64,000 nt of DNA from Roseicyclus persicicus (GTDB taxonomy: Bacteria > Pseudomonadota > Alphaproteobacteria > Rhodobacterales > Rhodobacteraceae): assembly GCF_012395815.1 (NCBI RefSeq), contig NZ_JAAZQQ010000001.1, forward strand, positions 1-64,000. Reading direction: 5' to 3'. Both the position numbers and the translations under genes were made by a program. The notes under the pieces were generated by a model. The model was given only the letters and a program-made list of their open reading frames with translations. It did no database searches and was not told the origin of the DNA. Shown piece by piece: positions 1 to 64,000 of this stretch (position 1 is the first letter of the stretch; every line of letters starts with the position of its first letter).

Positions 1-192
1 ACCGGCACCCACGCAAGCCTGCTCGACGCCGGCAACTTCGTGCGCACGCTGGAACAGCGCCAGGGCATGCAGACCGGCTCGCCCGACGAGATCGCCTACG
101 CCCAGGGGTGGATTTCCGCCGACCACCTCGCGAAACGCGCCCGCATGTTTGGAAAGAACGACTACGGCCGCTACCTTAAATCCCTGTTGTAG
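1..192 (+). CDS. rfbA: Glucose-1-phosphate thymidylyltransferase, C-terminal end only
   Basis: These are the last 63 residues of a gene cut by the left edge of the window. The segments GTHASLLDAGNFVRTLE, SPDEIAYAQGWI and NDYGRYLKSLL match the C-terminus of RmlA/RfbA, the cytoplasmic enzyme that makes dTDP-glucose from glucose 1-phosphate and dTTP, the first step toward dTDP-L-rhamnose. The catalytic nucleotidyltransferase core lies outside the window, so activity cannot be judged. It ends in TAG, 56 bases before a glycosyltransferase on the same strand, which fits the end of a surface-polysaccharide locus. Confidence 0.85.
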   Translation, partial: TGTHASLLDAGNFVRTLEQRQGMQTGSPDEIAYAQGWISADHLAKRARMFGKNDYGRYLKSLL

Positions 193-248
193 ACTCGCTC
201 CGGCCGGGATTTTCGGCACCCAATATTTTTTCAAGGACGTCTTACATA

Positions 249-2765
249 GTGATCTTCCGCCTCCACGCCCTCTACCTGCGCTACGCCGCCCGGCATGCGG
301 ACCGCCTCGGCGGGTTCTCGCTGCCACGCCGGCAGGGGCACAAGCTGGGCCATGTGGAGGAGATCCGGCGCGCCAGCGGCATGACCCGGGTCGTCGGGTG
401 GAGCACGGCCACGCGCATCCGTCTCGACTGGCCGGGCGGCAAGTCCGAAACGGTGCCCTCGCTGCAGCGGTCGGACGTGGCGCGGCGCCTGGGCTGCCGG
501 CTCGAGACCGGGTTCGAGATCGAGGCGCCCGAGGGCGTGCGGCCGCTGACCCTCACCGCGACGCTCGAGGGCGGCGACACCATCACCCTGCCGGTGCCGC
601 ACCCCTCGGACCCGCCGACCCCGGCCGCGCGGCGGCGCTTGTGGCGGGCCTTCGTGGTCGACCTGGCCCGCGCCTGCCCGGCGATCCTGCGCTGGAAGCT
701 GACCGGCGATCCGGCGGCGCGCACGCGGGTCAAGCACATCATGGGCCTCGAGGCGGTGAGCGAGGCGATGCCGATCGACCCGCGCTATTTCGCGGGCGGC
801 GTGCCGCCGCGGTCGCAGCGGGCGGTCACCATCATCCTGCCGGTCCACAATGCCTTCGACCTGCTGGCGGAGTGCCTTCAGCGCGTCCAGGTCCATACCG
901 ACGTGCCCTGGCACCTGGTCCTGATCGACGACGCCTCGACCGACCCGCGCGTCCGGCCCTTCCTGCGGACCTGGGTCGACGACCACCGGGGGCGGGTCAC
1001 GCTGATCGAGCTCGACCGCAACCTCGGCTTCGTCGGCGCGGTGAACCGCGGCTTCGAGGAGGCCGAGCACCACGCCGGCCATGTTGTCCTGCTCAACTCC
1101 GACGCGATGGTGCCCGAGGGCTGGGCCTCGCGCCTGATCGCGCCCTTCGACAAGGACCCCACCATCGCCTCGGTGACGCCGATGTCGAACGACGCCGAGA
1201 TCTTCACGGCGCCGATCATCTGCCAGCCCGTCCCGCTGCCCGAGGGGCTGGTCGACCGGATCGACGCCGTGGCCCAGACCCTGTCGGTGCCCGAGCGCCT
1301 GCCGTCGGCGCCCACCGGCGTCGGGTTCTGCATGGCGCTGAGCGCGCGCTGGTTCGGGCGCGAGCCGCGCTTCGACACCGCCTTCGGCCGCGGCTACGGC
1401 GAGGAGGTCGACTGGTGCCAGAAGCTGCGCAAGGCCGGCGCGCGGCATGTCTGCCTGCCGTCGCTCTTCGTCGAGCACCGCGGCGGCCAGAGCTTCGGCC
1501 GCGACGCGAAGGAGGCGCTGGTGCTGCGGGCCAACGCCACCATCGCGCGGCGCTACCCGGCCTATGACCTGGAGGTGCAGGCCTTCATCGGCCGCGACCC
1601 GCTGCGCACCCCGCGGCTGGCGCTGGCGGTTGCGATCGCGGGGTCCCTGTCCCTCGATCCGTTGCCGCTTTTCGTCGCGCATTCCATGGGCGGCGGCGCC
1701 GAACATGCGCTGGCCGCCGAGATCGAGGGGCGGACGGCGCAAGGCCAGTACGCGCTTGTCCTCCGCGTGGGCGGGCCGCTCCGCTGGCAGCTGGAACTGC
1801 ACGGCCCGGGCGGGATGCTTGCGGGCGGGCTGTCGGACCTCGCCCATGTGCAGCGCCTGCTGGCGCCGGTGCCGGCGCTGCGCATCGTCTATTCCTGCGG
1901 CGTGGGCGACCCCGACCCGGTGACGCTGCCGGGGGCGATGCTGTCCCTGCGGCGGGTCGGGCGCCCCGACCGGCTCGAGGCCCGGGTGCACGACTATTTC
2001 CCGGTCAGCCCCTCCTACTGCCTGCTGAACGCCGACGGCACCTACCGCGGCCCGGTGCGCCGCGACAACCGCGACCCGGCCCATGTCATCCGCCGGCCGA
2101 GCGGCGCGCTCGCCTCGCTGGCCGAGTGGCAGCAGGCCTGGGCGCAGTTCCTGGTGGAATGCGACGAGATCACCGTGTTCTCGGAATCCAGCCGCCACCA
2201 CATGAGCGCGTCCTACCCGGCCATCACGGGCCGGATCGTCTATCGCCCCCACGGGGCCATCGCCCGGATCGGCCGCGTCGCCCCGCCCAGCCACGGCACG
2301 CCCACGCTGGCGGTGCTGGGCAACCTGAACCGCCAGAAGGGCGCGGGGGTGCTGTGCCAGCTGGCCGAGGCGATTGCCCGGCGTGGCGAGGGGCCGCGCC
2401 TCGTGCTGATCGGGAACATGGACACGGCGTTTTCCCGTCCGCCGTCCCTGCGCCTGCACGGCAGCTACGACCAGACCGACATCGCCCACCTCGCCGAACG
2501 CTACGGCGTGACCGCCTGGCTGGTGCCCTCGATCTGGCCCGAGACCTTTTCCTTCGTGACCCACGAGATGCTGGCGACCGGCCTGCCGGTCTACGGCTTC
2601 GACATCGGCGCCCAGGGCGAGGCCCTGCGCCGGGCCCCGAACGGCATCGCGATCCCCTTCGATCCCGACGCCGACCATGCCGCGACCATCCTTGCGGCCA
2701 TCGGCAGAACGCGCGATAGCCTCGTGGCAGCGCCCGCCCGGATGACAGGACAAGCCGCCGAATGA
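249..2765 (+). CDS. Large multidomain glycosyltransferase (GT2 domain plus C-terminal GT4-like domain)
   Basis: An 838-residue cytoplasmic glycosyltransferase. Residues about 1-190 form a module I do not recognise, with a GMTRVVGWSTATRIRLDW stretch that looks like a small beta-rich domain. Residues about 193-400 are a GT-A family 2 domain: VTIILPVHN, LVLIDDASTD, NLGFVGAVNRGF and the DXD-like LLNSDAM. From about residue 680 a GT-B/GT4-like half follows, with LAVLGNLNRQKG, LIGNMD, LVPSIWPETFSFVTHEMLA (the E-x7-E region) and ATGLPVYGFD. The start is GTG at 249, with AAGGACG 8 bases upstream. It overlaps the following sulfotransferase by 4 bases (ATGA), so the two are translationally coupled. The nearby rfbA tail suggests polysaccharide assembly, perhaps with rhamnose. 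Donor and acceptor cannot be read from sequence. Confidence 0.85.
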   Translation: MIFRLHALYLRYAARHADRLGGFSLPRRQGHKLGHVEEIRRASGMTRVVGWSTATRIRLDWPGGKSETVPSLQRSDVARRLGCRLETGFEIEAPEGVRPLTLTATLEGGDTITLPVPHPSDPPTPAARRRLWRAFVVDLARACPAILRWKLTGDPAARTRVKHIMGLEAVSEAMPIDPRYFAGGVPPRSQRAVTIILPVHNAFDLLAECLQRVQVHTDVPWHLVLIDDASTDPRVRPFLRTWVDDHRGRVTLIELDRNLGFVGAVNRGFEEAEHHAGHVVLLNSDAMVPEGWASRLIAPFDKDPTIASVTPMSNDAEIFTAPIICQPVPLPEGLVDRIDAVAQTLSVPERLPSAPTGVGFCMALSARWFGREPRFDTAFGRGYGEEVDWCQKLRKAGARHVCLPSLFVEHRGGQSFGRDAKEALVLRANATIARRYPAYDLEVQAFIGRDPLRTPRLALAVAIAGSLSLDPLPLFVAHSMGGGAEHALAAEIEGRTAQGQYALVLRVGGPLRWQLELHGPGGMLAGGLSDLAHVQRLLAPVPALRIVYSCGVGDPDPVTLPGAMLSLRRVGRPDRLEARVHDYFPVSPSYCLLNADGTYRGPVRRDNRDPAHVIRRPSGALASLAEWQQAWAQFLVECDEITVFSESSRHHMSASYPAITGRIVYRPHGAIARIGRVAPPSHGTPTLAVLGNLNRQKGAGVLCQLAEAIARRGEGPRLVLIGNMDTAFSRPPSLRLHGSYDQTDIAHLAERYGVTAWLVPSIWPETFSFVTHEMLATGLPVYGFDIGAQGEALRRAPNGIAIPFDPDADHAATILAAIGRTRDSLVAAPARMTGQAAE

Positions 2766-3580
2766 CGGCAAGCGGCACCACAGACGACGTCTTTCAAGCC
2801 GACGACCGCCCGCTGTTCATCCTGGGCTGCGTGCGGTCGGGCACGACGCTCACGCGCGACCTGCTGCGGCGGGTGCCGGGCTTCATCTGCCCGGAAGAGA
2901 CGCATTTCTTCCGCTGGGCCGAACCCTTCCGCACGCCGCTGAGCATGCACCCCTACCGCAAGAACGGCCTGTTGCGGAAACACCGCGAGATCGACGGCGT
3001 GTCCGAAGAGGCGTTCCAGAGGCTGGTGGACCGAAGCCGCAGCAAGTCGGAGCTGCAGCGCGGCTACATCACCGAGTTCGCCCGTGCCAAGGGCGTGACC
3101 GGGCCCTACCGCTGGTTCGACAAGACGCCGCAGAACGTCTACGCCGCCGCCCTGATCGCGCAGGACATGCCCCGCGCGCGGTTCCTGCATCTCGTGCGCA
3201 ACCCGCTGAACGTGGTGGCAAGCCTCGTTCTGGGACGGCAGGTCAAGGTTCCCGACATCCACGGCGCCTGCAACTACTGGATCGAGGCGGTGAAGATCAT
3301 GGCGACCATGGGGGCCGCCTGTCCCGACCGGATCCTGACCGTCCGCTACGAGGACCTGGTTGCGGATGTGCCGGACACCATGGCCCGGATCCTCGCCCAT
3401 GCCGACGTCGCGGCGCCGGCAGGCCTGTTTTCCAGGGGTGACGCGCATCCGGAACGGGAACTCTGGCTTGAGGCGCTGGACGAGCGGCAGCTCCGCGTGG
3501 TGCGGAACCGGTGCGCGGCCCTGGCCGCGGGCTTCGGCTACGACATCGAGGCCGATCTGCAGCGACGCGCCGCCGGCTGA
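2762..3580 (+). CDS. Sulfotransferase family protein
   Basis: A 272-residue PAPS-dependent sulfotransferase. The 5'-phosphosulfate-binding loop is FILGCVRSGTTLTRDLL near residues 19-35, and the 3'-phosphate-binding strand is FLHLVRNPLNVVASLV near residues 142-157. No signal peptide or membrane segment is visible, so it should act in the cytoplasm or at the inner face of the membrane. It starts inside the stop codon of the glycosyltransferase (ATGA overlap). That coupling suggests it sulfates the glycan, lipid-linked sugar or another product of the same locus, but this is inference. A CueR-type promoter for the next operon begins 33 bases after its stop. Confidence 0.85.
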   Translation: MTASGTTDDVFQADDRPLFILGCVRSGTTLTRDLLRRVPGFICPEETHFFRWAEPFRTPLSMHPYRKNGLLRKHREIDGVSEEAFQRLVDRSRSKSELQRGYITEFARAKGVTGPYRWFDKTPQNVYAAALIAQDMPRARFLHLVRNPLNVVASLVLGRQVKVPDIHGACNYWIEAVKIMATMGAACPDRILTVRYEDLVADVPDTMARILAHADVAAPAGLFSRGDAHPERELWLEALDERQLRVVRNRCAALAAGFGYDIEADLQRRAAG

Positions 3581-3613
3581 GGGCGGTCCTCGCCGCGTGC
3601 CGGGCAAGGCCCC

Positions 3614-3644
3614 TTGACCTTCCAGTTACAGGAAGGCCTATCTC
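3614..3644 (+). promoter_or_regulatory. CueR-type copper promoter/operator of copA-cueR
   Basis: A -35 element TTGACC (3614-3619) and a -10 like TATCTC (3639-3644) are separated by 19 bases, the long spacing typical of MerR-family promoters. Between them lies the dyad CCTTCC (3618-3623) and GGAAGG (3631-3636) with a 7-base centre. This has the same half-sites and spacing as the known Escherichia coli copA CueR operator. The copA start is 21 bases further on. The activator is the cueR gene at the end of the same operon. Confidence 0.9.
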
Positions 3645-3665
3645 TGGCATCGAAAGGGACGACCG

Positions 3666-6119
3666 ATGCCCAGAGATACCTCCGACACCACGACACGCCG
3701 CTATGCGGTGGACAACCTCAGCTGCGGCAGCTGCGTGGCCCGGGCCGAGACGGCGCTGGCCGCCGTGCCCGGCGTGCGCACGGCCGAGGTGAACCTTGCG
3801 ACCCGGCGCGCCACGCTGGAGACCGGCGCGGGCTTCGACCCGGCGGCGCTCGATCAGGCGATGGTGGCCGCCGGCTACCCGGTGCGTCCGCTCGACGCGC
3901 CGCCGCTGCGGGTGTCGGTCGGCAACCTGAATTGCGGCGGCTGTGCCTCGCGGGCCGAGACCGCGCTGAACGCCCTGCCCGAGGTGCTGGAGGCGCAGGT
4001 GAACCTCGCCCTCAAGCGGGCCGACCTGAGGCTCGCCCCCGGCGCCGACTGGGCGCGCGTCGAGGCGGCCATGGAAACGGCGGGCTACCCGGTGACGCCG
4101 CTCGACCCGCCCGCCGGGGCCGCCCCGGCGTCCGCGCCCGAACATGAACCCGAGGACGAGGCCGCGCCGATGCGCCGGGCCTTCCTGATCGCGGCCGCCC
4201 TGTCGCTGCCGGTCGTCGTGCTGGAGATGGGCGGCCACATCTTCCCCGCCTTCCACCACTGGCAGATGGCGACCTTCGGGGCCTTCCTGCCGCATCTCGT
4301 GCAGTTCCTGCTGACCACCGCCGTCCTTGCGGGGCCAGGGCGCGTGTTCTTCCGCCTCGGCGTGCCCGCGCTCCTCAAACGCGCGCCCGAGATGAACAGC
4401 CTGGTGGTGCTGGGCACCAGCGCCGCCTGGGCCTGGTCGACCGTCGTCACCTTCGCGCCGGGGCTGGTGCCCGAGACCGGGCGCTTCGTCTATTTCGAGG
4501 CCGCGGCGGTGATCGTGACGCTGATCCTGCTCGGCCGCTGGCTCGAGGCGCGCGCCCGCGGACGGGCCGGCGCGGCGATCCGCAGCCTGATGGCGCTGCG
4601 CCCCGACACCGCGATCCGCGTCGCGGGCGGGTCCGAGCGCGAGGTGCCGCTGGCCGATCTGCGCCGGGGCGACCTGATCCGGCTGAAGCCCGGCGGCCGG
4701 GTGGCCGTGGACGGCACCGTGGTCGAGGGCGACAGCTACGTCGACGAGGCGATGCTGACGGGCGAGCCGCTGCCGGTCGCCAAGCGCGCCGGTGACAGCG
4801 TGACCGCGGGCACGGTGAACGGCACCGGCACGCTGGTCTACCGCGCCACCGCGGTGGGCGCCGACACGGTGCTGGCGCGCATCGTCGCCATGGTCGAGGA
4901 CGCGCAGGCGACGCGCCTGCCGGTGCAGTCGCTGATCAACAAGGTTACGGCGATCTTCGTGCCCGTGGTACTGGCCATCGCCATTGTCGCGGCGGGCGCC
5001 TGGCTGATCTGGGGCGGCGACCCGGCCAAGGCGCTGGTGATCGGCGTCTCGGTCCTGATCATCGCCTGCCCCTGCGCCATGGGGCTGGCGACGCCGGTGT
5101 CGATCCTGGCCGGGACGGGCAGGGCGGCTGAACTGGGCGTGCTGTTCCGCAAGGGCGACGCGCTGCAGGAGCTGTCCCGCGTCAACCTCGTCGCCTTCGA
5201 CAAGACCGGGACGCTGACCGAGGGGCGGCCGGTGGTCACCGCTGTCACCCCCTCTGCCCATGCCGATGACGCCACGCTGCTGGCGCTGGCCGCCGGGGCC
5301 GAGGCGGCATCGGAGCATCCGCTGGCCCGCGCGATCCTGGCCGAGGCCGGGGCTCGGGGCCTTGCCCCCGCCGCCGTCCATGGCTTCGAGGCCGTGACCG
5401 GCGGCGGCGTCCGGGCGCAGGTCGCCGGCGAGACGCTCCGCGTCGGCAGCCGTGCCTTCCTGTCGTCCGAAGGCGTCGCGGTGCCGCCCGCCGACCCCTC
5501 CGAGGCGACCGAGGTGCATGTCGCCCGCGGCGCGCTCTACCTTGGCCACCTGTCGCTATCGGACCCGCTCAAGCCCGAGGCGGCCCGCGCCGTCGCCGCG
5601 CTCAAGGCGCGCGGGCTGCGGGTGGCGATGATGTCGGGCGACGCCGAGGGGCCGGTGCAGGCCGCGGCGGCGACGCTTGGCATCGCTGAGGCCCACGCCC
5701 GCCTGTCGCCCGCCGACAAGCGCGCGCAGGTCGCCGCCTGGCGGGCCGAGGGGCTGCGCGTGGCCTTCGTGGGCGACGGGCTGAACGACGCCGCGGTGCT
5801 GGCCGAGGCCGATGTGGGCATCGCGCTCGGCACAGGCACCGACGTGGCGATCGAGGCGGGCGACGTGGTGCTGGTGTCGGGCGCCCCCACCGGCGTCGTC
5901 ACCGCGATGGAGGTCAGCCGCCGCACGCTGCGCAACATCGCGCAGAACCTCGTCTGGGCCTTCGGCTACAACGTTGCGCTGATCCCGGTCGCGGCCGGCC
6001 TGCTGGCGCTGGCGGGCGGCCCGTTGCTGAACCCGATGCTGGCGGCGGGCGCGATGGCGGCCAGTTCCGTCCTCGTCGTCCTGAACGCGCTGCGCCTGCG
6101 GCGGATGGTGGCCGCATGA
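3666..6119 (+). CDS. copA: Copper-exporting P1B-type ATPase
   Basis: An 817-residue inner-membrane Cu(I) efflux pump. Two N-terminal heavy-metal-associated domains carry CGSC (residues 20-23) and CGGC (residues 90-93). The membrane core has the transport motif CPC (about 468-470, in ACPCAMGLATPVS). The cytoplasmic domains show TGEPLPV (actuator), DKTGTLTEG (phosphorylated Asp about 512), SEHPLA (the HP motif of the nucleotide-binding domain) and GDGLNDAAVL. Length and order are standard for CopA. ATG at 3666 follows an AAAGGGA ribosome-binding site. The operator just upstream implies induction by Cu(I) through CueR. Its stop overlaps the cueR start by 4 bases. Confidence 0.96.
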   Translation: MPRDTSDTTTRRYAVDNLSCGSCVARAETALAAVPGVRTAEVNLATRRATLETGAGFDPAALDQAMVAAGYPVRPLDAPPLRVSVGNLNCGGCASRAETALNALPEVLEAQVNLALKRADLRLAPGADWARVEAAMETAGYPVTPLDPPAGAAPASAPEHEPEDEAAPMRRAFLIAAALSLPVVVLEMGGHIFPAFHHWQMATFGAFLPHLVQFLLTTAVLAGPGRVFFRLGVPALLKRAPEMNSLVVLGTSAAWAWSTVVTFAPGLVPETGRFVYFEAAAVIVTLILLGRWLEARARGRAGAAIRSLMALRPDTAIRVAGGSEREVPLADLRRGDLIRLKPGGRVAVDGTVVEGDSYVDEAMLTGEPLPVAKRAGDSVTAGTVNGTGTLVYRATAVGADTVLARIVAMVEDAQATRLPVQSLINKVTAIFVPVVLAIAIVAAGAWLIWGGDPAKALVIGVSVLIIACPCAMGLATPVSILAGTGRAAELGVLFRKGDALQELSRVNLVAFDKTGTLTEGRPVVTAVTPSAHADDATLLALAAGAEAASEHPLARAILAEAGARGLAPAAVHGFEAVTGGGVRAQVAGETLRVGSRAFLSSEGVAVPPADPSEATEVHVARGALYLGHLSLSDPLKPEAARAVAALKARGLRVAMMSGDAEGPVQAAAATLGIAEAHARLSPADKRAQVAAWRAEGLRVAFVGDGLNDAAVLAEADVGIALGTGTDVAIEAGDVVLVSGAPTGVVTAMEVSRRTLRNIAQNLVWAFGYNVALIPVAAGLLALAGGPLLNPMLAAGAMAASSVLVVLNALRLRRMVAA

Positions 6120-6514
6120 ACATCGGAGACGTCGCCACGGCCTCGGGCCTGCCCGCCAAGACCATCCGCTACTACGAGGACATCGGCCTCATCACGCCCC
6201 TGCGCGACGCGAACGGCTATCGCCGCTTCACGGAGACGCACCTGCACAAGCTCGCCTTCATCGCCCGGGCCCGCGGCCTTGGGTTCTCGATCGAGCAGTG
6301 CCGGACGCTGCTGGCGCTCTACGAGGACCGCGGCCGGGCCAGCGCCGACGTCAAGGCGGTGGCCGAGACGCACCTGGCCGAGATCGACGCCAAGATGGCG
6401 GAGCTGGCCGAGATGCGCCGCGTGCTGGCCGAGCTGATCCATGCCTGCGCCGGCGACCACCGGCCGGATTGCCCGATCCTTCAGGGGCTTGCCGCGCCTG
6501 CCGACGCGGATTGA
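6116..6514 (+). CDS. cueR: Cu(I)-responsive MerR-family regulator
   Basis: A 132-residue MerR-family activator. The N-terminal winged helix (MNIGDVATASGLPAKTIRYY) is followed by a dimerisation coil (about residues 78-108). The metal loop HACAGDHRPDCPI has Cys111 and Cys119, the two-cysteine spacing of CueR-type Cu(I)/Ag(I)/Au(I) sensors. It overlaps copA by ATGA and has no promoter of its own in sight, so it should be cotranscribed from the operator at 3614-3644 and amplify its own level on copper stress. Genomes with the same pair often place cueR divergently; here it is the second gene. Confidence 0.93.
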   Translation: MNIGDVATASGLPAKTIRYYEDIGLITPLRDANGYRRFTETHLHKLAFIARARGLGFSIEQCRTLLALYEDRGRASADVKAVAETHLAEIDAKMAELAEMRRVLAELIHACAGDHRPDCPILQGLAAPADAD

Positions 6515-6565
6515 ACCCCGCCGCGGACGGGCGTAGGACGGGGGTATCCCAGCCCGGGTTGCCCC

Positions 6566-7489
6566 ATGTCCCCGCTTCGCGGCATCACGCTCAAGCTCCT
6601 GTCGGTCTGCGTCTTCGTGGCGATGTCGGCCCTGATCAAGGCCAGCTCCGACACCGTGCCGCCGGGGCAGGCGGTGTTCTTCCGGTCGCTGTTCGCGATC
6701 CCGGTGATCGGGGTCTGGCTGGCGCTGCGCGGGGAGCTGCACACCGGGCTGCGCACGCGGAACCCGATGGGCCATGTCTGGCGCGGGCTGGTCGGCACCA
6801 CGTCGATGGGGCTGGGCTTTGCGGGTCTGGGCCTGCTGCCGCTGCCCGAGGTGACGGCGATCGGCTATGCCGCGCCGATCCTCGTGGTGATCTTCGCCGC
6901 CATGTTCCTGGGCGAGGAGGTGCGGCTGTTCCGCCTGTCGATGGTCGCGCTGGGGCTGGCCGGGGTGCTTGTGGTGCTGAGCCCCCGCCTGCAGGTCGAC
7001 CCCGCCACCGTCAGCACGCGCGAGACTCTGGGCGCGGTGGTGGTGCTGCTGTCGGCGGTGTTCGCGGCACTGGCGCAGGTCTTCGTGCGCAAGCTGGTGC
7101 ACACCGAGACGACCTCGGCCATCGTGTTCTACTTCTCGGTCACCGCCACGGTGCTCGCCCTCCTGACCCTGCCCTGGGGCTGGGCGGTGCCCTCGCCGCA
7201 GGTGCTGGCGATGCTGGTCTGCGCGGGCCTTCTGGGCGGGGTCGGGCAGATCCTGCTGACGACCAGCTACCGCCATGCCGATGCCTCGCTGATCGCGCCC
7301 TTCGAATACGCCTCGATGCTGCTGTCGATCCTAGTCGGCTACACGATCTTCGGCGAGGTGCCGGGGGCGGCCACGCTGGCGGGCGGCGCGATGATCGTGA
7401 TCGCGGGCATCCTGATCATCCTGCGCGAACGCCAGCTCGGCCTCGAGCGGGCGCGCCAGCGCAAGGCCGGGCCGACCCAGGGCCAGTGA
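6566..7489 (+). CDS. DMT superfamily (EamA) transporter
   Basis: A 307-residue inner-membrane protein with about ten hydrophobic helices in two EamA repeats. Examples are VCVFVAMSALIKASSDTVPP early and LLTTSYRHADASLIAPFEYA late; the latter is the signature region of the second repeat in drug/metabolite exporters. The tail is basic and cytoplasmic (RERQLGLERARQRK). The family exports metabolites or amino acids, but the substrate cannot be assigned. It lies 51 bases after cueR and may be read through from the copper promoter. Its TGA directly abuts the stop of the convergent SRPBCC gene, forming TGATCA. Confidence 0.88.
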   Translation: MSPLRGITLKLLSVCVFVAMSALIKASSDTVPPGQAVFFRSLFAIPVIGVWLALRGELHTGLRTRNPMGHVWRGLVGTTSMGLGFAGLGLLPLPEVTAIGYAAPILVVIFAAMFLGEEVRLFRLSMVALGLAGVLVVLSPRLQVDPATVSTRETLGAVVVLLSAVFAALAQVFVRKLVHTETTSAIVFYFSVTATVLALLTLPWGWAVPSPQVLAMLVCAGLLGGVGQILLTTSYRHADASLIAPFEYASMLLSILVGYTIFGEVPGAATLAGGAMIVIAGILIILRERQLGLERARQRKAGPTQGQ

Positions 7490-7963
7490 TCAGGCGCGGG
7501 CCTGACGCCGGTAGGCCGCCTCGGCCGCGTTGCCCTGCCGCGCGATCATGCCCTGCAGCCGCTGCAGCACCCGGCCGCGCGCCAGCTTGAGCGTCTGCAG
7601 CAGGAGCCGCGCGGTCATGGTCTCGGCCGACAGGTCCAGCGTCAGGGTCACCCGGGTGACATCGGCCGACAGGGGCACGAAGGCCATCTCGTAGGCGCAG
7701 TCCATCCCGCCGATGCGGCTTTCGATCAGGCACAGGTCCTGGGGGACCAGCCGGCTGACCTTGGCGGCGACCGCCCGGTTCATGCCGCGGATCGTGACCT
7801 CGCCGCGCCACTCGACGCCCTCGGCGGTTGTGCTCCAGTTGCCGACCCGGGTGATCGTCGCGCCGCGCCCGCGGGCGTCTTCCTCGAAGCCGCTGAAATC
7901 GGTGAAACGCGCCCAGACCATGGACTGCGGCGCATCGACATCCTCGGAAACCTTGAACTTCAT
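7490..7963 (-). CDS. SRPBCC family protein
   Basis: A 157-residue soluble protein of the START/SRPBCC fold (polyketide-cyclase/dehydrase-like). MKFKVSEDVDAPQSMVWARFTD is the usual first strand, followed by GFEEDARGRGATITRVGNW and a C-terminal amphipathic helix ending in LQGMIARQGNAAEAAYRRQ. Such proteins bind hydrophobic ligands; no catalytic residues are diagnostic. The reading frame starts with ATG just after a basic intergenic stretch shared with the upstream sulfotransferase gene on the same strand (38 bases apart), so cotranscription is possible. Function is not assigned. Confidence 0.8.
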   Translation of the reverse strand: MKFKVSEDVDAPQSMVWARFTDFSGFEEDARGRGATITRVGNWSTTAEGVEWRGEVTIRGMNRAVAAKVSRLVPQDLCLIESRIGGMDCAYEMAFVPLSADVTRVTLTLDLSAETMTARLLLQTLKLARGRVLQRLQGMIARQGNAAEAAYRRQARA

Positions 7964-8001
7964 CTCACCATCCTAGACCTGCGCCGCCACCATCCAAAGG
8001 T

Positions 8002-8721
8002 TTAGTCCGCGGTCCCGGTCTTGACCAGTGGTTCGGGCATCGCCTCGGCCTCGGCGAGGTGGGCGTAGGGCTCCCAGTATTCCGGGAAGATGCGGAAGGC
8101 GATGTCGTGGCGGCAGATGTCGACGATGCGGATCTGCATGTCCTCGTCCAGCGCGAAGAAGTCGTAGTTCGGGCCGCCGCTCTGCAGCCAGGGCATCCTT
8201 GCGCTGGTGCGGCACTCGGCGTTCAGGAACGCCACCATGTCCTCGTTGGTTTCCAGCCGGAAGATGCGCTCGTAGTAGTCGGGCTTGTCGCCGATGTACT
8301 TCTGCTGCTTCAGGAAATGCCGGGCCAGCGACTTGGAGCAGCGCAGGTAGCCCACGTAGTTGTCGAGGAAGGTCCAGAGGTCGGGATCTGGCGGGAGCCC
8401 CTCGCGCAAAAGCTGCTGGCCCGCCGCCTCGATGCTCAATTCGCGGTAGTGCACCACCCGGTTGGAATAGCCCGACAGGAACCGCCGGACCGGGTCGCGC
8501 AGCAGCGCGAAGCGGCGGTAGCCGGCGATGGCCTCGTGGTCGACCCGGTTGAAGCGGAAATTCTGCGCCAGCTTGTTTGCGTCGAGGCGCTTGCCCTGCA
8601 CGACGTGCTCGCGGAAGGCGAACCCGTTCTCGACGTGGAACAGGAAGGCGCGCAGGGAGGTCCCCCCGGCCTTGGGCGAGAAAAAGAATGCAATCCGCTG
8701 CGCGGGCATGATGTAGGGCAT
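8002..8721 (-). CDS. Sulfotransferase family 2 protein
   Basis: A 239-residue protein with a P-loop sulfotransferase core. AFFFSPKAGGTSLRAFLF near the N-terminus is the 5'-phosphosulfate-binding loop, and LLRDPVRRFLSGYSN is the 3'-phosphate site. I start it at MPYIMPAQ (ATG at 8721) because AGAGG lies upstream and because an extension to 8793 would have no such site and would be Cys- and Arg-rich. No signal peptide is seen. It is unlinked to the first sulfotransferase at 2762 and only distantly similar to it, so it probably has a different acceptor, possibly a carbohydrate. The upstream DNA carries CTTGT-N6-ACAAG, a small inverted repeat. Confidence 0.82.
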   Translation of the reverse strand: MPYIMPAQRIAFFFSPKAGGTSLRAFLFHVENGFAFREHVVQGKRLDANKLAQNFRFNRVDHEAIAGYRRFALLRDPVRRFLSGYSNRVVHYRELSIEAAGQQLLREGLPPDPDLWTFLDNYVGYLRCSKSLARHFLKQQKYIGDKPDYYERIFRLETNEDMVAFLNAECRTSARMPWLQSGGPNYDFFALDEDMQIRIVDICRHDIAFRIFPEYWEPYAHLAEAEAMPEPLVKTGTAD

Positions 8722-8835
8722 CGCCTGACCTCTGCTCGAACCGTTTTTTCTTGTTTTGACACAAGCGTAGCAGAAGCCGCCCCGCTGCGACAACAGCCGA
8801 GGCGCGCCGGCGGCGACCCTGTGGCCTTGCGGACT

Positions 8836-9813
8836 CTAGTCGAGCCGGTCGGCGAGCCAGTGTTCGAGCAGGAAATGGGCGATCGCCCCGCGCCGGGCGG
8901 GGCGGATCTCGGGGTGCTTGCCGGCAAAGACGGTCAGGAGCTCGGCGCGCGTGACCCAGCGGGCGGCCTCCAGCTCGTTGGGGTCGACGGTGATCTCGTC
9001 GCTCAGCGCCGCGCCATGGCAGCCGATCATCAGCGAGGCGGGGAAGGGCCAGGGCTGCCCGGCGAGGTAGTCGACCTGGCCGACGCGGACGGCGGTTTCC
9101 TCGAACACCTCGCGGCGCACGGCGGCCTCGATGGTCTCGCCCGGCTCCACGAAGCCCGCCAGCAGCGAGAACATCCCATCGGGCCAGCCCGGCGAGCGGC
9201 CGAGCAGAACGCGGTCGCCGCGCGTGACCAGCATGATCACCACCGGGTCGGTGCGCGGGAAGTGATGCGCGCCGCAGGCGGGGCAGAGCCGTTGCCAACC
9301 CGCCTCGGCCACCTCGGAGGGCGCGCCGCACTTGGCGCAGTAGCCGTGGCTGCGGTGCCAGTTCCACAGCGCCCGGGCTGTCGCGGCCAGCTCGGCGTCG
9401 CGGGCATCCAGCCGGGTCATGATCCCGCGCAGCTCGCGAAAGGCGCTGCCGTCCGGCGCGGCGGGGTGGCGCTGGACGGTGGGGTCGAGAAAGGCCGCGA
9501 TCTGCGCCTCGTCCACCGGCTCGGGCGGCACCCAGCCCGAGATGTCCTGCGCAAAGACCGCCGCACCCTCGATCCGGCCGAGGAAGATCGGCGCCTCGGT
9601 CGCGGCCGACAGCACCGGGTGGCCCGCCGGCAGCCGGACCAGCCGGCACGGCCCCTCGGCCGGGTCGCCCGCCACCAGCGGCTTGCCCTGCCACAGCGCG
9701 ATCACGCCCGCGCCGCCGGCCAGCGCGGCGGCCAGCCCGTCCGAATCCCGCCGCTCCGCCGCCGACCGGTCCAGGTCCGATCCACCGAAGGTCACCTGCT
9801 CCGCGCGTCGCAT
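8836..9813 (-). CDS. nudC: NAD(+) diphosphatase / RNA-decapping Nudix hydrolase
   Basis: A 325-residue NudC. A zinc ribbon uses Cys159, Cys162, Cys177 and Cys180. The Nudix box is GFVEPGETIEAAVRREVFEE, followed by the family-specific QPWPFPASLM. NudC splits NADH/NAD into NMN and AMP, and in bacteria also removes NAD caps from RNA 5' ends. ATG at 9813 has GGAAGG upstream; longer frames to 9969 lack a site and are basic nonsense-like sequence. It is divergent from a cyclic-nucleotide phosphodiesterase-like gene, with 154 bases between the starts. Both enzymes release nucleosides or mononucleotides, which may be why they are adjacent. Confidence 0.93.
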   Translation of the reverse strand: MRRAEQVTFGGSDLDRSAAERRDSDGLAAALAGGAGVIALWQGKPLVAGDPAEGPCRLVRLPAGHPVLSAATEAPIFLGRIEGAAVFAQDISGWVPPEPVDEAQIAAFLDPTVQRHPAAPDGSAFRELRGIMTRLDARDAELAATARALWNWHRSHGYCAKCGAPSEVAEAGWQRLCPACGAHHFPRTDPVVIMLVTRGDRVLLGRSPGWPDGMFSLLAGFVEPGETIEAAVRREVFEETAVRVGQVDYLAGQPWPFPASLMIGCHGAALSDEITVDPNELEAARWVTRAELLTVFAGKHPEIRPARRGAIAHFLLEHWLADRLD

Positions 9814-9967
9814 GTTGCCGCCTTCCCGTGCATTCCCTCGCCAAGGGTATGGCCCCTTCGCCACATCCTCCGCAATGCATCCCCGAAAGGAAAATTGCTT
9901 GCAGGTGCAGAGTTTTCGCCCGCGCCCCGCCACCGCATATTTCCGCCCGGATAGCTGGGACGACGAC

Positions 9968-11872
9968 ATGACCGTGACCGGGACCGTGACGCAGGTCCCC
10001 GGGGGGATTCCCGGGGCGGAGGCGGGGATTCACCTGCGCCTGCTGGCGACGTCGGACCTGCACGCCCATCTGTTGCCCTACAACTACTATGCCGACCGGC
10101 GGGACGACGGCGTCGGGCTTGCCGGCCTTGCCGCGCTGGTCGAACAGGCCCGGGCCGAGTGCCCCAACACGCTCCTGTTCGACAACGGCGACACGCTGCA
10201 GGGCGCGCCGCTCGGCGATGCGGCCCTGTCCGACCTGATGCCGTCCGGGGCGCCGCACCCGATGATCGCGGCGATGAACGGGCTGGGCTACGACGCCGCC
10301 AGCCTCGGCAACCATGATTTCGACTACGGGCTGGAGGCGCTGGAGGCCGCGCTGGCCGGGGCGCGCTACCCGGTGGTGCTGGCCAATGTCAGGCGCGCCG
10401 GGGATGGCGGGCCGCTGGTCGCGCCCCACGTGATCCTCGACCGGGCCGTGATCGGCGCCGACGGCGCCGTGCACCGGCTGCGCATCGGCGTCACCGGGGC
10501 GACGCCGCCGCAGGTGATGCAGTGGGGCCGGACCCGGCTGGCCGGCCGGCTGGAGGTCGACCCGATCCTGCCCGCCGTCGCACGCGAGGTGGCGCTCCTG
10601 CGCGCGGCGGGCGCCGACGTGGTGGTGGTGCTGGCCCACACCGGGCTGGGCACCGACACCGCGGCGCCGGGCGACGAGAACGTGGGCCGGTGCCTTGCCG
10701 CGCTGCCGGGCGTCGACGCGGTGATCGCGGGGCACACCCACCGCGCCTTTCCGGGCGGGGGCGAGGGGCTGGTGGCGGGGCGGCCGCTGGTTCAGCCCGG
10801 CTTCTTCGGCTCGCATCTGGGCCAGATCGACCTGGAGCTGCGCGCCGGCGCGCAGGGCTGGGTGGTGCGCCGGGCCGACGCCCGCCTGCGCACAGGCGAC
10901 GAGGCCGGAGTCGAGGACCGGCGCGCGCTCCGCCGCCGCCTGCGCCGCCTGCCCGATTTCCGCGCCCAGATGGCCCGCGGCCACCGCTTGACCCGCAGCT
11001 TTTCCGCCCGCCCCATCGGCGCGACGGCGGTGCCGCTGGAGACCTACTTCAGCCTGCTGGCCCCCTGCGCTGCGACGCAGCTGATCGCCGAGGCCCAGCG
11101 TGTCGCCGTGGCGCCGCTGCTGGCCGGGCGCGACGACCTCGCGGCCCTGCCGCTCCTGTCCTGCACCACGCCGTTCAAGGCCGGCGGGCGCGGCGGCCCG
11201 GACGCCTACACCGACATTCCCGCCGGGCCGCTGCGGCTGCGGCACGCCGCCGATCTCTACCCCTACGCCAACGGGCTCGCGCTGGTGCGGGCCACCGGCG
11301 CGCAGCTCCGCGAGTGGCTGGAGCGCAGCGCCTCGGCCTTCCTGCAGGTCGTGCCGGGTGGCGACGGTTCGGGGCAGCCGCAGCCGATGCTCGACCACGG
11401 CTTTGCCAGCTACAACTTCGACATCTTCGACGGGCTCACCTACGAGATCGACCTGTCCCGCCCGGCCCGCACCAACGCCGAGGGCGACGAGGTCCGCGAT
11501 GGCCCCGGCCGCATCCGCAACCTGCGGCTCGACGGCGGCGGCCCCGTCCGGGACGAGGCCGAGTTCCTGGTCGTCACCAACACCTACCGCGCCGCCGGCG
11601 GCGGGCATTTCCCCGTCGCCGCGGCCTGCGCGCCGGTCTGCACCCTGCCCGACCCGGTGCGCGACCTGCTGGTGGCCCATGTCGCCGCCCGGCCCGGCCC
11701 GCTGGCGCCCCGGCCGCGGCCCAGCTGGTCCTTCACGCCCCTCGGCGGCACCGCCGTGGTCTACGAGACCGGCCCCGGCGCGCTGGCCCATGGCGACCGG
11801 GCGGCGGCGCTGGGACTCGCCCCTGACGGGATCGGCGCGGCCGGATTCGCCCGATACCTGCTGCGCCTCTAG
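9968..11872 (+). CDS. CpdB-like 2',3'-cyclic-nucleotide 2'-phosphodiesterase/3'-nucleotidase
   Basis: A 634-residue two-domain enzyme. The N-terminal metallophosphatase has LATSDLHAHL, FDNGDTLQGAPLGD, SLGNHDFDYG, VLAHTGLG and AVIAGHTHRAF, all metal ligands present. The C-terminal substrate domain has DLYPYANGLALVRATGAQL and NFDIFDGLTYEIDLSRPAR, the latter typical of CpdB rather than UshA. CpdB is normally periplasmic and hydrolyses 2',3'-cNMP and 3'-NMP from RNA breakdown. Here the protein from ATG 9968 begins MTVTGTVTQVPGGIPG and shows no Sec or Tat signal, and no better start is visible upstream, so it is predicted to be cytoplasmic. It stands alone before an ABC operon. Confidence 0.87.
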   Translation: MTVTGTVTQVPGGIPGAEAGIHLRLLATSDLHAHLLPYNYYADRRDDGVGLAGLAALVEQARAECPNTLLFDNGDTLQGAPLGDAALSDLMPSGAPHPMIAAMNGLGYDAASLGNHDFDYGLEALEAALAGARYPVVLANVRRAGDGGPLVAPHVILDRAVIGADGAVHRLRIGVTGATPPQVMQWGRTRLAGRLEVDPILPAVAREVALLRAAGADVVVVLAHTGLGTDTAAPGDENVGRCLAALPGVDAVIAGHTHRAFPGGGEGLVAGRPLVQPGFFGSHLGQIDLELRAGAQGWVVRRADARLRTGDEAGVEDRRALRRRLRRLPDFRAQMARGHRLTRSFSARPIGATAVPLETYFSLLAPCAATQLIAEAQRVAVAPLLAGRDDLAALPLLSCTTPFKAGGRGGPDAYTDIPAGPLRLRHAADLYPYANGLALVRATGAQLREWLERSASAFLQVVPGGDGSGQPQPMLDHGFASYNFDIFDGLTYEIDLSRPARTNAEGDEVRDGPGRIRNLRLDGGGPVRDEAEFLVVTNTYRAAGGGHFPVAAACAPVCTLPDPVRDLLVAHVAARPGPLAPRPRPSWSFTPLGGTAVVYETGPGALAHGDRAAALGLAPDGIGAAGFARYLLRL

Positions 11873-12043
11873 GCGGCCGGCTGGTCAATGCCGAAAAATC
11901 GGGCATACTGAGACCTGCCTGTGCAGGAACTGCCCAGATGCCCGTTTCGCAGGCAGTTGCCCCGTTGACGCGGGCGGGCCGCGCCGATCAGGTAACCGCG
12001 TTTGTGCCCCCAAAAGGCGCTGCCAAGCCGAAGGAGAGACCGC
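11873..12043 (+). promoter_or_regulatory. Leader region of the ABC importer operon
   Basis: This 171-base gap should hold the promoter of the ABC operon. It contains a small hairpin ATGCC...GGCAT (11896-11914) and a 7-base inverted repeat CTGCCTG...CAGGCAG enclosing about 30 bases (about 11918-11956). A TTGACG (about 11964-11969) could be a -35. I do not recognise a known riboswitch here; no thi-box or cobalamin-box is evident. The ribosome-binding site AAGGAG at 12031-12036 decides the TTG start of the next gene. Confidence 0.35.
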
Positions 12044-13060
12044 TTGCTCACCCGTGCCATTCCCACCCTCGCCGCCACGCTGATCGCGGCGACCCCGCTC
12101 GCCGCCCAGGACATCGACATCAACTTCGCCCTCGACTGGCGCTTCGAGGGGCCGTCGGCGCCCTACTTCCTGGCCATCGACAACGGCTACTTCGCCGAAG
12201 AGGGGCTGAACGTGTCGGTCACCGCCGGCGAAGGCTCGCTCGATGCCATCCCGAAGGTCGCCTCGGGCGCCTTCCCGCTGGGCTTTGCCGACATCAACAG
12301 CCTGATCCGCTTCCTCGACCAGAACCCCGGCGCGCCGGTGACGGCCGTGATGATGACCTATGACAGCCCGCCCTTCGCCATCGTGGGCCGCGTCAGCCAG
12401 GGCATCTCGGGCATCGAGGATCTCGAGGGTTCCACCCTCGGCGCACCGCCGCCGGATGGTGCCTGGGCGCAGTTCCCGATCCTCGCTGCGGTGAACGACA
12501 TCGACGTGTCGACCATCACGGTCGAGCCCGTCGGCTTCCCGACCCGCGAGCCGATGCTGGCCGAGGGCAACGTGGACGCGGTGACCGGCTTCAACTTCTC
12601 GTCCTACCTGTCGCTCGCCCGCCTCGGCATCCCCGAGGAGGACATCACCACGATCATGTTCTCCGATCACGGCGTGGCGCTCTACGGCAACGCGGTGATC
12701 GTGAACACCGCCTTCGCCGCCGAGAACCCCGAGGCCGTGACCGGCGCCCTGCGCGCCATCGCGCGCGGCTGGTCGGCCGCCATCGCGGACCCGGCCGCCG
12801 GTGCCGCCGCCGTCATCGCCCGCAACCCCGCCGGCGACGTCGAGCTGGAGACCCGCCGCCTGCAGCTGGCGATCGAGGGCAACGTGCTGACCGACTACGT
12901 GGTCGCCAACGGCATGGGCAACATCGACCCCGACCGCATGGCCACCGCCATCGAGCAGCTGCGCCTGACCTACGAGTTCCAGAACGAGCCGGACGCCTCG
13001 CTGTACTTCACCGACGCCTACCTGCCCGAGGCCGAGGTGCGGATGATCGCGCCGCAGTGA
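12044..13060 (+). CDS. ABC transporter periplasmic substrate-binding protein (NMT1/SsuA-like)
   Basis: A 338-residue binding protein of the NMT1/THI5-like class (importers for nitrate, sulfonates, taurine or pyrimidine precursors). A signal peptide LTRAIPTLAATLIAATPLAAQ is followed by the mature start DIDINFALDWRFEG. YFLAIDNGYFAEEGLNV is the characteristic first-lobe motif. I choose TTG at 12044 because AAGGAG sits 7 bases before it and because starting at 12002 would put charged residues ahead of the signal. It is the first gene of an operon with an ATPase and a permease. The ligand is not evident: no enzyme gene of a known pathway is adjacent. Confidence 0.87.
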   Translation: MLTRAIPTLAATLIAATPLAAQDIDINFALDWRFEGPSAPYFLAIDNGYFAEEGLNVSVTAGEGSLDAIPKVASGAFPLGFADINSLIRFLDQNPGAPVTAVMMTYDSPPFAIVGRVSQGISGIEDLEGSTLGAPPPDGAWAQFPILAAVNDIDVSTITVEPVGFPTREPMLAEGNVDAVTGFNFSSYLSLARLGIPEEDITTIMFSDHGVALYGNAVIVNTAFAAENPEAVTGALRAIARGWSAAIADPAAGAAAVIARNPAGDVELETRRLQLAIEGNVLTDYVVANGMGNIDPDRMATAIEQLRLTYEFQNEPDASLYFTDAYLPEAEVRMIAPQ

Positions 13061-13082
13061 CGCGGCACTGACACCAGACCAC

Positions 13083-13114
13083 CGCCCGGGACCCGGTCAA
13101 CGCGGCCCCGGGCG
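13083..13114 (+). terminator. Intercistronic stem-loop between binding protein and ATPase genes
   Basis: A perfect 8-base inverted repeat, CGCCCGGG (13083-13090) and CCCGGGCG (13107-13114), is followed by TTT. Similar hairpins after binding-protein genes are known to stop part of the transcripts or protect the upstream mRNA, giving more binding protein than transporter. The T run is too short for a full terminator, so partial attenuation or 3'-end protection is the better reading. Confidence 0.65.
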
Positions 13115-13134
13115 TTTGCCTGCAAAGGACGGCC

Positions 13135-13971
13135 ATGGCGAGTTCCCCCTACATGATCGAACTGCGGGAGGTGACGCACGCCTACCGCACCAAGGCCGGG
13201 CCGCTGCCGGTGCTCGACAGCCTGTCGATCAAGATCCCCGAGAACAGCTTTGCCGCCGTGGTCGGTCCGTCCGGTTGCGGCAAGTCCACCCTGACGCGGC
13301 TGGTGTCGGGGCTGATGAAGCCGAACGAGGGGCAGGTCTGGCTGCATTCGCAGCTGGTGACCTCGCCGCGTCCCACCGTGGGCATGGCGTTCCAGAACCC
13401 CGTGCTGCTGGAATGGCGCACGATCCTGCAGAACGTGCTCCTGCCGATGGAGATCGTAAGGTCGCCCATGTCCCGGGCCGAGGCCGAGGCGCGCGCGCGT
13501 CACCTGCTGGAGCTGGTGGGCCTCAAGGGCTTCGAGGACAAGCGCCCGTCCGAGCTGTCCGGCGGGATGCGCCAGCGCGCGAGCCTGTGCCGCTCGATCA
13601 TCCACAAGCCCGACGTGCTGATCCTCGACGAGCCCTTCGGCGCGCTCGACGCCTTCACCCGCGAGGACCTGTGGTGCACCATGCACGACCTGCGCGAGGA
13701 GGAGCCGTTCACCTGCCTCCTCATCACCCATGACCTGCGGGAATCGGTGTTCCTCGCCGACCAGGTGATCGTGCTGTCGGGCCGCCCGGCCCACGCGCAA
13801 TACGTGCTCGAGGTCGACCTGCCCGGCAAGCGGTCGCTCGACGATCTCTATTCCCCCAGGGCGGTCGAGATGCTGGCCATCCTGCGCCACCAGATCCAGG
13901 TCGCCCAGGGCCGCGCGACGGACGCGGACGCGCCCCTCGACGGCCACCCGGCGGCGGAGGCCCACGCATGA
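13135..13971 (+). CDS. ABC transporter ATP-binding protein (nitrate/sulfonate/taurine type)
   Basis: A 278-residue cytoplasmic ATPase. Walker A is GPSGCGKST, the Q-loop region is MAFQNPVLLEWRTI, the ABC signature is LSGGMRQRASLCRSI, Walker B is DVLILDEPFGALD, and the H-loop is LLITHDLRESV. The order and the EWRTI Q-loop are typical of SsuB/TauB-like ATPases. ATG at 13135 follows AAAGGA. Its stop overlaps the permease start by ATGA. It powers the importer whose binding protein lies 74 bases upstream. Confidence 0.92.
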   Translation: MASSPYMIELREVTHAYRTKAGPLPVLDSLSIKIPENSFAAVVGPSGCGKSTLTRLVSGLMKPNEGQVWLHSQLVTSPRPTVGMAFQNPVLLEWRTILQNVLLPMEIVRSPMSRAEAEARARHLLELVGLKGFEDKRPSELSGGMRQRASLCRSIIHKPDVLILDEPFGALDAFTREDLWCTMHDLREEEPFTCLLITHDLRESVFLADQVIVLSGRPAHAQYVLEVDLPGKRSLDDLYSPRAVEMLAILRHQIQVAQGRATDADAPLDGHPAAEAHA

Positions 13972-14735
13972 GCGACACGCTGCGCAAGATCCTCGCGCCC
14001 ACGATCTTCATCGTCGGCATCCTGGCGCTGTGGGAATGGGCGGTCTGGTACAACCAGCTTCCCGACTACCGCATGGCCAGCCCCTCGGACCTGATCCCGC
14101 GCTACATCCGGTTCTGGGACCTGTTCCTGATCAAGTCCTGGGAAACGCTGTGGCGCACCGTGGCGGGCCTCGGGCTTGCCGTCGTCTTCGGCACGCTGAT
14201 CGGCATGATCATGGGCTTTTCCCGCTTCGCGCGCGAGGGGCTCTATCCCATTCTCGTCGGCTTCAACGCCATCCCCAAGGCGACCGTGGTGCCCATCGTG
14301 GCGCTGATGTTCGTGGGCCAGCACGATTTCAACACCGTGCTGATCGCCTTCCTGATCTCGTTCTTCCCCATCGCGGTGTCGGTCTCGATCGGCCTGTCGA
14401 CGCTGGAACCCGAATACCGCGACATCCTGCGGAGCCTCGGGGCGTCGAACTTCACCATCTTCTGGAAGATCGCGCTGCCCAAGACCCTGCCCGAATTCTT
14501 CGGCGCCCTGAAGGTCGCGGTCACGCTGGCCTTCATCGGCACGAACCTGATGGAGATCGTCTCGCCCCATGGCCGAGGTCTGGGCGACCTGTTCGATTCG
14601 GGCCGGATCAGCGCGGACTACCCGCTGATGTTTGCGGTGCTGTTCGCGCTGGCGGCGCTGGGCATCCTGCTGTTCTACGCCATCGTGTTCCTCGAGCGCA
14701 TCTTCGCCGGCTGGGCCGAGCGCAGCCCGGGCTGA
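13968..14735 (+). CDS. ABC transporter permease (SsuC/TauC type)
   Basis: A 255-residue inner-membrane permease with about six helices, from ILAPTIFIVGILALWEWAVW to LAALGILLFYAIVFLERI. The cytoplasmic EAA loop that contacts the ATPase is EYRDILRSLGASNFTIFWKI. It forms the channel with the preceding gene and completes a three-gene importer. The start overlaps the ATPase stop (ATGA). Its TGA abuts the stop of the convergent Hint-domain gene in a TGATCA palindrome, leaving no room for an intrinsic terminator between them. Confidence 0.91.
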   Translation: MSDTLRKILAPTIFIVGILALWEWAVWYNQLPDYRMASPSDLIPRYIRFWDLFLIKSWETLWRTVAGLGLAVVFGTLIGMIMGFSRFAREGLYPILVGFNAIPKATVVPIVALMFVGQHDFNTVLIAFLISFFPIAVSVSIGLSTLEPEYRDILRSLGASNFTIFWKIALPKTLPEFFGALKVAVTLAFIGTNLMEIVSPHGRGLGDLFDSGRISADYPLMFAVLFALAALGILLFYAIVFLERIFAGWAERSPG

Positions 14736-15680
14736 TCACCGCCCGGTGCGCTGCAGCACGCGGGTTTCCTTGCCCGTCAACGACCGCCGGGCGAGGGACG
14801 CGCCCGCCGGAATGCCATCGGCGAAAAGCTCGGGGAAGATGGCCTCGATCTCGGCGCGCTGCTGCGCGCTCAGCGTGCCGAGCGCGACATGGCCGGGATG
14901 CAGCGTCTCGCTCATCAGGCCCGAGGTGTAGACGATCTCGTGGTCGTCACACAGGATGTGCGCATAGGTCACGAAGCGGGCCGAGCGGTCGCGCGTGATC
15001 GTGCGGTCGTTCACCAGCCACAGCGCCGGGGCCAGCGCCTCGGACACGCCGAAGAGCAACTCGGCCATCGCGTCCGCCACCAGGATCCGGTGCCACGGCG
15101 ATACCCGGATATCGACGCTGGGCCGGCCCGGCCCGAAGGCATCGGCGTGGATCGTCACGGGCGCCAGCGCCTCGGTCGCGGCGACGGTCCGCTGCCCGGC
15201 CCACCGCACCGTCGACCAGCCGTGGTCGCGCGTCAGCACGCGGTCGCCCGGTTTCAGGTCGCTGACGGCGCGCGCGCCTTGGTCGGTCATGATCTCGGTC
15301 GAGGCCTCGAAACAGATCACCAGTCCGCCGTCGAGAAAGATGTTGCCCGAGAGCCGCCCGGCGGAGGTCGGGGAATCGGTGAAGAAGATGTACTGCACGG
15401 TGCCGACCTCGATCACCGCGAAGAACGGCGGGTCGTCGGCCGAGAATTCGTCGAAGTCCTTGAAGAAGTTGTTGTTGCTCTTGGGCGAGACGAGGCCCGC
15501 ATCCAGCACGCTGAAACTCGTGAAGGTGGTGCCGCCGTCCAGGCTGACCGTCGTCGCGGCGCCCAGGTTGGCGCTGTCGAACACCAGGGTGCTTTCGCCC
15601 AGGTTCTGGGCTGGCATGAACCGCGACGGGCCGCCCGGGCCGAGCATACCCCTTGCTGCATTGAACGTGACCGATGTCAT
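14736..15680 (-). CDS. Hint (Hedgehog/intein) domain-containing protein
   Basis: A 314-residue protein. The first 120 or so residues are Ser/Thr/Asp-rich with a beta-strand look (TLVFDSANLGAATTVSLDGG) and no signal peptide, as in type I secreted Rhodobacteraceae proteins. Residues about 128-270 are a Hint_2 domain: VICFEASTEIMTDQG with the key Cys at the splice position, DLKPGDRVLTRDHGW, VSPWHRILV, and TYAHILCDDHEIVYTSGL. Hint domains of this bacterial type may self-cleave; the partner is unknown. No secretion ATPase is nearby. It is convergent with the ABC permease and stands alone as a transcription unit. Confidence 0.86.
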   Translation of the reverse strand: MTSVTFNAARGMLGPGGPSRFMPAQNLGESTLVFDSANLGAATTVSLDGGTTFTSFSVLDAGLVSPKSNNNFFKDFDEFSADDPPFFAVIEVGTVQYIFFTDSPTSAGRLSGNIFLDGGLVICFEASTEIMTDQGARAVSDLKPGDRVLTRDHGWSTVRWAGQRTVAATEALAPVTIHADAFGPGRPSVDIRVSPWHRILVADAMAELLFGVSEALAPALWLVNDRTITRDRSARFVTYAHILCDDHEIVYTSGLMSETLHPGHVALGTLSAQQRAEIEAIFPELFADGIPAGASLARRSLTGKETRVLQRTGR

Positions 15681-15867
15681 GGCTGGAAAACCCCTTGCTG
15701 CGGGGGCGTCTTAGCATCCCGGCGGGTGCAAACGAAGTGCGCCGTTCGCGCGTGCCGCCTGAAAACGGCTTGATAGGGAAAACCCATGATCAAACCGGGG
15801 CGATGGCGGGGGTGTCGCGGCGGTGGTCGCGCCGCCTTGCGCCCGGCGCCCGGATTTCCTATGTGAC

Positions 15868-15968
15868 GTGTCGAGAGGTTGGCGCGGGCAGGCGCCTCGC
15901 CAACCTGGTCAGGTCCGGAAGGAAGCAGCCACAACGAGCCCCGCTTGGGTCGATGTCCAGCCTCTCAC
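15868..15968 (+). ncRNA. ffs: Signal recognition particle RNA (small bacterial type)
   Basis: The invariant SRP RNA loop GGTCAGGTCCGGAAGGAAGC and the following AGCC are present at about 15907-15930. The ends pair: GAGAGGTTGG (15873-15882) with CCAGCCTCTC (15957-15966), with one G-U pair. Size, about 100 nt, fits the 4.5S-type RNA that works with Ffh and FtsY. It lies upstream of dnaX-ybaB-recR, a frequent alphaproteobacterial order. Exact ends are estimated from the pairing. Confidence 0.93.
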
Positions 15969-15974
15969 CCCAGT

Positions 15975-15997
15975 GTATCGCGCCACAGGCGCGATAC
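15975..15997 (+). terminator. Hairpin just after the SRP RNA
   Basis: GTATCGCGCC (15975-15984) and GGCGCGATAC (15988-15997) form a perfect 10-bp stem with a 3-base loop, six bases after the last paired base of the SRP RNA. There is no T tract. It may end transcription with help, or set the RNA 3' end for processing. Confidence 0.6.
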
Positions 15998-16010
15998 GCG
16001 TTGCCCGACA

Positions 16011-16034
16011 GGGTCGTTTCCCGGAAACGATCCC
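16011..16034 (+). terminator. Second hairpin downstream of the SRP RNA
   Basis: TCGTTTC (16014-16020) pairs with GAAACGA (16024-16030) around a 3-base loop, and flanking GGG/CCC can extend the stem with a bulge. It follows the first hairpin by 13 bases and lies 31 bases before the end of the convergent membrane-protein gene, so it could serve both strands. Confidence 0.45.
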
Positions 16035-16064
16035 GAACGGGTCCGCCTCCCTGCAGCCGCCTCG

Positions 16065-16433
16065 CTACCCGCCCGACGGCGGCATCGCCGGTGACACCAC
16101 GCTGTCCAGCGACGTGACCAGCAGGAAGTTCAGGAAGATGCTCAGCACCACCGCCAGCCCGAAATAGGCCGTCGCCGCCTCGAGCAGCACCCGCCGCCGC
16201 GCCGGCATCCCGTGGCGCTGCCACTGCCACAGCAGGATGCCCGCGATCGCCGCCGGGATGTGCAGCGCGCCGAACCCCGCCACCAGCCCCGGCCCAAGCG
16301 CCGCGATCAGGCCCCGCAGGCCGCCGGGCCAGACCACGCCGCCGACCCAGAAGGCCAGCGCCGAAGCCGCCATCGCCCAGAAAAAGCCCGTCATCGCGCG
16401 CACCAGCACCGGGTTCGGGGTGTGTTCCGACAT
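16065..16433 (-). CDS. Small membrane protein of unknown function
   Basis: A 122-residue protein with three to four hydrophobic segments: FFWAMAASALAFWVGGVVW, ALGPGLVAGFGALHIPAAIAGILLW, and AYFGLAVVLSIFLNFLLV. A short basic loop RHGMPARRRV lies between the second and third. ATG at 16433 is preceded by GGAGGCAGG, a good ribosome-binding site. I do not recognise the family. It is divergent from dnaX with 111 bases between the starts, and convergent with the SRP RNA. Confidence 0.72.
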   Translation of the reverse strand: MSEHTPNPVLVRAMTGFFWAMAASALAFWVGGVVWPGGLRGLIAALGPGLVAGFGALHIPAAIAGILLWQWQRHGMPARRRVLLEAATAYFGLAVVLSIFLNFLLVTSLDSVVSPAMPPSGG

Positions 16434-16544
16434 GTCCTGCCTCCGCCGTTCCGGTCCACAGCTAGCACGCCGCGCGCCCGCTTCACCATGGACCTTGGCG
16501 CCCGGCTTCTCTAGGTTCACCCCCGACCACCCGACCGAGGCGAC

Positions 16545-18308
16545 ATGAGCGACACCCCCGACACCGGCTATCAGGTCCTGGCGCGGAAATACCGCCCGCA
16601 GACCTTTGCCGACCTGATCGGCCAGGACGCCATGGTGCGCACGCTCAAGAACGCCTTCGCCGCCGACCGCATCGCGCAGGCCTTCATGCTGACGGGCATC
16701 CGCGGCACCGGCAAGACCACGACCGCGCGGATCATCGCCAAGGGGCTGAACTGCATCGGGCCGGACGGGCAGGGCAAGCCCACCACCGACCCCTGCGGCG
16801 TCTGCCAGAACTGCGTCGCCATCGCCGAGGGCCGCCACGTCGACGTGATGGAAATGGACGCCGCGTCGAACACCGGCGTGCAGAACATCCGTGACGCGAT
16901 CATCGAGACGGTCAGCTACCGCGCGGCCCAGGCGCGCTACAAGATCTTCATCATCGACGAGGTCCACATGCTGTCGACGAGCGCGTTCAACGCGCTCCTC
17001 AAGACGCTGGAGGAACCGCCGCCGCACGTGAAGTTCCTGTTCGCCACGACCGAGATCCGCAAGGTGCCGGTGACGGTCCTGTCCCGCTGCCAGCGCTTCG
17101 ACCTGCGCCGGATCGAGCCCGAGGTGATGATCGACCACCTGCGCCGCGTGGCGGTGCGGGAGGGGGCGCAGATCGCCGACGACGCGCTGGCCCTGATCAC
17201 GCGCGCCGCCGAGGGGTCGGTGCGGGACGCGATGAGCCTTCTGGACCAGGCCATCGCCCATGGCGCGGGCGAAACCACCGCCGACCAGGTCCGCGCCATG
17301 CTGGGCCTCGCCGACCGGGGCCGGGTGCTGGACCTGTTCGAGGCGATCATGCGCGGCGACACCGCCGCCGCGCTGTCCGAGCTGGGCGCGCAATACGCCG
17401 ACGGGGCCGACCCGGTGGCGGTGCTGCGCGACCTGGCCGAGATCACCCACTGGCTGAGCGTGGTGAAGATCACCCCTGAGGCCGCCGAGGACCCGACCAT
17501 CCCGCCCGAGGAACGCGTGCGCGGCCGGGCCCTCGCCGACCGCCTGCCGATGCGGGTGCTGACGCGGATGTGGCAGATGCTGCTCAAGGCGCTGGAGGAG
17601 GTCGCGTTGGCCCCCAACGCCATGATGGCCGCCGAGATGGCGGTGATCCGGCTGACCCATGTGGCCGACCTGCCCCCCCCCGGCGACCTCGTGAAGAAGC
17701 TGCAATCGACGCCGGCCCCGGCGGGCGGTGGCGGCCCCGCCCGGCCCATGGGCGGCGGCGGCCCGGTCCATGCCCCCCGCGCGCAGGCGCCCGCGCCCCG
17801 TGGCGGCGGGGGCGGCGCGCAGGCGGCGCTGCAGGTCCAGCCCGGCCCGGACCTGTCCGCCTACCCCAGTTTCCGCAGCGTCGTCGCGCTGCTGGAGGAG
17901 CTGCGCGACATCAAGCTGCTGGTCGAGGTCAAGACCTGCCTGCGGCTGGTGTCCTACGCCCCCGGCCGGATCGAGCTTCAGCCGACAGATGACGCGCCGG
18001 GCGACCTCGTGCAGCGGCTCAAGCGCGCGCTGCATCTGGCGACCGGGGCGAACTGGATCGTCGCCGTGGCGAACAGCGGCGGCGGCCAGACCATCGCCGA
18101 GGAGGACCAGGCCGACCGCCGCGCGATGGAGGCCGAGCTGATGCAGCACCCGCTGTTGCAGGCGGTCAAGGCGGCGTTCCCCGAGGCCCGCATCGCCGCC
18201 ATCCGCACCCGCGAGGAGCTGCAGGCCGAGGCCCGCGCCGAGGCGCTGCCCGAGCTGCCCGAACCCGACGACCTGCCCGAGGACTGGGACCCGTTCGAGG
18301 ACGAATAG
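16545..18308 (+). CDS. dnaX: DNA polymerase III subunit gamma/tau
   Basis: A 587-residue clamp-loader subunit. The AAA+ domain has Walker A GIRGTGKTTTARI, the zinc-binding cluster beginning LNC and ending DPCGVCQNC, Walker B FIIDEVHML and sensor 1 LFATTEIRKVP. A Gly/Pro/Arg-rich linker (about residues 385-430) leads to a C-terminal tau-like domain. The protein holds the clamp loader to the polymerase core in the replisome. The start ATG at 16545 gives MSDTPDTGYQVLARKYRPQ, the usual N-terminus. It is followed at 61 bases by ybaB and then recR, the conserved order. No slippery A/T run for a gamma frameshift was noticed. Confidence 0.96.
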   Translation: MSDTPDTGYQVLARKYRPQTFADLIGQDAMVRTLKNAFAADRIAQAFMLTGIRGTGKTTTARIIAKGLNCIGPDGQGKPTTDPCGVCQNCVAIAEGRHVDVMEMDAASNTGVQNIRDAIIETVSYRAAQARYKIFIIDEVHMLSTSAFNALLKTLEEPPPHVKFLFATTEIRKVPVTVLSRCQRFDLRRIEPEVMIDHLRRVAVREGAQIADDALALITRAAEGSVRDAMSLLDQAIAHGAGETTADQVRAMLGLADRGRVLDLFEAIMRGDTAAALSELGAQYADGADPVAVLRDLAEITHWLSVVKITPEAAEDPTIPPEERVRGRALADRLPMRVLTRMWQMLLKALEEVALAPNAMMAAEMAVIRLTHVADLPPPGDLVKKLQSTPAPAGGGGPARPMGGGGPVHAPRAQAPAPRGGGGGAQAALQVQPGPDLSAYPSFRSVVALLEELRDIKLLVEVKTCLRLVSYAPGRIELQPTDDAPGDLVQRLKRALHLATGANWIVAVANSGGGQTIAEEDQADRRAMEAELMQHPLLQAVKAAFPEARIAAIRTREELQAEARAEALPELPEPDDLPEDWDPFEDE

Positions 18309-18369
18309 CTTGTGGCCTGCGCGCCCCCCGCGTATCTCTGGCGGCACGCGCAAAGACGGAGAGAAACCG

Positions 18370-18714
18370 ATGCTGAAGGGTCTGGGCGGGCTTGGCGACA
18401 TGGCCAAGCTGATGAAGCAGGCGCAGGAAATGCAGACGAAGATGGCCGAGATGCAGGCCGCCCTCGAGACCATGACGGTCGAGGGGCAGTCGGGCGCGGG
18501 CCTCGTCAAGGCGACCGCCACGGCCAAGGGCGAGCTGATCGGCCTGAACATCGACCCCTCGATCTTCAACCAGGACGACAAGGAAGTGGTCGAGGACCTG
18601 ATCCTCGCCGCGATCAAGGACGCGCAGGCCCGCGCGCAGGAGAAAAGCCAGGAAGAGCTGGCCAAGCTGACCGAGGGCATGGGCCTGCCGCCCGGAATGA
18701 AACTCCCGTTCTGA
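18370..18714 (+). CDS. YbaB/EbfC family nucleoid-associated protein
   Basis: A 114-residue small DNA-binding protein. MLKGLGGLGDMAKLMKQAQEMQ is the typical first helix, followed by a long coiled segment (KMAEMQAALETM) and the conserved core KGELIGLNIDPSIFNQDDKE. YbaB proteins form homodimers that bind DNA with little specificity. ATG at 18370 follows GGAGAG; an upstream in-frame ATG at 18310 lacks a site. It is placed between dnaX and recR, with only three bases before the recR start, as in most bacteria. Confidence 0.94.
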   Translation: MLKGLGGLGDMAKLMKQAQEMQTKMAEMQAALETMTVEGQSGAGLVKATATAKGELIGLNIDPSIFNQDDKEVVEDLILAAIKDAQARAQEKSQEELAKLTEGMGLPPGMKLPF

Positions 18715-18717
18715 GCC

Positions 18718-19317
18718 GTGGCCGAGGCGCCCAAGGATATCGAGGCCCTGATCGAGATCATGGCCCGCCTGCCCGGGCTCGGGCCCCGGTCGGCCCGGCG
18801 CGCGGTGCTGCACCTCATCAAGAAGCGCGGGCCGTTGATGCGCCCGCTCGCCGAGGCGATGACCCGCGTGGCCGAGGCCGCGCGGGAATGCCTGAACTGC
18901 GGCAACATCGGCACCGCCGAGCTGTGCCCGATCTGCACCGACGCGCGCCGCGCCAACGGGCAGATCTGCGTGGTCGAGGATGTCGCCGACCTGTGGGCGA
19001 TGGAGCGCGGCGGCGCCTTCGCCGGGCGCTACCACGTGCTGGGCGGCACGCTGTCGGCGCTGGATGACGTGGGCCCCGAGGACCTGCGCATCCCGCGGCT
19101 CATGGACCGCGTCACCTCGGAGCACGCGACCGAGGTGATCCTGGCGCTGAACGCCACCGTCGACGGCCAGACCACGGCGCATTACATCGCCGACGCGCTA
19201 GCGGGCACGGGGGTTTCCGTCACCTCTCTGGCGCAGGGCGTGCCCATCGGCGGGGAGCTGGATTACCTCGACGACGGAACCATCTCGGCGGCGCTGAAGG
19301 CGCGCAAGTCGATCTGA
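18718..19317 (+). CDS. recR: Recombination mediator protein RecR
   Basis: A 199-residue DNA-repair protein that works with RecF and RecO in loading RecA at gaps. It shows the N-terminal helix-hairpin-helix ([17 protein letters not shown]), a C4 zinc finger ([17 protein letters not shown]) and the Toprim domain ([15 protein letters not shown] through [16 protein letters not shown]). The start is GTG at 18718, three bases after the ybaB stop, so it should be translationally coupled. Its partner recO is in the window at 38048 on the other strand. Confidence 0.96.
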
Positions 19318-19368
19318 CCCGGCCTGCAACACGACACCTGCACAATTGATGGGCAGACACGGACCGTG

Positions 19369-19394
19369 AGCCGTAAACCTAGGTTATAACGGCT
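19369..19394 (+). promoter_or_regulatory. Nested palindrome upstream of the DUF4956-VTC pair
   Basis: AGCCGT (19369-19374) and ACGGCT (19389-19394) flank the 10-bp palindrome AACCTAGGTT (19376-19385). A TATAAC (19385-19390) inside it could be a -10 element. The structure lies about 130 bases before the DUF4956 start and could be an operator or an RNA hairpin. I know of no assigned regulator. Confidence 0.35.
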
Positions 19395-19521
19395 TAAACG
19401 CTGGCCCTAAGGGCGGCGATTAAACCGCTGCCCGATTCCCTCCACCCTATCTCCGTCCTGTAACAGGCGGATGACAGGAGGCCGGACCGACCCGGCCCGG
19501 ACCACGAGAGGGACGTTTTCG

Positions 19522-20103
19522 ATGCTCGACATGACCCACACGCAGGCGGTCGACCTGCTGGCGCGCTTTGCCATCAACACCGCGGCCATGACCCTGCTCA
19601 TCTTCGGGATGTTCTACCGCCGTTACCGCGACAAGCAGCTGGCCACGACCGCGGCCATGTTCAACACCTTCGCCTTCGCCGTGCTGACGATCCTGTCCTC
19701 GGTCGAGTTCAGCCTCGCCGCGGGGTTCGGCCTGTTCGCGATCCTAGCGCTGTTCTCGCTGCGGTCCGAACAGATCGACAAGCTCGAGATCAGCTACTTC
19801 TTCGGCGCCATCGCCATCGCCGTGATCTGCTCGGTCATGGGCACCAGCCTGGTCTTCGTGATGCTGGTGACCGCGCTCGTGCTCGCCGCTGCCTACATCA
19901 TCGACCATCCCCGGGTCCTGCGCCTGTCGGACGGGATCCAGATCACGCTCGACCAGATCGACCCCCACGCCCTGTCCGACCCCGAGCTGATGCGCCGCGA
20001 CCTGTCGCACCGGCTCGGCGTCGAGGTGATGTCCTACAACATCGTCGGCCTGAACTACGTGAACGACCTCGCGGTCATCAACGTCTTCTACCGCAAGTCC
20101 TGA
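19522..20103 (+). CDS. DUF4956 membrane protein
   Basis: A 193-residue inner-membrane protein. Four or so hydrophobic segments run from FAINTAAMTLLIFGMFYRRY through NTFAFAVLTILSSVEFSLAA and GLFAILALFSLRSEQIDK to IAIAVICSVMGTSLVFVMLV. The soluble tail has RDLSHRLGVEVMSYNIVGLN. This pattern is the DUF4956 family, which is usually encoded beside VTC-domain proteins, as here (27 bases upstream). ATG at 19522 follows GAGAGGGA; an earlier ATG at 19471 has no site. Function is unknown; inference from context is a membrane partner for the polyphosphate polymerase-like protein. Confidence 0.86.
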   Translation: MLDMTHTQAVDLLARFAINTAAMTLLIFGMFYRRYRDKQLATTAAMFNTFAFAVLTILSSVEFSLAAGFGLFAILALFSLRSEQIDKLEISYFFGAIAIAVICSVMGTSLVFVMLVTALVLAAAYIIDHPRVLRLSDGIQITLDQIDPHALSDPELMRRDLSHRLGVEVMSYNIVGLNYVNDLAVINVFYRKS

Positions 20104-20130
20104 TCCCCGCAGAGCCCGAGGAAACCCGCC

Positions 20131-20910
20131 ATGCTGGACGAGTTCGCCACCCGTTTCGCCCCCGTCACCCTGGACGAGATGAACGCCAAGGCCGCGATGA
20201 TGACCCGGCTCGACAACAAGTACGTGCTGACGGTCTCCGACCTGATGGGCGCGGCCGCGGGGCTTTCGGAGATCTTCGAGGTCCTCGACATCGACGGCCA
20301 GCGCCTCTTTACCTACGAGACGGTCTATTTCGACGACGACGGGCGCCAGAGCTTCTTCGACCACCACCAGGGCCGCCGGCGGCGCTGCAAGGTCCGCACC
20401 CGGGCCTATGTCGACGCCGGCCTGTGCTTCGTCGAGATCAAGCTCAAGGACAAGCGCGGCGTGACCGTCAAGCGGCGCATCCCGGTCGACCCGGACCGGC
20501 GGCATCACCTCTGCGATGCGGGCCGCGCCCATGTCGCGGGCAGCTACAGCGCGCTGTACGGCGCGCCGTTCGAGGCCGAGCTCCACCCGGTGATCCAGAT
20601 GCGCTACCGGCGGATGACGCTGGCCGCGCGCGACGGCGGCGAGCGCATGACGATCGACGCCGGCCTCTCGTTCTGGTGGGGCGACCGCCGCCGCGCGGTG
20701 TCCGACGACCTCGTCATCGTGGAAACCAAGTCGGCGCGGGGCAACGGGCTGGCGGACAGGGTGCTCCGGGCGCGCCACCTGCATCCGGTCGGCGGATGCT
20801 CCAAGTATTGCGTCGGCATGGCCGCGCTGGGCGAGGTGCCGCGCTACAACCGATTCCTGCCGGCGATGCGCAAGCTGGGCCTGCACGAGGATCTGCGCGC
20901 CGCCGCCTGA
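20131..20910 (+). CDS. VTC domain protein (polyphosphate polymerase-like)
   Basis: A 259-residue protein of the VTC/CYTH-like tunnel fold. The ligand-binding strands are recognisable: MMTRLDNKYVL, YETVYFDDD, RRRCKVRTRAY, CFVEIKLKDKRG, VKRRIPV and LVIVETKSARG. The Arg, Lys and Glu residues expected to line the triphosphate tunnel all appear to be present. In yeast the VTC domain makes polyphosphate from ATP; bacterial members are mostly uncharacterised. It has no membrane segment and follows DUF4956 closely, so the pair may form a membrane-bound polymerase. A CotH-like kinase gene often seen with this pair is not here. A weak GC hairpin (20921-20937) follows its stop. Confidence 0.87.
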   Translation: MLDEFATRFAPVTLDEMNAKAAMMTRLDNKYVLTVSDLMGAAAGLSEIFEVLDIDGQRLFTYETVYFDDDGRQSFFDHHQGRRRRCKVRTRAYVDAGLCFVEIKLKDKRGVTVKRRIPVDPDRRHHLCDAGRAHVAGSYSALYGAPFEAELHPVIQMRYRRMTLAARDGGERMTIDAGLSFWWGDRRRAVSDDLVIVETKSARGNGLADRVLRARHLHPVGGCSKYCVGMAALGEVPRYNRFLPAMRKLGLHEDLRAAA

Positions 20911-20993
20911 GCTGAGGGGAGGGGCGCGGCCCGCCCCGGGCATCGGACGTTACGTCAGATCGGCAACGACGCGATGGGAGACGGCCCGGATCG

Positions 20994-21002
20994 TGCTATC
21001 TT
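20994..21002 (+). promoter_or_regulatory. Extended -10 promoter for a possibly leaderless mRNA
   Basis: TGCTATCTT contains an extended -10 (TG-N-TATCTT). The ATG of the TrhA-type gene is at 21010, eight bases after the hexamer, so a normal start site would fall at or next to the A of ATG. No ribosome-binding site is seen before the ATG, which agrees with a leaderless transcript. Confidence 0.5.
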
Positions 21003-21009
21003 TATTGAC

Positions 21010-21666
21010 ATGAGCCACATTGCCGGCAGCCGCCCCTACACACGCGCCGAGTACATCTCGGACGCCATCGTGCACGCCTCGGGCATCGGCGCGGCGCTGG
21101 TCGGCGGGCCGCTCCTGATCGCGATGGCGGCCTACCGGATCGGGGAACCGGCCATCGTCATCGCCGTCGCGGTCTACTTCGCCACCGGCCTCGCCATGTG
21201 GTCCTTTTCCGCGGCCTACAACCTGCTGCGCCGCCCGGCCTGGGTCGACCGGCTGCGCCGGATGGACCAGTCGGCCATCTACTTCAAGATCGCGGGCACC
21301 TACACGCCCTTCGCCGTGCTGGCGGCGGGGCAGGCGGGGTTCCTGGCGGCGATCTGGACCGTCGCCGCCGCGGGCGCCGCGCTGATCCTGTTTTCCAGCC
21401 GCTACACCTGGCTCGCCATCCCGCTCTATCTCGGGCTGGGCTGGGCAGGGGCGCTCTGGGGCGGGCCGCTGGTGTCGGGCCTGACGCCGCTGGGCTTCTG
21501 GCTGCTGGCGGCGGGCGGCATCACCTATTCGGCCGGCATCGCCTTCCTGCTGTGGGAACGGCTGCCGTTCCACAACACGATCTGGCATGTCTTCGTGTTT
21601 CTCGGCTCGCTGGCCTGCTACGCGGCCATCGCCGCCGAGCTCTGGCAACGCACCGCGCCGGTCTGA
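21010..21666 (+). CDS. TrhA/hemolysin III (PAQR-type) membrane protein
   Basis: A 218-residue protein with seven hydrophobic segments. SHIAGSRPYTRAEYISDAIVH is the usual N-terminus, FSAAYNLLRRP and RRMDQSAIYFKIAGTYTPFA carry the conserved Ser, Asp and His-like positions of the PAQR family, and LPFHNTIWHVFVFLGS holds the two C-terminal histidines expected to bind zinc. Bacterial members have been linked to membrane homeostasis; the hemolysin label is historical. I start it at ATG 21010 rather than 20974, because the longer form is charged and a promoter-like -10 lies between the two. Confidence 0.88.
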   Translation: MSHIAGSRPYTRAEYISDAIVHASGIGAALVGGPLLIAMAAYRIGEPAIVIAVAVYFATGLAMWSFSAAYNLLRRPAWVDRLRRMDQSAIYFKIAGTYTPFAVLAAGQAGFLAAIWTVAAAGAALILFSSRYTWLAIPLYLGLGWAGALWGGPLVSGLTPLGFWLLAAGGITYSAGIAFLLWERLPFHNTIWHVFVFLGSLACYAAIAAELWQRTAPV

Positions 21667-21784
21667 CGCGGCGTCGAATGACCGGCCCGCGTCGATTTTG
21701 ACCTGTTTTCGACCCCCCGATCGCACTAACACTCGCCCTTGAAGGTTCGTTCGGCGCCTCGGCGCCCGTGAGAGGAGAGACGCG

Positions 21785-22546
21785 ATGAAGGTACTCGTAC
21801 CCGTCAAGCGCGTGATCGACTACAACGTGAAGGTCCGCGTGAAGGCGGATGGCTCCGGGGTCGATCTCGCCAACGTGAAGATGTCGATGAACCCCTTCGA
21901 CGAAATCGCGGTCGAGGAGGCGATCCGCCTGAAGGAGGCCGGCAAGGCCGAGGAGGTCGTGGCCGTCTCGATCGGCGTCAAGCAGGCGCAGGAGACGCTG
22001 CGCACCGCGCTGGCCATGGGGGCCGACCGCGCGATCCTGGTGGTCTCCGCCGACGACGTGCACCAGGACATCGAGCCGCTGGCGGTGGCCAAGATCCTCG
22101 CCAAGGTGGTCGAGGCCGAGCAGCCGGGCCTCGTGCTGGCCGGCAAGCAGGCCATCGACAACGACATGAACGCGACCGGCCAGATGCTGGCCGCGCTGCT
22201 GGGCTGGAGCCAGGCGACCTTCGCCTCGGAGGTCGCCGTCGAGGGCGACCACGCGCTCGTCACCCGCGAGGTCGACGGGGGCCTGCAGACCGTCAAGGTC
22301 AAGATGCCCGCGGTCGTGACCGTGGACCTGCGCCTGAACGAGCCGCGCTACGCGTCGCTGCCGAACATCATGAAGGCCAAGAAGAAGCCGTTGGAGGAAA
22401 AGACCGCCGCCGACTACGGCGTCGACGTCACGCCGCGGCTGACCGTGGTCAAGACCGCCGAGCCGGGCGCGCGCAAGGCGGGCGTCAAGGTGGGCTCGGT
22501 CGACGAGCTGATCGCGAAACTCAAGGACGAGGCGGGGGTGATCTGA
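21785..22546 (+). CDS. etfB: Electron transfer flavoprotein subunit beta
   Basis: A 253-residue subunit that, with EtfA, carries electrons from acyl-CoA dehydrogenases to ETF:quinone oxidoreductase. It has [20 protein letters not shown], the family signature region [21 protein letters not shown], and [20 protein letters not shown] of the AMP-binding half. ATG at 21785 follows GAGGAGAG. A TTGACC at 21698-21703 may be the -35 of the operon promoter. The stop overlaps etfA by one base (TGATG). The methylsuccinyl-CoA dehydrogenase at 34539 is a likely electron donor. Confidence 0.96.
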
Positions 22547-23472
22547 TGGCGGTTCTTCTTCTTGCGGACGTGACGAACGGCCAGCTCGCGACCGACGCGG
22601 TGGCCAAGGCGCTGACGGCGGTGGCCTCGCTTGGCGAGGTCCACGTGCTGGTCGCGGGCCAGGGCGGCGACGCCGCGGCGGCCGAGGCGGCCACGTTGCA
22701 GGGCGTGTCCAAGGTGCTGTTCGCGGGCGACCACGGCTATTGCCACATGCTGGCCGAGCCAGTGGCCGACCTCGTGGTCTCGCTGGCGGGCGGCTACAGC
22801 CACATCGCGGCGCCCGCGACTTCGGATGCCAAGAACGTGCTGCCGCGGGTCGCGGCGCTGCTCGACGTGATGGTGATCTCGGAGGTGACCGCCGTGGTCG
22901 ACGCCGAGACCTTCGAGCGGCCGATCTACGCCGGCAACGCGATCCAGACCGTCAAGTCGTCGGACAAGGTCAAGGTGATGACCGTCCGCACCGCGGGCTT
23001 CGACGCCGCCGGCGCGGGCAATGCGGCGCCGGTCGAGGCGCTGGGCACGGCGGCGGGCGCGGGCCTGTCGGAATGGGTCGAGGACAAGGTGGCGGCCTCG
23101 GACCGCCCCGAGCTGACCTCGGCGGGCATCGTCGTCTCGGGTGGTCGCGGCGTCGGCAGCCAGGAGCAGTTCGCCCTGATCGAGGCGCTGGCCGACAAGC
23201 TGGGCGCCGCGGTGGGCGCGTCCCGCGCGGCGGTCGATTCGGGCTATGCGCCGAACGACTGGCAGGTGGGCCAGACCGGCAAGGTCGTGGCGCCGCAGCT
23301 CTACGTCGCCGTCGGCATCTCGGGCGCGATCCAGCACCTCGCCGGCATGAAGGACAGCAAGGTGATCGTCGCGATCAACAAGGACGAGGAGGCGCCGATC
23401 TTCCAGGTCGCCGACTACGGCCTCGTCGCCGACCTGTTCGAGGCGGTGCCGGAGCTGACCTCCAAGCTGTGA
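22546..23472 (+). CDS. etfA: Electron transfer flavoprotein subunit alpha
   Basis: A 308-residue FAD-binding subunit. The N-terminal half begins [20 protein letters not shown]. The C-terminal FAD site is clear: [48 protein letters not shown] and [18 protein letters not shown]. It is translated directly after etfB (1-base overlap, TGATG), which supports equal subunit production. A 10-bp stem terminator lies just after its stop. Together the two genes form a single soluble electron carrier in the cytoplasm. Confidence 0.96.
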
Positions 23473-23494
23473 GCCTGTCGCCTGTCACGATTTG

Positions 23495-23526
23495 ACCCGC
23501 CCCGTGGCCCCCGGCCCGGGGCGGGT
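23495..23526 (+). terminator. Terminator of the etfBA operon
   Basis: ACCCGCCCCG (23495-23504) and CGGGGCGGGT (23517-23526) form a perfect 10-bp stem with a 12-base loop, followed by TCCGTTT. It lies 23 bases after the etfA stop and 7 bases before the end of the convergent DUF6473 gene, so it could work in both directions. The T run is interrupted. Confidence 0.75.
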
Positions 23527-23532
23527 TCCGTT

Positions 23533-24351
23533 TCAGCCCAGCCGGTCGCGCAGCAGCGCCGCGGCCAGGTCATGCGCCTCGGGGCCGGGCAGGGCGCGCG
23601 CCGCGGCCTCCTCCCGCGGGGCGTAGAACATGCCGCGCGTGGCCGCCGGCCCCTCGGCGGGCGGCGCCACCGCGACGGTGAGGGAGGCGGCCAGCGGGGT
23701 GACCTCCTCCAGCATGGCCGCGGTGACCAGCACGGGGTCGGCACCCAGCCCGCCCGCGGGCGGCGCGTCGCCCGGCGCGCGGCGTGACAGCCACATCAGG
23801 TGCACGGGTGCCGCCGTCCGGCCGAGAAACCCCTTCATCCGCGCCACCCAGGCGGTGCGCAGTTCGGCCTCGACGATGCCGAAGCGGTCGGCCGACAGCG
23901 CCCGGAGATGGGTCAGCAGGTGCCGCGTGTAGTGGAATTCGGTGAAATCCACGTCGCGGTAGACGGTGCGCAGGATCGCCGTCGCCTTGACGAAGCGGTC
24001 GTTGCGCCGCGGATGCACGGCGTAGAAGCGGTTGCTCATGTTCTGCGCCCCGGTGACCTGCAGCACCACGGCCGCGGCGCCGGCCGTCGCCGCCCGGATC
24101 GCCGGGTCGTGCATCAGCACGTCGAGCCCCGCGTTCATCACCCCCATGTTCACCACCGCGGCCGGCAGCGCGGCGTCGAGCTGCGTGGCGTAGGGCAGGG
24201 GAATGAAGCGGCCGAAGGTCTCCGTCCCGCCGAGACAGAGGACGTAGGGCGGTTCCAGCGCGTGGCCGGGGCCGCGGAACCGCAGGACGGAGCCGGGATA
24301 GCTGACCGGCTGATAGTCCAGGGGCAGCGGGCCCCGCTGTTCGAAACTCAT
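23533..24351 (-). CDS. DUF6473 family protein
   Basis: A 272-residue soluble protein. The conserved features are LPLDYQPVSYPGSVLRFRGPG, VLCLGGTETFGRFI, VNMGVMNAGLDVLMHDPAI, VTGAQNMSNRFYAVHPRRND and YRDVDFTEFHYTRHLLTHL. This matches a Rhodobacterales family known as DUF6473, of unknown role. The GGTETFG and VNAG-like pattern recalls an SGNH-type hydrolase scaffold, but I do not claim activity. ATG at 24351 has AGGAGGGG upstream, a strong site that decides the start. It is divergent from the hydroxybutyryl-CoA dehydrogenase gene across 205 bases that include an AT-rich patch (about 24419-24455). Confidence 0.84.
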   Translation of the reverse strand: MSFEQRGPLPLDYQPVSYPGSVLRFRGPGHALEPPYVLCLGGTETFGRFIPLPYATQLDAALPAAVVNMGVMNAGLDVLMHDPAIRAATAGAAAVVLQVTGAQNMSNRFYAVHPRRNDRFVKATAILRTVYRDVDFTEFHYTRHLLTHLRALSADRFGIVEAELRTAWVARMKGFLGRTAAPVHLMWLSRRAPGDAPPAGGLGADPVLVTAAMLEEVTPLAASLTVAVAPPAEGPAATRGMFYAPREEAAARALPGPEAHDLAAALLRDRLG

Positions 24352-24556
24352 GCACCACCCCTCCTGCCGGATCGAGGACTCACCCACGACCAGACTGGTG
24401 CCAAGAGGTTTCCAAAGGGATAAGCTTCTATTTCACAAAGACTTTTACGTATTCCGCCGCCCCCGCCCCGCGCGCTTGGGCCGCGGCGGGCGGGCTTGTC
24501 TCGGGGCGCGTGCCGCGCCTATGGTGCGCGCGACAGGCGAGCGCGGGGGACGGGCC

Positions 24557-25432
24557 ATGGAGATTTCATCGATCGGCGTGGTCGGGGCGGGGCAGATGGG
24601 CAACGGCATCGCCCATGTCTGCGCGCTGGCGGGCTACGACGTGGTGATGACCGACATCAGCGCCGACGCCCTGTCGCGGGCGCTGTCCCTGATCGAGAAG
24701 AACCTTGGCCGGCAGGTCAGCCGCGGCAAGATCAGCGAGGCCGAGATGGCCGCCGCCATGGCCCGCATCCGCACCACGACCACGCTGGCCGAGCTCGGGC
24801 CCACGGACCTCGTGATCGAGGCCGCGACCGAGCGCGAGACGGTGAAGCAGGCGATCTTCGAGGACCTGCTGCCGCACCTGAAGCCGACCACGATCCTGAC
24901 CTCGAACACCTCGTCGATCTCGATCACGCGGCTGGCCAGCCGTACCGACCGGCCGGAAAAGTTCATGGGGTTCCACTTCATGAACCCGGTGCCGGTGATG
25001 CAGCTGGTGGAGCTGATCCGCGGCATCGCCACCGACGAGGAGACGTTCAAGGCGTGCAAGTCGGTGGTGGACCGGCTGGGCAAGACGGCCGCCACGGCCG
25101 AGGATTTCCCGGCCTTCATCGTCAACCGCATCCTGATGCCGATGATCAACGAGGCGGTCTACACGCTGTACGAAGGGGTGGGGAACGTCACCTCGATCGA
25201 CATGGCGATGAAGCTGGGGACGAACCACCCGATGGGGCCGCTGGAGCTGGCCGACTTCATCGGGCTCGACACCTGCCTCGCGATCATGAACGTGCTGCAC
25301 GACGGGCTGGCGGACACCAAGTATCGGCCCTGCCCGCTGCTGACCAAATACGTCGAGGCGGGGTGGCTGGGCCGCAAGACCCAGCGCGGCTTCTACGACT
25401 ACCGCGGCGAGGTGCCGGTTCCGACGCGCTGA
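24557..25432 (+). CDS. 3-hydroxybutyryl-CoA dehydrogenase
   Basis: A 291-residue cytoplasmic enzyme. The Rossmann motif is IGVVGAGQMGNGIAHVCALA. The catalytic region has TSNTSSISITRLA, GFHFMNPVPVMQLVEL (catalytic His) and FPAFIVNRILMPMINEAVY. The C-terminal domain has NHPMGPLELADFIGLDTCL. It interconverts acetoacetyl-CoA and 3-hydroxybutyryl-CoA with NAD(P)H, feeding polyhydroxybutyrate, butyrate or the ethylmalonyl-CoA route. ATG at 24557 is chosen since the upstream frame is Arg-rich and low in conservation. Its stop lies one base before the flank of the CTTGCAAG palindrome array. Confidence 0.93.
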   Translation: MEISSIGVVGAGQMGNGIAHVCALAGYDVVMTDISADALSRALSLIEKNLGRQVSRGKISEAEMAAAMARIRTTTTLAELGPTDLVIEAATERETVKQAIFEDLLPHLKPTTILTSNTSSISITRLASRTDRPEKFMGFHFMNPVPVMQLVELIRGIATDEETFKACKSVVDRLGKTAATAEDFPAFIVNRILMPMINEAVYTLYEGVGNVTSIDMAMKLGTNHPMGPLELADFIGLDTCLAIMNVLHDGLADTKYRPCPLLTKYVEAGWLGRKTQRGFYDYRGEVPVPTR

Positions 25433-25435
25433 CCG

Positions 25436-25529
25436 GCGGCAGACCCTTGCAAGGGTCTGCCCAGGCGCTTGCAAGCGCCTGCCCACGTCCTTGCAAGGAC
25501 GTGGGTAGCTTCTTGCAAGAAGCTGCCGC
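25436..25529. repeat. Array of four CTTGCAAG-centred palindromes with exact 22-bp period
   Basis: Four perfect palindromes lie end to end: 25438-25461 (24 bp), 25462-25481 (20 bp), 25482-25505 (24 bp) and 25507-25524 (18 bp, extendable with G-U pairs). Each has the core CTTGCAAG. The core centres are at 25449.5, 25471.5, 25493.5 and 25515.5, exactly 22 bp apart. The arms differ between units (for example AGGCG/CGCCT against CACGTC/GACGTG) yet pair perfectly inside each unit. The outermost sequences GCGGCAG (25436-25442) and CTGCCGC (25523-25529) are also inverted repeats of each other. The array fills the gap between two convergent stop codons. Confidence 0.93.
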
Positions 25530-26443
25530 TACCTCTGGTCGGGGTCGTCCCTCAGGGCCAGCGTGCGCGCGCGCAGCCAGGCCATGAAGTCCCGCGGCTT
25601 GCCGATCCGGTCCTTCCACGCCTCGGGCGGGATCGGGTGGCCGATGATCGGGGCCTGCGGCTTGTCGAAGCTGTGCACCACCTCGTGGATCAGCAGCCCC
25701 TGCCGCAGGATCGGCGAGATCCGGTTCGCGATCTGGTAGGCGCGCGAGTTCGAGCCGGTGAAGAAGCACGGCACGATGGTCGCCCCCGAGGTGCGGATCA
25801 TCTTGGCGGTGAAGACGTTCCACTCGCCCTCGATCGCCGGACCCCACATCGTCTCGGACGCCGCGACCGCCCCCGAGGGGAACAGCGCGATCAGACCGCC
25901 GTTGCCGAGATGCCCCATCGCGGTCGCCCGCATCTGCAGCATCTTTTCCTGCGCGTCCTCCTCGTGGGGGAAGGGCACGGGGATCATGTAGCTCGCCGCC
26001 GCCTCGTCGATCCCGGTCAGCAGTGCGCGCGTCAGGATGCGGTAGTCGTCGCGCCGCCGCCCGATCAGGTCGGCGAGGATCATGCCGTCGACCAGCCCGT
26101 GGGGGTGGTTCGCCACGAACACCACCGGCCCCGTGGCGGGGATGCGGTCGAGCTGGTGGGCGGGCGTCTGCAGGTCGATGCCCATCACCTTCATGGTGGC
26201 CGGCCAGAAGGCCTGGCCCCGGAACTCACCCATCTGCTCGAACTGCCGCACCCGCCGCAGGATCGTCAGCTTGCCCGTCATCCACTCGATCGCCTTGATC
26301 GCGGTGCGGGTCCACGGATTTCCGAAGGTGTTGGAGTAGGTCAGGCTCCGCCGGTCGTAGACCCGGTCGGGCCCCGACATCAGCGGCGGACGCGGCGCCG
26401 CGAACTTGCGGGAACTTGTATCGGTCACGCGCCCTCGTCCCAT
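25529..26443 (-). CDS. Lysophospholipid acyltransferase family protein
   Basis: A 304-residue acyltransferase of the PlsC-like superfamily. The catalytic block is VVFVANHPHGLVDGMILAD, a NHPHG-xx-D version of the HX4D motif, followed by LTRALLTGIDEAAASYMIPV, ALFPSGAVAAS (acceptor-binding) and IVPCFFTGSNS. A hydrophobic first helix is absent, so it may be peripheral to the inner membrane. The ATG at 26443 is used here; a GTG at 26428 (MTDTSSRKF) has a better site, GAGGG, and is a real alternative. It ends in TAG immediately at the edge of the palindrome array. Confidence 0.87.
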   Translation of the reverse strand: MGRGRVTDTSSRKFAAPRPPLMSGPDRVYDRRSLTYSNTFGNPWTRTAIKAIEWMTGKLTILRRVRQFEQMGEFRGQAFWPATMKVMGIDLQTPAHQLDRIPATGPVVFVANHPHGLVDGMILADLIGRRRDDYRILTRALLTGIDEAAASYMIPVPFPHEEDAQEKMLQMRATAMGHLGNGGLIALFPSGAVAASETMWGPAIEGEWNVFTAKMIRTSGATIVPCFFTGSNSRAYQIANRISPILRQGLLIHEVVHSFDKPQAPIIGHPIPPEAWKDRIGKPRDFMAWLRARTLALRDDPDQR

Positions 26444-26470
26444 CCGGTCTTTCGCCGTCGTCTTCCCGGA

Positions 26471-26752
26471 TCAGCTCGCCTCGCCGAAGCGGTCCTTGAC
26501 CAGCGCTTCCAGCGCATCCGCGAGCCGTTCAGCCTCCGGGCCGGTGGTTTCGACCTCAATAGAGGTTCCCATGGAGGCTGCCAACATCAAAAGCCCCATG
26601 ATCGAGTCGCCGGCGGCGCTCAGCCCATCGCGGCGGACGGTGGCCCTCGCGTCATGCGCCTCGACGACCTCCACGAAGCGCGCCGAGGCGCGGGCGTGCA
26701 GGCCCTTCACGTTCACGATGTCGAGGTGACGGATCACATGGGCGTCGGACAT
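26471..26752 (-). CDS. HPr family phosphocarrier protein
   Basis: A 93-residue regulatory PTS phosphocarrier. The phosphorylated His is His19 in VKGLHARASARF, and the regulatory serine is Ser50 in GDSIMGLLMLAAS, the target of HprK. It starts with ATG at 26752, 5 bases after the EIIA stop. No PTS sugar permease is present, so the phosphorelay is regulatory: HPr and EIIA signal phosphoenolpyruvate or nitrogen state. Its gene is the last of a minus-strand run with EIIA, rapZ, hprK, chvG and chvI. Confidence 0.94.
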   Translation of the reverse strand: MSDAHVIRHLDIVNVKGLHARASARFVEVVEAHDARATVRRDGLSAAGDSIMGLLMLAASMGTSIEVETTGPEAERLADALEALVKDRFGEAS

Positions 26753-26757
26753 GGCGG

Positions 26758-27147
26758 TCACGGGGCTCCGTCGAAGGCGTTGATGTAGCGGCGGCCGGCC
26801 TCGGCGGCGCGGGCGACCGCCTCCTCCACCGGCAGATTGCGCGATTTCGCCAGCTTGATCAGCATCGGCAGGTTCACCCCCGTCAGGATCTTGCGGTTCT
26901 GCGGCCGGCAGGCGGTCAGCGACAGGTTCGACGGCGAGCCGCCGAACATGTCGGTCACCACCACGACCCCCGATCCGTCGTCGACGGCATCGGCCGCCTC
27001 GCAGATCTCGCGGGTGCGCGCGGCGCGGTCGTCCTCGGGGCCGACCGAGATGGCGATCATCGCCGCCTGCTGGCCCACCACGTGCTCGGTCGCCCGCTTC
27101 AGCTCGGGTGCGAGGCCCCCATGGGCAACGATCACGATGCCGATCAC
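26758..27147 (-). CDS. PTS EIIA component, mannose-family type
   Basis: A 129-residue EIIA of the EIIA-Man fold. His9 in IVIVAHGGLAPEL is the phosphoryl acceptor. VVVVTDMFGGSPSNLSL is the other conserved segment. No IIB, IIC or IID gene is near, so it is a regulatory rather than transport EIIA, as in other alphaproteobacteria. The start ATG overlaps the rapZ stop by four bases. Its phosphoryl donor should be the HPr encoded next door. Confidence 0.93.
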   Translation of the reverse strand: MIGIVIVAHGGLAPELKRATEHVVGQQAAMIAISVGPEDDRAARTREICEAADAVDDGSGVVVVTDMFGGSPSNLSLTACRPQNRKILTGVNLPMLIKLAKSRNLPVEEAVARAAEAGRRYINAFDGAP

Positions 27148-28085
27148 GTCCTGTTCGCCTCTGGCCTCTCCGCAGCGCCGGCCGGCTCGGGGCGGCGCTG
27201 GTCCACTTCCCTGTGCCTTTTAGACACGGGCCACCCGGCCTCCGCAAGGTGCGCGGACAGGATTTCGGCCATCGCCACCGACCGGTGTTGCCCGCCCGTG
27301 CATCCGAAGGCGATGGTCAGGTGGCTCTTGCCCTCCTCGGCGAAGGCCGGGAGCAGCAGGTCGGCCATCTCCGCGACCCGGTCGCGGAACGGGGCAAAGC
27401 GCGGGTCGGCGGCGATGTAGCCCTGCACGCGGGGGTCGCGCCCGTCCCGGGGCCGCAGGTCCGGCGCCCAGTGCGGGTTGCGCAGGAAGCGGCAGTCGAA
27501 CACCAGGTCTGCCCCGGTGGGCAGCCCGCGCCGGTAGGAGAAGGACATCACCGTGATCGCGAGCCGCCCCGCCCCCTCGGGCGCGAAGAGCCGGGTGATC
27601 TCGGCGCGCAGCTCATGCGGGGTCAGCCCCGAGGTGTCGATCAGCACGCTCGCCCGCGCCCGCACCGGGCCCAGCAGCGACAGCTCCTGCGCGATGCCCT
27701 GCGCCGGGTCGGCGTCGGGGGCCAGCGGGTGGCGGCGGCGCGTCTCGGAATAACGCCGCTGCAGCACGTCGGCGGCGCAGTCGAGATACAAGAGCTCGGG
27801 CGCGTAGCCCGGGGCCTCCCCCAGCCGCTCATAGGCGGCGACGAGGCCCGCGGCGGAGTAGTCGCGGTTGCGCGCGTCGGTGCCGAGCGCCATCGGCCGT
27901 TCCGGTGGCGGCCCCTCCAGCAGCCGCGGCAGCAGCGACAGGGGCAGGTTGTCGATGGCCTCGAAGCCGAGGTCCTCCAGCGCGTTGATCGCGGTGGAGC
28001 GGCCGGCGCCCGAGGGGCCGGTGACGAAGACGATCCGCGCCGGGGCGCGCTCGTCGGTCCGCTGGGTCGTCTCCGTGGCTGGCAT
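27144..28085 (-). CDS. rapZ: RNase adapter / nucleotide-binding protein RapZ
   Basis: A 313-residue protein of the RapZ (YvcJ) family. Walker A is VTGPSGAGRSTAINALEDLG. The middle has LLYLDCAADVLQRRYSETRR and DLVFDCRFLRNPHW. The C-terminal domain carries FGCTGGQHRSVAMAE. In enterobacteria RapZ senses glucosamine 6-phosphate and guides RNase E to small RNAs; in alphaproteobacteria its targets are unknown. ATG at 28085 with GGAGGACC is used; a start at 28121 would overlap hprK. It is sandwiched between hprK and EIIA, joining carbon and cell-wall signalling. Confidence 0.93.
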   Translation of the reverse strand: MPATETTQRTDERAPARIVFVTGPSGAGRSTAINALEDLGFEAIDNLPLSLLPRLLEGPPPERPMALGTDARNRDYSAAGLVAAYERLGEAPGYAPELLYLDCAADVLQRRYSETRRRHPLAPDADPAQGIAQELSLLGPVRARASVLIDTSGLTPHELRAEITRLFAPEGAGRLAITVMSFSYRRGLPTGADLVFDCRFLRNPHWAPDLRPRDGRDPRVQGYIAADPRFAPFRDRVAEMADLLLPAFAEEGKSHLTIAFGCTGGQHRSVAMAEILSAHLAEAGWPVSKRHREVDQRRPEPAGAAERPEANRT

Positions 28086-28101
28086 CGGTCCTCCGGCCGC
28101 C

Positions 28102-28581
28102 TCAGGGATGGGCCCGCCCATGCCGCAGCATCAGCAGGAGCGCCGGGGCAAGACGTGGGTCGCCCGCGCCGTGAATCAACGGGCAGCCTGTCTCGCCCAC
28201 CGCGATCCGGCGGGGCGGCGGCAGGCGGTCGGTTTCGGCGCGGTCGAGGTCGACGGCCAGCGCGAGCGGGGCCTCGGCCAGCGTGTCGCCCGCGTGAAGG
28301 AGCCCGACGCGGCGCGCCTCGATCAGGCCCGTGGCCTGCGCGGGCCGGCGCAGGGCGGGCGGCCGAGACGCGGTGTCGAGCCAGAGCCCGTCATCGGCGA
28401 TGAGCCGCGCGCCGTGCGCCATCAGCTCCAGCGCGAGGCCCGACTTGCCCGTGCCCGAGCCGCCGAGGATCAACAGGCCGCGCCCGTCGACCGCCACGCC
28501 CGTCGCGTGCAGCCAGAGCGCCGCGCCGTCCGCGTCCTGCGCCCACCGGGCGATGGGGTCGCGGGCGGGATCGGGCGGCAT
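28102..28581 (-). CDS. hprK: HPr kinase/phosphorylase, short alphaproteobacterial form
   Basis: A 159-residue kinase domain without the N-terminal half found in Firmicutes. Walker A is LLILGGSGTGKSGLALELMA, followed by GARLIADDGLWLD and ETGCPLIHG. It phosphorylates HPr on serine. The short form is normal in alphaproteobacteria, where it usually lies between a two-component kinase and PTS genes, as here. It starts with ATG at 28581, 11 bases after chvG. Its C-terminal end MLRHGRAHP precedes the rapZ start by 16 bases. Confidence 0.93.
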   Translation of the reverse strand: MPPDPARDPIARWAQDADGAALWLHATGVAVDGRGLLILGGSGTGKSGLALELMAHGARLIADDGLWLDTASRPPALRRPAQATGLIEARRVGLLHAGDTLAEAPLALAVDLDRAETDRLPPPRRIAVGETGCPLIHGAGDPRLAPALLLMLRHGRAHP

Positions 28582-28592
28582 GGGCGCGCGGG

Positions 28593-30317
28593 TCAGATCG
28601 GCAGGCCGACCACGAAGCGCGCGCCGAGCGGTTCGGAGGTGGCGTCGGCCTCGGTCGGGCGGATGTTTTCGGCCCAGATCACGCCGCCATGGGCCTCGAC
28701 GATCTGCTTGGAGATGGCCAGGCCGAGGCCGGAATGGTTGCCGAACTGCTTTTCCGGCCGCTCCGAGTAGAAGCGGTTGAACACCTTGGTCAGCGCCTGT
28801 TCCGGGATGCCGGGGCCGGTGTCCTCGACCACCACCAGCACGCGGTTCTCGCGCCGGCGGGCCCAGAGGCGCACCGCGTCGCCCTCCTCGCAGAAGGAGA
28901 TCGCATTGGACAGGAGGTTGACGAAGACCTGCGCCAGCCGCCCCTCCAGCCCCGAGATGCGGATCGCGTCGGTCGGCAGGTCGGTGATGAAGTCGACGCC
29001 TTTCCGCCCGGCCTCCTCGGCGTGGTACTGCGAGATGTTCTGCAGGGTGCGGACGAGGTCGAATTCCTCTTCCTCCTCCTTCACCAGCTCGCTGTCGAGG
29101 CGGGAGGCGTTGGAGATGTCGGACACCAGCCGGTCAAGCCGCTGCACATCGTGCTCGATCACCTCGAGCAGGCGGTTGCGCTGGTCCTCGGTGCGGGCGA
29201 CGCGCATGGTGCCCACGGCCGAGCGCAGGCTGGCCAGCGGGTTCTTGATCTCGTGCGCGACGTCGGCGGCGAACTGTTCGTTGGCATCGATCCGGTCGTA
29301 GAGCGCCGACACCATGCCGCGCAGCGCGCCAGACAGGCGCCCGATCTCGTCGGGGCGGCCGGTCAGGTCGGGGATGCGCACGCGGGTCGGGCTCATCTTG
29401 CGGGCGTTCTTGTCGCGGCCAAGCTCGGCCGCGTCGGCCAGGTCGGCCAGCGGATGCGCGATGGTCGAGGCGAGCACCAGGCTGAGGCCGATGGACACCA
29501 GCAGCGCGACGACGAACATCTGCAGCAGCTGCTCGCGTTCGACCCGCACGAGCTGGTCGATCTCGCCCGCGGCGGTGGTGACGACGACGACGCCGGCCTG
29601 CCCGGTCTCGGCAAAGACGGGGGTCGCGGCGGCATAGAGCGTGCCCGAGGCGTCGGTGCCCCGGTTCAGCACGGTCAGCCCCTCGGTCGCCGGCCCCACC
29701 AGCGTCTGCGCGAGGTCGAGGCTGGTGCCGGTCACGGGGTCGGGGCGGCCGCCGGTCAAGAGGCCCGACAGGCCGGACCAGACGGTGTTGAGGAAATCGG
29801 TGATCAGGAGCGTGTCGTTGCGCCGGTTGTCGAGGCCGCGCACGGGCCGGGCGGGGCTGCGCGACAGGCCCTCGGTCGAGGCGACGAGCGTCGCGGGCAG
29901 GGCGTAGACGTAGACGTCGACCCCGTCCGACAGGCTGAGCCGGCTCAGCACCTCGGCGGCGTCGAGGCCGCCGTCGGCGAGCGGGTTCTCGGGCGCCCCG
30001 GCGGGCAGGCCCGCCTCCAGAACCTCGGCGATCAGCTGGGCCTCGACGGCCAGCGCGCGCTCGCGCTGCATCACGAGGCTGTCGCGGAACGGGTTGAGGT
30101 ACATGACCCCCGCCACCAGCACGACCATGGCGAGCAGGTTGAACAGGATGATCTTGCGCGCCAGCGGCGAGCGGTTGAGCGAGATCAGCCCGCGTTGCGC
30201 GCGGGCCGCCTTGAGCTCGGTCTCGACCGAGCCGGGCGGCCGGTCCCAGTCTTCGCCGAGCACGATGTCGGCGCGGTCCCGGGCGCGGCGGTTGGTCATG
30301 GAGAGATCTGCGGGCAC
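28593..30317 (-). CDS. chvG: Sensor histidine kinase ChvG/ExoS
   Basis: A 574-residue membrane kinase. TM1 is about residues 54-74 (KIILFNLLAMVVLVAGVMYL), then a periplasmic stimulus-sensing domain to about 265, TM2 (MFVVALLVSIGLSLVLASTI), HAMP, the HisKA box FAADVAHEIKNPLASL, and the ATPase motifs NLLSNAISFC, DTGPGIPEQ and GLGLAISKQIVEAHG. In Agrobacterium and Sinorhizobium the ChvG/ChvI pair senses acid or envelope change. GTG at 30317 is used; ATG at 30299 is possible. It lies 12 bases after chvI, in one operon. Confidence 0.93.
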   Translation of the reverse strand: MPADLSMTNRRARDRADIVLGEDWDRPPGSVETELKAARAQRGLISLNRSPLARKIILFNLLAMVVLVAGVMYLNPFRDSLVMQRERALAVEAQLIAEVLEAGLPAGAPENPLADGGLDAAEVLSRLSLSDGVDVYVYALPATLVASTEGLSRSPARPVRGLDNRRNDTLLITDFLNTVWSGLSGLLTGGRPDPVTGTSLDLAQTLVGPATEGLTVLNRGTDASGTLYAAATPVFAETGQAGVVVVTTAAGEIDQLVRVEREQLLQMFVVALLVSIGLSLVLASTIAHPLADLADAAELGRDKNARKMSPTRVRIPDLTGRPDEIGRLSGALRGMVSALYDRIDANEQFAADVAHEIKNPLASLRSAVGTMRVARTEDQRNRLLEVIEHDVQRLDRLVSDISNASRLDSELVKEEEEEFDLVRTLQNISQYHAEEAGRKGVDFITDLPTDAIRISGLEGRLAQVFVNLLSNAISFCEEGDAVRLWARRRENRVLVVVEDTGPGIPEQALTKVFNRFYSERPEKQFGNHSGLGLAISKQIVEAHGGVIWAENIRPTEADATSEPLGARFVVGLPI

Positions 30318-30329
30318 CGCGGATCCGCC

Positions 30330-31031
30330 CTATTCTTCGTTGTAACGGTAGCCGATGCCGTAGAGCGTCTCGATCGCCGAGAAATCGTCGTCGACCGAGC
30401 GCATCTTCTTGCGCAGGCGCTTGATGTGGCTGTCGATGGTGCGGTCGTCAACGTAGACCTGCTCGTCGTAGGCGACATCCATCAGCTGGTCGCGGCTCTT
30501 GACGAAGCCGGGGCGCTGGGCGAGCGCCTGCAGCAGGAGGAATTCGGTCACGGTCAGCGACACGTCGCGGCCCTTCCAGGTGACGGCGTGGCGCAGCGGG
30601 TCCATGGACAGCTGGCCGCGCACCATCACGGCGCTTTCCTCGGGCACGCCGGCGGCGTCCGACGCGATGGCGTCCTGCCGGCGCAGGATCGAGCGGATCC
30701 GCTCGACCAGCAGGCGCTGCGAGAAGGGCTTCTTGACGTAGTCATCGGCGCCCATGCGCAGGCCCATCAGCTCGTCGATCTCGTCGTCCTTGGAGGTGAG
30801 GAAGATCACCGGCATCCGGCTTTTCTGGCGCAGGCGCTGCAGCAGGTCCATGCCGTCCATCCGCGGCATCTTGATGTCGAAGACGCCGAGGTCGGGCATC
30901 CGCCGGTTGAAGGCGTCGAGCGCCGACTGGCCGTCGTTGTAGGTTTCCACGTCGAAGCCCTCGGCCTCGAGGGTCATGGACACGGACGTCAGGATATTCC
31001 TGTCGTCGTCGACAAGTGCGATCCTCGGCAT
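30330..31031 (-). CDS. chvI: Response regulator ChvI
   Basis: A 233-residue OmpR-family regulator. The receiver domain has [12 protein letters not shown], the phosphorylated Asp in [13 protein letters not shown], and the Lys in [10 protein letters not shown]. The C-terminal winged helix ends with [20 protein letters not shown] and [14 protein letters not shown]. It is the partner of the kinase downstream. ATG at 31031 follows AAGGAT; the longer frame to 31178 is unsupported. It is divergent from pckA. In rhizobia ChvI-type regulators affect acid-induced and envelope genes and pckA is nearby, so the shared region may be coordinately controlled. Confidence 0.94.
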
Positions 31032-31355
31032 GGGATGATCCTTGTTACTGCTCGGCTGCCTTGTTTTTTCCCCATTCTCCCGATTTAACGCCGGAGAATC
31101 AATCTCAAATGTCCGAATCGCCCCGAAACACCCAGCAAGAATAGGGGTTCGGGGGTTAAGCAGTTGTGAAACTGCCACAGCCTATGTCTTGGGCAGGCCG
31201 GTCCGGCACTTGGAACGGTACGAAAGAAAATTTCGAAATGGTTGCGCTAACTGTGCGAAACCGTCCTGTTCAGCAATAAAACCGTCATGGTATAGGCCCG
31301 CCATGGCGCGGGCCCGGACTCGCAGACAGCCACACCGGTCCAGGAGCAACGACAC
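31032..31355. promoter_or_regulatory. Divergent control region of chvI and pckA
   Basis: This 324-base gap has no gene. It is less GC-rich than its neighbours. On the plus strand an extended -10, TGGTATAGG (31288-31296), lies 59 bases before the pckA ATG, with TTCAGC (31269-31274) as a poor -35. Just downstream GGCCCG (31295-31300) and CGGGCC (31309-31314) can form a hairpin in the pckA leader. The palindrome ATTTCGAAAT (about 31229-31238) and the pair TTTCG...CGAAA upstream of it are candidate operator half-sites. The ribosome-binding site of pckA is CAGGAG (31337-31342). No known riboswitch is recognised. Confidence 0.6.
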
Positions 31356-32954
<1,599 letters not shown>

Positions 32955-33019
32955 CGGGCTGCCGGAGGATGGACCGGGCCCCCCGGGGCCCGGCCGCGCC
33001 GGCCGGACGGGAGCGACCC

Positions 33020-33571
33020 ATGCAGGCATCGACGGTCAGCGCAGCGGCGGCAGTCCTGCTCTGCGTGGCCGTGCCGCTTGCCGCGCAGGAGCGCCCCGAC
33101 CCCTACAAGTCGCCCCTGATCGACAGCCTCGTCTACGGCGTCTACTGCGCCGAACCCGCGATAGACATCGAAGAGGCCCCGGACACCGCCGCGGGCGTGG
33201 TCAACATCGTGCCGGGCATTCCCGAGATGCGCGCCGTCACCACGCTGGTTCCCGCGCAGCTGGGCATCGGCTTCGGGGTGATCGTCGAGGCGCGCGACGG
33301 GGTCGTCTTCGACCCGGCCGGGATCACCATCACCCACCCGCCCTATCCCGACAGCGGCATCGCGGTGGAGCGCTGGTCGACGGTGGTCGACGGCGACGGG
33401 CCGGGGCTGGTCGGCTTCAGCTTCGAGGCGGAAACCGAGCTGGTGCCCGGCGCCTGGACCTTCGAGGCCGAGCACGCGGGCGAGCTCCTGTTCCGCGTCA
33501 CCTTCGAGGTGATGCCGCCCGCGCTCCTGCCGGCGCTGTCGGCGGCCTGCGGCGTCGCCACCCTGTCCTGA
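33020..33571 (+). CDS. DUF3859 domain protein, predicted secreted
   Basis: A 183-residue protein with a Sec signal peptide MQASTVSAAAAVLLCVAVPL, cut after AAQ. The mature part has beta-rich repeats, VYGVYCAEPAIDIEEAPDT, LGIGFGVIVEARDGVVFDP, ITITHPPYPDSGIAVERWS, and a conserved final Cys pair (SAACG). This fits DUF3859, found in periplasmic proteins of Rhodobacteraceae. Role unknown. ATG at 33020 has GGGAGCG upstream; a longer frame from 32951 would overlap pckA. It follows pckA by 65 bases on the same strand and may be cotranscribed. Confidence 0.82.
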   Translation: MQASTVSAAAAVLLCVAVPLAAQERPDPYKSPLIDSLVYGVYCAEPAIDIEEAPDTAAGVVNIVPGIPEMRAVTTLVPAQLGIGFGVIVEARDGVVFDPAGITITHPPYPDSGIAVERWSTVVDGDGPGLVGFSFEAETELVPGAWTFEAEHAGELLFRVTFEVMPPALLPALSAACGVATLS

Positions 33572-33577
33572 CCGGGT

Positions 33578-34351
33578 TCAGCCGATCAGGCCGCGCCGCA
33601 CCAGGTTCGCCCCCGCGATCACCAGCACCACCAGCGTGGCGCGGCGGAACATCACCGGGTTCATCCGGTCCGACATCCAGAACCCCACCTGCATCCCCAG
33701 GAAGGCCGGCACCAGCAGCGCCGCCGACCACGGGATCGTCACCGCGTTCAGCACCCCCGACTGCAGGTGCCCTGCCAGCAGGCTGACCGAGCCCAGCCCG
33801 TAGACCACACCCTGCACCAGCATCTGCTTGGCCTTGGGCGTGTCCAGCGCGATCAGGTAGAGCACGGTGGGCGGCCCCCATGTCCCCGTCAGCCCGCCGA
33901 TGGCGCCCGACACGAAGCCCACGCCCCATTCCGACGGCCGCCGCCAGCGCGGCGCGATGTGGAACCGGACGCCGATCAGCTGCACCAGCGACAGGATCAC
34001 CACCGGCACGCCGAGGACGAGGTAGAAGGTCTGCGTGGGGATCACGGTGATGAACTGCGCCACGATCACGATCATGACGCAGACCACGAGGATGTAGCGC
34101 CAGAACTCGCGCAGCGCCGCTACCGCCTCGGCCAGCGGAAAGCGCATCACCTGCAGGATGTTCGACATCACGATCGGCAGCACGATGCCCGCCACCGCCA
34201 CCAGCGGGTCGAGGAACAGCGACAGCCCCGAGATCATCACCAGCGGCATGGCGAAGCCGATGGCGCCCTTGACGAATCCCGCCACAAGCGTGACCCCGAA
34301 GGCCGCGGCGAAGGCCCAGAGCGGCATCAGCTGGAGTGTGTCCTGAAACAT
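33578..34351 (-). CDS. TauE/SafE family membrane exporter
   Basis: A 257-residue inner-membrane protein with about eight helices. The family markers are FAAAFGVTLVAGFVKGAIGF, the repeat pattern MISGLSLFLDPLVAVAGIVL, and GFVSGAIGGLTGTWGPPTVL in the second half. Members export sulfite, sulfoacetate or other organic anions; the substrate is unknown here. ATG at 34351 follows GGGGGAC. It is divergent from the methylsuccinyl-CoA dehydrogenase gene over 187 bases. It ends six bases from the convergent DUF3859 gene. Confidence 0.86.
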   Translation of the reverse strand: MFQDTLQLMPLWAFAAAFGVTLVAGFVKGAIGFAMPLVMISGLSLFLDPLVAVAGIVLPIVMSNILQVMRFPLAEAVAALREFWRYILVVCVMIVIVAQFITVIPTQTFYLVLGVPVVILSLVQLIGVRFHIAPRWRRPSEWGVGFVSGAIGGLTGTWGPPTVLYLIALDTPKAKQMLVQGVVYGLGSVSLLAGHLQSGVLNAVTIPWSAALLVPAFLGMQVGFWMSDRMNPVMFRRATLVVLVIAGANLVRRGLIG

Positions 34352-34393
34352 GCGTGTCCCCCGTTCGCGCCCTTCTAGCGCGGCCCCCGGCAC

Positions 34394-34473
34394 GCTGCAC
34401 CGCAAAAAACGTCACGACATTTTCCTGCGCGGGTGCGACAAACTTGGTATTTTTGTTGCGCTGCACCTGCAAA
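34394..34473 (+). promoter_or_regulatory. Candidate control region upstream of mcd
   Basis: Two near-identical direct repeats, GCTGCACCGCAAA (34394-34406) and GCTGCACCTGCAAA (34460-34473), are 66 bases apart start to start. Between them is an imperfect dyad TGCGACAAA (34434-34442) and TTTGTTGCG (34452-34460) with a 9-base spacer. The mcd ATG is at 34539. The arrangement suggests operator sites for acetate or acyl-CoA responsive control, but I cannot assign the regulator. Confidence 0.4.
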
Positions 34474-34538
34474 GGCCCTAAGTCGTCGCCAAGACCCGAC
34501 AGGGCGCGCGCCCCGTGCCATTCCGAAGGAGACCGACC

Positions 34539-36224
34539 ATGCCCCGTGACGGACAGCCGATCGCCGAGACCCACGTCATCCTCCCCGATCTCCTGCATCT
34601 GACCGGCGCGGCCGTCGCGCCCGCCGAGGCGCTGCTCGAGACCGCGCGCGCCCGCGTCGCCGCGATGGTCACCGTCGACGGCCGCATCTCGGGCAGCGCG
34701 CTCGAGGACAACCAGACCGCCGCCCACGGCCTCGCCTGGCTGGCGACTTACGTCGAATCGCTGCGCCAGATGCACCGCTGGGCCGAGCGACTGGCCGCCG
34801 ACGGCAAGCTCGGCGAGGTCGAGCAGCTGATCCTGCAGATCGCCTTCGGGGAATACCTGAGCCAGATCACGGGCGGCATCCAGATGAACCAGGCCGAGAT
34901 CCTGCGCCCGCAGGACATGGGCCTGACGCCCGAGGACCTGCGCGGCCTGTCCGCCCCCGAGGTCGTGACCCTGGCCCGGGCCGGCAACACCCAGGCCGCC
35001 CGCTCGCGCCTCGTCGCGCTGATGCAGGAGCGCCGGGCCGAGATCACGGTGGGCGCGACCGGCCTCGAGGACGAGCTCGAGATGATCCGCGAGCAGTTCC
35101 GGCGCTACGCCGTCGACAAGGTCGAGCCCTACGCCCACGAGTGGCACCTCAAGGACGAGCTGATCCCGATGGAGGTGATCGAGGAACTGGCCGAGATGGG
35201 CGTCTTCGGCCTGACCATCCCCGAGGAATACGGCGGCTTCGGCCTGTCCAAGGCGTCGATGTGCGTTGTGTCCGAGGAACTGTCGCGGGGCTACATCGGC
35301 GTCGGCTCGCTCGGCACCCGGTCCGAGATCGCGGCCGAGCTGATCCTCGCCGGCGGCACCGAGGCGCAGAAGGAGAAATGGCTGCCCGGCCTCGCGTCGG
35401 GAGAGATCCTGCCGACGGCCGTGTTCACGGAACCCAACACCGGCTCCGACCTGGGCAGCCTGCGCACCCGTGCGGTCAAGGACGACAACGGCGACTGGAT
35501 CCTCAAGGGCAACAAGACCTGGATCACCCACGCCGCCCGCACCCATGTGATGACGGTGCTCGCCCGCACCATCCCCGACACGACCGACTACCGCGGGCTG
35601 TCGATGTTCCTGGCGGAAAAGACGCCCGGCACCGACGAGACCCCTTTCCCCGACGCCGGCATTTCGGGCGGCGAGATCGAGGTGCTCGGCTACCGGGGCA
35701 TGAAGGAATACACCGTCAACTTCGACGATTTCAAAGTGAAGGGCGAGAACCTGCTCGGCGGCGTCGAGGGGCAGGGCTTCAAGCAACTGATGCAGACCTT
35801 CGAGTCCGCCCGCATCCAGACCGCCGCCCGCGCCATCGGCGTGGCGCAGGGCGCGCTGGACGAGGGCATGAAGTATGCCGAGGACCGCAAGCAGTTCGGC
35901 CGCGCGTTGATCGAGTTCCCCCGCGTCGCCAACAAGCTGGCGATGATGGCGGTGGAAATCATGGTGGCCCGCCAGCTGACCTATTTCAGCGCCTGGGAAA
36001 AGGACCACGACCGCCGCTGCGACCTCGAGGCCGGCATGGCCAAGCTGCTGGGTGCCCGCGTCGCCTGGGCCTGCGCCGACAACGCGCTGCAGATCCACGG
36101 CGGCAACGGCTTCGCGCTGGAATACAAGATCAGCCGCATCCTGTGCGACGCCCGCATCCTCAACATCTTCGAGGGGGCCGCGGAGATCCAGGCGCAGGTC
36201 ATCGCACGGCGGCTGCTCGGCTGA
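34539..36224 (+). CDS. mcd: (2S)-methylsuccinyl-CoA dehydrogenase
   Basis: A 561-residue acyl-CoA dehydrogenase with an N-terminal extension of about 170 residues ahead of the normal fold, a feature of Mcd of the ethylmalonyl-CoA pathway. The extension has LEDNQTAAHGLAWLATYVES and LILQIAFGEYLSQITGGIQM. The core has the family motifs GGFGLSKASMCVVSEELSRG, FTEPNTGSDLGSLRTRA, YAEDRKQFGRALIEFPRVA and LQIHGGNGFALEYKISRIL. It oxidises methylsuccinyl-CoA to mesaconyl-CoA, passing electrons to ETF. ATG at 34539 follows GAAGGAGA. Mesaconyl-CoA hydratase is not nearby, but Mcl1 for the later step is at 60898. Confidence 0.9.
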   Translation: MPRDGQPIAETHVILPDLLHLTGAAVAPAEALLETARARVAAMVTVDGRISGSALEDNQTAAHGLAWLATYVESLRQMHRWAERLAADGKLGEVEQLILQIAFGEYLSQITGGIQMNQAEILRPQDMGLTPEDLRGLSAPEVVTLARAGNTQAARSRLVALMQERRAEITVGATGLEDELEMIREQFRRYAVDKVEPYAHEWHLKDELIPMEVIEELAEMGVFGLTIPEEYGGFGLSKASMCVVSEELSRGYIGVGSLGTRSEIAAELILAGGTEAQKEKWLPGLASGEILPTAVFTEPNTGSDLGSLRTRAVKDDNGDWILKGNKTWITHAARTHVMTVLARTIPDTTDYRGLSMFLAEKTPGTDETPFPDAGISGGEIEVLGYRGMKEYTVNFDDFKVKGENLLGGVEGQGFKQLMQTFESARIQTAARAIGVAQGALDEGMKYAEDRKQFGRALIEFPRVANKLAMMAVEIMVARQLTYFSAWEKDHDRRCDLEAGMAKLLGARVAWACADNALQIHGGNGFALEYKISRILCDARILNIFEGAAEIQAQVIARRLLG

Positions 36225-36250
36225 GAACGGGCACGCCACCGCGCCCTGTA

Positions 36251-36273
36251 GGGTGCGCCGTCACGGCGCACCC
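36251..36273. repeat. Dispersed hairpin repeat, copy 1
   Basis: GGGTGCGCCG (36251-36260) and CGGCGCACCC (36264-36273) form a perfect 10-bp stem with a 3-base loop, 26 bases after the mcd stop. Near-identical hairpins occur at 45791 and 60745. It could end mcd transcription, but it is part of a repeated family rather than a unique terminator. Confidence 0.8.
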
Positions 36274-36335
36274 CGCCAGCCTCGCCGGGATCGGCCGCCT
36301 TTGACTCATGCGCCGGCCCCGGCCAATCTGGGCGC

Positions 36336-36428
36336 ATGGCGACCGGCGACCGGAACTCCCCCCATCTTCCCTGCACGTGCGACCCCGTCGGCGCCAGCGG
36401 CATCGCCCGCCCCGAGGCCGGGGCCTGA
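36336..36428 (+). CDS. Candidate 30-residue leader peptide before thpR
   Basis: ATG at 36336 opens a 30-codon frame, translating to MATGDRNSPHLPCTCDPVGA and ten more residues, stopping at TGA 36426-36428. Its stop overlaps the thpR ATG by one base (TGATG), a form that allows translational coupling. A ribosome-binding site before it is weak, and thpR itself has no clear one. It may be chance, or a leader that delivers ribosomes to thpR. The paired Cys-Thr-Cys is notable but unassigned. Confidence 0.35.
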   Translation: MATGDRNSPHLPCTCDPVGASGIARPEAGA

Positions 36429-36967
36429 TGCGCGCCTTCCTCGCCCTGCCGATCCCCGACGAGACCGTCGACGCGCTCCTCCGGCTGCAATCCGCCATCC
36501 CCTTCGGCAAGCCGGTGCCGGAGGAGAACCTGCACCTGACGCTCGCCTTTCTGGACGATGCGCCCGAGGACGCGCTGGAGGACCTGCACGACCTGCTGAC
36601 CGGCCTGCGCTGGCCGCCCGTCGAGATCCGCTTCACCGGGCTCGACAGCTTCACCGAGATGGAGCGCGGCCTGATCTTCGCCGCCGTCGACCGCAGCGAC
36701 GCGCTGCAGGGCCTGCACGACCGCCTCGCATCCCTCTGCCGCAGCGCCGGCCTTGACCTGCCGCGCCGGCGCTTTCGCCCGCATGTCACGCTCATGCGCG
36801 CCAACCGCCGCCCCGAGGGCCGCACCCGCGACCGTCTCGCCGCGGCGCTCGGGCCGGTGGCGGACCTGCCCGGCTTCACCGCCCGCGCGGTCACGCTCTA
36901 CCGCTCCACCCTCACGCCCCGCGGCGCGCTGCACGAGGCTCTGGCCAGCTATCCGTTGACCGGGTGA
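36428..36967 (+). CDS. thpR: RNA 2',3'-cyclic phosphodiesterase
   Basis: A 179-residue 2H phosphoesterase. The two catalytic HxTx motifs are LHLTLAFL (about residues 37-44) and RPHVTLMR (about 119-126). The protein opens MRAFLALPIPDETVDALLRL, typical of ThpR/LigT. The family opens 2',3'-cyclic phosphates at RNA ends or ligates half-tRNAs in vitro; the physiological task is unclear. No good ribosome-binding site precedes the ATG at 36428, which may depend on the small frame ending in TGATG. An unrelated CpdB-like enzyme that also cleaves 2',3'-cyclic nucleotides is at 9968. Confidence 0.9.
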   Translation: MRAFLALPIPDETVDALLRLQSAIPFGKPVPEENLHLTLAFLDDAPEDALEDLHDLLTGLRWPPVEIRFTGLDSFTEMERGLIFAAVDRSDALQGLHDRLASLCRSAGLDLPRRRFRPHVTLMRANRRPEGRTRDRLAAALGPVADLPGFTARAVTLYRSTLTPRGALHEALASYPLTG

Positions 36968-36992
36968 CGCGGCACCGCCCGCCGATGCGCCC

Positions 36993-37032
36993 TTGACTTC
37001 GCCCGCCGAAGGTCAATGTTAGAGATACTAAC
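36993..37032 (+). promoter_or_regulatory. Candidate MerR-type promoter of the SDR gene
   Basis: TTGACT (36993-36998) could be a -35. The dyad TTGACTTCG...CGAAGGTCAA (36993-37015) overlaps and follows it, as in MerR-family promoters, with CTTCG and CGAAG as the best half-sites. Near the -10 position GTTAG (37018-37022) and CTAAC (37028-37032) form a second small dyad. The SDR ATG is at 37050. No MerR-family gene other than cueR is in the window. Confidence 0.5.
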
Positions 37033-37049
37033 TTCAGGAGCGCGTCGCC

Positions 37050-38063
37050 ATGTCCACCATCCTCGTCACCGGCGCGTCCGGCTACATCGCCAAGCACATC
37101 GTCCTGCGCCTCCTGCAGGCCGGCCACCACGTCCGCGGCTCGATCCGCAGCCCGGCCCGCGGCGAGACCCTGCGCGCCACCATGGCCGCGCTGGTGCCCG
37201 AGGCGATGGAGCGCCTGACGCTGGTGCCCCTCGACCTCACGCGCGATGACGGCTGGGCCGAGGCCGCCGCCGGCGCCGATGCCATCCTGCACACCGCCTC
37301 GCCCTTCCCGCTGTCGCAGCCAAAGGACCCGCAAGAGGTGATCCGCCCCGCCGTCGACGGCGCGCGCCGTGCGATCCGGGCCGCGGCCACGGCCGGCGTG
37401 CCCCGCGTGGTGCTGACCTCCTCCATCGCGGCCGTGGTCGAGGGGCCGCAGCCGCAGGGCCGCCGCTACGACGAGCGCGACTGGTCCGACCCGGAGGCCC
37501 CCACGATCTCGCCCTACAGCGCCTCCAAGACGCTGGCCGAGCGCGCCGCGTGGGACATGGTGGCGACCGAGGCGCCGGGCGTGGCGCTCACCACGATCAA
37601 CCCCGGCTTCGTCCTCGGCGCGCCGCTCGACGGCGACACCGGCACCTCGCTCGCGGTGGTGGAGCGCCTGCTGGCGGGTCGCGACCCGATGCTGCCCAAC
37701 TTCGGCTTCGCCTGCGTCGACGTGGGCGACATCGCCGAGATGCACCTGCGTGCGCTGGACACCCCGGCCAGCATCGGCCAGCGCATCGTCGGCGCCTCGG
37801 ATTTCCTGTGGTATCCCGAGATGGCCGAGATCCTCGCCGCCGCCTTCCCCGACCGCCGCATCCCCACGCGGCGCGCGCCCAGCCTGCTGATCTGGGCGCT
37901 GGGCCACGTCGACCCCGCCGTCGCCGCCATCCGGTCCTCCCTCAACCTCCGCCGCGAGCTGGACGCCAGCCGCGCGCGCGACCTGCTCGGGATCACCTTC
38001 CGCGACCCGCGCGAAAGCCTTGTCGACACCGCCCGCTGGCTGGCCGCTCAGGGCCGCGCCTGA
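37050..38063 (+). CDS. NAD(P)-dependent SDR, extended (aldehyde reductase/epimerase-like)
   Basis: A 337-residue extended short-chain dehydrogenase. The nucleotide motif is [18 protein letters not shown]. Catalytic residues appear in [11 protein letters not shown] (Ser) and [14 protein letters not shown] (Tyr-x3-Lys). [18 protein letters not shown] is typical of the dihydroflavonol-reductase/aldehyde-reductase branch. The substrate is probably a carbonyl compound, but cannot be fixed. ATG at 37050 follows CAGGAG. The promoter has a MerR-like dyad, as for other stress-induced reductases. Its 3' end overlaps convergent recO by 16 bases. Confidence 0.87.
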
Positions 38064-38785
38064 GCCGCCCGCTGCGCGATCAGGTCCACCAGCCGTTGCC
38101 GCGCCGGCGGCAGGGGCCGGTCGCCCAGCGACGGGGCGAGGTGTTCGGACAGGAAATGCCCGGTGGTGCGCAGCCCCTCCACCACCTCGGCCGGGTCGCC
38201 CGAGGGCGTTCCGCGCAGCACGCCCGGCAGGGGCAGGAGCCGGCCAGCCCAGTCCCCGGCACCGGCCGCCGAGACCGCCCGCCCCGTGCGCGGCGAGACA
38301 TAGGCGAGGTCCTGCGTCACGCCGGTGACCGCACAGGCCGTCAGGTCGAGGCCGAAGCCCGTCTCTTCCAGCAGCGCCAGTTCCCAGCCCAGATAGGCCT
38401 CGGGCCAGCGCTCGGCCCCGAGCCCGTCCAGCAGCGCGAGGCTGCGGGCATAGAGCGCGGGGTAGGCGTGGCGTTCCGGCAGGGCGAAGGACAACAGCGC
38501 GCAGACCGCCGTCAGCCCGGCCAGCGCCAGCCGGTCGCCCATCGCCTCGGCCGCCCGCCCGCGCACCAGCTCGACGCTGTAGCTGCCCAGATGCGCGTCG
38601 AGCCGCGCCCGCCACGTCGCGTCCAGCTGCGCGCCGGGCTGCAGCAGCGGCGCCATCCGGCGCGACGCCCCCCCGCGCAGCACGCCCATGTGCCGGCCGT
38701 GGCCCGCCGTGAACAGGTCGAGGATCGCGGCATGTTCCCCATGCCGCCGCACGCCCAGAAGGATGCCGTCCTCGCGCCAGTCCAT
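38048..38785 (-). CDS. recO: DNA repair protein RecO
   Basis: A 245-residue recombination mediator that anneals DNA and helps RecR load RecA. The N-terminal OB fold has [20 protein letters not shown] and [20 protein letters not shown]. The helical part has [20 protein letters not shown]. No zinc cluster is apparent, as in many alphaproteobacterial RecO proteins. It starts with ATG at 38785. In relatives it normally follows era; here a Pr6Pr gene on the other strand and DUF1491 separate the two. Confidence 0.91.
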
Positions 38786-38850
38786 GGCCGCGACTGAACC
38801 ACCCGCGCCCGCGCTTGTCCATCTGCCGACCCCGTGGCAGGCTCCGCGCC

Positions 38851-39468
38851 ATGTTCCCGGCCCTGTCGAGACCTGCCCGCCGCACGGCCCTCCTGATCGC
38901 CCTGCTGGCGGCGGTCTCGGTCGGGGCGCAGTTCCTGCATCTCAAAGCTGTCCGGGCCGAGCCGCCTCTGGCCACCGCGCTCGAGATGGCGCGGTATTTC
39001 ACCATCCTGACCCATCTGCTGGTGGCGGTGACCTTCGGGGTGATCTCGCGCCCGATCCGGGGCGGGGTCTCGGGGGCGTGGCTTGCCGCGCTGACCCTGT
39101 CGATGGTCATGGTGGGGCTGGTCTACCACCTGCTGCTGTCGCATCTCATCGACTTTACCGGGCTGGGCTGGTGGGCCGACCACGGGCTGCACACCGCCGG
39201 GCCGCTGGCCATCGCGTTCTGGTGGCTGGTCCATGCGCCGAAGCGGCGGCTGGAGTATCCCGACCTGCCGATCTTCGCCCTCTGGCCCGCGGTCTACTGC
39301 GCCTATGTGCTGGCGCGCGGGTCGGTCGACGGGGTCTACCCCTATCCCTTCCTCGACCTCACCACGCTCGGCCGCGAGGCGGTGGCGGTGAATCTCGCCG
39401 GGCTCTTCGTGCTGGTGCTGCTGGGCGGGGTGGGAATGATCTCCATCGGGCGCTTCGCGGACCGCTGA
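38851..39468 (+). CDS. Pr6Pr family membrane protein
   Basis: A 205-residue inner-membrane protein with six hydrophobic helices. Markers are [60 protein letters not shown], and [20 protein letters not shown]. The pattern [13 protein letters not shown] and YPYPFLD is that of the Pr6Pr family, of unknown function. The basic N-terminus precedes the first helix. It is divergent from recO (65 bases) and transcribed alone. Confidence 0.82.
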
Positions 39469-39492
39469 GGCGGGGCAGGGGCGCGCCGCCCC

Positions 39493-39822
39493 TCACGCCA
39501 GCCCGTCCTCCCCCAGCAGGTGCCGCCCGGCCCTGTCCTCGACCTCGATCACCCAGAGGTCGGGGTCGAACCCCCGCTGCCGCCCGATCGCCGCGTCCAC
39601 CGCCGCCTCGTCCCCGCGCGCCAGTTCCATCCAGACGCTGTCGCCCGTCATCAGGTCGGTCCGCCGCTGGAACGCCACCGCCTGCCCGTCGAGCGTGTTG
39701 CACTTGACCAGCACCGCCCCCGCCGTGGCATCCCCCCGCGCCACCACGAAGGCCGGGATGTCGGCCAGCCGCAGCCGCGCGAGATAGGCCCCCACCCAGA
39801 ACTCCGCGGTCAGCCGCGCCAT
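39493..39822 (-). CDS. DUF1491 family protein
   Basis: A 109-residue soluble protein. MARLTAEFWVGAYLARLRLA, PAFVVARGDATAGAVLVKCN, and GFDPDLWVIEVEDRAGRHLL fit DUF1491, a small alphaproteobacterial family of unknown function. It starts with ATG at 39822, six bases after the era stop, and is likely translated from the same message. The family is commonly found between era and recO, as here, which suggests a link to RNA or translation, but nothing more is known. Confidence 0.86.
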   Translation of the reverse strand: MARLTAEFWVGAYLARLRLADIPAFVVARGDATAGAVLVKCNTLDGQAVAFQRRTDLMTGDSVWMELARGDEAAVDAAIGRQRGFDPDLWVIEVEDRAGRHLLGEDGLA

Positions 39823-39828
39823 CGCGGC

Positions 39829-40734
39829 TCAGTTCCCGTCGCGGAAATCGAGCCCCATCTCGGAATAGCGCTCGGCCTCCTCTAGCCAGTTCGGGCGCAC
39901 CTTGACCTGCAGGAACAGGTGCACCTTGCGGCCGAGGAATTCCTCCAGCTCCTCGCGCGCGGCCTTGGAGACGGCCTTGATCGTCTCGCCGCCCTTGCCC
40001 AGCAGGATCCCCTTGTGCCCGTCGCGGGCGACGTAGATCACTTGGTCGATCCGGGCCGAGCCGTCCTTGCGCTCCTGCCACATCTCGGTTTCCACGGTCA
40101 GCTGGTAGGGCAGCTCCTGGTGCAGCCGCAGGGTCAGCTTCTCGCGCGTCATCTCGGCGGCGATCATCCGCATCGGCAGGTCGGCGATCTGGTCCTCGGG
40201 GTAGAGCCAAGGCCCCTCGGGCATCGCGGCCGCCAGCCAGTCGCGCAGGTCGTCGACGCCATAGCCCTTCTCGGCCGAGATCATGAAGGTCCGCTCGAAG
40301 GGGAAGGCCGCGTTCATCTCCTCGGTCAGCTTCAGGAGCACCGGCGCCTCGACCCGGTCGATCTTGTTGATCGCCAGCGCCACGCGCCGCCCCTGCGCCT
40401 TTTCGGCCAGACCCGCCAGGATCGCGTCCACCCCCTCGGTCTTGCCGCGGTGCGCCTCGATCAGCAGCACGATCACGTCGGCATCCGCCGCCCCGCCCCA
40501 GGCCGCCGCCACCATCGCCCGGTCGAGCCGGCGCCGCGGCCGGAACAGGCCGGGCGTGTCGACGAAGACGATCTGCGCCTCGCCGGCCATCGCCACGCCG
40601 CGGATGCGCGCGCGCGTGGTCTGCACCTTGTGGGTGACGATCGAGACCTTGGCGCCGACCATGCGGTTCAGCAGCGTCGACTTGCCCGCGTTGGGCTCTC
40701 CGATCAGGGCGACGAAACCGGCGCGGGTGGTCAT
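39829..40734 (-). CDS. era: GTPase Era
   Basis: A 301-residue GTPase needed for 16S rRNA maturation and 30S assembly. The G motifs are LIGEPNAGKSTLLNR (G1), VFVDTPGLF (G3) and AINKIDRVE (G4). The C-terminal KH domain has the RNA-binding loop GILLGKGGETIKAVSKAARE. ATG at 40734 gives MTTRAGFVALIGEPN. It is divergent from argC over 133 bases. In many relatives it follows rnc directly; here argC and an oxidoreductase gene intervene. Confidence 0.96.
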   Translation of the reverse strand: MTTRAGFVALIGEPNAGKSTLLNRMVGAKVSIVTHKVQTTRARIRGVAMAGEAQIVFVDTPGLFRPRRRLDRAMVAAAWGGAADADVIVLLIEAHRGKTEGVDAILAGLAEKAQGRRVALAINKIDRVEAPVLLKLTEEMNAAFPFERTFMISAEKGYGVDDLRDWLAAAMPEGPWLYPEDQIADLPMRMIAAEMTREKLTLRLHQELPYQLTVETEMWQERKDGSARIDQVIYVARDGHKGILLGKGGETIKAVSKAAREELEEFLGRKVHLFLQVKVRPNWLEEAERYSEMGLDFRDGN

Positions 40735-40867
40735 GGGGCGATCCTCGGGGTCATGCATGGCCCGTGGTCCTAGCCGATCCGGGCCGCCGACGCCACAGTC
40801 CAGAGTTGCATGGATGGCCCGTTCGGCGCTATGGGGGCCGGGTCCGGCCGGACAGGGAGACGGGATC

Positions 40868-41782
40868 ATGACGGCAAAGGTGTTCATCGACGGCGAGGTT
40901 GGCACGACGGGCCTGCAGATCCGCGCGCGCCTCGAATCCCGCGCCGACATCACGCTCATCTCGCTGCCCGAGGAAAGCCGCAAGTCGCGGCTCGCGCGGA
41001 TCGGTGCCTTCGGCGAGGCCGATGTCGCCATCCTCTGCCTGCCCGACGCCGCCGTGCACGAGATCGCCCCCGACCTCGCGCACCTGCCCTGCCGCGTCAT
41101 CGACGCCTCGACCGCCCACCGCACCGACCCGGCCTGGGCCTTCGGCTTTGCCGAGCTCGACGCCGGCGCGCGGGCCCGGATCGCGGGGGCCAAGTTCGTG
41201 TCGAACCCCGGCTGCTACTCCACCGGCGCCATCGCGCTGCTGAAGCCGCTGGTCGCCGCGGGCGTCATCGCCCCCGACCACCCGGTCACGATCAACGCGC
41301 TGTCGGGCTATTCCGGCGGCGGCAAGTCGATGATCGCCGAGTTCGAGACCGGCGCCGTCACCGGCGGCTTCGTCTACGCCACAGGCCAGAAGCACAAGCA
41401 CCTGCCCGAGATCGTCGCCCATGCCGGCCTGACCCGGCGGCCGATCTTCGTGCCGCAGGTCGGCCCCTTCGCGCAGGGCATGATCGTGCAGGTCCCCCTC
41501 CACCTGCCCCCGGGCGGTCCCGCCGCCGCGATGGACGCCTTGCGCGCCCACTACAAGGGCCAGCGCTTCGTGCAGGTGGTCGAGCGCGCGGCGATGGGCG
41601 ACCGCATCGACCCGCAGCGCCTGAACGGCACCAACCTGATGGAGCTGACGGTGGACGGCGACCCCGAGACCGGGGCGACGGTGCTGATCGCGGTGCTCGA
41701 CAACCTCGGCAAGGGCGCGTCCGGCGCGGCGGTGCAGAACCTCAACATTCTGCTCGGCAAGGACGAGGGCGCCGGCCTCTAG
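40868..41782 (+). CDS. argC: N-acetyl-gamma-glutamyl-phosphate reductase, type 2
   Basis: A 304-residue arginine-biosynthesis enzyme that makes N-acetylglutamate semialdehyde with NADPH. The N-terminus AKVFIDGEVGTTGLQIRARL is the type-2 nucleotide motif, and NPGCYSTGAIALLKP holds the catalytic Cys. SGYSGGGKSMIAEF and NLGKGASGAAVQNLNILLG follow. The shorter length is typical of type 2 (ArgC2). ATG at 40868 has GGGAGACGG upstream. Its TAG shares CTAG with the stop of the convergent oxidoreductase gene, overlapping by four bases. Confidence 0.95.
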   Translation: MTAKVFIDGEVGTTGLQIRARLESRADITLISLPEESRKSRLARIGAFGEADVAILCLPDAAVHEIAPDLAHLPCRVIDASTAHRTDPAWAFGFAELDAGARARIAGAKFVSNPGCYSTGAIALLKPLVAAGVIAPDHPVTINALSGYSGGGKSMIAEFETGAVTGGFVYATGQKHKHLPEIVAHAGLTRRPIFVPQVGPFAQGMIVQVPLHLPPGGPAAAMDALRAHYKGQRFVQVVERAAMGDRIDPQRLNGTNLMELTVDGDPETGATVLIAVLDNLGKGASGAAVQNLNILLGKDEGAGL

Positions 41783-42552
41783 CCCGGGTGCCGGATGAAG
41801 GGCCAGTGGCTGGGGGCCTCGCGCTTCAGCCGCCCCTCCCCGTCGAACTCCGCGTCCGCGTTGAACGGCAACAGCGGCCTGTCGCCCAGCCCCGCCAGCA
41901 CCGCGGCCTGCCCGTCCAGCACGCCCTCCAGCCGCGCCTCAAGCTCCGCCTTGCGCGCGCCCTCGTGGTAGCCGTGCACGCCGTGGACGATCAGGGGTTC
42001 GGCCACCTCCATCCCGCAGTAGCGCAGCGTGTAGGCCAAGGGCCACAGAAGCAGCCGCGTCTCCCCCTCCTTGCCGTCCGGCCCGCATTCGCTGGCCCGC
42101 GCACCGGTGGTCACGCATAACAGCGCCCGCTTGCCCCTGAGCAGCCCGGTGTCGAACCGCCGGTCCACGTCATGCACCGCCCCGTGCGCCAGCGCCCGGT
42201 CGCACCAGCCCTTCAGCATCGCGGGCGGCGCGAACCACCACAGCGGAAAGTGAAAGATCACCCGGTCCGCTGCCCGGATCTTCTCCACCTCCGCCGCGAC
42301 ATCCGCAGGCAAACGCCCGGCCCCCGCCGCCCGCTCCTGCGCCTTCAAGGGATCGAAGGGCGACAACGGCTCGACATACCGGCCCGGCCCCTCGGCCGGC
42401 TGGAACCCCATCGCGTAAAGGTCCGACCACAGCACCCGGTCCCCCGCCGCCTCCGCCGCGGCCGCACTCGCCCCGGCCCAGGCCCCGCAGAACGACCCCC
42501 GCTCCGGATGCGCCAGCACGATCAACGTGGTCCGCACCACGACCCCCCTCAT
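41779..42552 (-). CDS. NAD(P)H-dependent oxidoreductase, flavodoxin-like fold
   Basis: A 257-residue FMN/FAD quinone-reductase-like protein. The flavin-binding motif is LIVLAHPERGSFCGAW. Other markers are DRVIFHFPLWWFAPPAMLKG (the FPLWW signature), CVTTGARASECGPDGKEG, and WPLAYTLRYCGMEVAEPLIV. It is related to KefF, MdaB and NQO1-type proteins, probably a cytoplasmic quinone or nitro reductase. The start ATG at 42552 is used, with GGAAG upstream; a TTG at 42564 and GTG codons just downstream are alternatives. Upstream lies a pair of hairpins shared with the end of rnc. Confidence 0.86.
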   Translation of the reverse strand: MRGVVVRTTLIVLAHPERGSFCGAWAGASAAAAEAAGDRVLWSDLYAMGFQPAEGPGRYVEPLSPFDPLKAQERAAGAGRLPADVAAEVEKIRAADRVIFHFPLWWFAPPAMLKGWCDRALAHGAVHDVDRRFDTGLLRGKRALLCVTTGARASECGPDGKEGETRLLLWPLAYTLRYCGMEVAEPLIVHGVHGYHEGARKAELEARLEGVLDGQAAVLAGLGDRPLLPFNADAEFDGEGRLKREAPSHWPFIRHPG

Positions 42553-42579
42553 CTTTGCTTCCAAAATACTCCGGGGAGC

Positions 42580-42624
42580 GCGAGGGGCAGAGCCCCTCGC
42601 ACGGGTCGCCTGCGCAAGCAGGCG
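42580..42624. repeat. Two adjacent stem-loops downstream of rnc
   Basis: The first stem is GCGAGGGGC (42580-42588) with GCCCCTCGC (42592-42600), 9 bp with an AGA loop. The second is CGCCTGC (42607-42613) with GCAGGCG (42618-42624), 7 bp closed by a GCAA tetraloop, the stable GNRA type. They lie between the rnc stop and the start of the next minus-strand gene and may stop rnc transcription or shape the leader of that gene. Confidence 0.7.
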
Positions 42625-42634
42625 AAACCCCTCC

Positions 42635-43318
42635 TTACCCGCGCTCGACCCGGTCCAGCAGCGCCCGCGCCGCCGCCTGCTCGGCCTGCCGCTTCACCCG
42701 CCCCTCGGCCTCGGCCGACCGCCCGTCGGCCAGCCGCGCGGCGACGCGGAACACCGGCGCGTGGTCCGGCCCCTCGCGCGACAGCTCCACGTAGGCCGGC
42801 GGCGCCATGCCGCGCGCCTGCGCCCATTCCTGCAGCGCGGTCTTGGCGTCGCGCGCATCCTCGGCCACCGCGCCGACGCGCTCGCCCCAGAGCCGCAGCA
42901 CCACCGCCTGCGCGGCGGCAAAGCCGCCGTCCAGGTAGACCGCCGCGATCACCGCCTCCATCGCGTCGCCCAGCAGCGCCATCTTGCGCCGCCCGCCCGT
43001 CGTCATCTCGGACTTGCCCAGCCGCAGCACCGCGCCGAGGTCGATCTCGCGGGCGACCTCGGCGCAGGTCTCCTTGCGCACCAGCGCGTTGAAGCGCGGC
43101 GCAAGCTGCCCCTCCTTGGCGTCGGCGTCCTGCGCCAGCACCGCCTCGGCCATGACGAGGCCCAGCACCCGGTCGCCCAGGAACTCCAGCCGCTGGTTGT
43201 CGGGCCGCGTGGCCGAGGACAGCGAGGCATGGGTCAGCGCGCGCGTGATCAGCTCGGGGTCGCCGAAGCGGTGCCCCAGCCGGTCGCAGAAGGCCTCGAG
43301 CTCGCGCGCCAGCTTCAC
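42635..43318 (-). CDS. rnc: Ribonuclease III
   Basis: A 227-residue double-strand RNA nuclease for rRNA processing. The catalytic signature is [20 protein letters not shown], with the second acidic cluster [16 protein letters not shown]. The C-terminal dsRNA-binding domain has [14 protein letters not shown] and [20 protein letters not shown] at 43318 overlaps the lepB stop by four bases, a conserved lepB-rnc pairing. The usual next gene, era, is not adjacent. Confidence 0.96.
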
Positions 43319-44100
43319 TCGATCGCCCGGAAGAAACGGTCGGCCCGCCAGGTCCAGAAATAGACCATGCGCCGCCCGGCCGACGAGAACATGACCCGGT
43401 CCGCGCGCCCGAGGATGTTCTCGAAGGGCACGAACCCGACCCCGCCCACCGACTGCGGAAAGCGCGAATCGACCGAGTTGTCGCGGTTGTCGCCCATCAC
43501 GAAGTAATGCCCCTCGGGCACCACGTATTCGGGCGTGTCGTCGGCGCGGCTGCCGTCGGCGATGTTGAGGATCGAGTGGCTGACCCCGTTCGGCAGCGTT
43601 TCGGTGAAGCGCTCCTTGATGCAGACGCCGCCCTCGCCCACCGGCGCGTTGGAGCAGCGCGGCGGCAGCTGCTGCGGGCCCTGGCGCTCGAACACCTCCT
43701 CGAAGGGCGGCTCGGGCGTCATCTCGACCGGCGTGCCGTTGATGTGCAGGACGCCGCCGATCATCTGCACACGGTCGCCGGGCAGGCCGACGATGCGCTT
43801 GATGAAGTCGGTCCCCTCGACCGGGTGGCGGAACACCACCACGTCGCCGCGTTCCGGCTCACGGGCGAAGATGCGGCCCTCGAAGGGGCACATCGAGAAC
43901 GGGCAGGAATGGCGCGAATAGCCGTAGGCCATCTTGTTGACGAACAGGAAGTCGCCGATCAGCAGCGTGTCCTTCATCGACCCCGACGGGATCCAGAAGG
44001 GCTGGAAGAACAGGGTCCGGAACACGCCCGCGATCAGAAGCGCGTAGACGATCGTCTTGACCGTCTCCCAGATGCCGTCCTTCTTGGCCGCTGCCGCCAT
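43315..44100 (-). CDS. lepB: Signal peptidase I
   Basis: A 261-residue inner-membrane protease that removes Sec and Tat signal peptides. A single N-terminal helix ([20 protein letters not shown]) precedes the catalytic Ser in [15 protein letters not shown]. The catalytic Lys is in [15 protein letters not shown], and [12 protein letters not shown] is the box E motif. A loop with [15 protein letters not shown] carries two cysteines that might form a disulfide. ATG at 44100 gives [13 protein letters not shown]; longer starts are Arg-rich and lack support. Confidence 0.96.
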
Positions 44101-44179
44101 GATCGCCCGCCTTCTCGCCCGGTGCCTCGTGCCCGCGGGTTTGGGCCAGCCCCGCGGCCAAGTCAAGGAAGCTGGCGCC

Positions 44180-44803
44180 TCAGCCCCGCGGCGGGCGCGG
44201 CTTGTAGACCGGCAGGCCCCAGCCATAGCGCAGGGATCCCGCGCGGAGCGCGAAGCAGGTCACGATGCAGGCCGCCAGCGCCAGCGCCTCGGACGGCCAC
44301 AGCGCCTCGACCACCAGGTAGGCGCCCGCCCCCGTCAGCGCGGCGGTGACGTAGAGCTTGCCGGTGCGGATCAGGAGCGGCACCTCGTTGGCCACGATGT
44401 CGCGCAACAGGCCGCCGAAGCAGCCCGTGGCGATGCCCATGATCAGCACGATCGGCACGCTCTGCCCGGTCTCGGACGCCGCCCGCACCCCGGCCGCCAC
44501 CGCGATCGGCAGCGCCAGCGCGTCGAGCCAGGTCAGCACCGTCTGCCGGCTTTCCAGCAGGTGCGCGGTGAAGAACACCAGCACCGCCGCCCCGCAGGCG
44601 ATGCCAAGCGGCGTGGGGTCGGCGATCCAGAACACCGGGTTGCGGTCGAGCAGCAGGTCGCGCACCGTCCCGCCCCCCAGCGCCGTCAGGCTGGCGAGAA
44701 AGGCAAAGCCCACCAGGTCCAGCTGCTTGCGCGACGCCGCCAGCGCGCCGGTCAGGGCAAAGACCAGCACCGCGGCGTAGTCGAGGGCGGTCAGCACGGT
44801 CAT
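44180..44803 (-). CDS. Trimeric intracellular cation (TRIC) channel family protein
   Basis: A 207-residue inner-membrane protein of the TRIC/YadS (UPF0126) family with about seven helices in two inverted repeats. [22 protein letters not shown] and the pair [18 protein letters not shown] and [16 protein letters not shown] are diagnostic. It probably conducts K+ or another monovalent ion, or transports a small metabolite. ATG at 44803 overlaps the rnhA stop by four bases (ATGA). Confidence 0.9.
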
Positions 44804-45249
44804 TTGAACGGCTTCATGCCTGCGCGGGCCAGCGCGTCGGCGCGCTCGTTCTCGGGGTGGCCGGCGTGGCCCTTGACCCATTCCCAGGTCACCCGGTGGC
44901 GCGCCTGCGCCTGTTCCAGCCGGCGCCAGAGGTCCTCGTTCTTGACCGGCTTGTTGGTCGAGGTGCGCCAGCCGTTGCGCTTCCAGCCGTGGATCCAGCC
45001 GGTGACGCCGTTCTTCACATAGGCGCTGTCGGTCACGATGGTGATGGCGCTGGGCCGCTCGAGCGCCTCGAGCGCGGCGATGGCGGCCAGCAGTTCCATC
45101 CGGTTGTTGGTGGTGTCCGCCTCGCCGCCGTTCAGCTCGCGCTCCTTCAGCACGGTCTCGCCGTCCTTCGCCTGCAACAGCGCGCCCCAGCCGCCCGGGC
45201 CGGGGTTCCCGGAACAGGCGCCGTCGGTATAGGCGAAGAGCTCAGGCAC
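44800..45249 (-). CDS. rnhA: Ribonuclease HI
   Basis: A 149-residue enzyme that removes RNA from RNA-DNA hybrids. The active-site acidic residues are in [46 protein letters not shown] and [15 protein letters not shown]. All four (Asp, Glu, Asp, Asp) are present. It starts with ATG at 45249, ten bases after the DUF3429 stop. The following TRIC gene is coupled to it. Confidence 0.96.
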
Positions 45250-45258
45250 CGGCGCGGC

Positions 45259-45708
45259 TCATGCCAGCGCGCCCACGGCCAGGCAGGCGACGACGACGGC
45301 CGTCAGCAGCAGCCTGAGCCGCAGCCACCACGCCGGCGCCAGCCCGTCGCGCATCGCGGCCGCGTCGATGGCCAGCAGCGACACGAACCCCGCGATCAGC
45401 ATCACGAGGCTGGCGCGCGGTTCGGCGAAGGCGGTCAGGAACACGAAGATCGCGGGCAGCACGGACAGGGCGTAGAACAGCGTCGCGCGGCGCCCCTCGG
45501 CGCGGGTGGCGAAGCCCCAGATGACGCCGGCCATGAAGCACAGGATCACGATGCCGTAGATCTGCAGGAGCGCCGGGCCTGCGTGGTTCGGGCTCCAGGC
45601 CCGGCCGAGGCCGGCGCTGGCGGGCCAGAGCACGGTCAGCGCCCCGTAGAGGAACGGCAACAGGCCGGCGAGGCCGAGGATCAGGGCGGAGGTCGGGATG
45701 CGCGTCAT
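45259..45708 (-). CDS. DUF3429 membrane protein
   Basis: A 149-residue inner-membrane protein with five hydrophobic segments. RIPTSALILGLAGLLPFLYG, LLQIYGIVILCFMAGVIWGF and YALSVLPAIFVFLTAFAEPR are recognisable DUF3429 features. The family is of unknown function. ATG at 45708 is chosen; a longer frame reaching 45810 is basic and lacks a site. It lies just upstream of rnhA and may head that operon. Confidence 0.85.
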   Translation of the reverse strand: MTRIPTSALILGLAGLLPFLYGALTVLWPASAGLGRAWSPNHAGPALLQIYGIVILCFMAGVIWGFATRAEGRRATLFYALSVLPAIFVFLTAFAEPRASLVMLIAGFVSLLAIDAAAMRDGLAPAWWLRLRLLLTAVVVACLAVGALA

Positions 45709-45790
45709 GGCCCCGTATCTGCCGTGCGACGCGCGGCGGGGCAAGGGCCCAGGCGCCAAAGGGCAGGGACGCCGGCGGTGCGGTGGGCAT

Positions 45791-45812
45791 GGTGTGCCGT
45801 GAAGGCGCACCC
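45791..45812. repeat. Dispersed hairpin repeat, copy 2
   Basis: GGTGTGCC (45791-45798) pairs with GGCGCACC (45804-45811) through one G-U pair around a GTGAA loop. It belongs to the same family as the hairpins at 36251 and 60745 and lies between DUF3429 and the YdeI-like gene, on the 3' side of the latter. Confidence 0.75.
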
Positions 45813-45841
45813 CACAGGGGTGGGGTCGCCTGCGCCGGCAG

Positions 45842-46300
45842 TTACCCGGCCAGGTCCCGGATCAGCGCCGCGATGCGGGCGGCCCGCGTCTCGGCGCGTT
45901 TCGCGGTCTCGATCCGGTGCAGCAGGCCGCGGCGGCGGCCCGGGGTCAGCGCCTCCCACGCGTCCAGCACCCCGGCCGAGCGCAGGGCGTTGGTCACGTC
46001 GCGCGGCACCTCGACCGCGTCGTCGGGGGCGGGGCGGAGGCGGGCCTCGAACACCTCGCCGGGGCGCAGGCCGGTGCGGTCCATCAGCGACTTGCCGGAC
46101 CACAGGAAGGCCCCGTCGACCACATCGGCCGGGCCGCGGGTGACGGCGAGGTTCACGGGGTGCTCGGCGAATTCCCCCTCGACCCGGCGGGTGGGGCCGA
46201 GCGCGGCCACCACCTCGGGCGGCAGGCGCACGACGGTGTAGATGGTGCCGCCCCAGTCGATGGGCTCGATCACCGCCTCGAAGGTGACGTAGTCGGACAT
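45842..46300 (-). CDS. YdeI/OmpD-associated family protein (DUF1905 plus OmdA)
   Basis: A 152-residue protein with a DUF1905 domain (MSDYVTFEAVIEPIDWGGTI, YTVVRLPPEVVAALG, PVNLAVTRGPADVVDGAFLW) and a C-terminal OmdA helix bundle (DAWEALTPGRRRGLLHRIET, AKRAETRAARIAALI). These proteins are widespread and their role is unknown, perhaps sugar or metal binding. ATG at 46300 is used; an extra nine residues to 46327 are possible. It lies 54 bases after ispH on the same strand. Confidence 0.86.
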   Translation of the reverse strand: MSDYVTFEAVIEPIDWGGTIYTVVRLPPEVVAALGPTRRVEGEFAEHPVNLAVTRGPADVVDGAFLWSGKSLMDRTGLRPGEVFEARLRPAPDDAVEVPRDVTNALRSAGVLDAWEALTPGRRRGLLHRIETAKRAETRAARIAALIRDLAG

Positions 46301-46354
46301 GGGCCGGACCCCTCCCGCGTAACGCAATGCAAGATAGGGCGGCGGTGACGGGTG

Positions 46355-47305
46355 TCAGGCCGGTTCGCGCAGCACCCGCGGGACCTTGAACTCGACGTTC
46401 TCCTCGGCGGTCACGACGGGCTCCACCGTCACCTCGAAGCGGTCGCGGAAGGCGTCGATCACCTCGTTCACCAACACCTCGGGCGCGCTGGCGCCGGCGG
46501 TGATGCCGAGGCTGCGGATGCCCTCTAGCGCGCGCCAGTCGATGTCGGCGGCGCGCTGCACCAGCTGGGCGTAGCGGCATCCCGCCCTCGCGCCGACCTC
46601 GACCAGCCGTTTCGAGTTGGAGGAATTGGGCGCGCCCACCACCAGCATCGCGTCGGCCCTGGGCGCCATCGCCTTGACCGCCTCCTGCCGGTTGGTGGTG
46701 GCGTAGCAGATGTCTTCCTTGTGCGGGCCGACGATGGCGGGGAAGCGCGCCTTGAGCGCCGCCACGATGTCGGCGGTGTCGTCCACCGACAGGGTGGTCT
46801 GCGTCACGAAGGCGAGCCGCGCGGGGTCGCGGACCTGCACCGTCGCCACATCCTCGACGGTTTCCACCAGCAGCACCTCGCCCTCGGGCAGCTGGCCCAT
46901 GGTGCCGATCGTCTCGGGGTGGCCGGCGTGGCCGATCATGATCATCTGCAGCCCGTTCTCGTGGTGGCGGGCGGCCTCGATATGGACCTTGCTGACCAGC
47001 GGGCAGGTGGCGTCGACGAAGAGCATGTGGCGCCGGGCGGCCTCGGCCGGCACCGCCTTGGGCACGCCGTGGGCGGAAAAGATCACCGGCCGGTCGGGCG
47101 GGCACTCGTCCAGTTCCTCGACAAAGACGGCGCCCTTGGCGCGCAGGTCGTCGACGACGTACTTGTTGTGGACGATCTCGTGCCGGACATAGACCGGGGC
47201 GCCCCATTTCTCGATCGCCATCTCGACGATCTTGATCGCCCGGTCGACGCCCGCGCAGAAGCCGCGCGGGGCGGCGAGGTGGATGGTCAGCGGCGGCTTG
47301 GTCAT
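46355..47305 (-). CDS. ispH: 4-hydroxy-3-methylbut-2-enyl diphosphate reductase
   Basis: A 316-residue [4Fe-4S] enzyme, last step of the MEP isoprenoid pathway, yielding IPP and DMAPP. The three cluster cysteines are in [26 protein letters not shown] and [13 protein letters not shown]. The catalytic Glu lies in the [11 protein letters not shown] neighbourhood and GHAGHPE holds a substrate-binding His. ATG at 47305 gives [15 protein letters not shown]; a start at 47461 would overlap the divergent cytochrome gene. It is divergent from that gene by 149 bases. Confidence 0.96.
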
Positions 47306-47454
47306 CGGCGGGCCTCGGGCAGCGGGGGTGTGTCTTGTCAGGTTGACACCAGAGGTAAGGCTTTCGCGCGCGCCCGTCCAGCCCGGGGGGTTGCCTTCCA
47401 GCAGGGGGAAGCCGCCAGATACATCCCGCGACAGGACGTACGGGAGACGAATGG

Positions 47455-47931
47455 ATGGCACGATCGATCTGGATCGCGGGGGCCGCGGGGGCCGTGGCGG
47501 TGGCGGGGCTGGGCCTTGCGCTGTGGCCGGCGGGGGCCACCGAGGCGCCGGGCGGGATCCTGCGCTGGCAGGACCCGGCGGTGGTGGCGCAGGGCGCCGA
47601 GATCTACGCCGCGGAATGCGCCGCCTGCCACGGGGCCGACCTGGAGGGGCAGCCCGACTGGCAGGTGCGCAATGCCAACGGCCGGATGCCGGCGCCGCCC
47701 CATGACCGCACCGGCCACACCTGGCACCATGCCGACGCGCTCTTGATCGACATCACCACGCGGGGCACCGCCGCCGTGGTCGGGCGCGGCTACGAGAGCG
47801 ACATGCCCGCCTTCGGCGACCGGCTGTCGGAGGCCGAGATCATCGCCGTGCTGAGCTACATCAAGTCGACCTGGCCGGCCGAGATCCTGGAGATCCACGC
47901 GCAGGTGAACGCGGCGGCGGCGATGGAATGA
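47455..47931 (+). CDS. Class I cytochrome c
   Basis: A 158-residue c-type cytochrome. An N-terminal signal or anchor, [20 protein letters not shown], is followed by the heme-binding CAACH in [19 protein letters not shown] and the likely Met ligand in [13 protein letters not shown]. The final helix [16 protein letters not shown] is standard. It probably carries electrons at the periplasmic face. GTG/ATG choices: ATG at 47455 with GGGAG eight bases upstream; an ATG at 47451 is out of frame. Its stop overlaps the methyltransferase start (ATGA). Confidence 0.9.
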
Positions 47932-48557
47932 GCGGGGGCGGGGCCGGCCACTGGGATGCCGTCTACGGCGCCCGCGCCGAGGCGGCGCTGACCTGGTTCG
48001 AGGCCGACCCCGCCCTGTCCCTGCGCCTGATCGCGGCCCATGCAGGCCCGGACGCCCCGGTGATCGACGTGGGCGCGGGTGCTTCGCGGCTGGTCGATGC
48101 GCTTCTGGCGCGGGGCTACGGGCGGCTGACATGCCTCGACCTGTCGGCGGCGGCGCTGGGCGTGGCGCAGGCCCGGCTGGGGGCGGCGGCGGCGCGGGTG
48201 AGTTGGGTCGTGGCCGATGTCACGGCGTGGGCGCCCGAGCCCGGCGCCTATGCCGTCTGGCACGACCGGGCGGCGTTCCATTTCCTGACGGACGCGGCGG
48301 CGCGGCGGGCTTACCTGTCGCGGATGGCGGCGGCCTTGCGCCCGGGCGGCCACGCGATCCTGATGACCTTTGCCGAGGACGGGCCGGAGATGTGTTCGGG
48401 CCTGCCGGTGCAGCGCTGGTCGCCCGCCGCGCTGGCTGCCGAGGTCGAGGCCCAGGTGCCCGGCGCCTTCGCCCCCGTGGCGTCGGAGCGACATCTGCAC
48501 CACACGCCGAAGGGCGGGGCGCAGGGTTTCCAGGCGTCCGTGTTCCGCCGGCTGTGA
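47928..48557 (+). CDS. Class I SAM-dependent methyltransferase
   Basis: A 209-residue methyltransferase. GHWDAVYGARAEAALTWFEA is a subfamily N-terminus, PVIDVGAGASRLVDALLARG is motif I, LTCLDLSAAALGVAQARLG is motif II, and AYAVWHDRAAFHFLTDAAAR plus LRPGGHAILMTFAEDGPEMC follow. The PEMCSGLPVQRW segment is characteristic of a bacterial group annotated only as methyltransferase. The substrate is unknown. It is translationally coupled to the cytochrome c gene (4-base overlap), so a role in detoxification or redox is a guess. Confidence 0.85.
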   Translation: MSGGGAGHWDAVYGARAEAALTWFEADPALSLRLIAAHAGPDAPVIDVGAGASRLVDALLARGYGRLTCLDLSAAALGVAQARLGAAAARVSWVVADVTAWAPEPGAYAVWHDRAAFHFLTDAAARRAYLSRMAAALRPGGHAILMTFAEDGPEMCSGLPVQRWSPAALAAEVEAQVPGAFAPVASERHLHHTPKGGAQGFQASVFRRL

Positions 48558-48659
48558 GCGGGCGCACACGGCACCGTGCGCGACCGGGAGCGAGACGTGA
48601 CTTGCCATCGCCCCGCGCCCGGGGTTTCAGGGGCCCGTCAAGAACAGGAGCCCCCGAAA

Positions 48660-49196
48660 ATGCTGATGCCCCGCCAGACCGTTCCCGCCCTGTCCGTGCC
48701 CCTGCTGGGCGGCGGAACCTTCGACCTTGCCGCCGAGACCAGCCCGCGGGGCACGGTGATCTGCTTCTACCGCGGGCTGCATTGCCCCCTCTGCGCCACC
48801 TACCTGACCGAGCTCGAGAAGCTGACCCCCGCCTTCGCCGAGCGCGGCGTGGGCACGGTGGCGATCTCGTCCGACGGGGCCGAGCGGGCGCAGGGCATGG
48901 CCGACAAGATCGGCGCAAGCGCCCTGCGGGTCGGCCACGACCTGACGCTCGCCAAGGCGCGGGAATGGGGCCTCTACATCTCGACCTCGCGCGGCAAGAC
49001 CTCGATCGGGATCGAGGAACCGGCGCTGTTCGCGGAACCCGGCCTGTTCCTTGTGAACCCCGACCAGACGCTCTACTACATGAGCGTGCAGACCATGCCC
49101 TTCGTGCGGCCGCATTTCCGCGAGCTGCTGGGCGCCGTCGATTTCGCCATCGAGAAATCCTACCCCGCCCGCGGGGAGTATGACGGCCCGGTCTAG
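48660..49196 (+). CDS. AhpC/TSA-like peroxiredoxin family protein
   Basis: A 178-residue thioredoxin-fold protein. The active site is FYRGLHCPLCATYLTELEKL, with Cys-x2-Cys rather than the single peroxidatic Cys of ordinary AhpC. AERGVGTVAISSDGAERAQG and AEPGLFLVNPDQTLYYMSVQ fit peroxiredoxin-like proteins. It could reduce peroxides or act as a thiol oxidoreductase. ATG at 48660 follows CAGGAG. Its TAG shares CTAG with the stop of the convergent iron-sulfur protein gene. Confidence 0.83.
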   Translation: MLMPRQTVPALSVPLLGGGTFDLAAETSPRGTVICFYRGLHCPLCATYLTELEKLTPAFAERGVGTVAISSDGAERAQGMADKIGASALRVGHDLTLAKAREWGLYISTSRGKTSIGIEEPALFAEPGLFLVNPDQTLYYMSVQTMPFVRPHFRELLGAVDFAIEKSYPARGEYDGPV

Positions 49197-50206
49197 GGGC
49201 TGGCCCTGCGGTCCGCGCGCCGGGCGAGTTTCGCGGCCAGCGATGGCCCGACCCCGGGGCGCGACCACGGGCAGACCGCGATGCAGATCGCGCAGCCCTG
49301 CGTCTGGTTGAAGTAAGGCAGGCAGGCGTCGAAATCGACGTACCAGCGCGTCTCGCCGCGCACCGTCTGCTTGTCTGGCTTGATGGCCTCGGGCGGGCAG
49401 GCGTCCTCGCAGATGCGGCAGGCGGCGCAGAAGGCGTCGATGCCGTGCTCGGCGGGCGGGGTGGGCGCGAAGGGCGCGTCGGTCAGCACGGCGGCAAGGC
49501 GAAACGAGGCGCCCATGTCGCGGTCGATGATCGAGCCGTGCTTGCCCAGCTCCCCGAAACCACAGGCCAGCGCCGGCGGGATCATCAGGAGCGCGCCGGT
49601 CATCGGCCCGGTGGCGGGCTCGGCGGCCCAGCCCTGTTCCCGCAGCCAGCCCGCGATGGTCTTGGCCGCCAGCGCCGCGCGGCCATACTGGCGCAGCACC
49701 TCGACCGCGGCGGGGATGCCGGGGGCCTGGTCCATCGCGCCGTAGTCGTGGGCGACCCCGATCATGATGACCCGCGACTGCGGCACCGCGCGGCCCTCGT
49801 AGACCCAATCCGCGCGCATCTCGGCCACGCCGGTCTTTTCGCACAGCCCCTCGTCGACGAAGCGCCCCAGCGCGGCGGTCCAGTCCCCGGGGCTGCGCTG
49901 GGCGGGCGGCCCCGTCACCTCGGGCAGGGGGGCGTCGTAGATCGCCTGCCGCCAGGCCCGCACCTCGGCAAAGCGCGGGTCGGGCGGCGTGGCGCTGTAG
50001 AACCAGCGCTGCATGGCCCCGTGCGGGATCGTGTCGGGATCGGGTGCCCAATAGACCATGCGCGCGCGGCGCGGCGCGGTCTCGCCCAGCCCGTTGATCG
50101 CGTTGCCCGAGACACCGGGCGCCAGCGCCATCTGCGCGGGGTCGGGGACGAAGGGGCGGGGCGGACGCGGGCGCGGCATGGGCGCGAGGATGACCCGCGC
50201 GCCCAT
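49193..50206 (-). CDS. Reductive-dehalogenase-like [4Fe-4S] protein
   Basis: A 337-residue protein with two ferredoxin-like clusters: FCAACRICEDACPPEAIKP and GCAICIAVCPWSRPG. Before them is GFGELGKHGSIIDRDMGAS and FRLAAVLTDAPF, a pattern shared with the cobalamin-binding domain of reductive dehalogenases and, more distantly, epoxyqueuosine reductase (QueG). No Tat signal or membrane partner is seen. The first 100 residues lack QueG landmarks, so I do not call it queG. Likely a cytoplasmic B12/Fe-S oxidoreductase of unknown substrate. ATG at 50206 with AAGGTG upstream is used; GTG at 50209 and ATG at 50179 are alternatives. Confidence 0.75.
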   Translation of the reverse strand: MGARVILAPMPRPRPPRPFVPDPAQMALAPGVSGNAINGLGETAPRRARMVYWAPDPDTIPHGAMQRWFYSATPPDPRFAEVRAWRQAIYDAPLPEVTGPPAQRSPGDWTAALGRFVDEGLCEKTGVAEMRADWVYEGRAVPQSRVIMIGVAHDYGAMDQAPGIPAAVEVLRQYGRAALAAKTIAGWLREQGWAAEPATGPMTGALLMIPPALACGFGELGKHGSIIDRDMGASFRLAAVLTDAPFAPTPPAEHGIDAFCAACRICEDACPPEAIKPDKQTVRGETRWYVDFDACLPYFNQTQGCAICIAVCPWSRPGVGPSLAAKLARRADRRASP

Positions 50207-50224
50207 CACCTTGCAAGCGGCGGC

Positions 50225-50800
50225 TCAGTCGTCGCTGTCGGCCTGCTGCCGGATGCGGTCCTCGCGCGGTTCGCGGGGCGGCCGGCCGATGACCTCGCGC
50301 AGCTCGTCCAGCTCGATGAAGTTGTCGGCCTGGCGGCGCAGGTCGTCGGCGATCATCGGCGGCTGGCTGCGGATGGTCGACACGACCGACACCCGGCAGC
50401 CCTTGCGCTGCAGCGCCTCGACCAGCGGCTTGAAGTCGCCGTCGCCCGAGAACAGCACGATGTGGTCCACGTGCTCGGCCATCTCCATGGCATCGACCGT
50501 CAGCTCGATGTCCATGTTGCCCTTGACCTTGCGCCGGCCCTGGCTGTCGACGAACTCCTTCGCGGGCTTGGTCACCATGGTGAAGCCGTTGTAGTGGAGC
50601 CAGTCGACCAGCGGCCGGATCGGCGAGTAGTCGTCGTTTTCCAGCAGCGCCGTGTAGTAGAAGGCGCGCAGGAGCTTGCCGCGCTGCATGAACTCCTGCC
50701 GCAGGAGCTTGTAGTCGATGTCGAAGGCAAGCGCCTTGGCCGCGGCGTAGAGGTTGGAGCCATCTATGAACAGCGCCAGTTTTTCGTCCCGGTAGAACAT
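50225..50800 (-). CDS. NYN domain protein (LabA/DUF88-type nuclease fold)
   Basis: A 191-residue protein with the PIN-like NYN fold. The acidic metal-site residues lie in LALFIDGSNLYAAAKALAFD, VKGNMDIELTVDAMEMAEHV and IVLFSGDGDFKPLVEALQRK. NYN proteins are thought to be RNases. A charged C-terminal tail (PREPREDRIRQQADSDD) follows. ATG at 50800 is chosen; TTG at 50821 is possible. It is divergent from folK-rpoZ-rsh, an arrangement seen in other alphaproteobacteria, suggesting a link to RNA metabolism or stringent response. Confidence 0.9.
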   Translation of the reverse strand: MFYRDEKLALFIDGSNLYAAAKALAFDIDYKLLRQEFMQRGKLLRAFYYTALLENDDYSPIRPLVDWLHYNGFTMVTKPAKEFVDSQGRRKVKGNMDIELTVDAMEMAEHVDHIVLFSGDGDFKPLVEALQRKGCRVSVVSTIRSQPPMIADDLRRQADNFIELDELREVIGRPPREPREDRIRQQADSDD

Positions 50801-50948
50801 GGCGAAGAAATCCTCGATCAATGTGGCGTCCGGGACCGGTCATGGTAGGGAGTGACGCTACCGCGGGCCTGAAGCCGAATGGTTTCAACATATGAGATCG
50901 ATCCCCCGGTGCAAGCAGTATGCCGGCCAGGGCGAGGGGAAAAAGGAT

Positions 50949-51536
50949 ATGGGGACCTATACGAAAGGAGTGGTCGCCTTCGGTGCGAATCTGCCCTCGG
51001 GCGACCTGCCCCCGGCCCGCAGCGTCGCCGCGGCGATGGATCTGCTGGAGGCGCGGGCGGGCGTTCCGCTGACGCGCAGCCGGCTTTACCGCACGCCGGC
51101 CTTTCCGCCCGGCGCCGGCCCCGACTTCGTGAACGCGGCCGCGGCGCTCGATTGGGCGGGGACGCCCGAGGACCTGCTGGCGCTCCTGCACGGGGTCGAG
51201 GCCGCCTTCGGGCGCACCCGCACGGCGCGCTGGGAGGCGCGGATCATGGATCTCGACCTGATCGCGCTGGGCGACACCGTGCTGCCCGACCGCGCGACGC
51301 AAGGCCAGTGGGCCGCGCTGCCCCCCGATGAGGCCGCCCGCGCGACGCCCGACCGCCTGATCCTGCCGCACCCGCGGCTGGCCGAGCGCGGTTTCGTGCT
51401 GGTGCCGGCGGCCGATGTCGCCCCCGAATGGCGCCACCCGGTGACCGGGCGCACGGTCGCCGAGATGGCCACCGCCCTGCCGGCGGCCGAGCGCGCGGCG
51501 ATCCGCCCGCTCGATCCGGGCGACGGGGCGCCTTGA
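50949..51536 (+). CDS. folK: 2-amino-4-hydroxy-6-hydroxymethyldihydropteridine diphosphokinase
   Basis: A 195-residue folate-pathway kinase. The diagnostic block is [20 protein letters not shown], preceded by [20 protein letters not shown] and ending with [20 protein letters not shown]. It transfers pyrophosphate from ATP to the pterin. ATG at 50949 follows AAAAAGG; an in-frame ATG at 50892 is less likely. It is divergent from the NYN gene and is followed by rpoZ 76 bases on. Confidence 0.94.
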
Positions 51537-51612
51537 CCCTTGTCTTTTCCCGGCCCCGCGCGTAGATGGTGCCTTTCTACGACCCCCGACCAAAGGCTGG
51601 AGGTGCCGATCC

Positions 51613-51966
51613 ATGGCCCGCGTCACCGTTGAAGATTGCGTCGACAAGGTTCCGAACCGGTTCGAGCTTGTCATGCTTGCCGCGCATCGCGCGCGCGAGA
51701 TCGCGTCCGGCGCGCCGCTGTCGATCGACCGCGACAACGACAAGAACCCCGTCGTCGCGCTGCGCGAGATCGCCGAGGAGACGCAGGGCGCCGACGACCT
51801 GCGCGAGCGGCTGATCGAAAGCCACCAGACCCAGATCGAGGTCGACGAGCCCGAAGAGGACGCCATGGCGCTCCTGCAGGGCGTCGAGGCCGATCGGCCG
51901 GTCCACGACGACATGAGCGAGGAGCAGATGCTGCGCGCGCTCATGGAAGCGCAAGGCCAACGCTAA
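51613..51966 (+). CDS. rpoZ: RNA polymerase omega subunit
   Basis: A 117-residue omega subunit. [40 protein letters not shown] and [17 protein letters not shown] are the conserved beta-prime-binding region, and the acidic tail [19 protein letters not shown] is usual in alphaproteobacteria. It assists assembly of RNA polymerase and contributes to ppGpp binding. ATG at 51613 follows GGAGG. It is 31 bases before rsh, the usual rpoZ-rsh pairing. Confidence 0.96.
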
Positions 51967-51997
51967 GGGCCGCGCGGGGACACAGGGCGGACGGGGC

Positions 51998-54121
51998 ATG
52001 ATCGACGCCGACGACCTGATTTCCCTCGTTCGCAATTACAACCCCAAGACCAACGAGGCGCTCCTGCGGGGCGCCTACGCCTATGCGCAGCGGATGCACG
52101 AGGGCCAGAAGCGGCACTCGGGCGAGCCGTATTTCACGCATCCCGTCGCCGTCGCCGCGATCCTGACCGAGCAGCGGCTGGACGACGCCACCATCGCCAC
52201 CGCGCTGCTGCACGACACCATCGAGGACACCAAGGGCACCTACACCGAGATCGCCCAGCTGTTCGGCCGCGACGTGGCCGAGCTGGTGGACGGGGTGACG
52301 AAGCTGACCAACCTCGAGCTGTCCAGCCGCGAATCGAAGCAGGCCGAGAACTTCCGCAAGCTCCTGATGGCGATGTCCAAGGACCTGCGGGTGATCCTCG
52401 TCAAGCTGGCCGACCGGCTGCACAACATGCGCACCATCCGCCACATGCCGCCCGAGAAGCAGGCCAAGAAGGCGCATGAGACGATGGACATCTACGCGCC
52501 GCTGGCCGGCCGGATGGGCATGCAGTGGATGCGCGAGGAGCTGGAGGATCTGGCTTTCCGCGTCCTGAACCCCGAGGCGCGCAATTCCATCATCCGCCGC
52601 TTCCTGACGCTGCAGAAGGAATCGGGCGACGTCATCCCCAAGATCACGGACGACATCGAGGCCGTGCTCGACCGCGCCGGGGTCAAGGCCGACGTGTTCG
52701 GCCGCGCCAAGAAGCCGTTCTCGATCTGGCGCAAGATGCAGGAAAAGGACCTGGCCTTCTCGCGCCTGTCCGACATCTACGGCTTCCGCGTGCTGACCGA
52801 GACCGAGGACGACTGCTACCGGGTGCTGGGCGCGATCCACCAGCGCTGGCGCGCCGTGCCGGGGCGGTTCAAGGACTACATCAGCCAGCCCAAGTCGAAC
52901 GGCTACCGCTCGATCCACACCACCGTGTCGGGCCGCGACGGCAAGCGGGTCGAGGTGCAGATTCGCACCCGGCAGATGCATGACGTGGCGGAATCGGGCG
53001 TGGCCGCGCACTGGTCCTACCGCGACGGCGTGCGCTCCGAGAACCCCTTTGCCGTCGACCCGGCCAAGTGGCTGGAGACCCTGACCGAGCGCTTCGGCTC
53101 GGCCGAGGACAACGACGAGTTCCTCGAGCACGTCAAGCTCGAGATGTATTCCGACCAGGTGTTCTGCTTCTCGCCCAAGGGCGACGTGATCCAGCTGCCC
53201 AAGGGGGCGACGCCGATCGACTTCGCCTATTCGATCCACACCCGCATCGGGCATTCCTGCGTCGGCGCCAAGGTCGACGGGTTGCGCGTGCCGCTGTGGA
53301 CGCGGCTCAAGAACGGCCAGTCGGTCGAGATCATCACCGCCGAGGGCCAGACCCCGCAGGCGACCTGGATCGACATCGCCGTGACCGGCCGCGCCAAGAC
53401 CGCGATCCGGCGGATGCTGCGCGAGGAGGACCGCGAGCGGTTCATCAAGCTGGGCCGCGAACTGGCGCGCGTCGCCTTCGACAGCGTCGGCAAGAAGGCC
53501 ACCGACAAGACGCTCGACACCGCCGCGCGGGCCATCGGGCTCAAGGACGGGGCCGAGATGCTGGCGCGCATCGGCTCGGCCGAGCTGTCGGCGCGGTCGG
53601 TGGTGGCGCGGCTCTACCCCGAGCTGGTCGCCACCTCGGAGGAGGCCCATGTCGAGGCCCGGCGCGCCGTCATCGGCCTGCCGCCCGGCGCCGAGATCCG
53701 CCGCGCGCAGTGCTGCCAGCCGGTGCCGGGCGAGCGGATCGTCGGCATCACCTACGCCGGCCACGGCCCGATCGTACACACCATCGACTGCCCGGCGCTG
53801 GCCGATTTCGACGAGCAGCCCGAGCGCTGGATCGATCTGCACTGGACGGACGGGCGCCACGCCCCAGTTCACAACGTGACCATCGACGTCACGATCTCGA
53901 ACGAAAAAGGGGTGCTGGGGCGCATCTGCACATTGATCGGCGAACAGAACGCCAATATCTCGGACCTGCATTTCGTTGACAGGAAACCGGATTATTTCCG
54001 TTTGTTGATCGACGTGGATGTGCGTAACGCGGAACACCTGCACGCGGTCATGATGGCGGTGGACCTGGACAGCGGCGTGGCCAGCCTGCAGCGGTTCCGG
54101 TCGCTCGACCGGCGCCCCTGA
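51998..54121 (+). CDS. rsh: Bifunctional (p)ppGpp synthetase/hydrolase Rsh
   Basis: A 707-residue RelA/SpoT homologue that makes and degrades the alarmone (p)ppGpp. The HD hydrolase shows YFTHPVAVAAILTE and ALLHDTIEDTKGTYTEI. The synthetase has DRLHNMRTIRHMPPEKQAK, FKDYISQPKSNGYRSIHTTV and VEVQIRTRQMHDVAESGVAA. TGS (VFCFSPKGDVIQLPKGATPI), a middle zinc-finger-like region (RAQCCQPVPGERIVGI) and a C-terminal ACT domain (VLGRICTLIGEQNANISDL) follow. Both catalytic halves look intact. ATG at 51998; a tight operon with rpoZ. Confidence 0.96.
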   Translation: MIDADDLISLVRNYNPKTNEALLRGAYAYAQRMHEGQKRHSGEPYFTHPVAVAAILTEQRLDDATIATALLHDTIEDTKGTYTEIAQLFGRDVAELVDGVTKLTNLELSSRESKQAENFRKLLMAMSKDLRVILVKLADRLHNMRTIRHMPPEKQAKKAHETMDIYAPLAGRMGMQWMREELEDLAFRVLNPEARNSIIRRFLTLQKESGDVIPKITDDIEAVLDRAGVKADVFGRAKKPFSIWRKMQEKDLAFSRLSDIYGFRVLTETEDDCYRVLGAIHQRWRAVPGRFKDYISQPKSNGYRSIHTTVSGRDGKRVEVQIRTRQMHDVAESGVAAHWSYRDGVRSENPFAVDPAKWLETLTERFGSAEDNDEFLEHVKLEMYSDQVFCFSPKGDVIQLPKGATPIDFAYSIHTRIGHSCVGAKVDGLRVPLWTRLKNGQSVEIITAEGQTPQATWIDIAVTGRAKTAIRRMLREEDRERFIKLGRELARVAFDSVGKKATDKTLDTAARAIGLKDGAEMLARIGSAELSARSVVARLYPELVATSEEAHVEARRAVIGLPPGAEIRRAQCCQPVPGERIVGITYAGHGPIVHTIDCPALADFDEQPERWIDLHWTDGRHAPVHNVTIDVTISNEKGVLGRICTLIGEQNANISDLHFVDRKPDYFRLLIDVDVRNAEHLHAVMMAVDLDSGVASLQRFRSLDRRP

Positions 54122-54205
54122 CGGCGCGCCCCGGGTCCGGGACAGGGAAGGGCCGGCCGGCGCCCGATTGGGTCCGGCGGGTCGGAAGGGAAAGGCAGGC
54201 TCGTC

Positions 54206-54850
54206 GTGGTCTTCAAGCGCCGCGATTCCCGATCGATCCCGCGCGTCGTGGCCGAGGCGTTCTGGCCGCGTGGCGGCTGGGTCCGTGCGGCGCATTACGT
54301 CAAGCACCGGATGCGCCGCCTGCCGGGCACCCCCGAGCAGATCGCGCGCGGCATCTTCGCCGGCGCCTTCACCGTGTTCACCCCGTTCTTCGGGCTGCAT
54401 TTCGTGGTCGCGGGGCTCTTGGCGTGGGTGATGCGCGGCTCGATCCTCGCGGCGCTTCTGGCCACCTTCCTCGGCAACCCGCTGACCTATGTGCCGATCG
54501 CGCTGATCTCGCTGCAGGTGGGGCACTGGATGCTGGGCACCCAGATGCGCGGGTCGCTGGACGAGTCGGTGTTTTCCAAGTTCGGCGCGGCGGCCGGCGA
54601 CCTGTGGCACAACTTCGTCGCCATGTTCACCCCCGAGACGGCGCATTGGGACGAGCTTTACCGGTTCCACCACGACGTGTTCTTCCCGTGGATGGTGGGG
54701 TCGATCATCCCCGGGCTGATCTGCGGTGCGGTCTGCTACTACCTGAGCGTGCCGGTGATCCGGGCCTATCAGAAACGGCGAACCGCCAGATTGAAAAAGA
54801 AGATGGAAAAGCTGCGCGATCAGGCTGGCGCGGCGGCGGTGAAACGCTAG
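54206..54850 (+). CDS. DUF2062 domain membrane protein
   Basis: A 214-residue inner-membrane protein. [40 protein letters not shown] and [20 protein letters not shown] form the DUF2062 core, with a further helix near [19 protein letters not shown]. The tail is strongly basic ([17 protein letters not shown]), probably cytoplasmic. Function unknown. The start is GTG at 54206 with AAAGGCAGG upstream. The rsh-DUF2062-pdxJ order recurs in alphaproteobacteria. Confidence 0.89.
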
Positions 54851-54884
54851 GCTCCCGCCCCTGAACGGCACGGAGGGCCCCGCC

Positions 54885-55628
54885 ATGGCAGAGCGTCTGA
54901 GACTCGGCGTCAACATCGACCACGTCGCCACGCTGCGCAACGCGCGCGGCGGCGCGTTGCCCGACCCGGTGCGCGCGGCCGTGATGGCCGAGCAGGCCGG
55001 CGCCGACGGCATCACCGCCCACCTGCGCGAAGACCGGCGCCACATCCGCGACGCCGACATCGGCGCGATCCTGGGCGCCATTTCCATTCCCCTGAACTTC
55101 GAGATGGCCGCGACCGCCGAGATGCAGGCCATCGCGCTGGCGCATCGCCCCCACGCCGCCTGCATCGTCCCCGAGCGCCGCGAGGAGCGCACGACCGAGG
55201 GCGGGCTCGAGGTCGCCGGCGACGAGGCGCGGCTGGCCGCCTACGTGGCGCCGCTGCGCGAGGCCGGCATCCGCGTGTCCATGTTCATCGCGGCCGACCC
55301 CGCCCAGATCGCCGCCTCGCACCGCATCGGCGCGCCGGTCATCGAGCTGCACACCGGGGCCTATTGCGACTTCCACGCCGAGGGCGACTTTGCCGCCCGC
55401 GACGCGGAGCTTGCCCGCCTGATCGACGGGGCCAAGCGCGCCGCCGACCTGGGCCTCGAGGTGCACATGGGCCACGGCCTCACCTACGACACGGTCGGCC
55501 CCATCGCCGCCCTGCCCGAGGTGCGCGAGCTGAACATCGGCCATTTCCTGATCGGCGAGGCGGTGTTCGTCGGGCTGTCCGAGGCCATCGCCACGATGCG
55601 CCGGGCGATGGACGCCGCCCGGGGATGA
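54885..55628 (+). CDS. pdxJ: Pyridoxine 5'-phosphate synthase
   Basis: A 247-residue TIM-barrel enzyme of vitamin B6 synthesis. [20 protein letters not shown] is the diagnostic N-terminus. THE barrel residues appear in [57 protein letters not shown] and [23 protein letters not shown] at 54885 follows CGGAGG. It overlaps the following LysE-family gene by four bases. Confidence 0.96.
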
Positions 55629-56245
55629 CCGGGGCCGAGCTGGCGCTGGTCCTGACCGCCTGGGCGGTCGCGGCGGCGAGTCCCGGCCCCGCGACGCTGA
55701 CCATCGCGTCGGCCGCGATGGGCGAGGGGCGGCGGCAGGGCGTCCTGACGGGCCTCGGCGTGCTGGGCGGGTCGGCCGCCTGGGGGCTGGCGGCGATGGG
55801 CGGCATGAGCGCGCTGATGCTGTCGCAGGGCTGGATCGTCGAGGCGCTGCGCTACGCGGGCGCGGCCTATCTCGGCTGGCTCGCGCTGAAATCCCTGCGC
55901 GCGGCGCTGCGCGCGTCGGCCGGCGCGATGCCCGCCCCGCGCCGGCGCGGCCTGCCACCGGTCTGGCGCGGGTTCCTCGTCCATCTGACGAACCCCAAGG
56001 CGATCTTTTCCTGGGGCGCGGTCTTTGCCGTGCTGGTCCCGCCGGGCGCGCCGATGGCCGATCTCCTGACGCTGTACCTGTCGCTCGGGGCCGTGTCGGG
56101 GGCGGTGTTCCTGGGCTACGGCGTCCTGTTCTCCACGGACCGCGTGGTGGCGGGGTATCGCCGGGCCGGGCGCTGGCTGGATGCGGCCTTCGCCGTCCTG
56201 TTCGGCGCGGCGGCGGTCAAGATCCTGACGGCGCGGCTGGGCTGA
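55625..56245 (+). CDS. LysE family translocator
   Basis: A 206-residue inner-membrane exporter with about six helices. [20 protein letters not shown] is the family motif, followed by [40 protein letters not shown] and [20 protein letters not shown]. Members export amino acids or homoserine lactones; the substrate is unknown. ATG at 55625 overlaps the pdxJ stop (ATGA), so it is cotranslated, although a functional link to pyridoxine synthesis is not obvious. Confidence 0.87.
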
Positions 56246-56342
56246 GCCGCCCTCGTGCGGCGGCGCCTCGCCGCCTTGCGATCCGCCCCGGAATCGGAGA
56301 GGGTCGCGCCGACCGACGTTCCGCCAGACCCGGAAAGACGTG

Positions 56343-56786
56343 ATGCGCCTAGCCTCCACCCTGCTGATCGCGGGCCTTGCCGCCGCCGTGGCCGCGCCCC
56401 TCGCGGCGCAGGAGCTGCGCGACTGCAACCGCTGGGAGGCCAACGCGCAGAACCTGATGGACCCGCCCGAGGTGGCCGTGCGGCGCTTTGCCGAGGGGGC
56501 GATCCGGGTGATCGGCCTCGACACCGGCGAACCCGCCTGCTGCTCGGCGCACCTGATGGTGATGCACCCACTGCCGGGCGAGCCGTTCCCGGGCTGCACC
56601 CTGGTCTCGGACACCGGCGGCATGGGCTTTTCGGGCCTGCGGATGGAGGCGCTGACGGCGCGCTACGACCCCGCGGCGGGCCTGATCCTGACGGTGCCGG
56701 TGGGCGCCTACAATGGCATGGCCTCGGTGTTCCGCGACATGACGGTCACCGTGAACCAGGCGACCGGCGAGGTGACAGCGCGATGA
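56343..56786 (+). CDS. Predicted periplasmic protein of unknown function
   Basis: A 147-residue protein with a Sec signal peptide ([20 protein letters not shown], cut near AAQ) and a mature part containing [40 protein letters not shown] and the notable [20 protein letters not shown]. Four cysteines (one early, a CC pair and one late) could form disulfides or bind metal. I do not recognise the family. GTG at 56340 immediately before the ATG is an alternative start. It overlaps acpS by four bases (ATGA). Confidence 0.75.
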
Positions 56787-57238
56787 TCCTGGGCATCGGC
56801 ACCGACCTTGCGAACATCGAGCGCATCCAGCGCGCGCTCGACCGGTTCGGCGACCGGTTCCGCGACCGGGTCTTTACCGTGACCGAGCGCAACCGCGCCG
56901 AGCGGATGAAGGACCCCGCCGCCGTCTACGCCAAGCGCTGGGCCGCCAAGGAGGCCTGTTCCAAGGCACTCGGCACCGGGCTGCGCATGGGCATCGCGTG
57001 GAAGGACATGGCGGTGTCGAACCTGCCGTCCGGGCAGCCGGTGATGCAGGTCACGGGCTGGGCCAAGGAGCGGCTGGAGCAGATGACGCCCGAGGGCTAC
57101 ACCGCGATCATCCACGTCAGCCTGACCGACGACCACCCCTGGGCCCATGCCTATGTGGTGATCGAGGCGCTGCCCGACGCCGAGGACGCGCAGCGCCCCC
57201 ATGTGGGGCCGGTGTCGCGGCGGACGCCGCTGGCCTGA
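56783..57238 (+). CDS. acpS: Holo-[acyl-carrier-protein] synthase
   Basis: A 151-residue phosphopantetheinyl transferase that activates acyl carrier protein. The metal- and substrate-binding sites are [20 protein letters not shown] and [20 protein letters not shown], with [20 protein letters not shown] near the end. A C-terminal extension past VIEAL ([18 protein letters not shown]) is longer than in most. ATG at 56783 overlaps the preceding stop. In relatives lepB normally follows; here the next gene is on the other strand. Confidence 0.95.
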
Positions 57239-57245
57239 CGGCGGC

Positions 57246-57515
57246 TCAGCGCCGGCGGCGGCGCTCGGTCCGGCGGCGGTTGGCGTATTCGGTGGGGATC
57301 AGGATCAGCGCCGCGGCAGAGCCGACGATGGCGGTGACGCCCGGCGAGCCGATGCTGATGCCGAACAGCGCCCGCAGGAAATAGAGGATCAGCACCGCCC
57401 CGAAGGCGATCAGGACCGACGGCACGATGCCGTTGTGGGTCCAGCCCCATTTCTCGAACAGGTAGGCGACGATCCCGGCCAGCATCAGCGACCCGAAGAA
57501 CGAGAACAGGATCAT
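57246..57515 (-). CDS. Small membrane protein of unknown function
   Basis: An 89-residue protein with three hydrophobic segments, [40 protein letters not shown] and [20 protein letters not shown], and an Arg-rich tail ([10 protein letters not shown]). I do not recognise the family. ATG at 57515 overlaps the fmt stop by four bases, so it is cotranslated with fmt. It is convergent with acpS, seven bases apart. Confidence 0.72.
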
Positions 57516-58426
57516 TCCGTCACTCCCAACACCGTTCCGGGCGCAAGGCGCGCGCCCCTGAGATACGCCTCGGCCGGCATCCGCGGCTTGCCCTCGGGCT
57601 GGACCTCGGTGATCTCCACCGCGCCCTGCCCGCAGGCGACCGTGAGGCCCGCCAGCACCGTTCCCGGCGCGCCCGCGCCCTCGGCCAGCCGGCTGCGGAT
57701 CAGCTTGACCCGCTTGCCGCCCGCCGTGGTCCAGGCCCCGGGGAGCGGCGACAGCCCCCGGATCTGCCTGTCGATATGGGGTGCGGGCCGCGTCCAGTCC
57801 ACCCGCGCCTCGGCCTTGTCGATCTTTTCGGCGTAGGTCACGCCGGCGTCGGGCTGGGGCTCGGCCGTCAGGCTGTCGAGGCGGGCCAGCGCGTCAACGA
57901 TGGCCGTGGCGCCGAGGGCCGACAGCCGGTCGTGCAGCTCGCCCGCGGTGTCCTCGGGGCCGATCGGCGTTTCGCGGCGCAGCAGCACGGGGCCGGTGTC
58001 GAGGCCGGCCTCCATCTGCATGATGCAGACGCCGGTCTCGGTGTCGCCGGCCATGATCGCGCGCTGGATCGGGGCCGCGCCGCGCCAGCGGGGCAGGAGG
58101 CTTGCGTGGATGTTGAGGCAGCCCTTTGCCGGGGCGTCGAGGATAGCCTGCGGCAGGATCAGGCCATAGGCGACGACGACGGCGACATCAGCGTTCAGGG
58201 CGGCGAAGTCGGCCTGTTCCTCAAGGGCGCGCAGGCTCTTCGGGTGCCGGACGGGCACCCTCATCGCGGCGGCGCGCTGGTGGACCGGGCTCGGCCGTTC
58301 CGCTTGCCCGCGGCCGGCGGGGCGGGGGGCGCGCGTATAGACGCAGACGATCTCGTGTCCCGCCGCCGCCAGCGCGTCGAGCACCGGCACCGAGAAGTCG
58401 GGCGTTCCCATGAACACGACGCGCAT
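57512..58426 (-). CDS. fmt: Methionyl-tRNA formyltransferase
   Basis: A 304-residue enzyme that formylates initiator Met-t[63 protein letters not shown] (catalytic Asn, His) and [20 protein letters not shown] (Asp) are present. The C-terminal tRNA-binding domain has [20 protein letters not shown]. It starts with ATG at 58426, overlapping the stop of the deformylase-like gene (TGATG). def, the def-like gene and fmt form one translationally linked unit. Confidence 0.96.
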
Positions 58427-58929
58427 CAGGCCCGCACCTTGCCCGCGCGCTTCAGGAGCATGTCGCGCTTCATCTTCGACAGCCGGTCGACATACATCCG
58501 CCCGGCAAGGTGGTCGATCTGGTGCTGGACGCTCGTCGCCCAGAGCCCGGTGAACTCCTGCCGCACGCGGATGCCGTGGTGATCGGTGAAGGCCACCGTC
58601 ACCCGTGCGGGCCGCGTGACCCTGGCCCAGACTCCCGGAAGGTTGGGGCTGGCTTCCTCGTGGTCGTTCGTCTCGTCCGAGGCCGCGATGACCTCCGGGT
58701 TCGCCATGCGGATCGCGCGGCCCCGCTCGTCCGAGGCATCCACCACCGCCAGCCGCAGCATCACGCCGATCTGCGGCGCGGCAAGGCCGACGCCCGGCAT
58801 CGCGTCCATGGTCTCGATCATGTCGTCCCAGATCGCGCGGATCTCGTCGGTGATCGCGCCCACGTCGGCGGCGGGTGTCCTCAGCCGCCGGTCGGGCCAC
58901 ATCACGAAGTCGCGCCGGCGCCCGGTCAC
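58426..58929 (-). CDS. Peptide deformylase-like protein lacking catalytic residues
   Basis: A 167-residue paralogue of deformylase. Motif 1 is kept ([15 protein letters not shown]). At motif 2, where active enzymes have EGCLS with the metal-binding Cys, it has [11 protein letters not shown], so Cys is replaced by Ser. At motif 3, HEIDH is HQIDH, so the catalytic Glu is Gln. The two metal His residues remain. It is therefore unlikely to deformylate as usual and may bind peptide or ribosome, or regulate. GTG at 58929 overlaps the stop of the true def gene; it ends overlapping fmt. Confidence 0.88.
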
Positions 58930-59450
58930 GCCTTTTCCCGCGCGCGGTCCTTCTTCAGCTTCACCATCTTGCGGGTGATCAGCTGGCGCCGGAGCGGCTT
59001 GAGGTAGTCGATGAACAGCACGCCGTTCAGGTGGTCGATCTCGTGCTGCACGCAGGTCGCCCAGAGGCCGGCGAAATCCTCCTGCTTCTCGGCGCCGTTG
59101 CGGTCGATCCAGCGCACCGTCACCTCGGCCGGGCGCTCCACGTCGGCGTAGATCTCGGGGATCGACAGGCAGCCTTCCTCGTAGGTGCTGATCTCGTCCG
59201 ACTTGGCCACGATCTCGGGGTTGAACATGGCCAGCGGGCGGGGCGCCGCGCCCTCCTCCTTCACGCAGTCGAGCACGATCAGCCGGGCGTCCACGCCGAT
59301 CTGCGGCGCGGCGAGGCCAATGCCCGGCGCGGCGTACATGGTTTCCAGCATGTCGTCGGCCAGCACGCGCAGATCGTCCGACAGGTCGGGGATCTGCGGC
59401 GCGACCTTCTTCAGCCGCGGGTCGGGGTGGATCAGGATCGGACGCTTCAT
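58926..59450 (-). CDS. def: Peptide deformylase
   Basis: A 174-residue active-looking deformylase. Motif 1 is [17 protein letters not shown], motif 2 is [17 protein letters not shown] and motif 3 is [18 protein letters not shown]. It removes the N-formyl group from new proteins at the ribosome exit. ATG at 59450 gives [18 protein letters not shown]. It heads the def / def-like / fmt run, coupled by stop-start overlaps, and is divergent from the C-S lyase gene by 111 bases. Confidence 0.96.
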
Positions 59451-59561
59451 GGCCCAGCATTTAGGCGAAGCGCGCGCGCCCCGCAACGCCCGGGCGCGCA
59501 AGGGTTGCGCCCGCCGCCCCACCGGCTAGCTTGGCCGCGGCAACACAGCAGGGGAGCGCCC

Positions 59562-60734
59562 ATGTCCGTCTTCGACCAGATCATCGACCGCCGCGGCACG
59601 CATTGCGTGAAATGGGACATGATGGAGACGCTCTACGGCGTGTCGCCCGACGAGGGGCTGTCGATGTGGGTGGCCGACATGGAGTTCCGCCCGCCGGCCT
59701 GTGTGCAGGACGCGCTGCAGGCGATGCTCGACCACGGGATCTACGGCTATTTCGGCGACGACCGCGCCTACAAGGACGCGATCCGCTGGTGGATGCAGAC
59801 GCGCCACGGCTGGGCGGTGGAACCCGACTGGATCTTCACCACCCACGGCCTCGTCAACGGCACGTCCATGTGCCTCGACGCCTTCACGCAGGAAGGCGAC
59901 GGGGTGGTCCTGTTCACGCCGGTCTACCACGCCTTTGCCAAGGTGATCCGGGCGTCCAACCGCGACCTGGTGGAATGCGAGATGCCGATCGTCGATGGCC
60001 GCTACGTGCTCGACTTCGACGCCTGGGACGCGCAGATGAAGGGCCACGAAAAGATGCTGGTGCTGTGCTCGCCGCACAACCCCGGCGGGCGGGTCTGGAC
60101 GAAGGCCGAGCTGGAGGGCGTGGCGGCCTTCGCCAAGCGGCACGACCTGATCCTCGTGTCGGACGAGATCCACCACGACCTCGTGCTGCCCGGCCAGACG
60201 CACACGCCGATGGCGCTGATCGAGGGCGTCGCCGACCGGCTCGTGATGATGACGGCGGCGACCAAGACCTTCAACATCGCGGGCGCCCATGTGGGCAACG
60301 TCATCATCGCCGACCCCGCGCTGCGGGTGCGGTTCGGGGCGCGGATGCTGGCGCTGGGGATGTCGCCCAACTCCTTCGGGCTGCACATGGTGACGGCGGC
60401 CTATTCGCCCGCGGGCGCGGCCTGGGTCGATGCGCTCTGCGCCTACCTCGCGGAAAACGCCCGGGTATTCGATGCGGGCATCGACGCGATCCCGGGGCTG
60501 CGCTCGATGCGCTTGCAGTCCACCTACCTCGCCTGGGTCGACTTCTCGGGCACCGGCATGGCGCGCGAGGAATTCACGGCCCGGGTGGAGCAGGGCGCCA
60601 AGATCGCCGTCAACTACGGCCCGACCTTCGGCAAGGGCGGCGACAGCTTCCTGCGCTTCAACATCGCCGCGCCCCGGTCGGTGGTCGAGGACGCGGTGGC
60701 CCGGATGCAGCGGGCGTTTTCCGACCTGCAGTGA
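59562..60734 (+). CDS. MalY/PatB-type PLP-dependent C-S lyase or aminotransferase
   Basis: A 390-residue fold-type I PLP enzyme. The N-terminus MSVFDQIIDRRGTHCVKWDM and LSMWVADMEFRPPACVQDAL mark the MalY/PatB family. The PLP Lys is in MTAATKTFNIAGAHVGNVII, with the phosphate-binding CSPHNPGGRVW and Asp in LVSDEIHHDLVL. Likely cystathionine beta-lyase or a related C-S lyase making homocysteine or thiols; transaminase activity is possible. ATG at 59562 follows GGGGAG. A dispersed hairpin repeat lies 11 bases after the stop. Confidence 0.9.
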   Translation: MSVFDQIIDRRGTHCVKWDMMETLYGVSPDEGLSMWVADMEFRPPACVQDALQAMLDHGIYGYFGDDRAYKDAIRWWMQTRHGWAVEPDWIFTTHGLVNGTSMCLDAFTQEGDGVVLFTPVYHAFAKVIRASNRDLVECEMPIVDGRYVLDFDAWDAQMKGHEKMLVLCSPHNPGGRVWTKAELEGVAAFAKRHDLILVSDEIHHDLVLPGQTHTPMALIEGVADRLVMMTAATKTFNIAGAHVGNVIIADPALRVRFGARMLALGMSPNSFGLHMVTAAYSPAGAAWVDALCAYLAENARVFDAGIDAIPGLRSMRLQSTYLAWVDFSGTGMAREEFTARVEQGAKIAVNYGPTFGKGGDSFLRFNIAAPRSVVEDAVARMQRAFSDLQ

Positions 60735-60744
60735 CCGGCCCCGC

Positions 60745-60765
60745 GGTGCGCCGTGAAGGCGCACC
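60745..60765. repeat. Dispersed hairpin repeat, copy 3
   Basis: GGTGCGCC (60745-60752) and GGCGCACC (60758-60765) form an 8-bp stem with a GTGAA loop, the same family and loop as the copy at 45791. It may end transcription of the C-S lyase gene. Confidence 0.78.
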
Positions 60766-60791
60766 CTGCGCCTCGTGCCGTGCGGCCGACG

Positions 60792-60888
60792 GGCGGGCCT
60801 CGGCCCGCCGCCGCAGCGCAGCACTTGCATGCTGCGGCGCAATATCCTATCCCCCGGCACAGGCAACACGAAACATCCTTGCGCAAGG
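60792..60888 (+). promoter_or_regulatory. Structured leader and promoter region of mcl1
   Basis: GGCGGGCC (60792-60799) pairs with GGCCCGCC (60802-60809). CCGCAGC (60811-60817) and GCTGCGG (60831-60837) flank TTGCAT (60824-60829), a possible -35 for TATCCC (60848-60853). The ribosome-binding site AAGGGA at 60885-60890 is partly inside the 12-bp palindrome CCTTGCGCAAGG (60877-60888), which could hide it. These are candidate control features for C2-dependent expression, unproven. Confidence 0.45.
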
Positions 60889-60897
60889 GACCGCATC

Positions 60898-61857
60898 ATG
60901 AGCTTCCGCACCCAGCCCCCGCCCGTCGCCCGCCCGAACCGCTGCCAGCTTTTCGGCCCCGGCTCGCGCCCCGCGATCTTCGAGAAGATGGCGGCCAGCG
61001 ACGCGGACGTGATCAACCTCGACCTCGAGGATTCGGTCGCGCCCAACGACAAGCCCGAGGCGCGCAGGAACGTCATCGCCGCCGTCTCGGGCGTCGACTG
61101 GGGCCGAAAGACCCTGTCCGTGCGGATCAACGGCCTCGACAGCCCATTCTGGTACCGCGACGTGGTGGACCTGATGGAACAGGCGGGCGACCGGCTCGAC
61201 CTCATCATGATCCCCAAGGTGGGTTGCGCCGCCGACATCTACGCGGTCGACGCGCTGGTCAGTTCCATCGAGGCCGCCATGGGCCGCGGCCGCCGCATCG
61301 GCTTCGAGGTCATCATCGAAAGCGCCGCGGGCATTTCCCACGTCGAGGAGATCGCCGCCGCCTCGCCCCGGCTGCAGGCCATGAGCCTCGGCGCCGCCGA
61401 TTTCGCGGCCTCGATGGGGATGCAGACCACCGGCATCGGGGGCACGCAGGAAAACTACTACATGCACCGCGAGGGCGCGAAATACTGGTCCGACCCCTGG
61501 CACTGGGCGCAGGCCGCCATCGTCGCCGCCTGCCGCACTCATGGTGTGCTGCCGGTCGACGGGCCGTTTGGCGATTTCTCGGACGACGAGGGGTTTCTGG
61601 CGCAGGCGCGGCGCTCGGCCACGCTGGGCATGGTCGGCAAATGGGCGATCCACCCCAAGCAGGTGGCGCTGGCCAATTCCGTCTTCACCCCGTCGGACGC
61701 CGCGGTGACCGAGGCGCGCGAGATCCTGGCCGCCATGGAAAAGGCCAAGGCCGAAGGGCAGGGCGCGACCGTCTACAAGGGGCGGCTGGTCGACATCGCG
61801 TCGATCAAGCAGGCCGAGGTGATCGTGAAACAGGCCGAGATGATCGCTGCGGGGTGA
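60898..61857 (+). CDS. mcl1: L-malyl-CoA/beta-methylmalyl-CoA lyase
   Basis: A 319-residue CitE-like lyase of the ethylmalonyl-CoA pathway. It begins MSFRTQPPPVARPNRCQLFG and matches the Rhodobacter Mcl1 enzyme throughout: INLDLEDSVAPNDKPEAR (metal Asp/Glu), RINGLDSPFWYRDVVDLME, FEVIIESAAGISHVEEIA, MSLGAADFAASMGMQTTGIG and ENYYMHREGAKYWSDPWHWA. It cleaves beta-methylmalyl-CoA to glyoxylate and propionyl-CoA and interconverts malyl-CoA. ATG at 60898 follows AAGGGA. A strong terminator hairpin follows. It complements Mcd at 34539. Confidence 0.95.
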   Translation: MSFRTQPPPVARPNRCQLFGPGSRPAIFEKMAASDADVINLDLEDSVAPNDKPEARRNVIAAVSGVDWGRKTLSVRINGLDSPFWYRDVVDLMEQAGDRLDLIMIPKVGCAADIYAVDALVSSIEAAMGRGRRIGFEVIIESAAGISHVEEIAAASPRLQAMSLGAADFAASMGMQTTGIGGTQENYYMHREGAKYWSDPWHWAQAAIVAACRTHGVLPVDGPFGDFSDDEGFLAQARRSATLGMVGKWAIHPKQVALANSVFTPSDAAVTEAREILAAMEKAKAEGQGATVYKGRLVDIASIKQAEVIVKQAEMIAAG

Positions 61858-61901
61858 TCCGGCAAGGGTCCGACGCGCAAGAGTTTTCTCAGGAACACGT
61901 C

Positions 61902-61926
61902 GGGGGCGGCCACGCAGGCCGCCCCC
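61902..61926 (+). terminator. Terminator-like hairpin after mcl1
   Basis: GGGGGCGGCC (61902-61911) and GGCCGCCCCC (61917-61926) form a perfect 10-bp GC stem with a 5-base loop, 44 bases after the mcl1 stop. There is no T tract, so Rho or RNA stabilisation may be involved. Confidence 0.65.
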
Positions 61927-62019
61927 GCGGCCTGTCTCCGCCGCGCGTCCGGCCACCTCTCCCGTCTGCCGGCGCGCGACGCCGGAGGACCGCGTTAGCG
62001 TTGCCTTAAGTCTCTGCTG

Positions 62020-62049
62020 GCACTCTGCGGACCCGAAGCCGCGGAGTGC
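62020..62049 (+). promoter_or_regulatory. Hairpin covering the ribosome-binding site of the 5TM gene
   Basis: GCACTCTGCGG (62020-62030) pairs with CCGCGGAGTGC (62039-62049) over 11 positions, ten Watson-Crick and one G-U, with an 8-base loop. The only ribosome-binding site, GGAG (62043-62046), is inside the 3' arm and the start ATG begins at 62050, the next base. When folded, translation should be blocked. Confidence 0.65.
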
Positions 62050-62661
62050 ATGATGTGGGTCGACCCTGAGCTTGTGCTGGATTTCCTCAGCCCCCTGGCC
62101 GTGATCGCGATCCTGGCCTGGGTATACGGGCCGGTGCGGCACCGGCTGGCCGGGGCGGCCGTGGCGCCGATCCTGATGGGCCTTGCCTTCGGCCTCGTGG
62201 CGGTCCTGCAGATGCACGCGCCCTACCGGCCCGTGGGCGGTGTGCTGATCGACCTCGGCGCGGTGCCGGTCGCGCTGGCGGGCGCCTTCCTCGGGCGGCG
62301 GGGGCTGGCGGCCTGCCTCGCGGTGGCGCTGGCCGCGCGGGTGCCCCTGGGCGGCATCGGGCTGGCCCCGGACCTCGCGGGCCTTGTCTTCGCGGGGCTG
62401 GCGGGCTTTGCCTGGGACCGGGCGACCCGGGCGACCGTGCCGCGGGGGACGGGGCACCTGGTGATCCTCGCGCTCGCCATGTCCACCAGCCTGGTGCCCG
62501 GCCTGGCGCTGCCGGCGCCGCTGGCGGCCTGGTATCTGACCCACGCCGTGCCGATCCTGTTCCTGTTGCACCTTGTCTGCGTGCCGGCGCTCGCGACCCT
62601 GCTGGAACGCGAACGGCACCTGTCGCTTCTGGAGGCGGCGGCGCGCGCGCCGCCGCGCTGA
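62050..62661 (+). CDS. Stand-alone 5TM-LYT-type membrane protein
   Basis: A 203-residue inner-membrane protein with five to six helices: LDFLSPLAVIAILAWVYGPV, LMGLAFGLVAVLQMHAPYRP, GVLIDLGAVPVALAGAFLGR, LAACLAVALAARVPLGGIGL and VILALAMSTSLVPGLALPA. The pattern, especially VGGVLIDLGAVPVALAGAFL and GLAPDLAGLVFAGLAGF, resembles the 5TMR-LYT sensor domain normally fused to histidine kinases or diguanylate cyclases. No output domain follows; it ends LLERERHLSLLEAAARAPPR. It may be a sensor that lost or never had its output, or an interacting receptor. ATG at 62053 is an alternative start. Confidence 0.68.
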   Translation: MMWVDPELVLDFLSPLAVIAILAWVYGPVRHRLAGAAVAPILMGLAFGLVAVLQMHAPYRPVGGVLIDLGAVPVALAGAFLGRRGLAACLAVALAARVPLGGIGLAPDLAGLVFAGLAGFAWDRATRATVPRGTGHLVILALAMSTSLVPGLALPAPLAAWYLTHAVPILFLLHLVCVPALATLLERERHLSLLEAAARAPPR

Positions 62662-62675
62662 ACACTCGTGGCGAG

Positions 62676-62733
62676 TTGCATCCGGCGCCCGTCCCGGCCA
62701 TATACCGGGCGGGTGCCGGAGTGACAGGATGCA
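62676..62733 (+). promoter_or_regulatory. Long dyad over the accA promoter/leader
   Basis: Positions 62682-62697 and 62705-62719 form a 15-bp stem with one G-U pair and one bulged T around a 7-base loop CCATATA. TGCATCC (62677-62683) and GGATGCA (62727-62733) form a competing outer pairing. TTGCAT (62676-62681) and TATACC (62701-62706) have promoter-like spacing of 19. So the site may be an operator or an RNA switch ahead of accA (ATG 62740). Confidence 0.5.
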
Positions 62734-62739
62734 GGGCCG

Positions 62740-63705
62740 ATGACGACCACCTATCTCGACTTCGAGAAGCCGCTGGCCGAGATCGAAGGCAAGGCGGAGG
62801 AGTTGCGCGCGCTGGCGCGGCGGAACGCCGAGATGGACGTGGAGGCCGAGGCCGCCGCGCTCGACAAGAAGGCCGCGGACATGCTCCGCGACCTCTACAA
62901 GACGCTGACGCCCTGGCGCAAATGCCAGGTCGCGCGCCACCCCGACCGGCCGCATTGCCGCGACTACATCCGCGCGCTGTTCACCGACTACACGCCGCTG
63001 GCCGGCGACCGGAACTTCGCCGACGACCACGCGGTGATGGGCGGGCTGGCGCGGTTCGAGGACACGCCGGTCATGGTGATCGGCCACGAGAAGGGCCACG
63101 ACACCCGCACCCGGATCGAGCGCAACTTCGGCATGGCGCGGCCCGAGGGCTACCGCAAGGCGGTGCGCCTGATGGACCTGGCCGACCGCTTCGGGCTGCC
63201 GGTGATCACGCTGGTCGACACGCCCGGCGCCTACCCCGGCAAGGGTGCCGAGGAACGCGGCCAGTCCGAGGCGATCGCGCGCTCGACCGAGAAATGCCTG
63301 CAGATCGGCGTGCCGCTGATCTCGATCATCATCGGCGAGGGCGGCTCGGGCGGGGCCGTGGCCTTCGCCACCGCCGACCGGCTGGCGATGCTGGAGCATT
63401 CGATCTACTCGGTCATCAGCCCCGAGGGCTGCGCCTCGATCCTGTGGAAGGACGCCGAGAAGATGCGCGAGGCCGCCGAGGCGCTGCGCCTGACCGCGCA
63501 GGACCTGCACAAGCTGGGCGTCTGCGACGTGGTGATCCGCGAGCCGCTGGGCGGCGCGCAGCGCGACCGGCAGGCGGCGATCGCCGAGGTGGGCCGGGCG
63601 ATCTCGTCGATGCTGGCGGGGCTGAAGGGCGCGGACCGCAAGGCGCTGATCCGCGGACGCCGGCAGAAGTATCTCGACATGGGCGCCAAGGGGCTGGCCG
63701 CGTGA
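62740..63705 (+). CDS. accA: Acetyl-CoA carboxylase carboxyltransferase subunit alpha
   Basis: A 321-residue subunit that, with AccD, moves the carboxyl group from biotin to acetyl-CoA to start fatty-acid synthesis. [20 protein letters not shown] is the family N-terminus. The crotonase-like core has [60 protein letters not shown] and [19 protein letters not shown]. All oxyanion-hole Gly motifs are present. ATG at 62740 has GCAGGGC upstream. It ends with a GTGA overlap into the next gene. Confidence 0.96.
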
Positions 63706-64000
63706 TCACCCGGCGCGGGGTGCTCGTCGCTGCGCTCCTCGCCCCCGTCGCCGCCCGCGCGCAAGGGGCGCTGCCTGCCATGACACCGGCCGCCGATCTG
63801 GAGTGGAGCTACCTCGCCGACACGGTGATGGGCGGCGTTTCGCAAGGGGCGGCCCGGATCGAGGGCGGGGTGCTGCGGCTGACCGGGACGGTGTCGACGG
63901 CGAACCGGGGCGGTTTCATCCAGGCGCGGACGGCGCTGCCGGCCGGGTTGCCGGAGGGGACCACCGCGCTGCGGCTGCGGGTCAGGGGCAATGGCGAGCG
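63702..64000 (+). CDS. CIA30 family protein, N-terminal part
   Basis: The gene runs off the right edge; 99 codons are visible. GTG at 63702 overlaps the accA stop (GTGA). The N-terminus [20 protein letters not shown] is a signal with the twin Arg of a Tat type, cut after ARAQ. The mature part has [20 protein letters not shown] and [20 protein letters not shown], the DTVMGGVS and GGF motifs of the NADH:ubiquinone oxidoreductase assembly factor CIA30 family. Bacterial members are secreted and their role is unknown. The remainder of the beta-sandwich is outside the window. Confidence 0.85.

Follow-up and report, generated by a model that had tools for sequence, protein, structure and literature searches.

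A REP-like family of TTGCAA-centred palindrome arrays behind stop codons in part of the genus Roseicyclus

In the 64,000-nucleotide stretch of the Roseicyclus persicicus genome that we analysed (the window), a dehydrogenase gene and an acyltransferase gene converge, and the 96 bp between their stop codons are filled by a block of palindromes (Table 1). The original prediction described four palindromes of 18–24 bp lying end to end between convergent stop codons with a constant core, and both parts are confirmed: CTTGCAAG starts at 25446, 25468, 25490 and 25512, and the centres lie 22 bp apart. Across the window this motif occurs 5 times (0.36 expected). The arms are unlike between units and perfectly complementary inside each unit, which supports the proposal that symmetry and not sequence is kept in them, and no direct repeat family was found inside the block. 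When folded as RNA, the block gives four strong hairpins on either strand (–67.1 and –68.1 kcal/mol; z –7.8 and –8.3), as had been expected for both directions. None of 4227 Rfam families matched positions 25300–25700 at E values up to 1, and a known Rfam RNA at the array was rejected on this result.

Table 1. Features of the window array and its neighbouring genes, with example loci of the sister family
Feature	Position	Strand	Basis
Upstream convergent gene, 3-hydroxyacyl-CoA dehydrogenase (hbd-like)	24578..25432, stop codon 25430-25432	+	own gene caller; PF02737, PF00725
Palindrome unit 1, 24 bp, centre TTGCAA	25438..25461	.	sequence
Palindrome unit 2, 20 bp, centre TTGCAA	25462..25481	.	sequence
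Palindrome unit 3, 24 bp, centre TTGCAA	25482..25505	.	sequence
Palindrome unit 4, 18 bp, centre TTGCAA	25507..25524	.	sequence
Whole window array	25438..25527	.	family model R1: 102.4 bits on +, 99.8 bits on -
Downstream convergent gene, acyltransferase	25529..26443 (start 26380 or 26443), stop codon 25529-25531	-	gene caller + domain match
Sister-family example loci, G000	L344, L346, L348, L352, L356, L292, L261:497-560		

The window block is one member of a family dispersed through its own genome (G000). In the 3.71-Mb genome, CTTGCAAG occurs 117 times as compared to 9 for a reversed control, pairs of it at 20–24 bp spacing occur 70 times and triples 36 times, and the control has neither. 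We built a covariance model (R1) from 30 arrays of three genomes, the window array among them, and scored 150 candidates per genome, so that all match counts are lower bounds; in G000 it gives at least 64 matches, counted as 32 places, and the window array is the best of them. The 32 arrays hold 119 TTGCAA units. Rows of four units are the commonest (19 arrays), followed by rows of three (8), five (3) and two (2). Together with its closing pair, the centre reads CTTGCAAG in 108 units, TTTGCAAA in 10 and GTTGCAAC in 1. Two further units within rows lack TTGCAA and carry GCCGCGGC in one case and CATGCAAG in the other (L376:3985-4120, L378:3990-4110), and units with other centres are under-counted in these numbers because the arrays were found via TTGCAA. 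Of the 117 genomic copies of CTTGCAAG, 108 lie in the arrays that we read, and two isolated ones are among those listed. The bare hexamer is also rare elsewhere, with 5 copies outside arrays in the window and 32 loci together, as compared to 119 inside. Some units recur, for example those with CAGAGCC and CACGCCC arms, often in unchanged order, and an outer A:T pair is favoured in 83 of 97 units.

The exact 22-bp period holds for the window array but not for the family, where 61 of 87 neighbour spacings are 22 bp and the others are 20 (1), 21 (9), 23 (13) and 24 (1), with two of 42 and 44 that bridge a unit with another centre. A spread of 20–24 bp makes it doubtful that all cores lie on one helix face, as had been suggested, and strict helical phasing was rejected. 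The outer edges of the window block are indeed complementary (GCGGCAG at 25436-25442, CTGCCGC at 25523-25529), but their closure is not conserved as a feature in its own right: across the 32 arrays the edges pair at 2.66 of 4 positions as compared to 2.57 when shuffled (p=0.30). Since edges taken from different arrays would close equally well, this complementarity adds nothing beyond the shared unit consensus, and we rejected closure as a selected feature.

To place the arrays with respect to genes, we used a small self-written codon-usage gene caller and no annotation. By these calls all 32 arrays lie behind stop codons, as proposed for an element at gene 3′ ends; they are not always between convergent genes, since 19 are in convergent, 13 in tandem and none in divergent gaps. 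In 25 loci of G000, the gaps of 15 bp or more that contain no array comprise 9 convergent, 72 tandem and 30 divergent ones, so that both the absence of divergent arrays (Fisher p=3e-4) and the convergent excess (4e-9) stand out. A stop codon lies within 15 nt of 29 of the 32 arrays, and at 18, 31 and 52 nt from the other three. In 12 of the 13 tandem gaps the array is closer to the stop codon than to the next start, although in one of them by just one base, and among the 19 convergent arrays there are 16 with no more than 12 nt between the array and either stop. One array in the relative G011 (L309) was called divergent; its right flank shows a likely minus-strand stop, and we read the call as a miss of the gene caller. 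The arrays at L315 in G011 and at L325 and L338 in G003 apparently extend into the 3′ end of the preceding reading frame, so that part of a row may be translated.

We then looked at pairing in the arms, taking as inner cells the six pairs adjoining TTGCAA. In G000, counted without a pairing filter, 714 of 714 inner cells in 119 units are Watson-Crick, 420 of them in convergent arrays and 294 (all 294 paired) in tandem arrays, and the units carry 52 different six-base arms. In the relatives, non-Watson-Crick inner cells number 3 of 426 in G011 (19 arrays, leaving out one array that holds one further broken cell, L305), 5 of 450 in G003 (20 arrays) and 1 of 156 in G004 (7 arrays only); of these nine broken cells five are A-C or G-T and four are C-T or C-C. 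The unfiltered recount dropped only two chance TTGCAA sites in linkers (L318, L327), whereas the filtered tallies dropped units with fewer than two or fewer than three pairs, including a truly broken unit in G003 (L330). In an alignment of 30 arrays, taken from the 42 listed ones with four TTGCAA units (the centre is invariant there by construction), 98.0% of cells pair and 286 cells are changed on both sides; none of 500 shuffles reaches as high a number, and sliding the partners abolishes the signal. G-U pairs make up 7 of 1394 pairs (0.5%) in TTGCAA hairpins as compared to 40 of 659 (6.1%) in other 3′ hairpins of the same loci.

Of 26 G000 arrays compared, 15 have an orthologous array in G003, G011 or G004. 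Among 191 aligned units from 54 orthologous array pairs, which are not independent of each other, 125 show no difference in any of the six pairs, while one pair differs in 36 units, two in 17 and at least three in 13. Restricted to the 185 units with no more than three differing pairs, and with units of fewer than two pairs dropped beforehand, the count gives 77 double changes (55 transition-type, 22 transversion-type) as compared to 14 cells broken in one species, and 22 of the 77 two-sided changes are unreachable via one G-U step. The window array itself has orthologs in G011 and G003 with unit order unchanged; its unit 4 shows two-sided changes from both, and the G003 ortholog has a broken pair in unit 1. 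Five relatives that we read (G001, G002, G005, G007 and G008) have no array at the hbd junction. In G005 only about 9 nt separate the stop codons there, which means that one lineage gained the array or the other lost it. Downstream of hbd in G002 (L269) there are several GTTAAG-type motifs where the array would stand.

The family is widespread in part of one genus. Among 13 genus genomes, R1 matches number at least 64 in G000, 54 in G003, 53 in G011, 52 in G004, 10 in G001, 3 in G008 and 1 each in G007 and G010, and none were found among the 150 candidates scored per genome in G002, G005, G006, G009 and G012. Four other genus genomes thus carry the family, three richly and one sparsely, and three more have 1–3 matches. 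In G008 (L363, L372), G007 (L364), G010 (L365) and G001 (L371) we observed rows that mix TTGCAA with centres such as TTCGAA and TTGGAA or with damaged ones, possibly decaying or ancestral forms. Among 394 genomes of the taxonomic family (nearly one per genus), exact triples of CTTGCAAG occur only in G000. At least one exact pair is present in 10 of 101 relatives, namely G000, G001, G003, G004, G011 and five outside the genus, whose one or two pairs we take for chance. Of 102 stretches among the matches listed in database records, 35 have complementary arms; they come from Roseicyclus sp. Amp-Y-6, Roseicyclus sp. McBI.24, Rhodobacterales bacterium HKCCSP123, Roseibacterium sp. SDUM158016, an uncultured Roseicyclus (ERR2206770_bin.7) and Rhodobacteraceae bacterium UBA8790. 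The other 67 listed stretches are from outside the Rhodobacterales (Bacteroidaceae, Prevotellaceae, Verrucomicrobia and others) and have CTTGCAAG at 21–24 bp with mostly non-complementary arms, although a few of their units reach 4 to 7 pairs, and we did not count them as members. Among them, the stretches of the Bacteroidaceae MAG Horse_feces99 (L016, L020, L025, L110 and others) show numerous rows in which CTTGCAAG recurs at a spacing of exactly 22 bp and is usually flanked by C..G; their arms are mostly non-complementary further out, and this is apparently an unrelated look-alike repeat.

A scan for palindromes with other centres found a second set of rows, at 22–23 bp spacing, with arms such as GGAAAAC/GTTTTCC. 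The pattern GGAAAAC NNNN GTTTTCC has 55 copies in G000 as compared to 0 for the control. It also occurs, with 1 to 40 copies, in each of the 12 other genomes of the genus, and has 8 copies in one other genus and 0 to 3 in other relatives. In 43 of 50 listed copies (55 in total) the central tetranucleotide is self-complementary (TGCA, CGCG, CCGG or TCGA). Since an RNA hairpin needs no self-complementary loop, this favours symmetry at the level of DNA, or loop-loop pairing. Placement of this sister family is less strict than that of the TTGCAA family: the 12 separate places that we read comprise 8 convergent gaps, 3 tandem ones and a divergent one (L343). Among the 11 genus genomes examined, 6 have it behind a second dehydrogenase gene, which we take to be fadJ-like.

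In the broad sense, which asks for a palindrome of 20–40 bp with many intergenic copies mainly behind genes, the TTGCAA arrays are REPs, and the original prediction, which knew of no named element of this form, had overlooked the closest one. Br-REP1 of Bradyrhizobium is three palindromes in a row, with a perfect 20-bp palindrome, situated where the 3′ UTRs of convergent genes overlap each other; its central stem is found at about 200 intergenic sites and it is patchy among related species (PMC5082802). The two families share their alphaproteobacterial hosts, the rows of palindromes, the position at convergent gene ends and the patchy distribution. However, Br-REP1 is given as a single consensus, CCGGAATCTCGAGATTCCGG, whereas Roseicyclus units have only a fixed centre and free but complementary arms; Roseicyclus rows are most often of four units rather than three, and the sequences differ. 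The Br-REP1 stem CCGGAATCTCGAGATTCCGG is absent among the Roseicyclus units read, which all have different arms and, with two exceptions, the TTGCAA centre.

The CGTC-tagged REPs are likewise alphaproteobacterial palindromes of similar stem length near gene 3′ ends with no dedicated transposase, but their clusters are rare (PMC3733652), while in Roseicyclus rows are the rule among arrays that were found as rows. No unpaired CGTC tag is common to the units: CGTC occurs 10 times and GACG 13 times in the 32 arrays of 119 units, and even the most frequent of the tetranucleotides that follow a unit reach no more than 6 occurrences each. With the GTAG REPs, BIMEs and REPINs associated with RAYTs there is likeness in the short intergenic palindromes, the regular clusters, the mostly convergent or tandem gaps and the symmetry preserved through complementary changes; their stems are said often to contain G-T pairs (PMC2817692, PMC3733652), and Roseicyclus units have practically none. 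The GTAG tag is also absent as a common feature, with only 2 GTAG and 1 CTAC in the 3240 bases of the 32 arrays. The RAYT domain PF01797 was found in 0 of 13 genus genomes (some incomplete, down to 73%), while 5 of 14 control genomes were positive, and a RAYT-mobilised REP was rejected. REPs that stall ribosomes occupy the same stop-proximal position; in an E. coli set, 446 of 4,072 REPs are no more than 15 nt away from a stop codon (PMC12306157), as compared to 29 of 32 Roseicyclus arrays. None of the titles and abstracts listed in literature searches reports a TTGCAA array element, the listing for CTTGCAAG as a string covering 20 of 553 papers, and a search with five exact motif strings found no paper. 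The TTGCAA family is real, REP-like and close in form to Br-REP1, and judged by the tags and the transposase tested it belongs to neither the GTAG nor the CGTC family; its unusual part is the combination of free arms, near-flawless Watson-Crick symmetry and a fixed centre.

We considered several explanations for such arrays. Four equally spaced cores could suggest a local accident of tandem duplication, but with no direct repeat family in the block, 32 arrays genome-wide and orthologs in relatives, this outcome, named beforehand as the one that would refute the prediction, is excluded, and we rejected it. An ordinary bidirectional intrinsic terminator made of several hairpins, which had also been proposed, would fit the 3′ location and the four strong hairpins on both strands. 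However, a T run (5 T in 8 bases) follows none of the 64 array ends in G000 and none of 156 in four genomes, no terminator-like site was found in window positions 25300–25700, and such a terminator calls for neither several hairpins where one suffices nor a constant centre sequence; we rejected the canonical form and consider the explanation as a whole improbable.

Somewhat less remote, although still unlikely, is an array of sites at which a putative dimeric protein, of nucleoid, insulator or gyrase type, would bind the DNA through contacts with TTGCAA and the outer CA/TG; the array would absorb supercoils or block collisions of convergent polymerases. The near-universal centre (119 units in rows with TTGCAA, two seen without), the preferred outer A:T pair (83 of 97 units), the spacing near two helix turns, the strict Watson-Crick symmetry and the convergent bias are all consistent with it, and gyrase is described as binding BIME-2 repeats (PMC2817692). 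A dimer site, however, needs no sequence-free complementarity of the 4–5 bases between core and edge, the spacing varies from 20 to 24 bp, and 13 of 32 arrays stand in tandem gaps. We give a similarly low chance to a selfish or neutral mobile palindrome without function, spread by a putative enzyme and tolerated only behind stop codons. Its patchiness in the genus (R1 matches from 64 in G000 down to none in five genomes), the units that recur, often in the same order, and the array-free hbd junctions in five relatives would be expected of such an element, but no Y1 transposase (RAYT) domain was found in the 13 genus genomes, some of them incomplete, loci are shared between species with symmetry largely intact, and the arrays sit tightly by stop codons with zero broken pairs in G000.

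The reading that we prefer, with a probability of about one half, is that the window block is a copy of a dispersed, genus-restricted, REP-like 3′-end element, a row of hairpins whose symmetry would be kept up at the level of DNA by template switching. A role at transcript 3′ ends is suggested by the placement together with descent at the same junctions with conserved symmetry. Transcribed from either side, an array would fold into successive hairpins, and these would define or shield the mRNA 3′ end: they could act as a barrier to 3′-5′ exonucleases, as a boundary for Rho-type termination and possibly as a brake on ribosomes that reach the stop codon. Where genes converge, a single block would serve both transcripts. 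According to three reports, REPs in general block 3′-5′ decay, aid Rho-dependent termination and stall ribosomes when at most 15 nt from the stop (PMC5082802, PMC2817692, PMC12306157). Because G-U pairs are lacking even where mainly one strand is expected to be transcribed, and because there are double changes that no G-U step bridges, the data suggest that the symmetry is written in DNA. That G-U pairs are equally absent from tandem arrays would not be expected from selection on RNA alone. Template switching is described as a process that keeps stems perfect (PMC8794818); we infer that switching from arm to arm during DNA replication would correct or spread each new mutation, with the consequence that arms drift yet remain Watson-Crick palindromes. 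Because template switching alone fails to explain TTGCAA, the constant centre needs a further cause, and it may be held by selection on the loop or by a putative factor that reads the centre. Against this reading, none of the 156 array ends in four genomes is followed by a T run, neither a terminator-like site nor an Rfam match was found around the window array, five relatives manage without an array at the hbd junction, and broken pairs do occur in relatives.

More tentatively, and with less confidence than the reading above, both families may belong to one symmetry-coded class of elements at Roseicyclus gene ends, in which dyad symmetry is inherited, arms are copied onto each other in replication and a putative factor reads the palindrome and its centre, with the TTGCAA family fixing the centre and the sister family the arms. 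If this is true, wild genomes would contain, in both families, natural reporters of template switching. Taken together, these data indicate that TTGCAA arrays mark gene ends in an alphaproteobacterial genus and bring a row of REP-like palindromes close enough to be reached by the terminating ribosome. With many perfect stems, a good share of them orthologous, in which sequence is free but symmetry is not, the arrays make it testable whether compensatory stem changes come from selection on RNA or from template switching in DNA.
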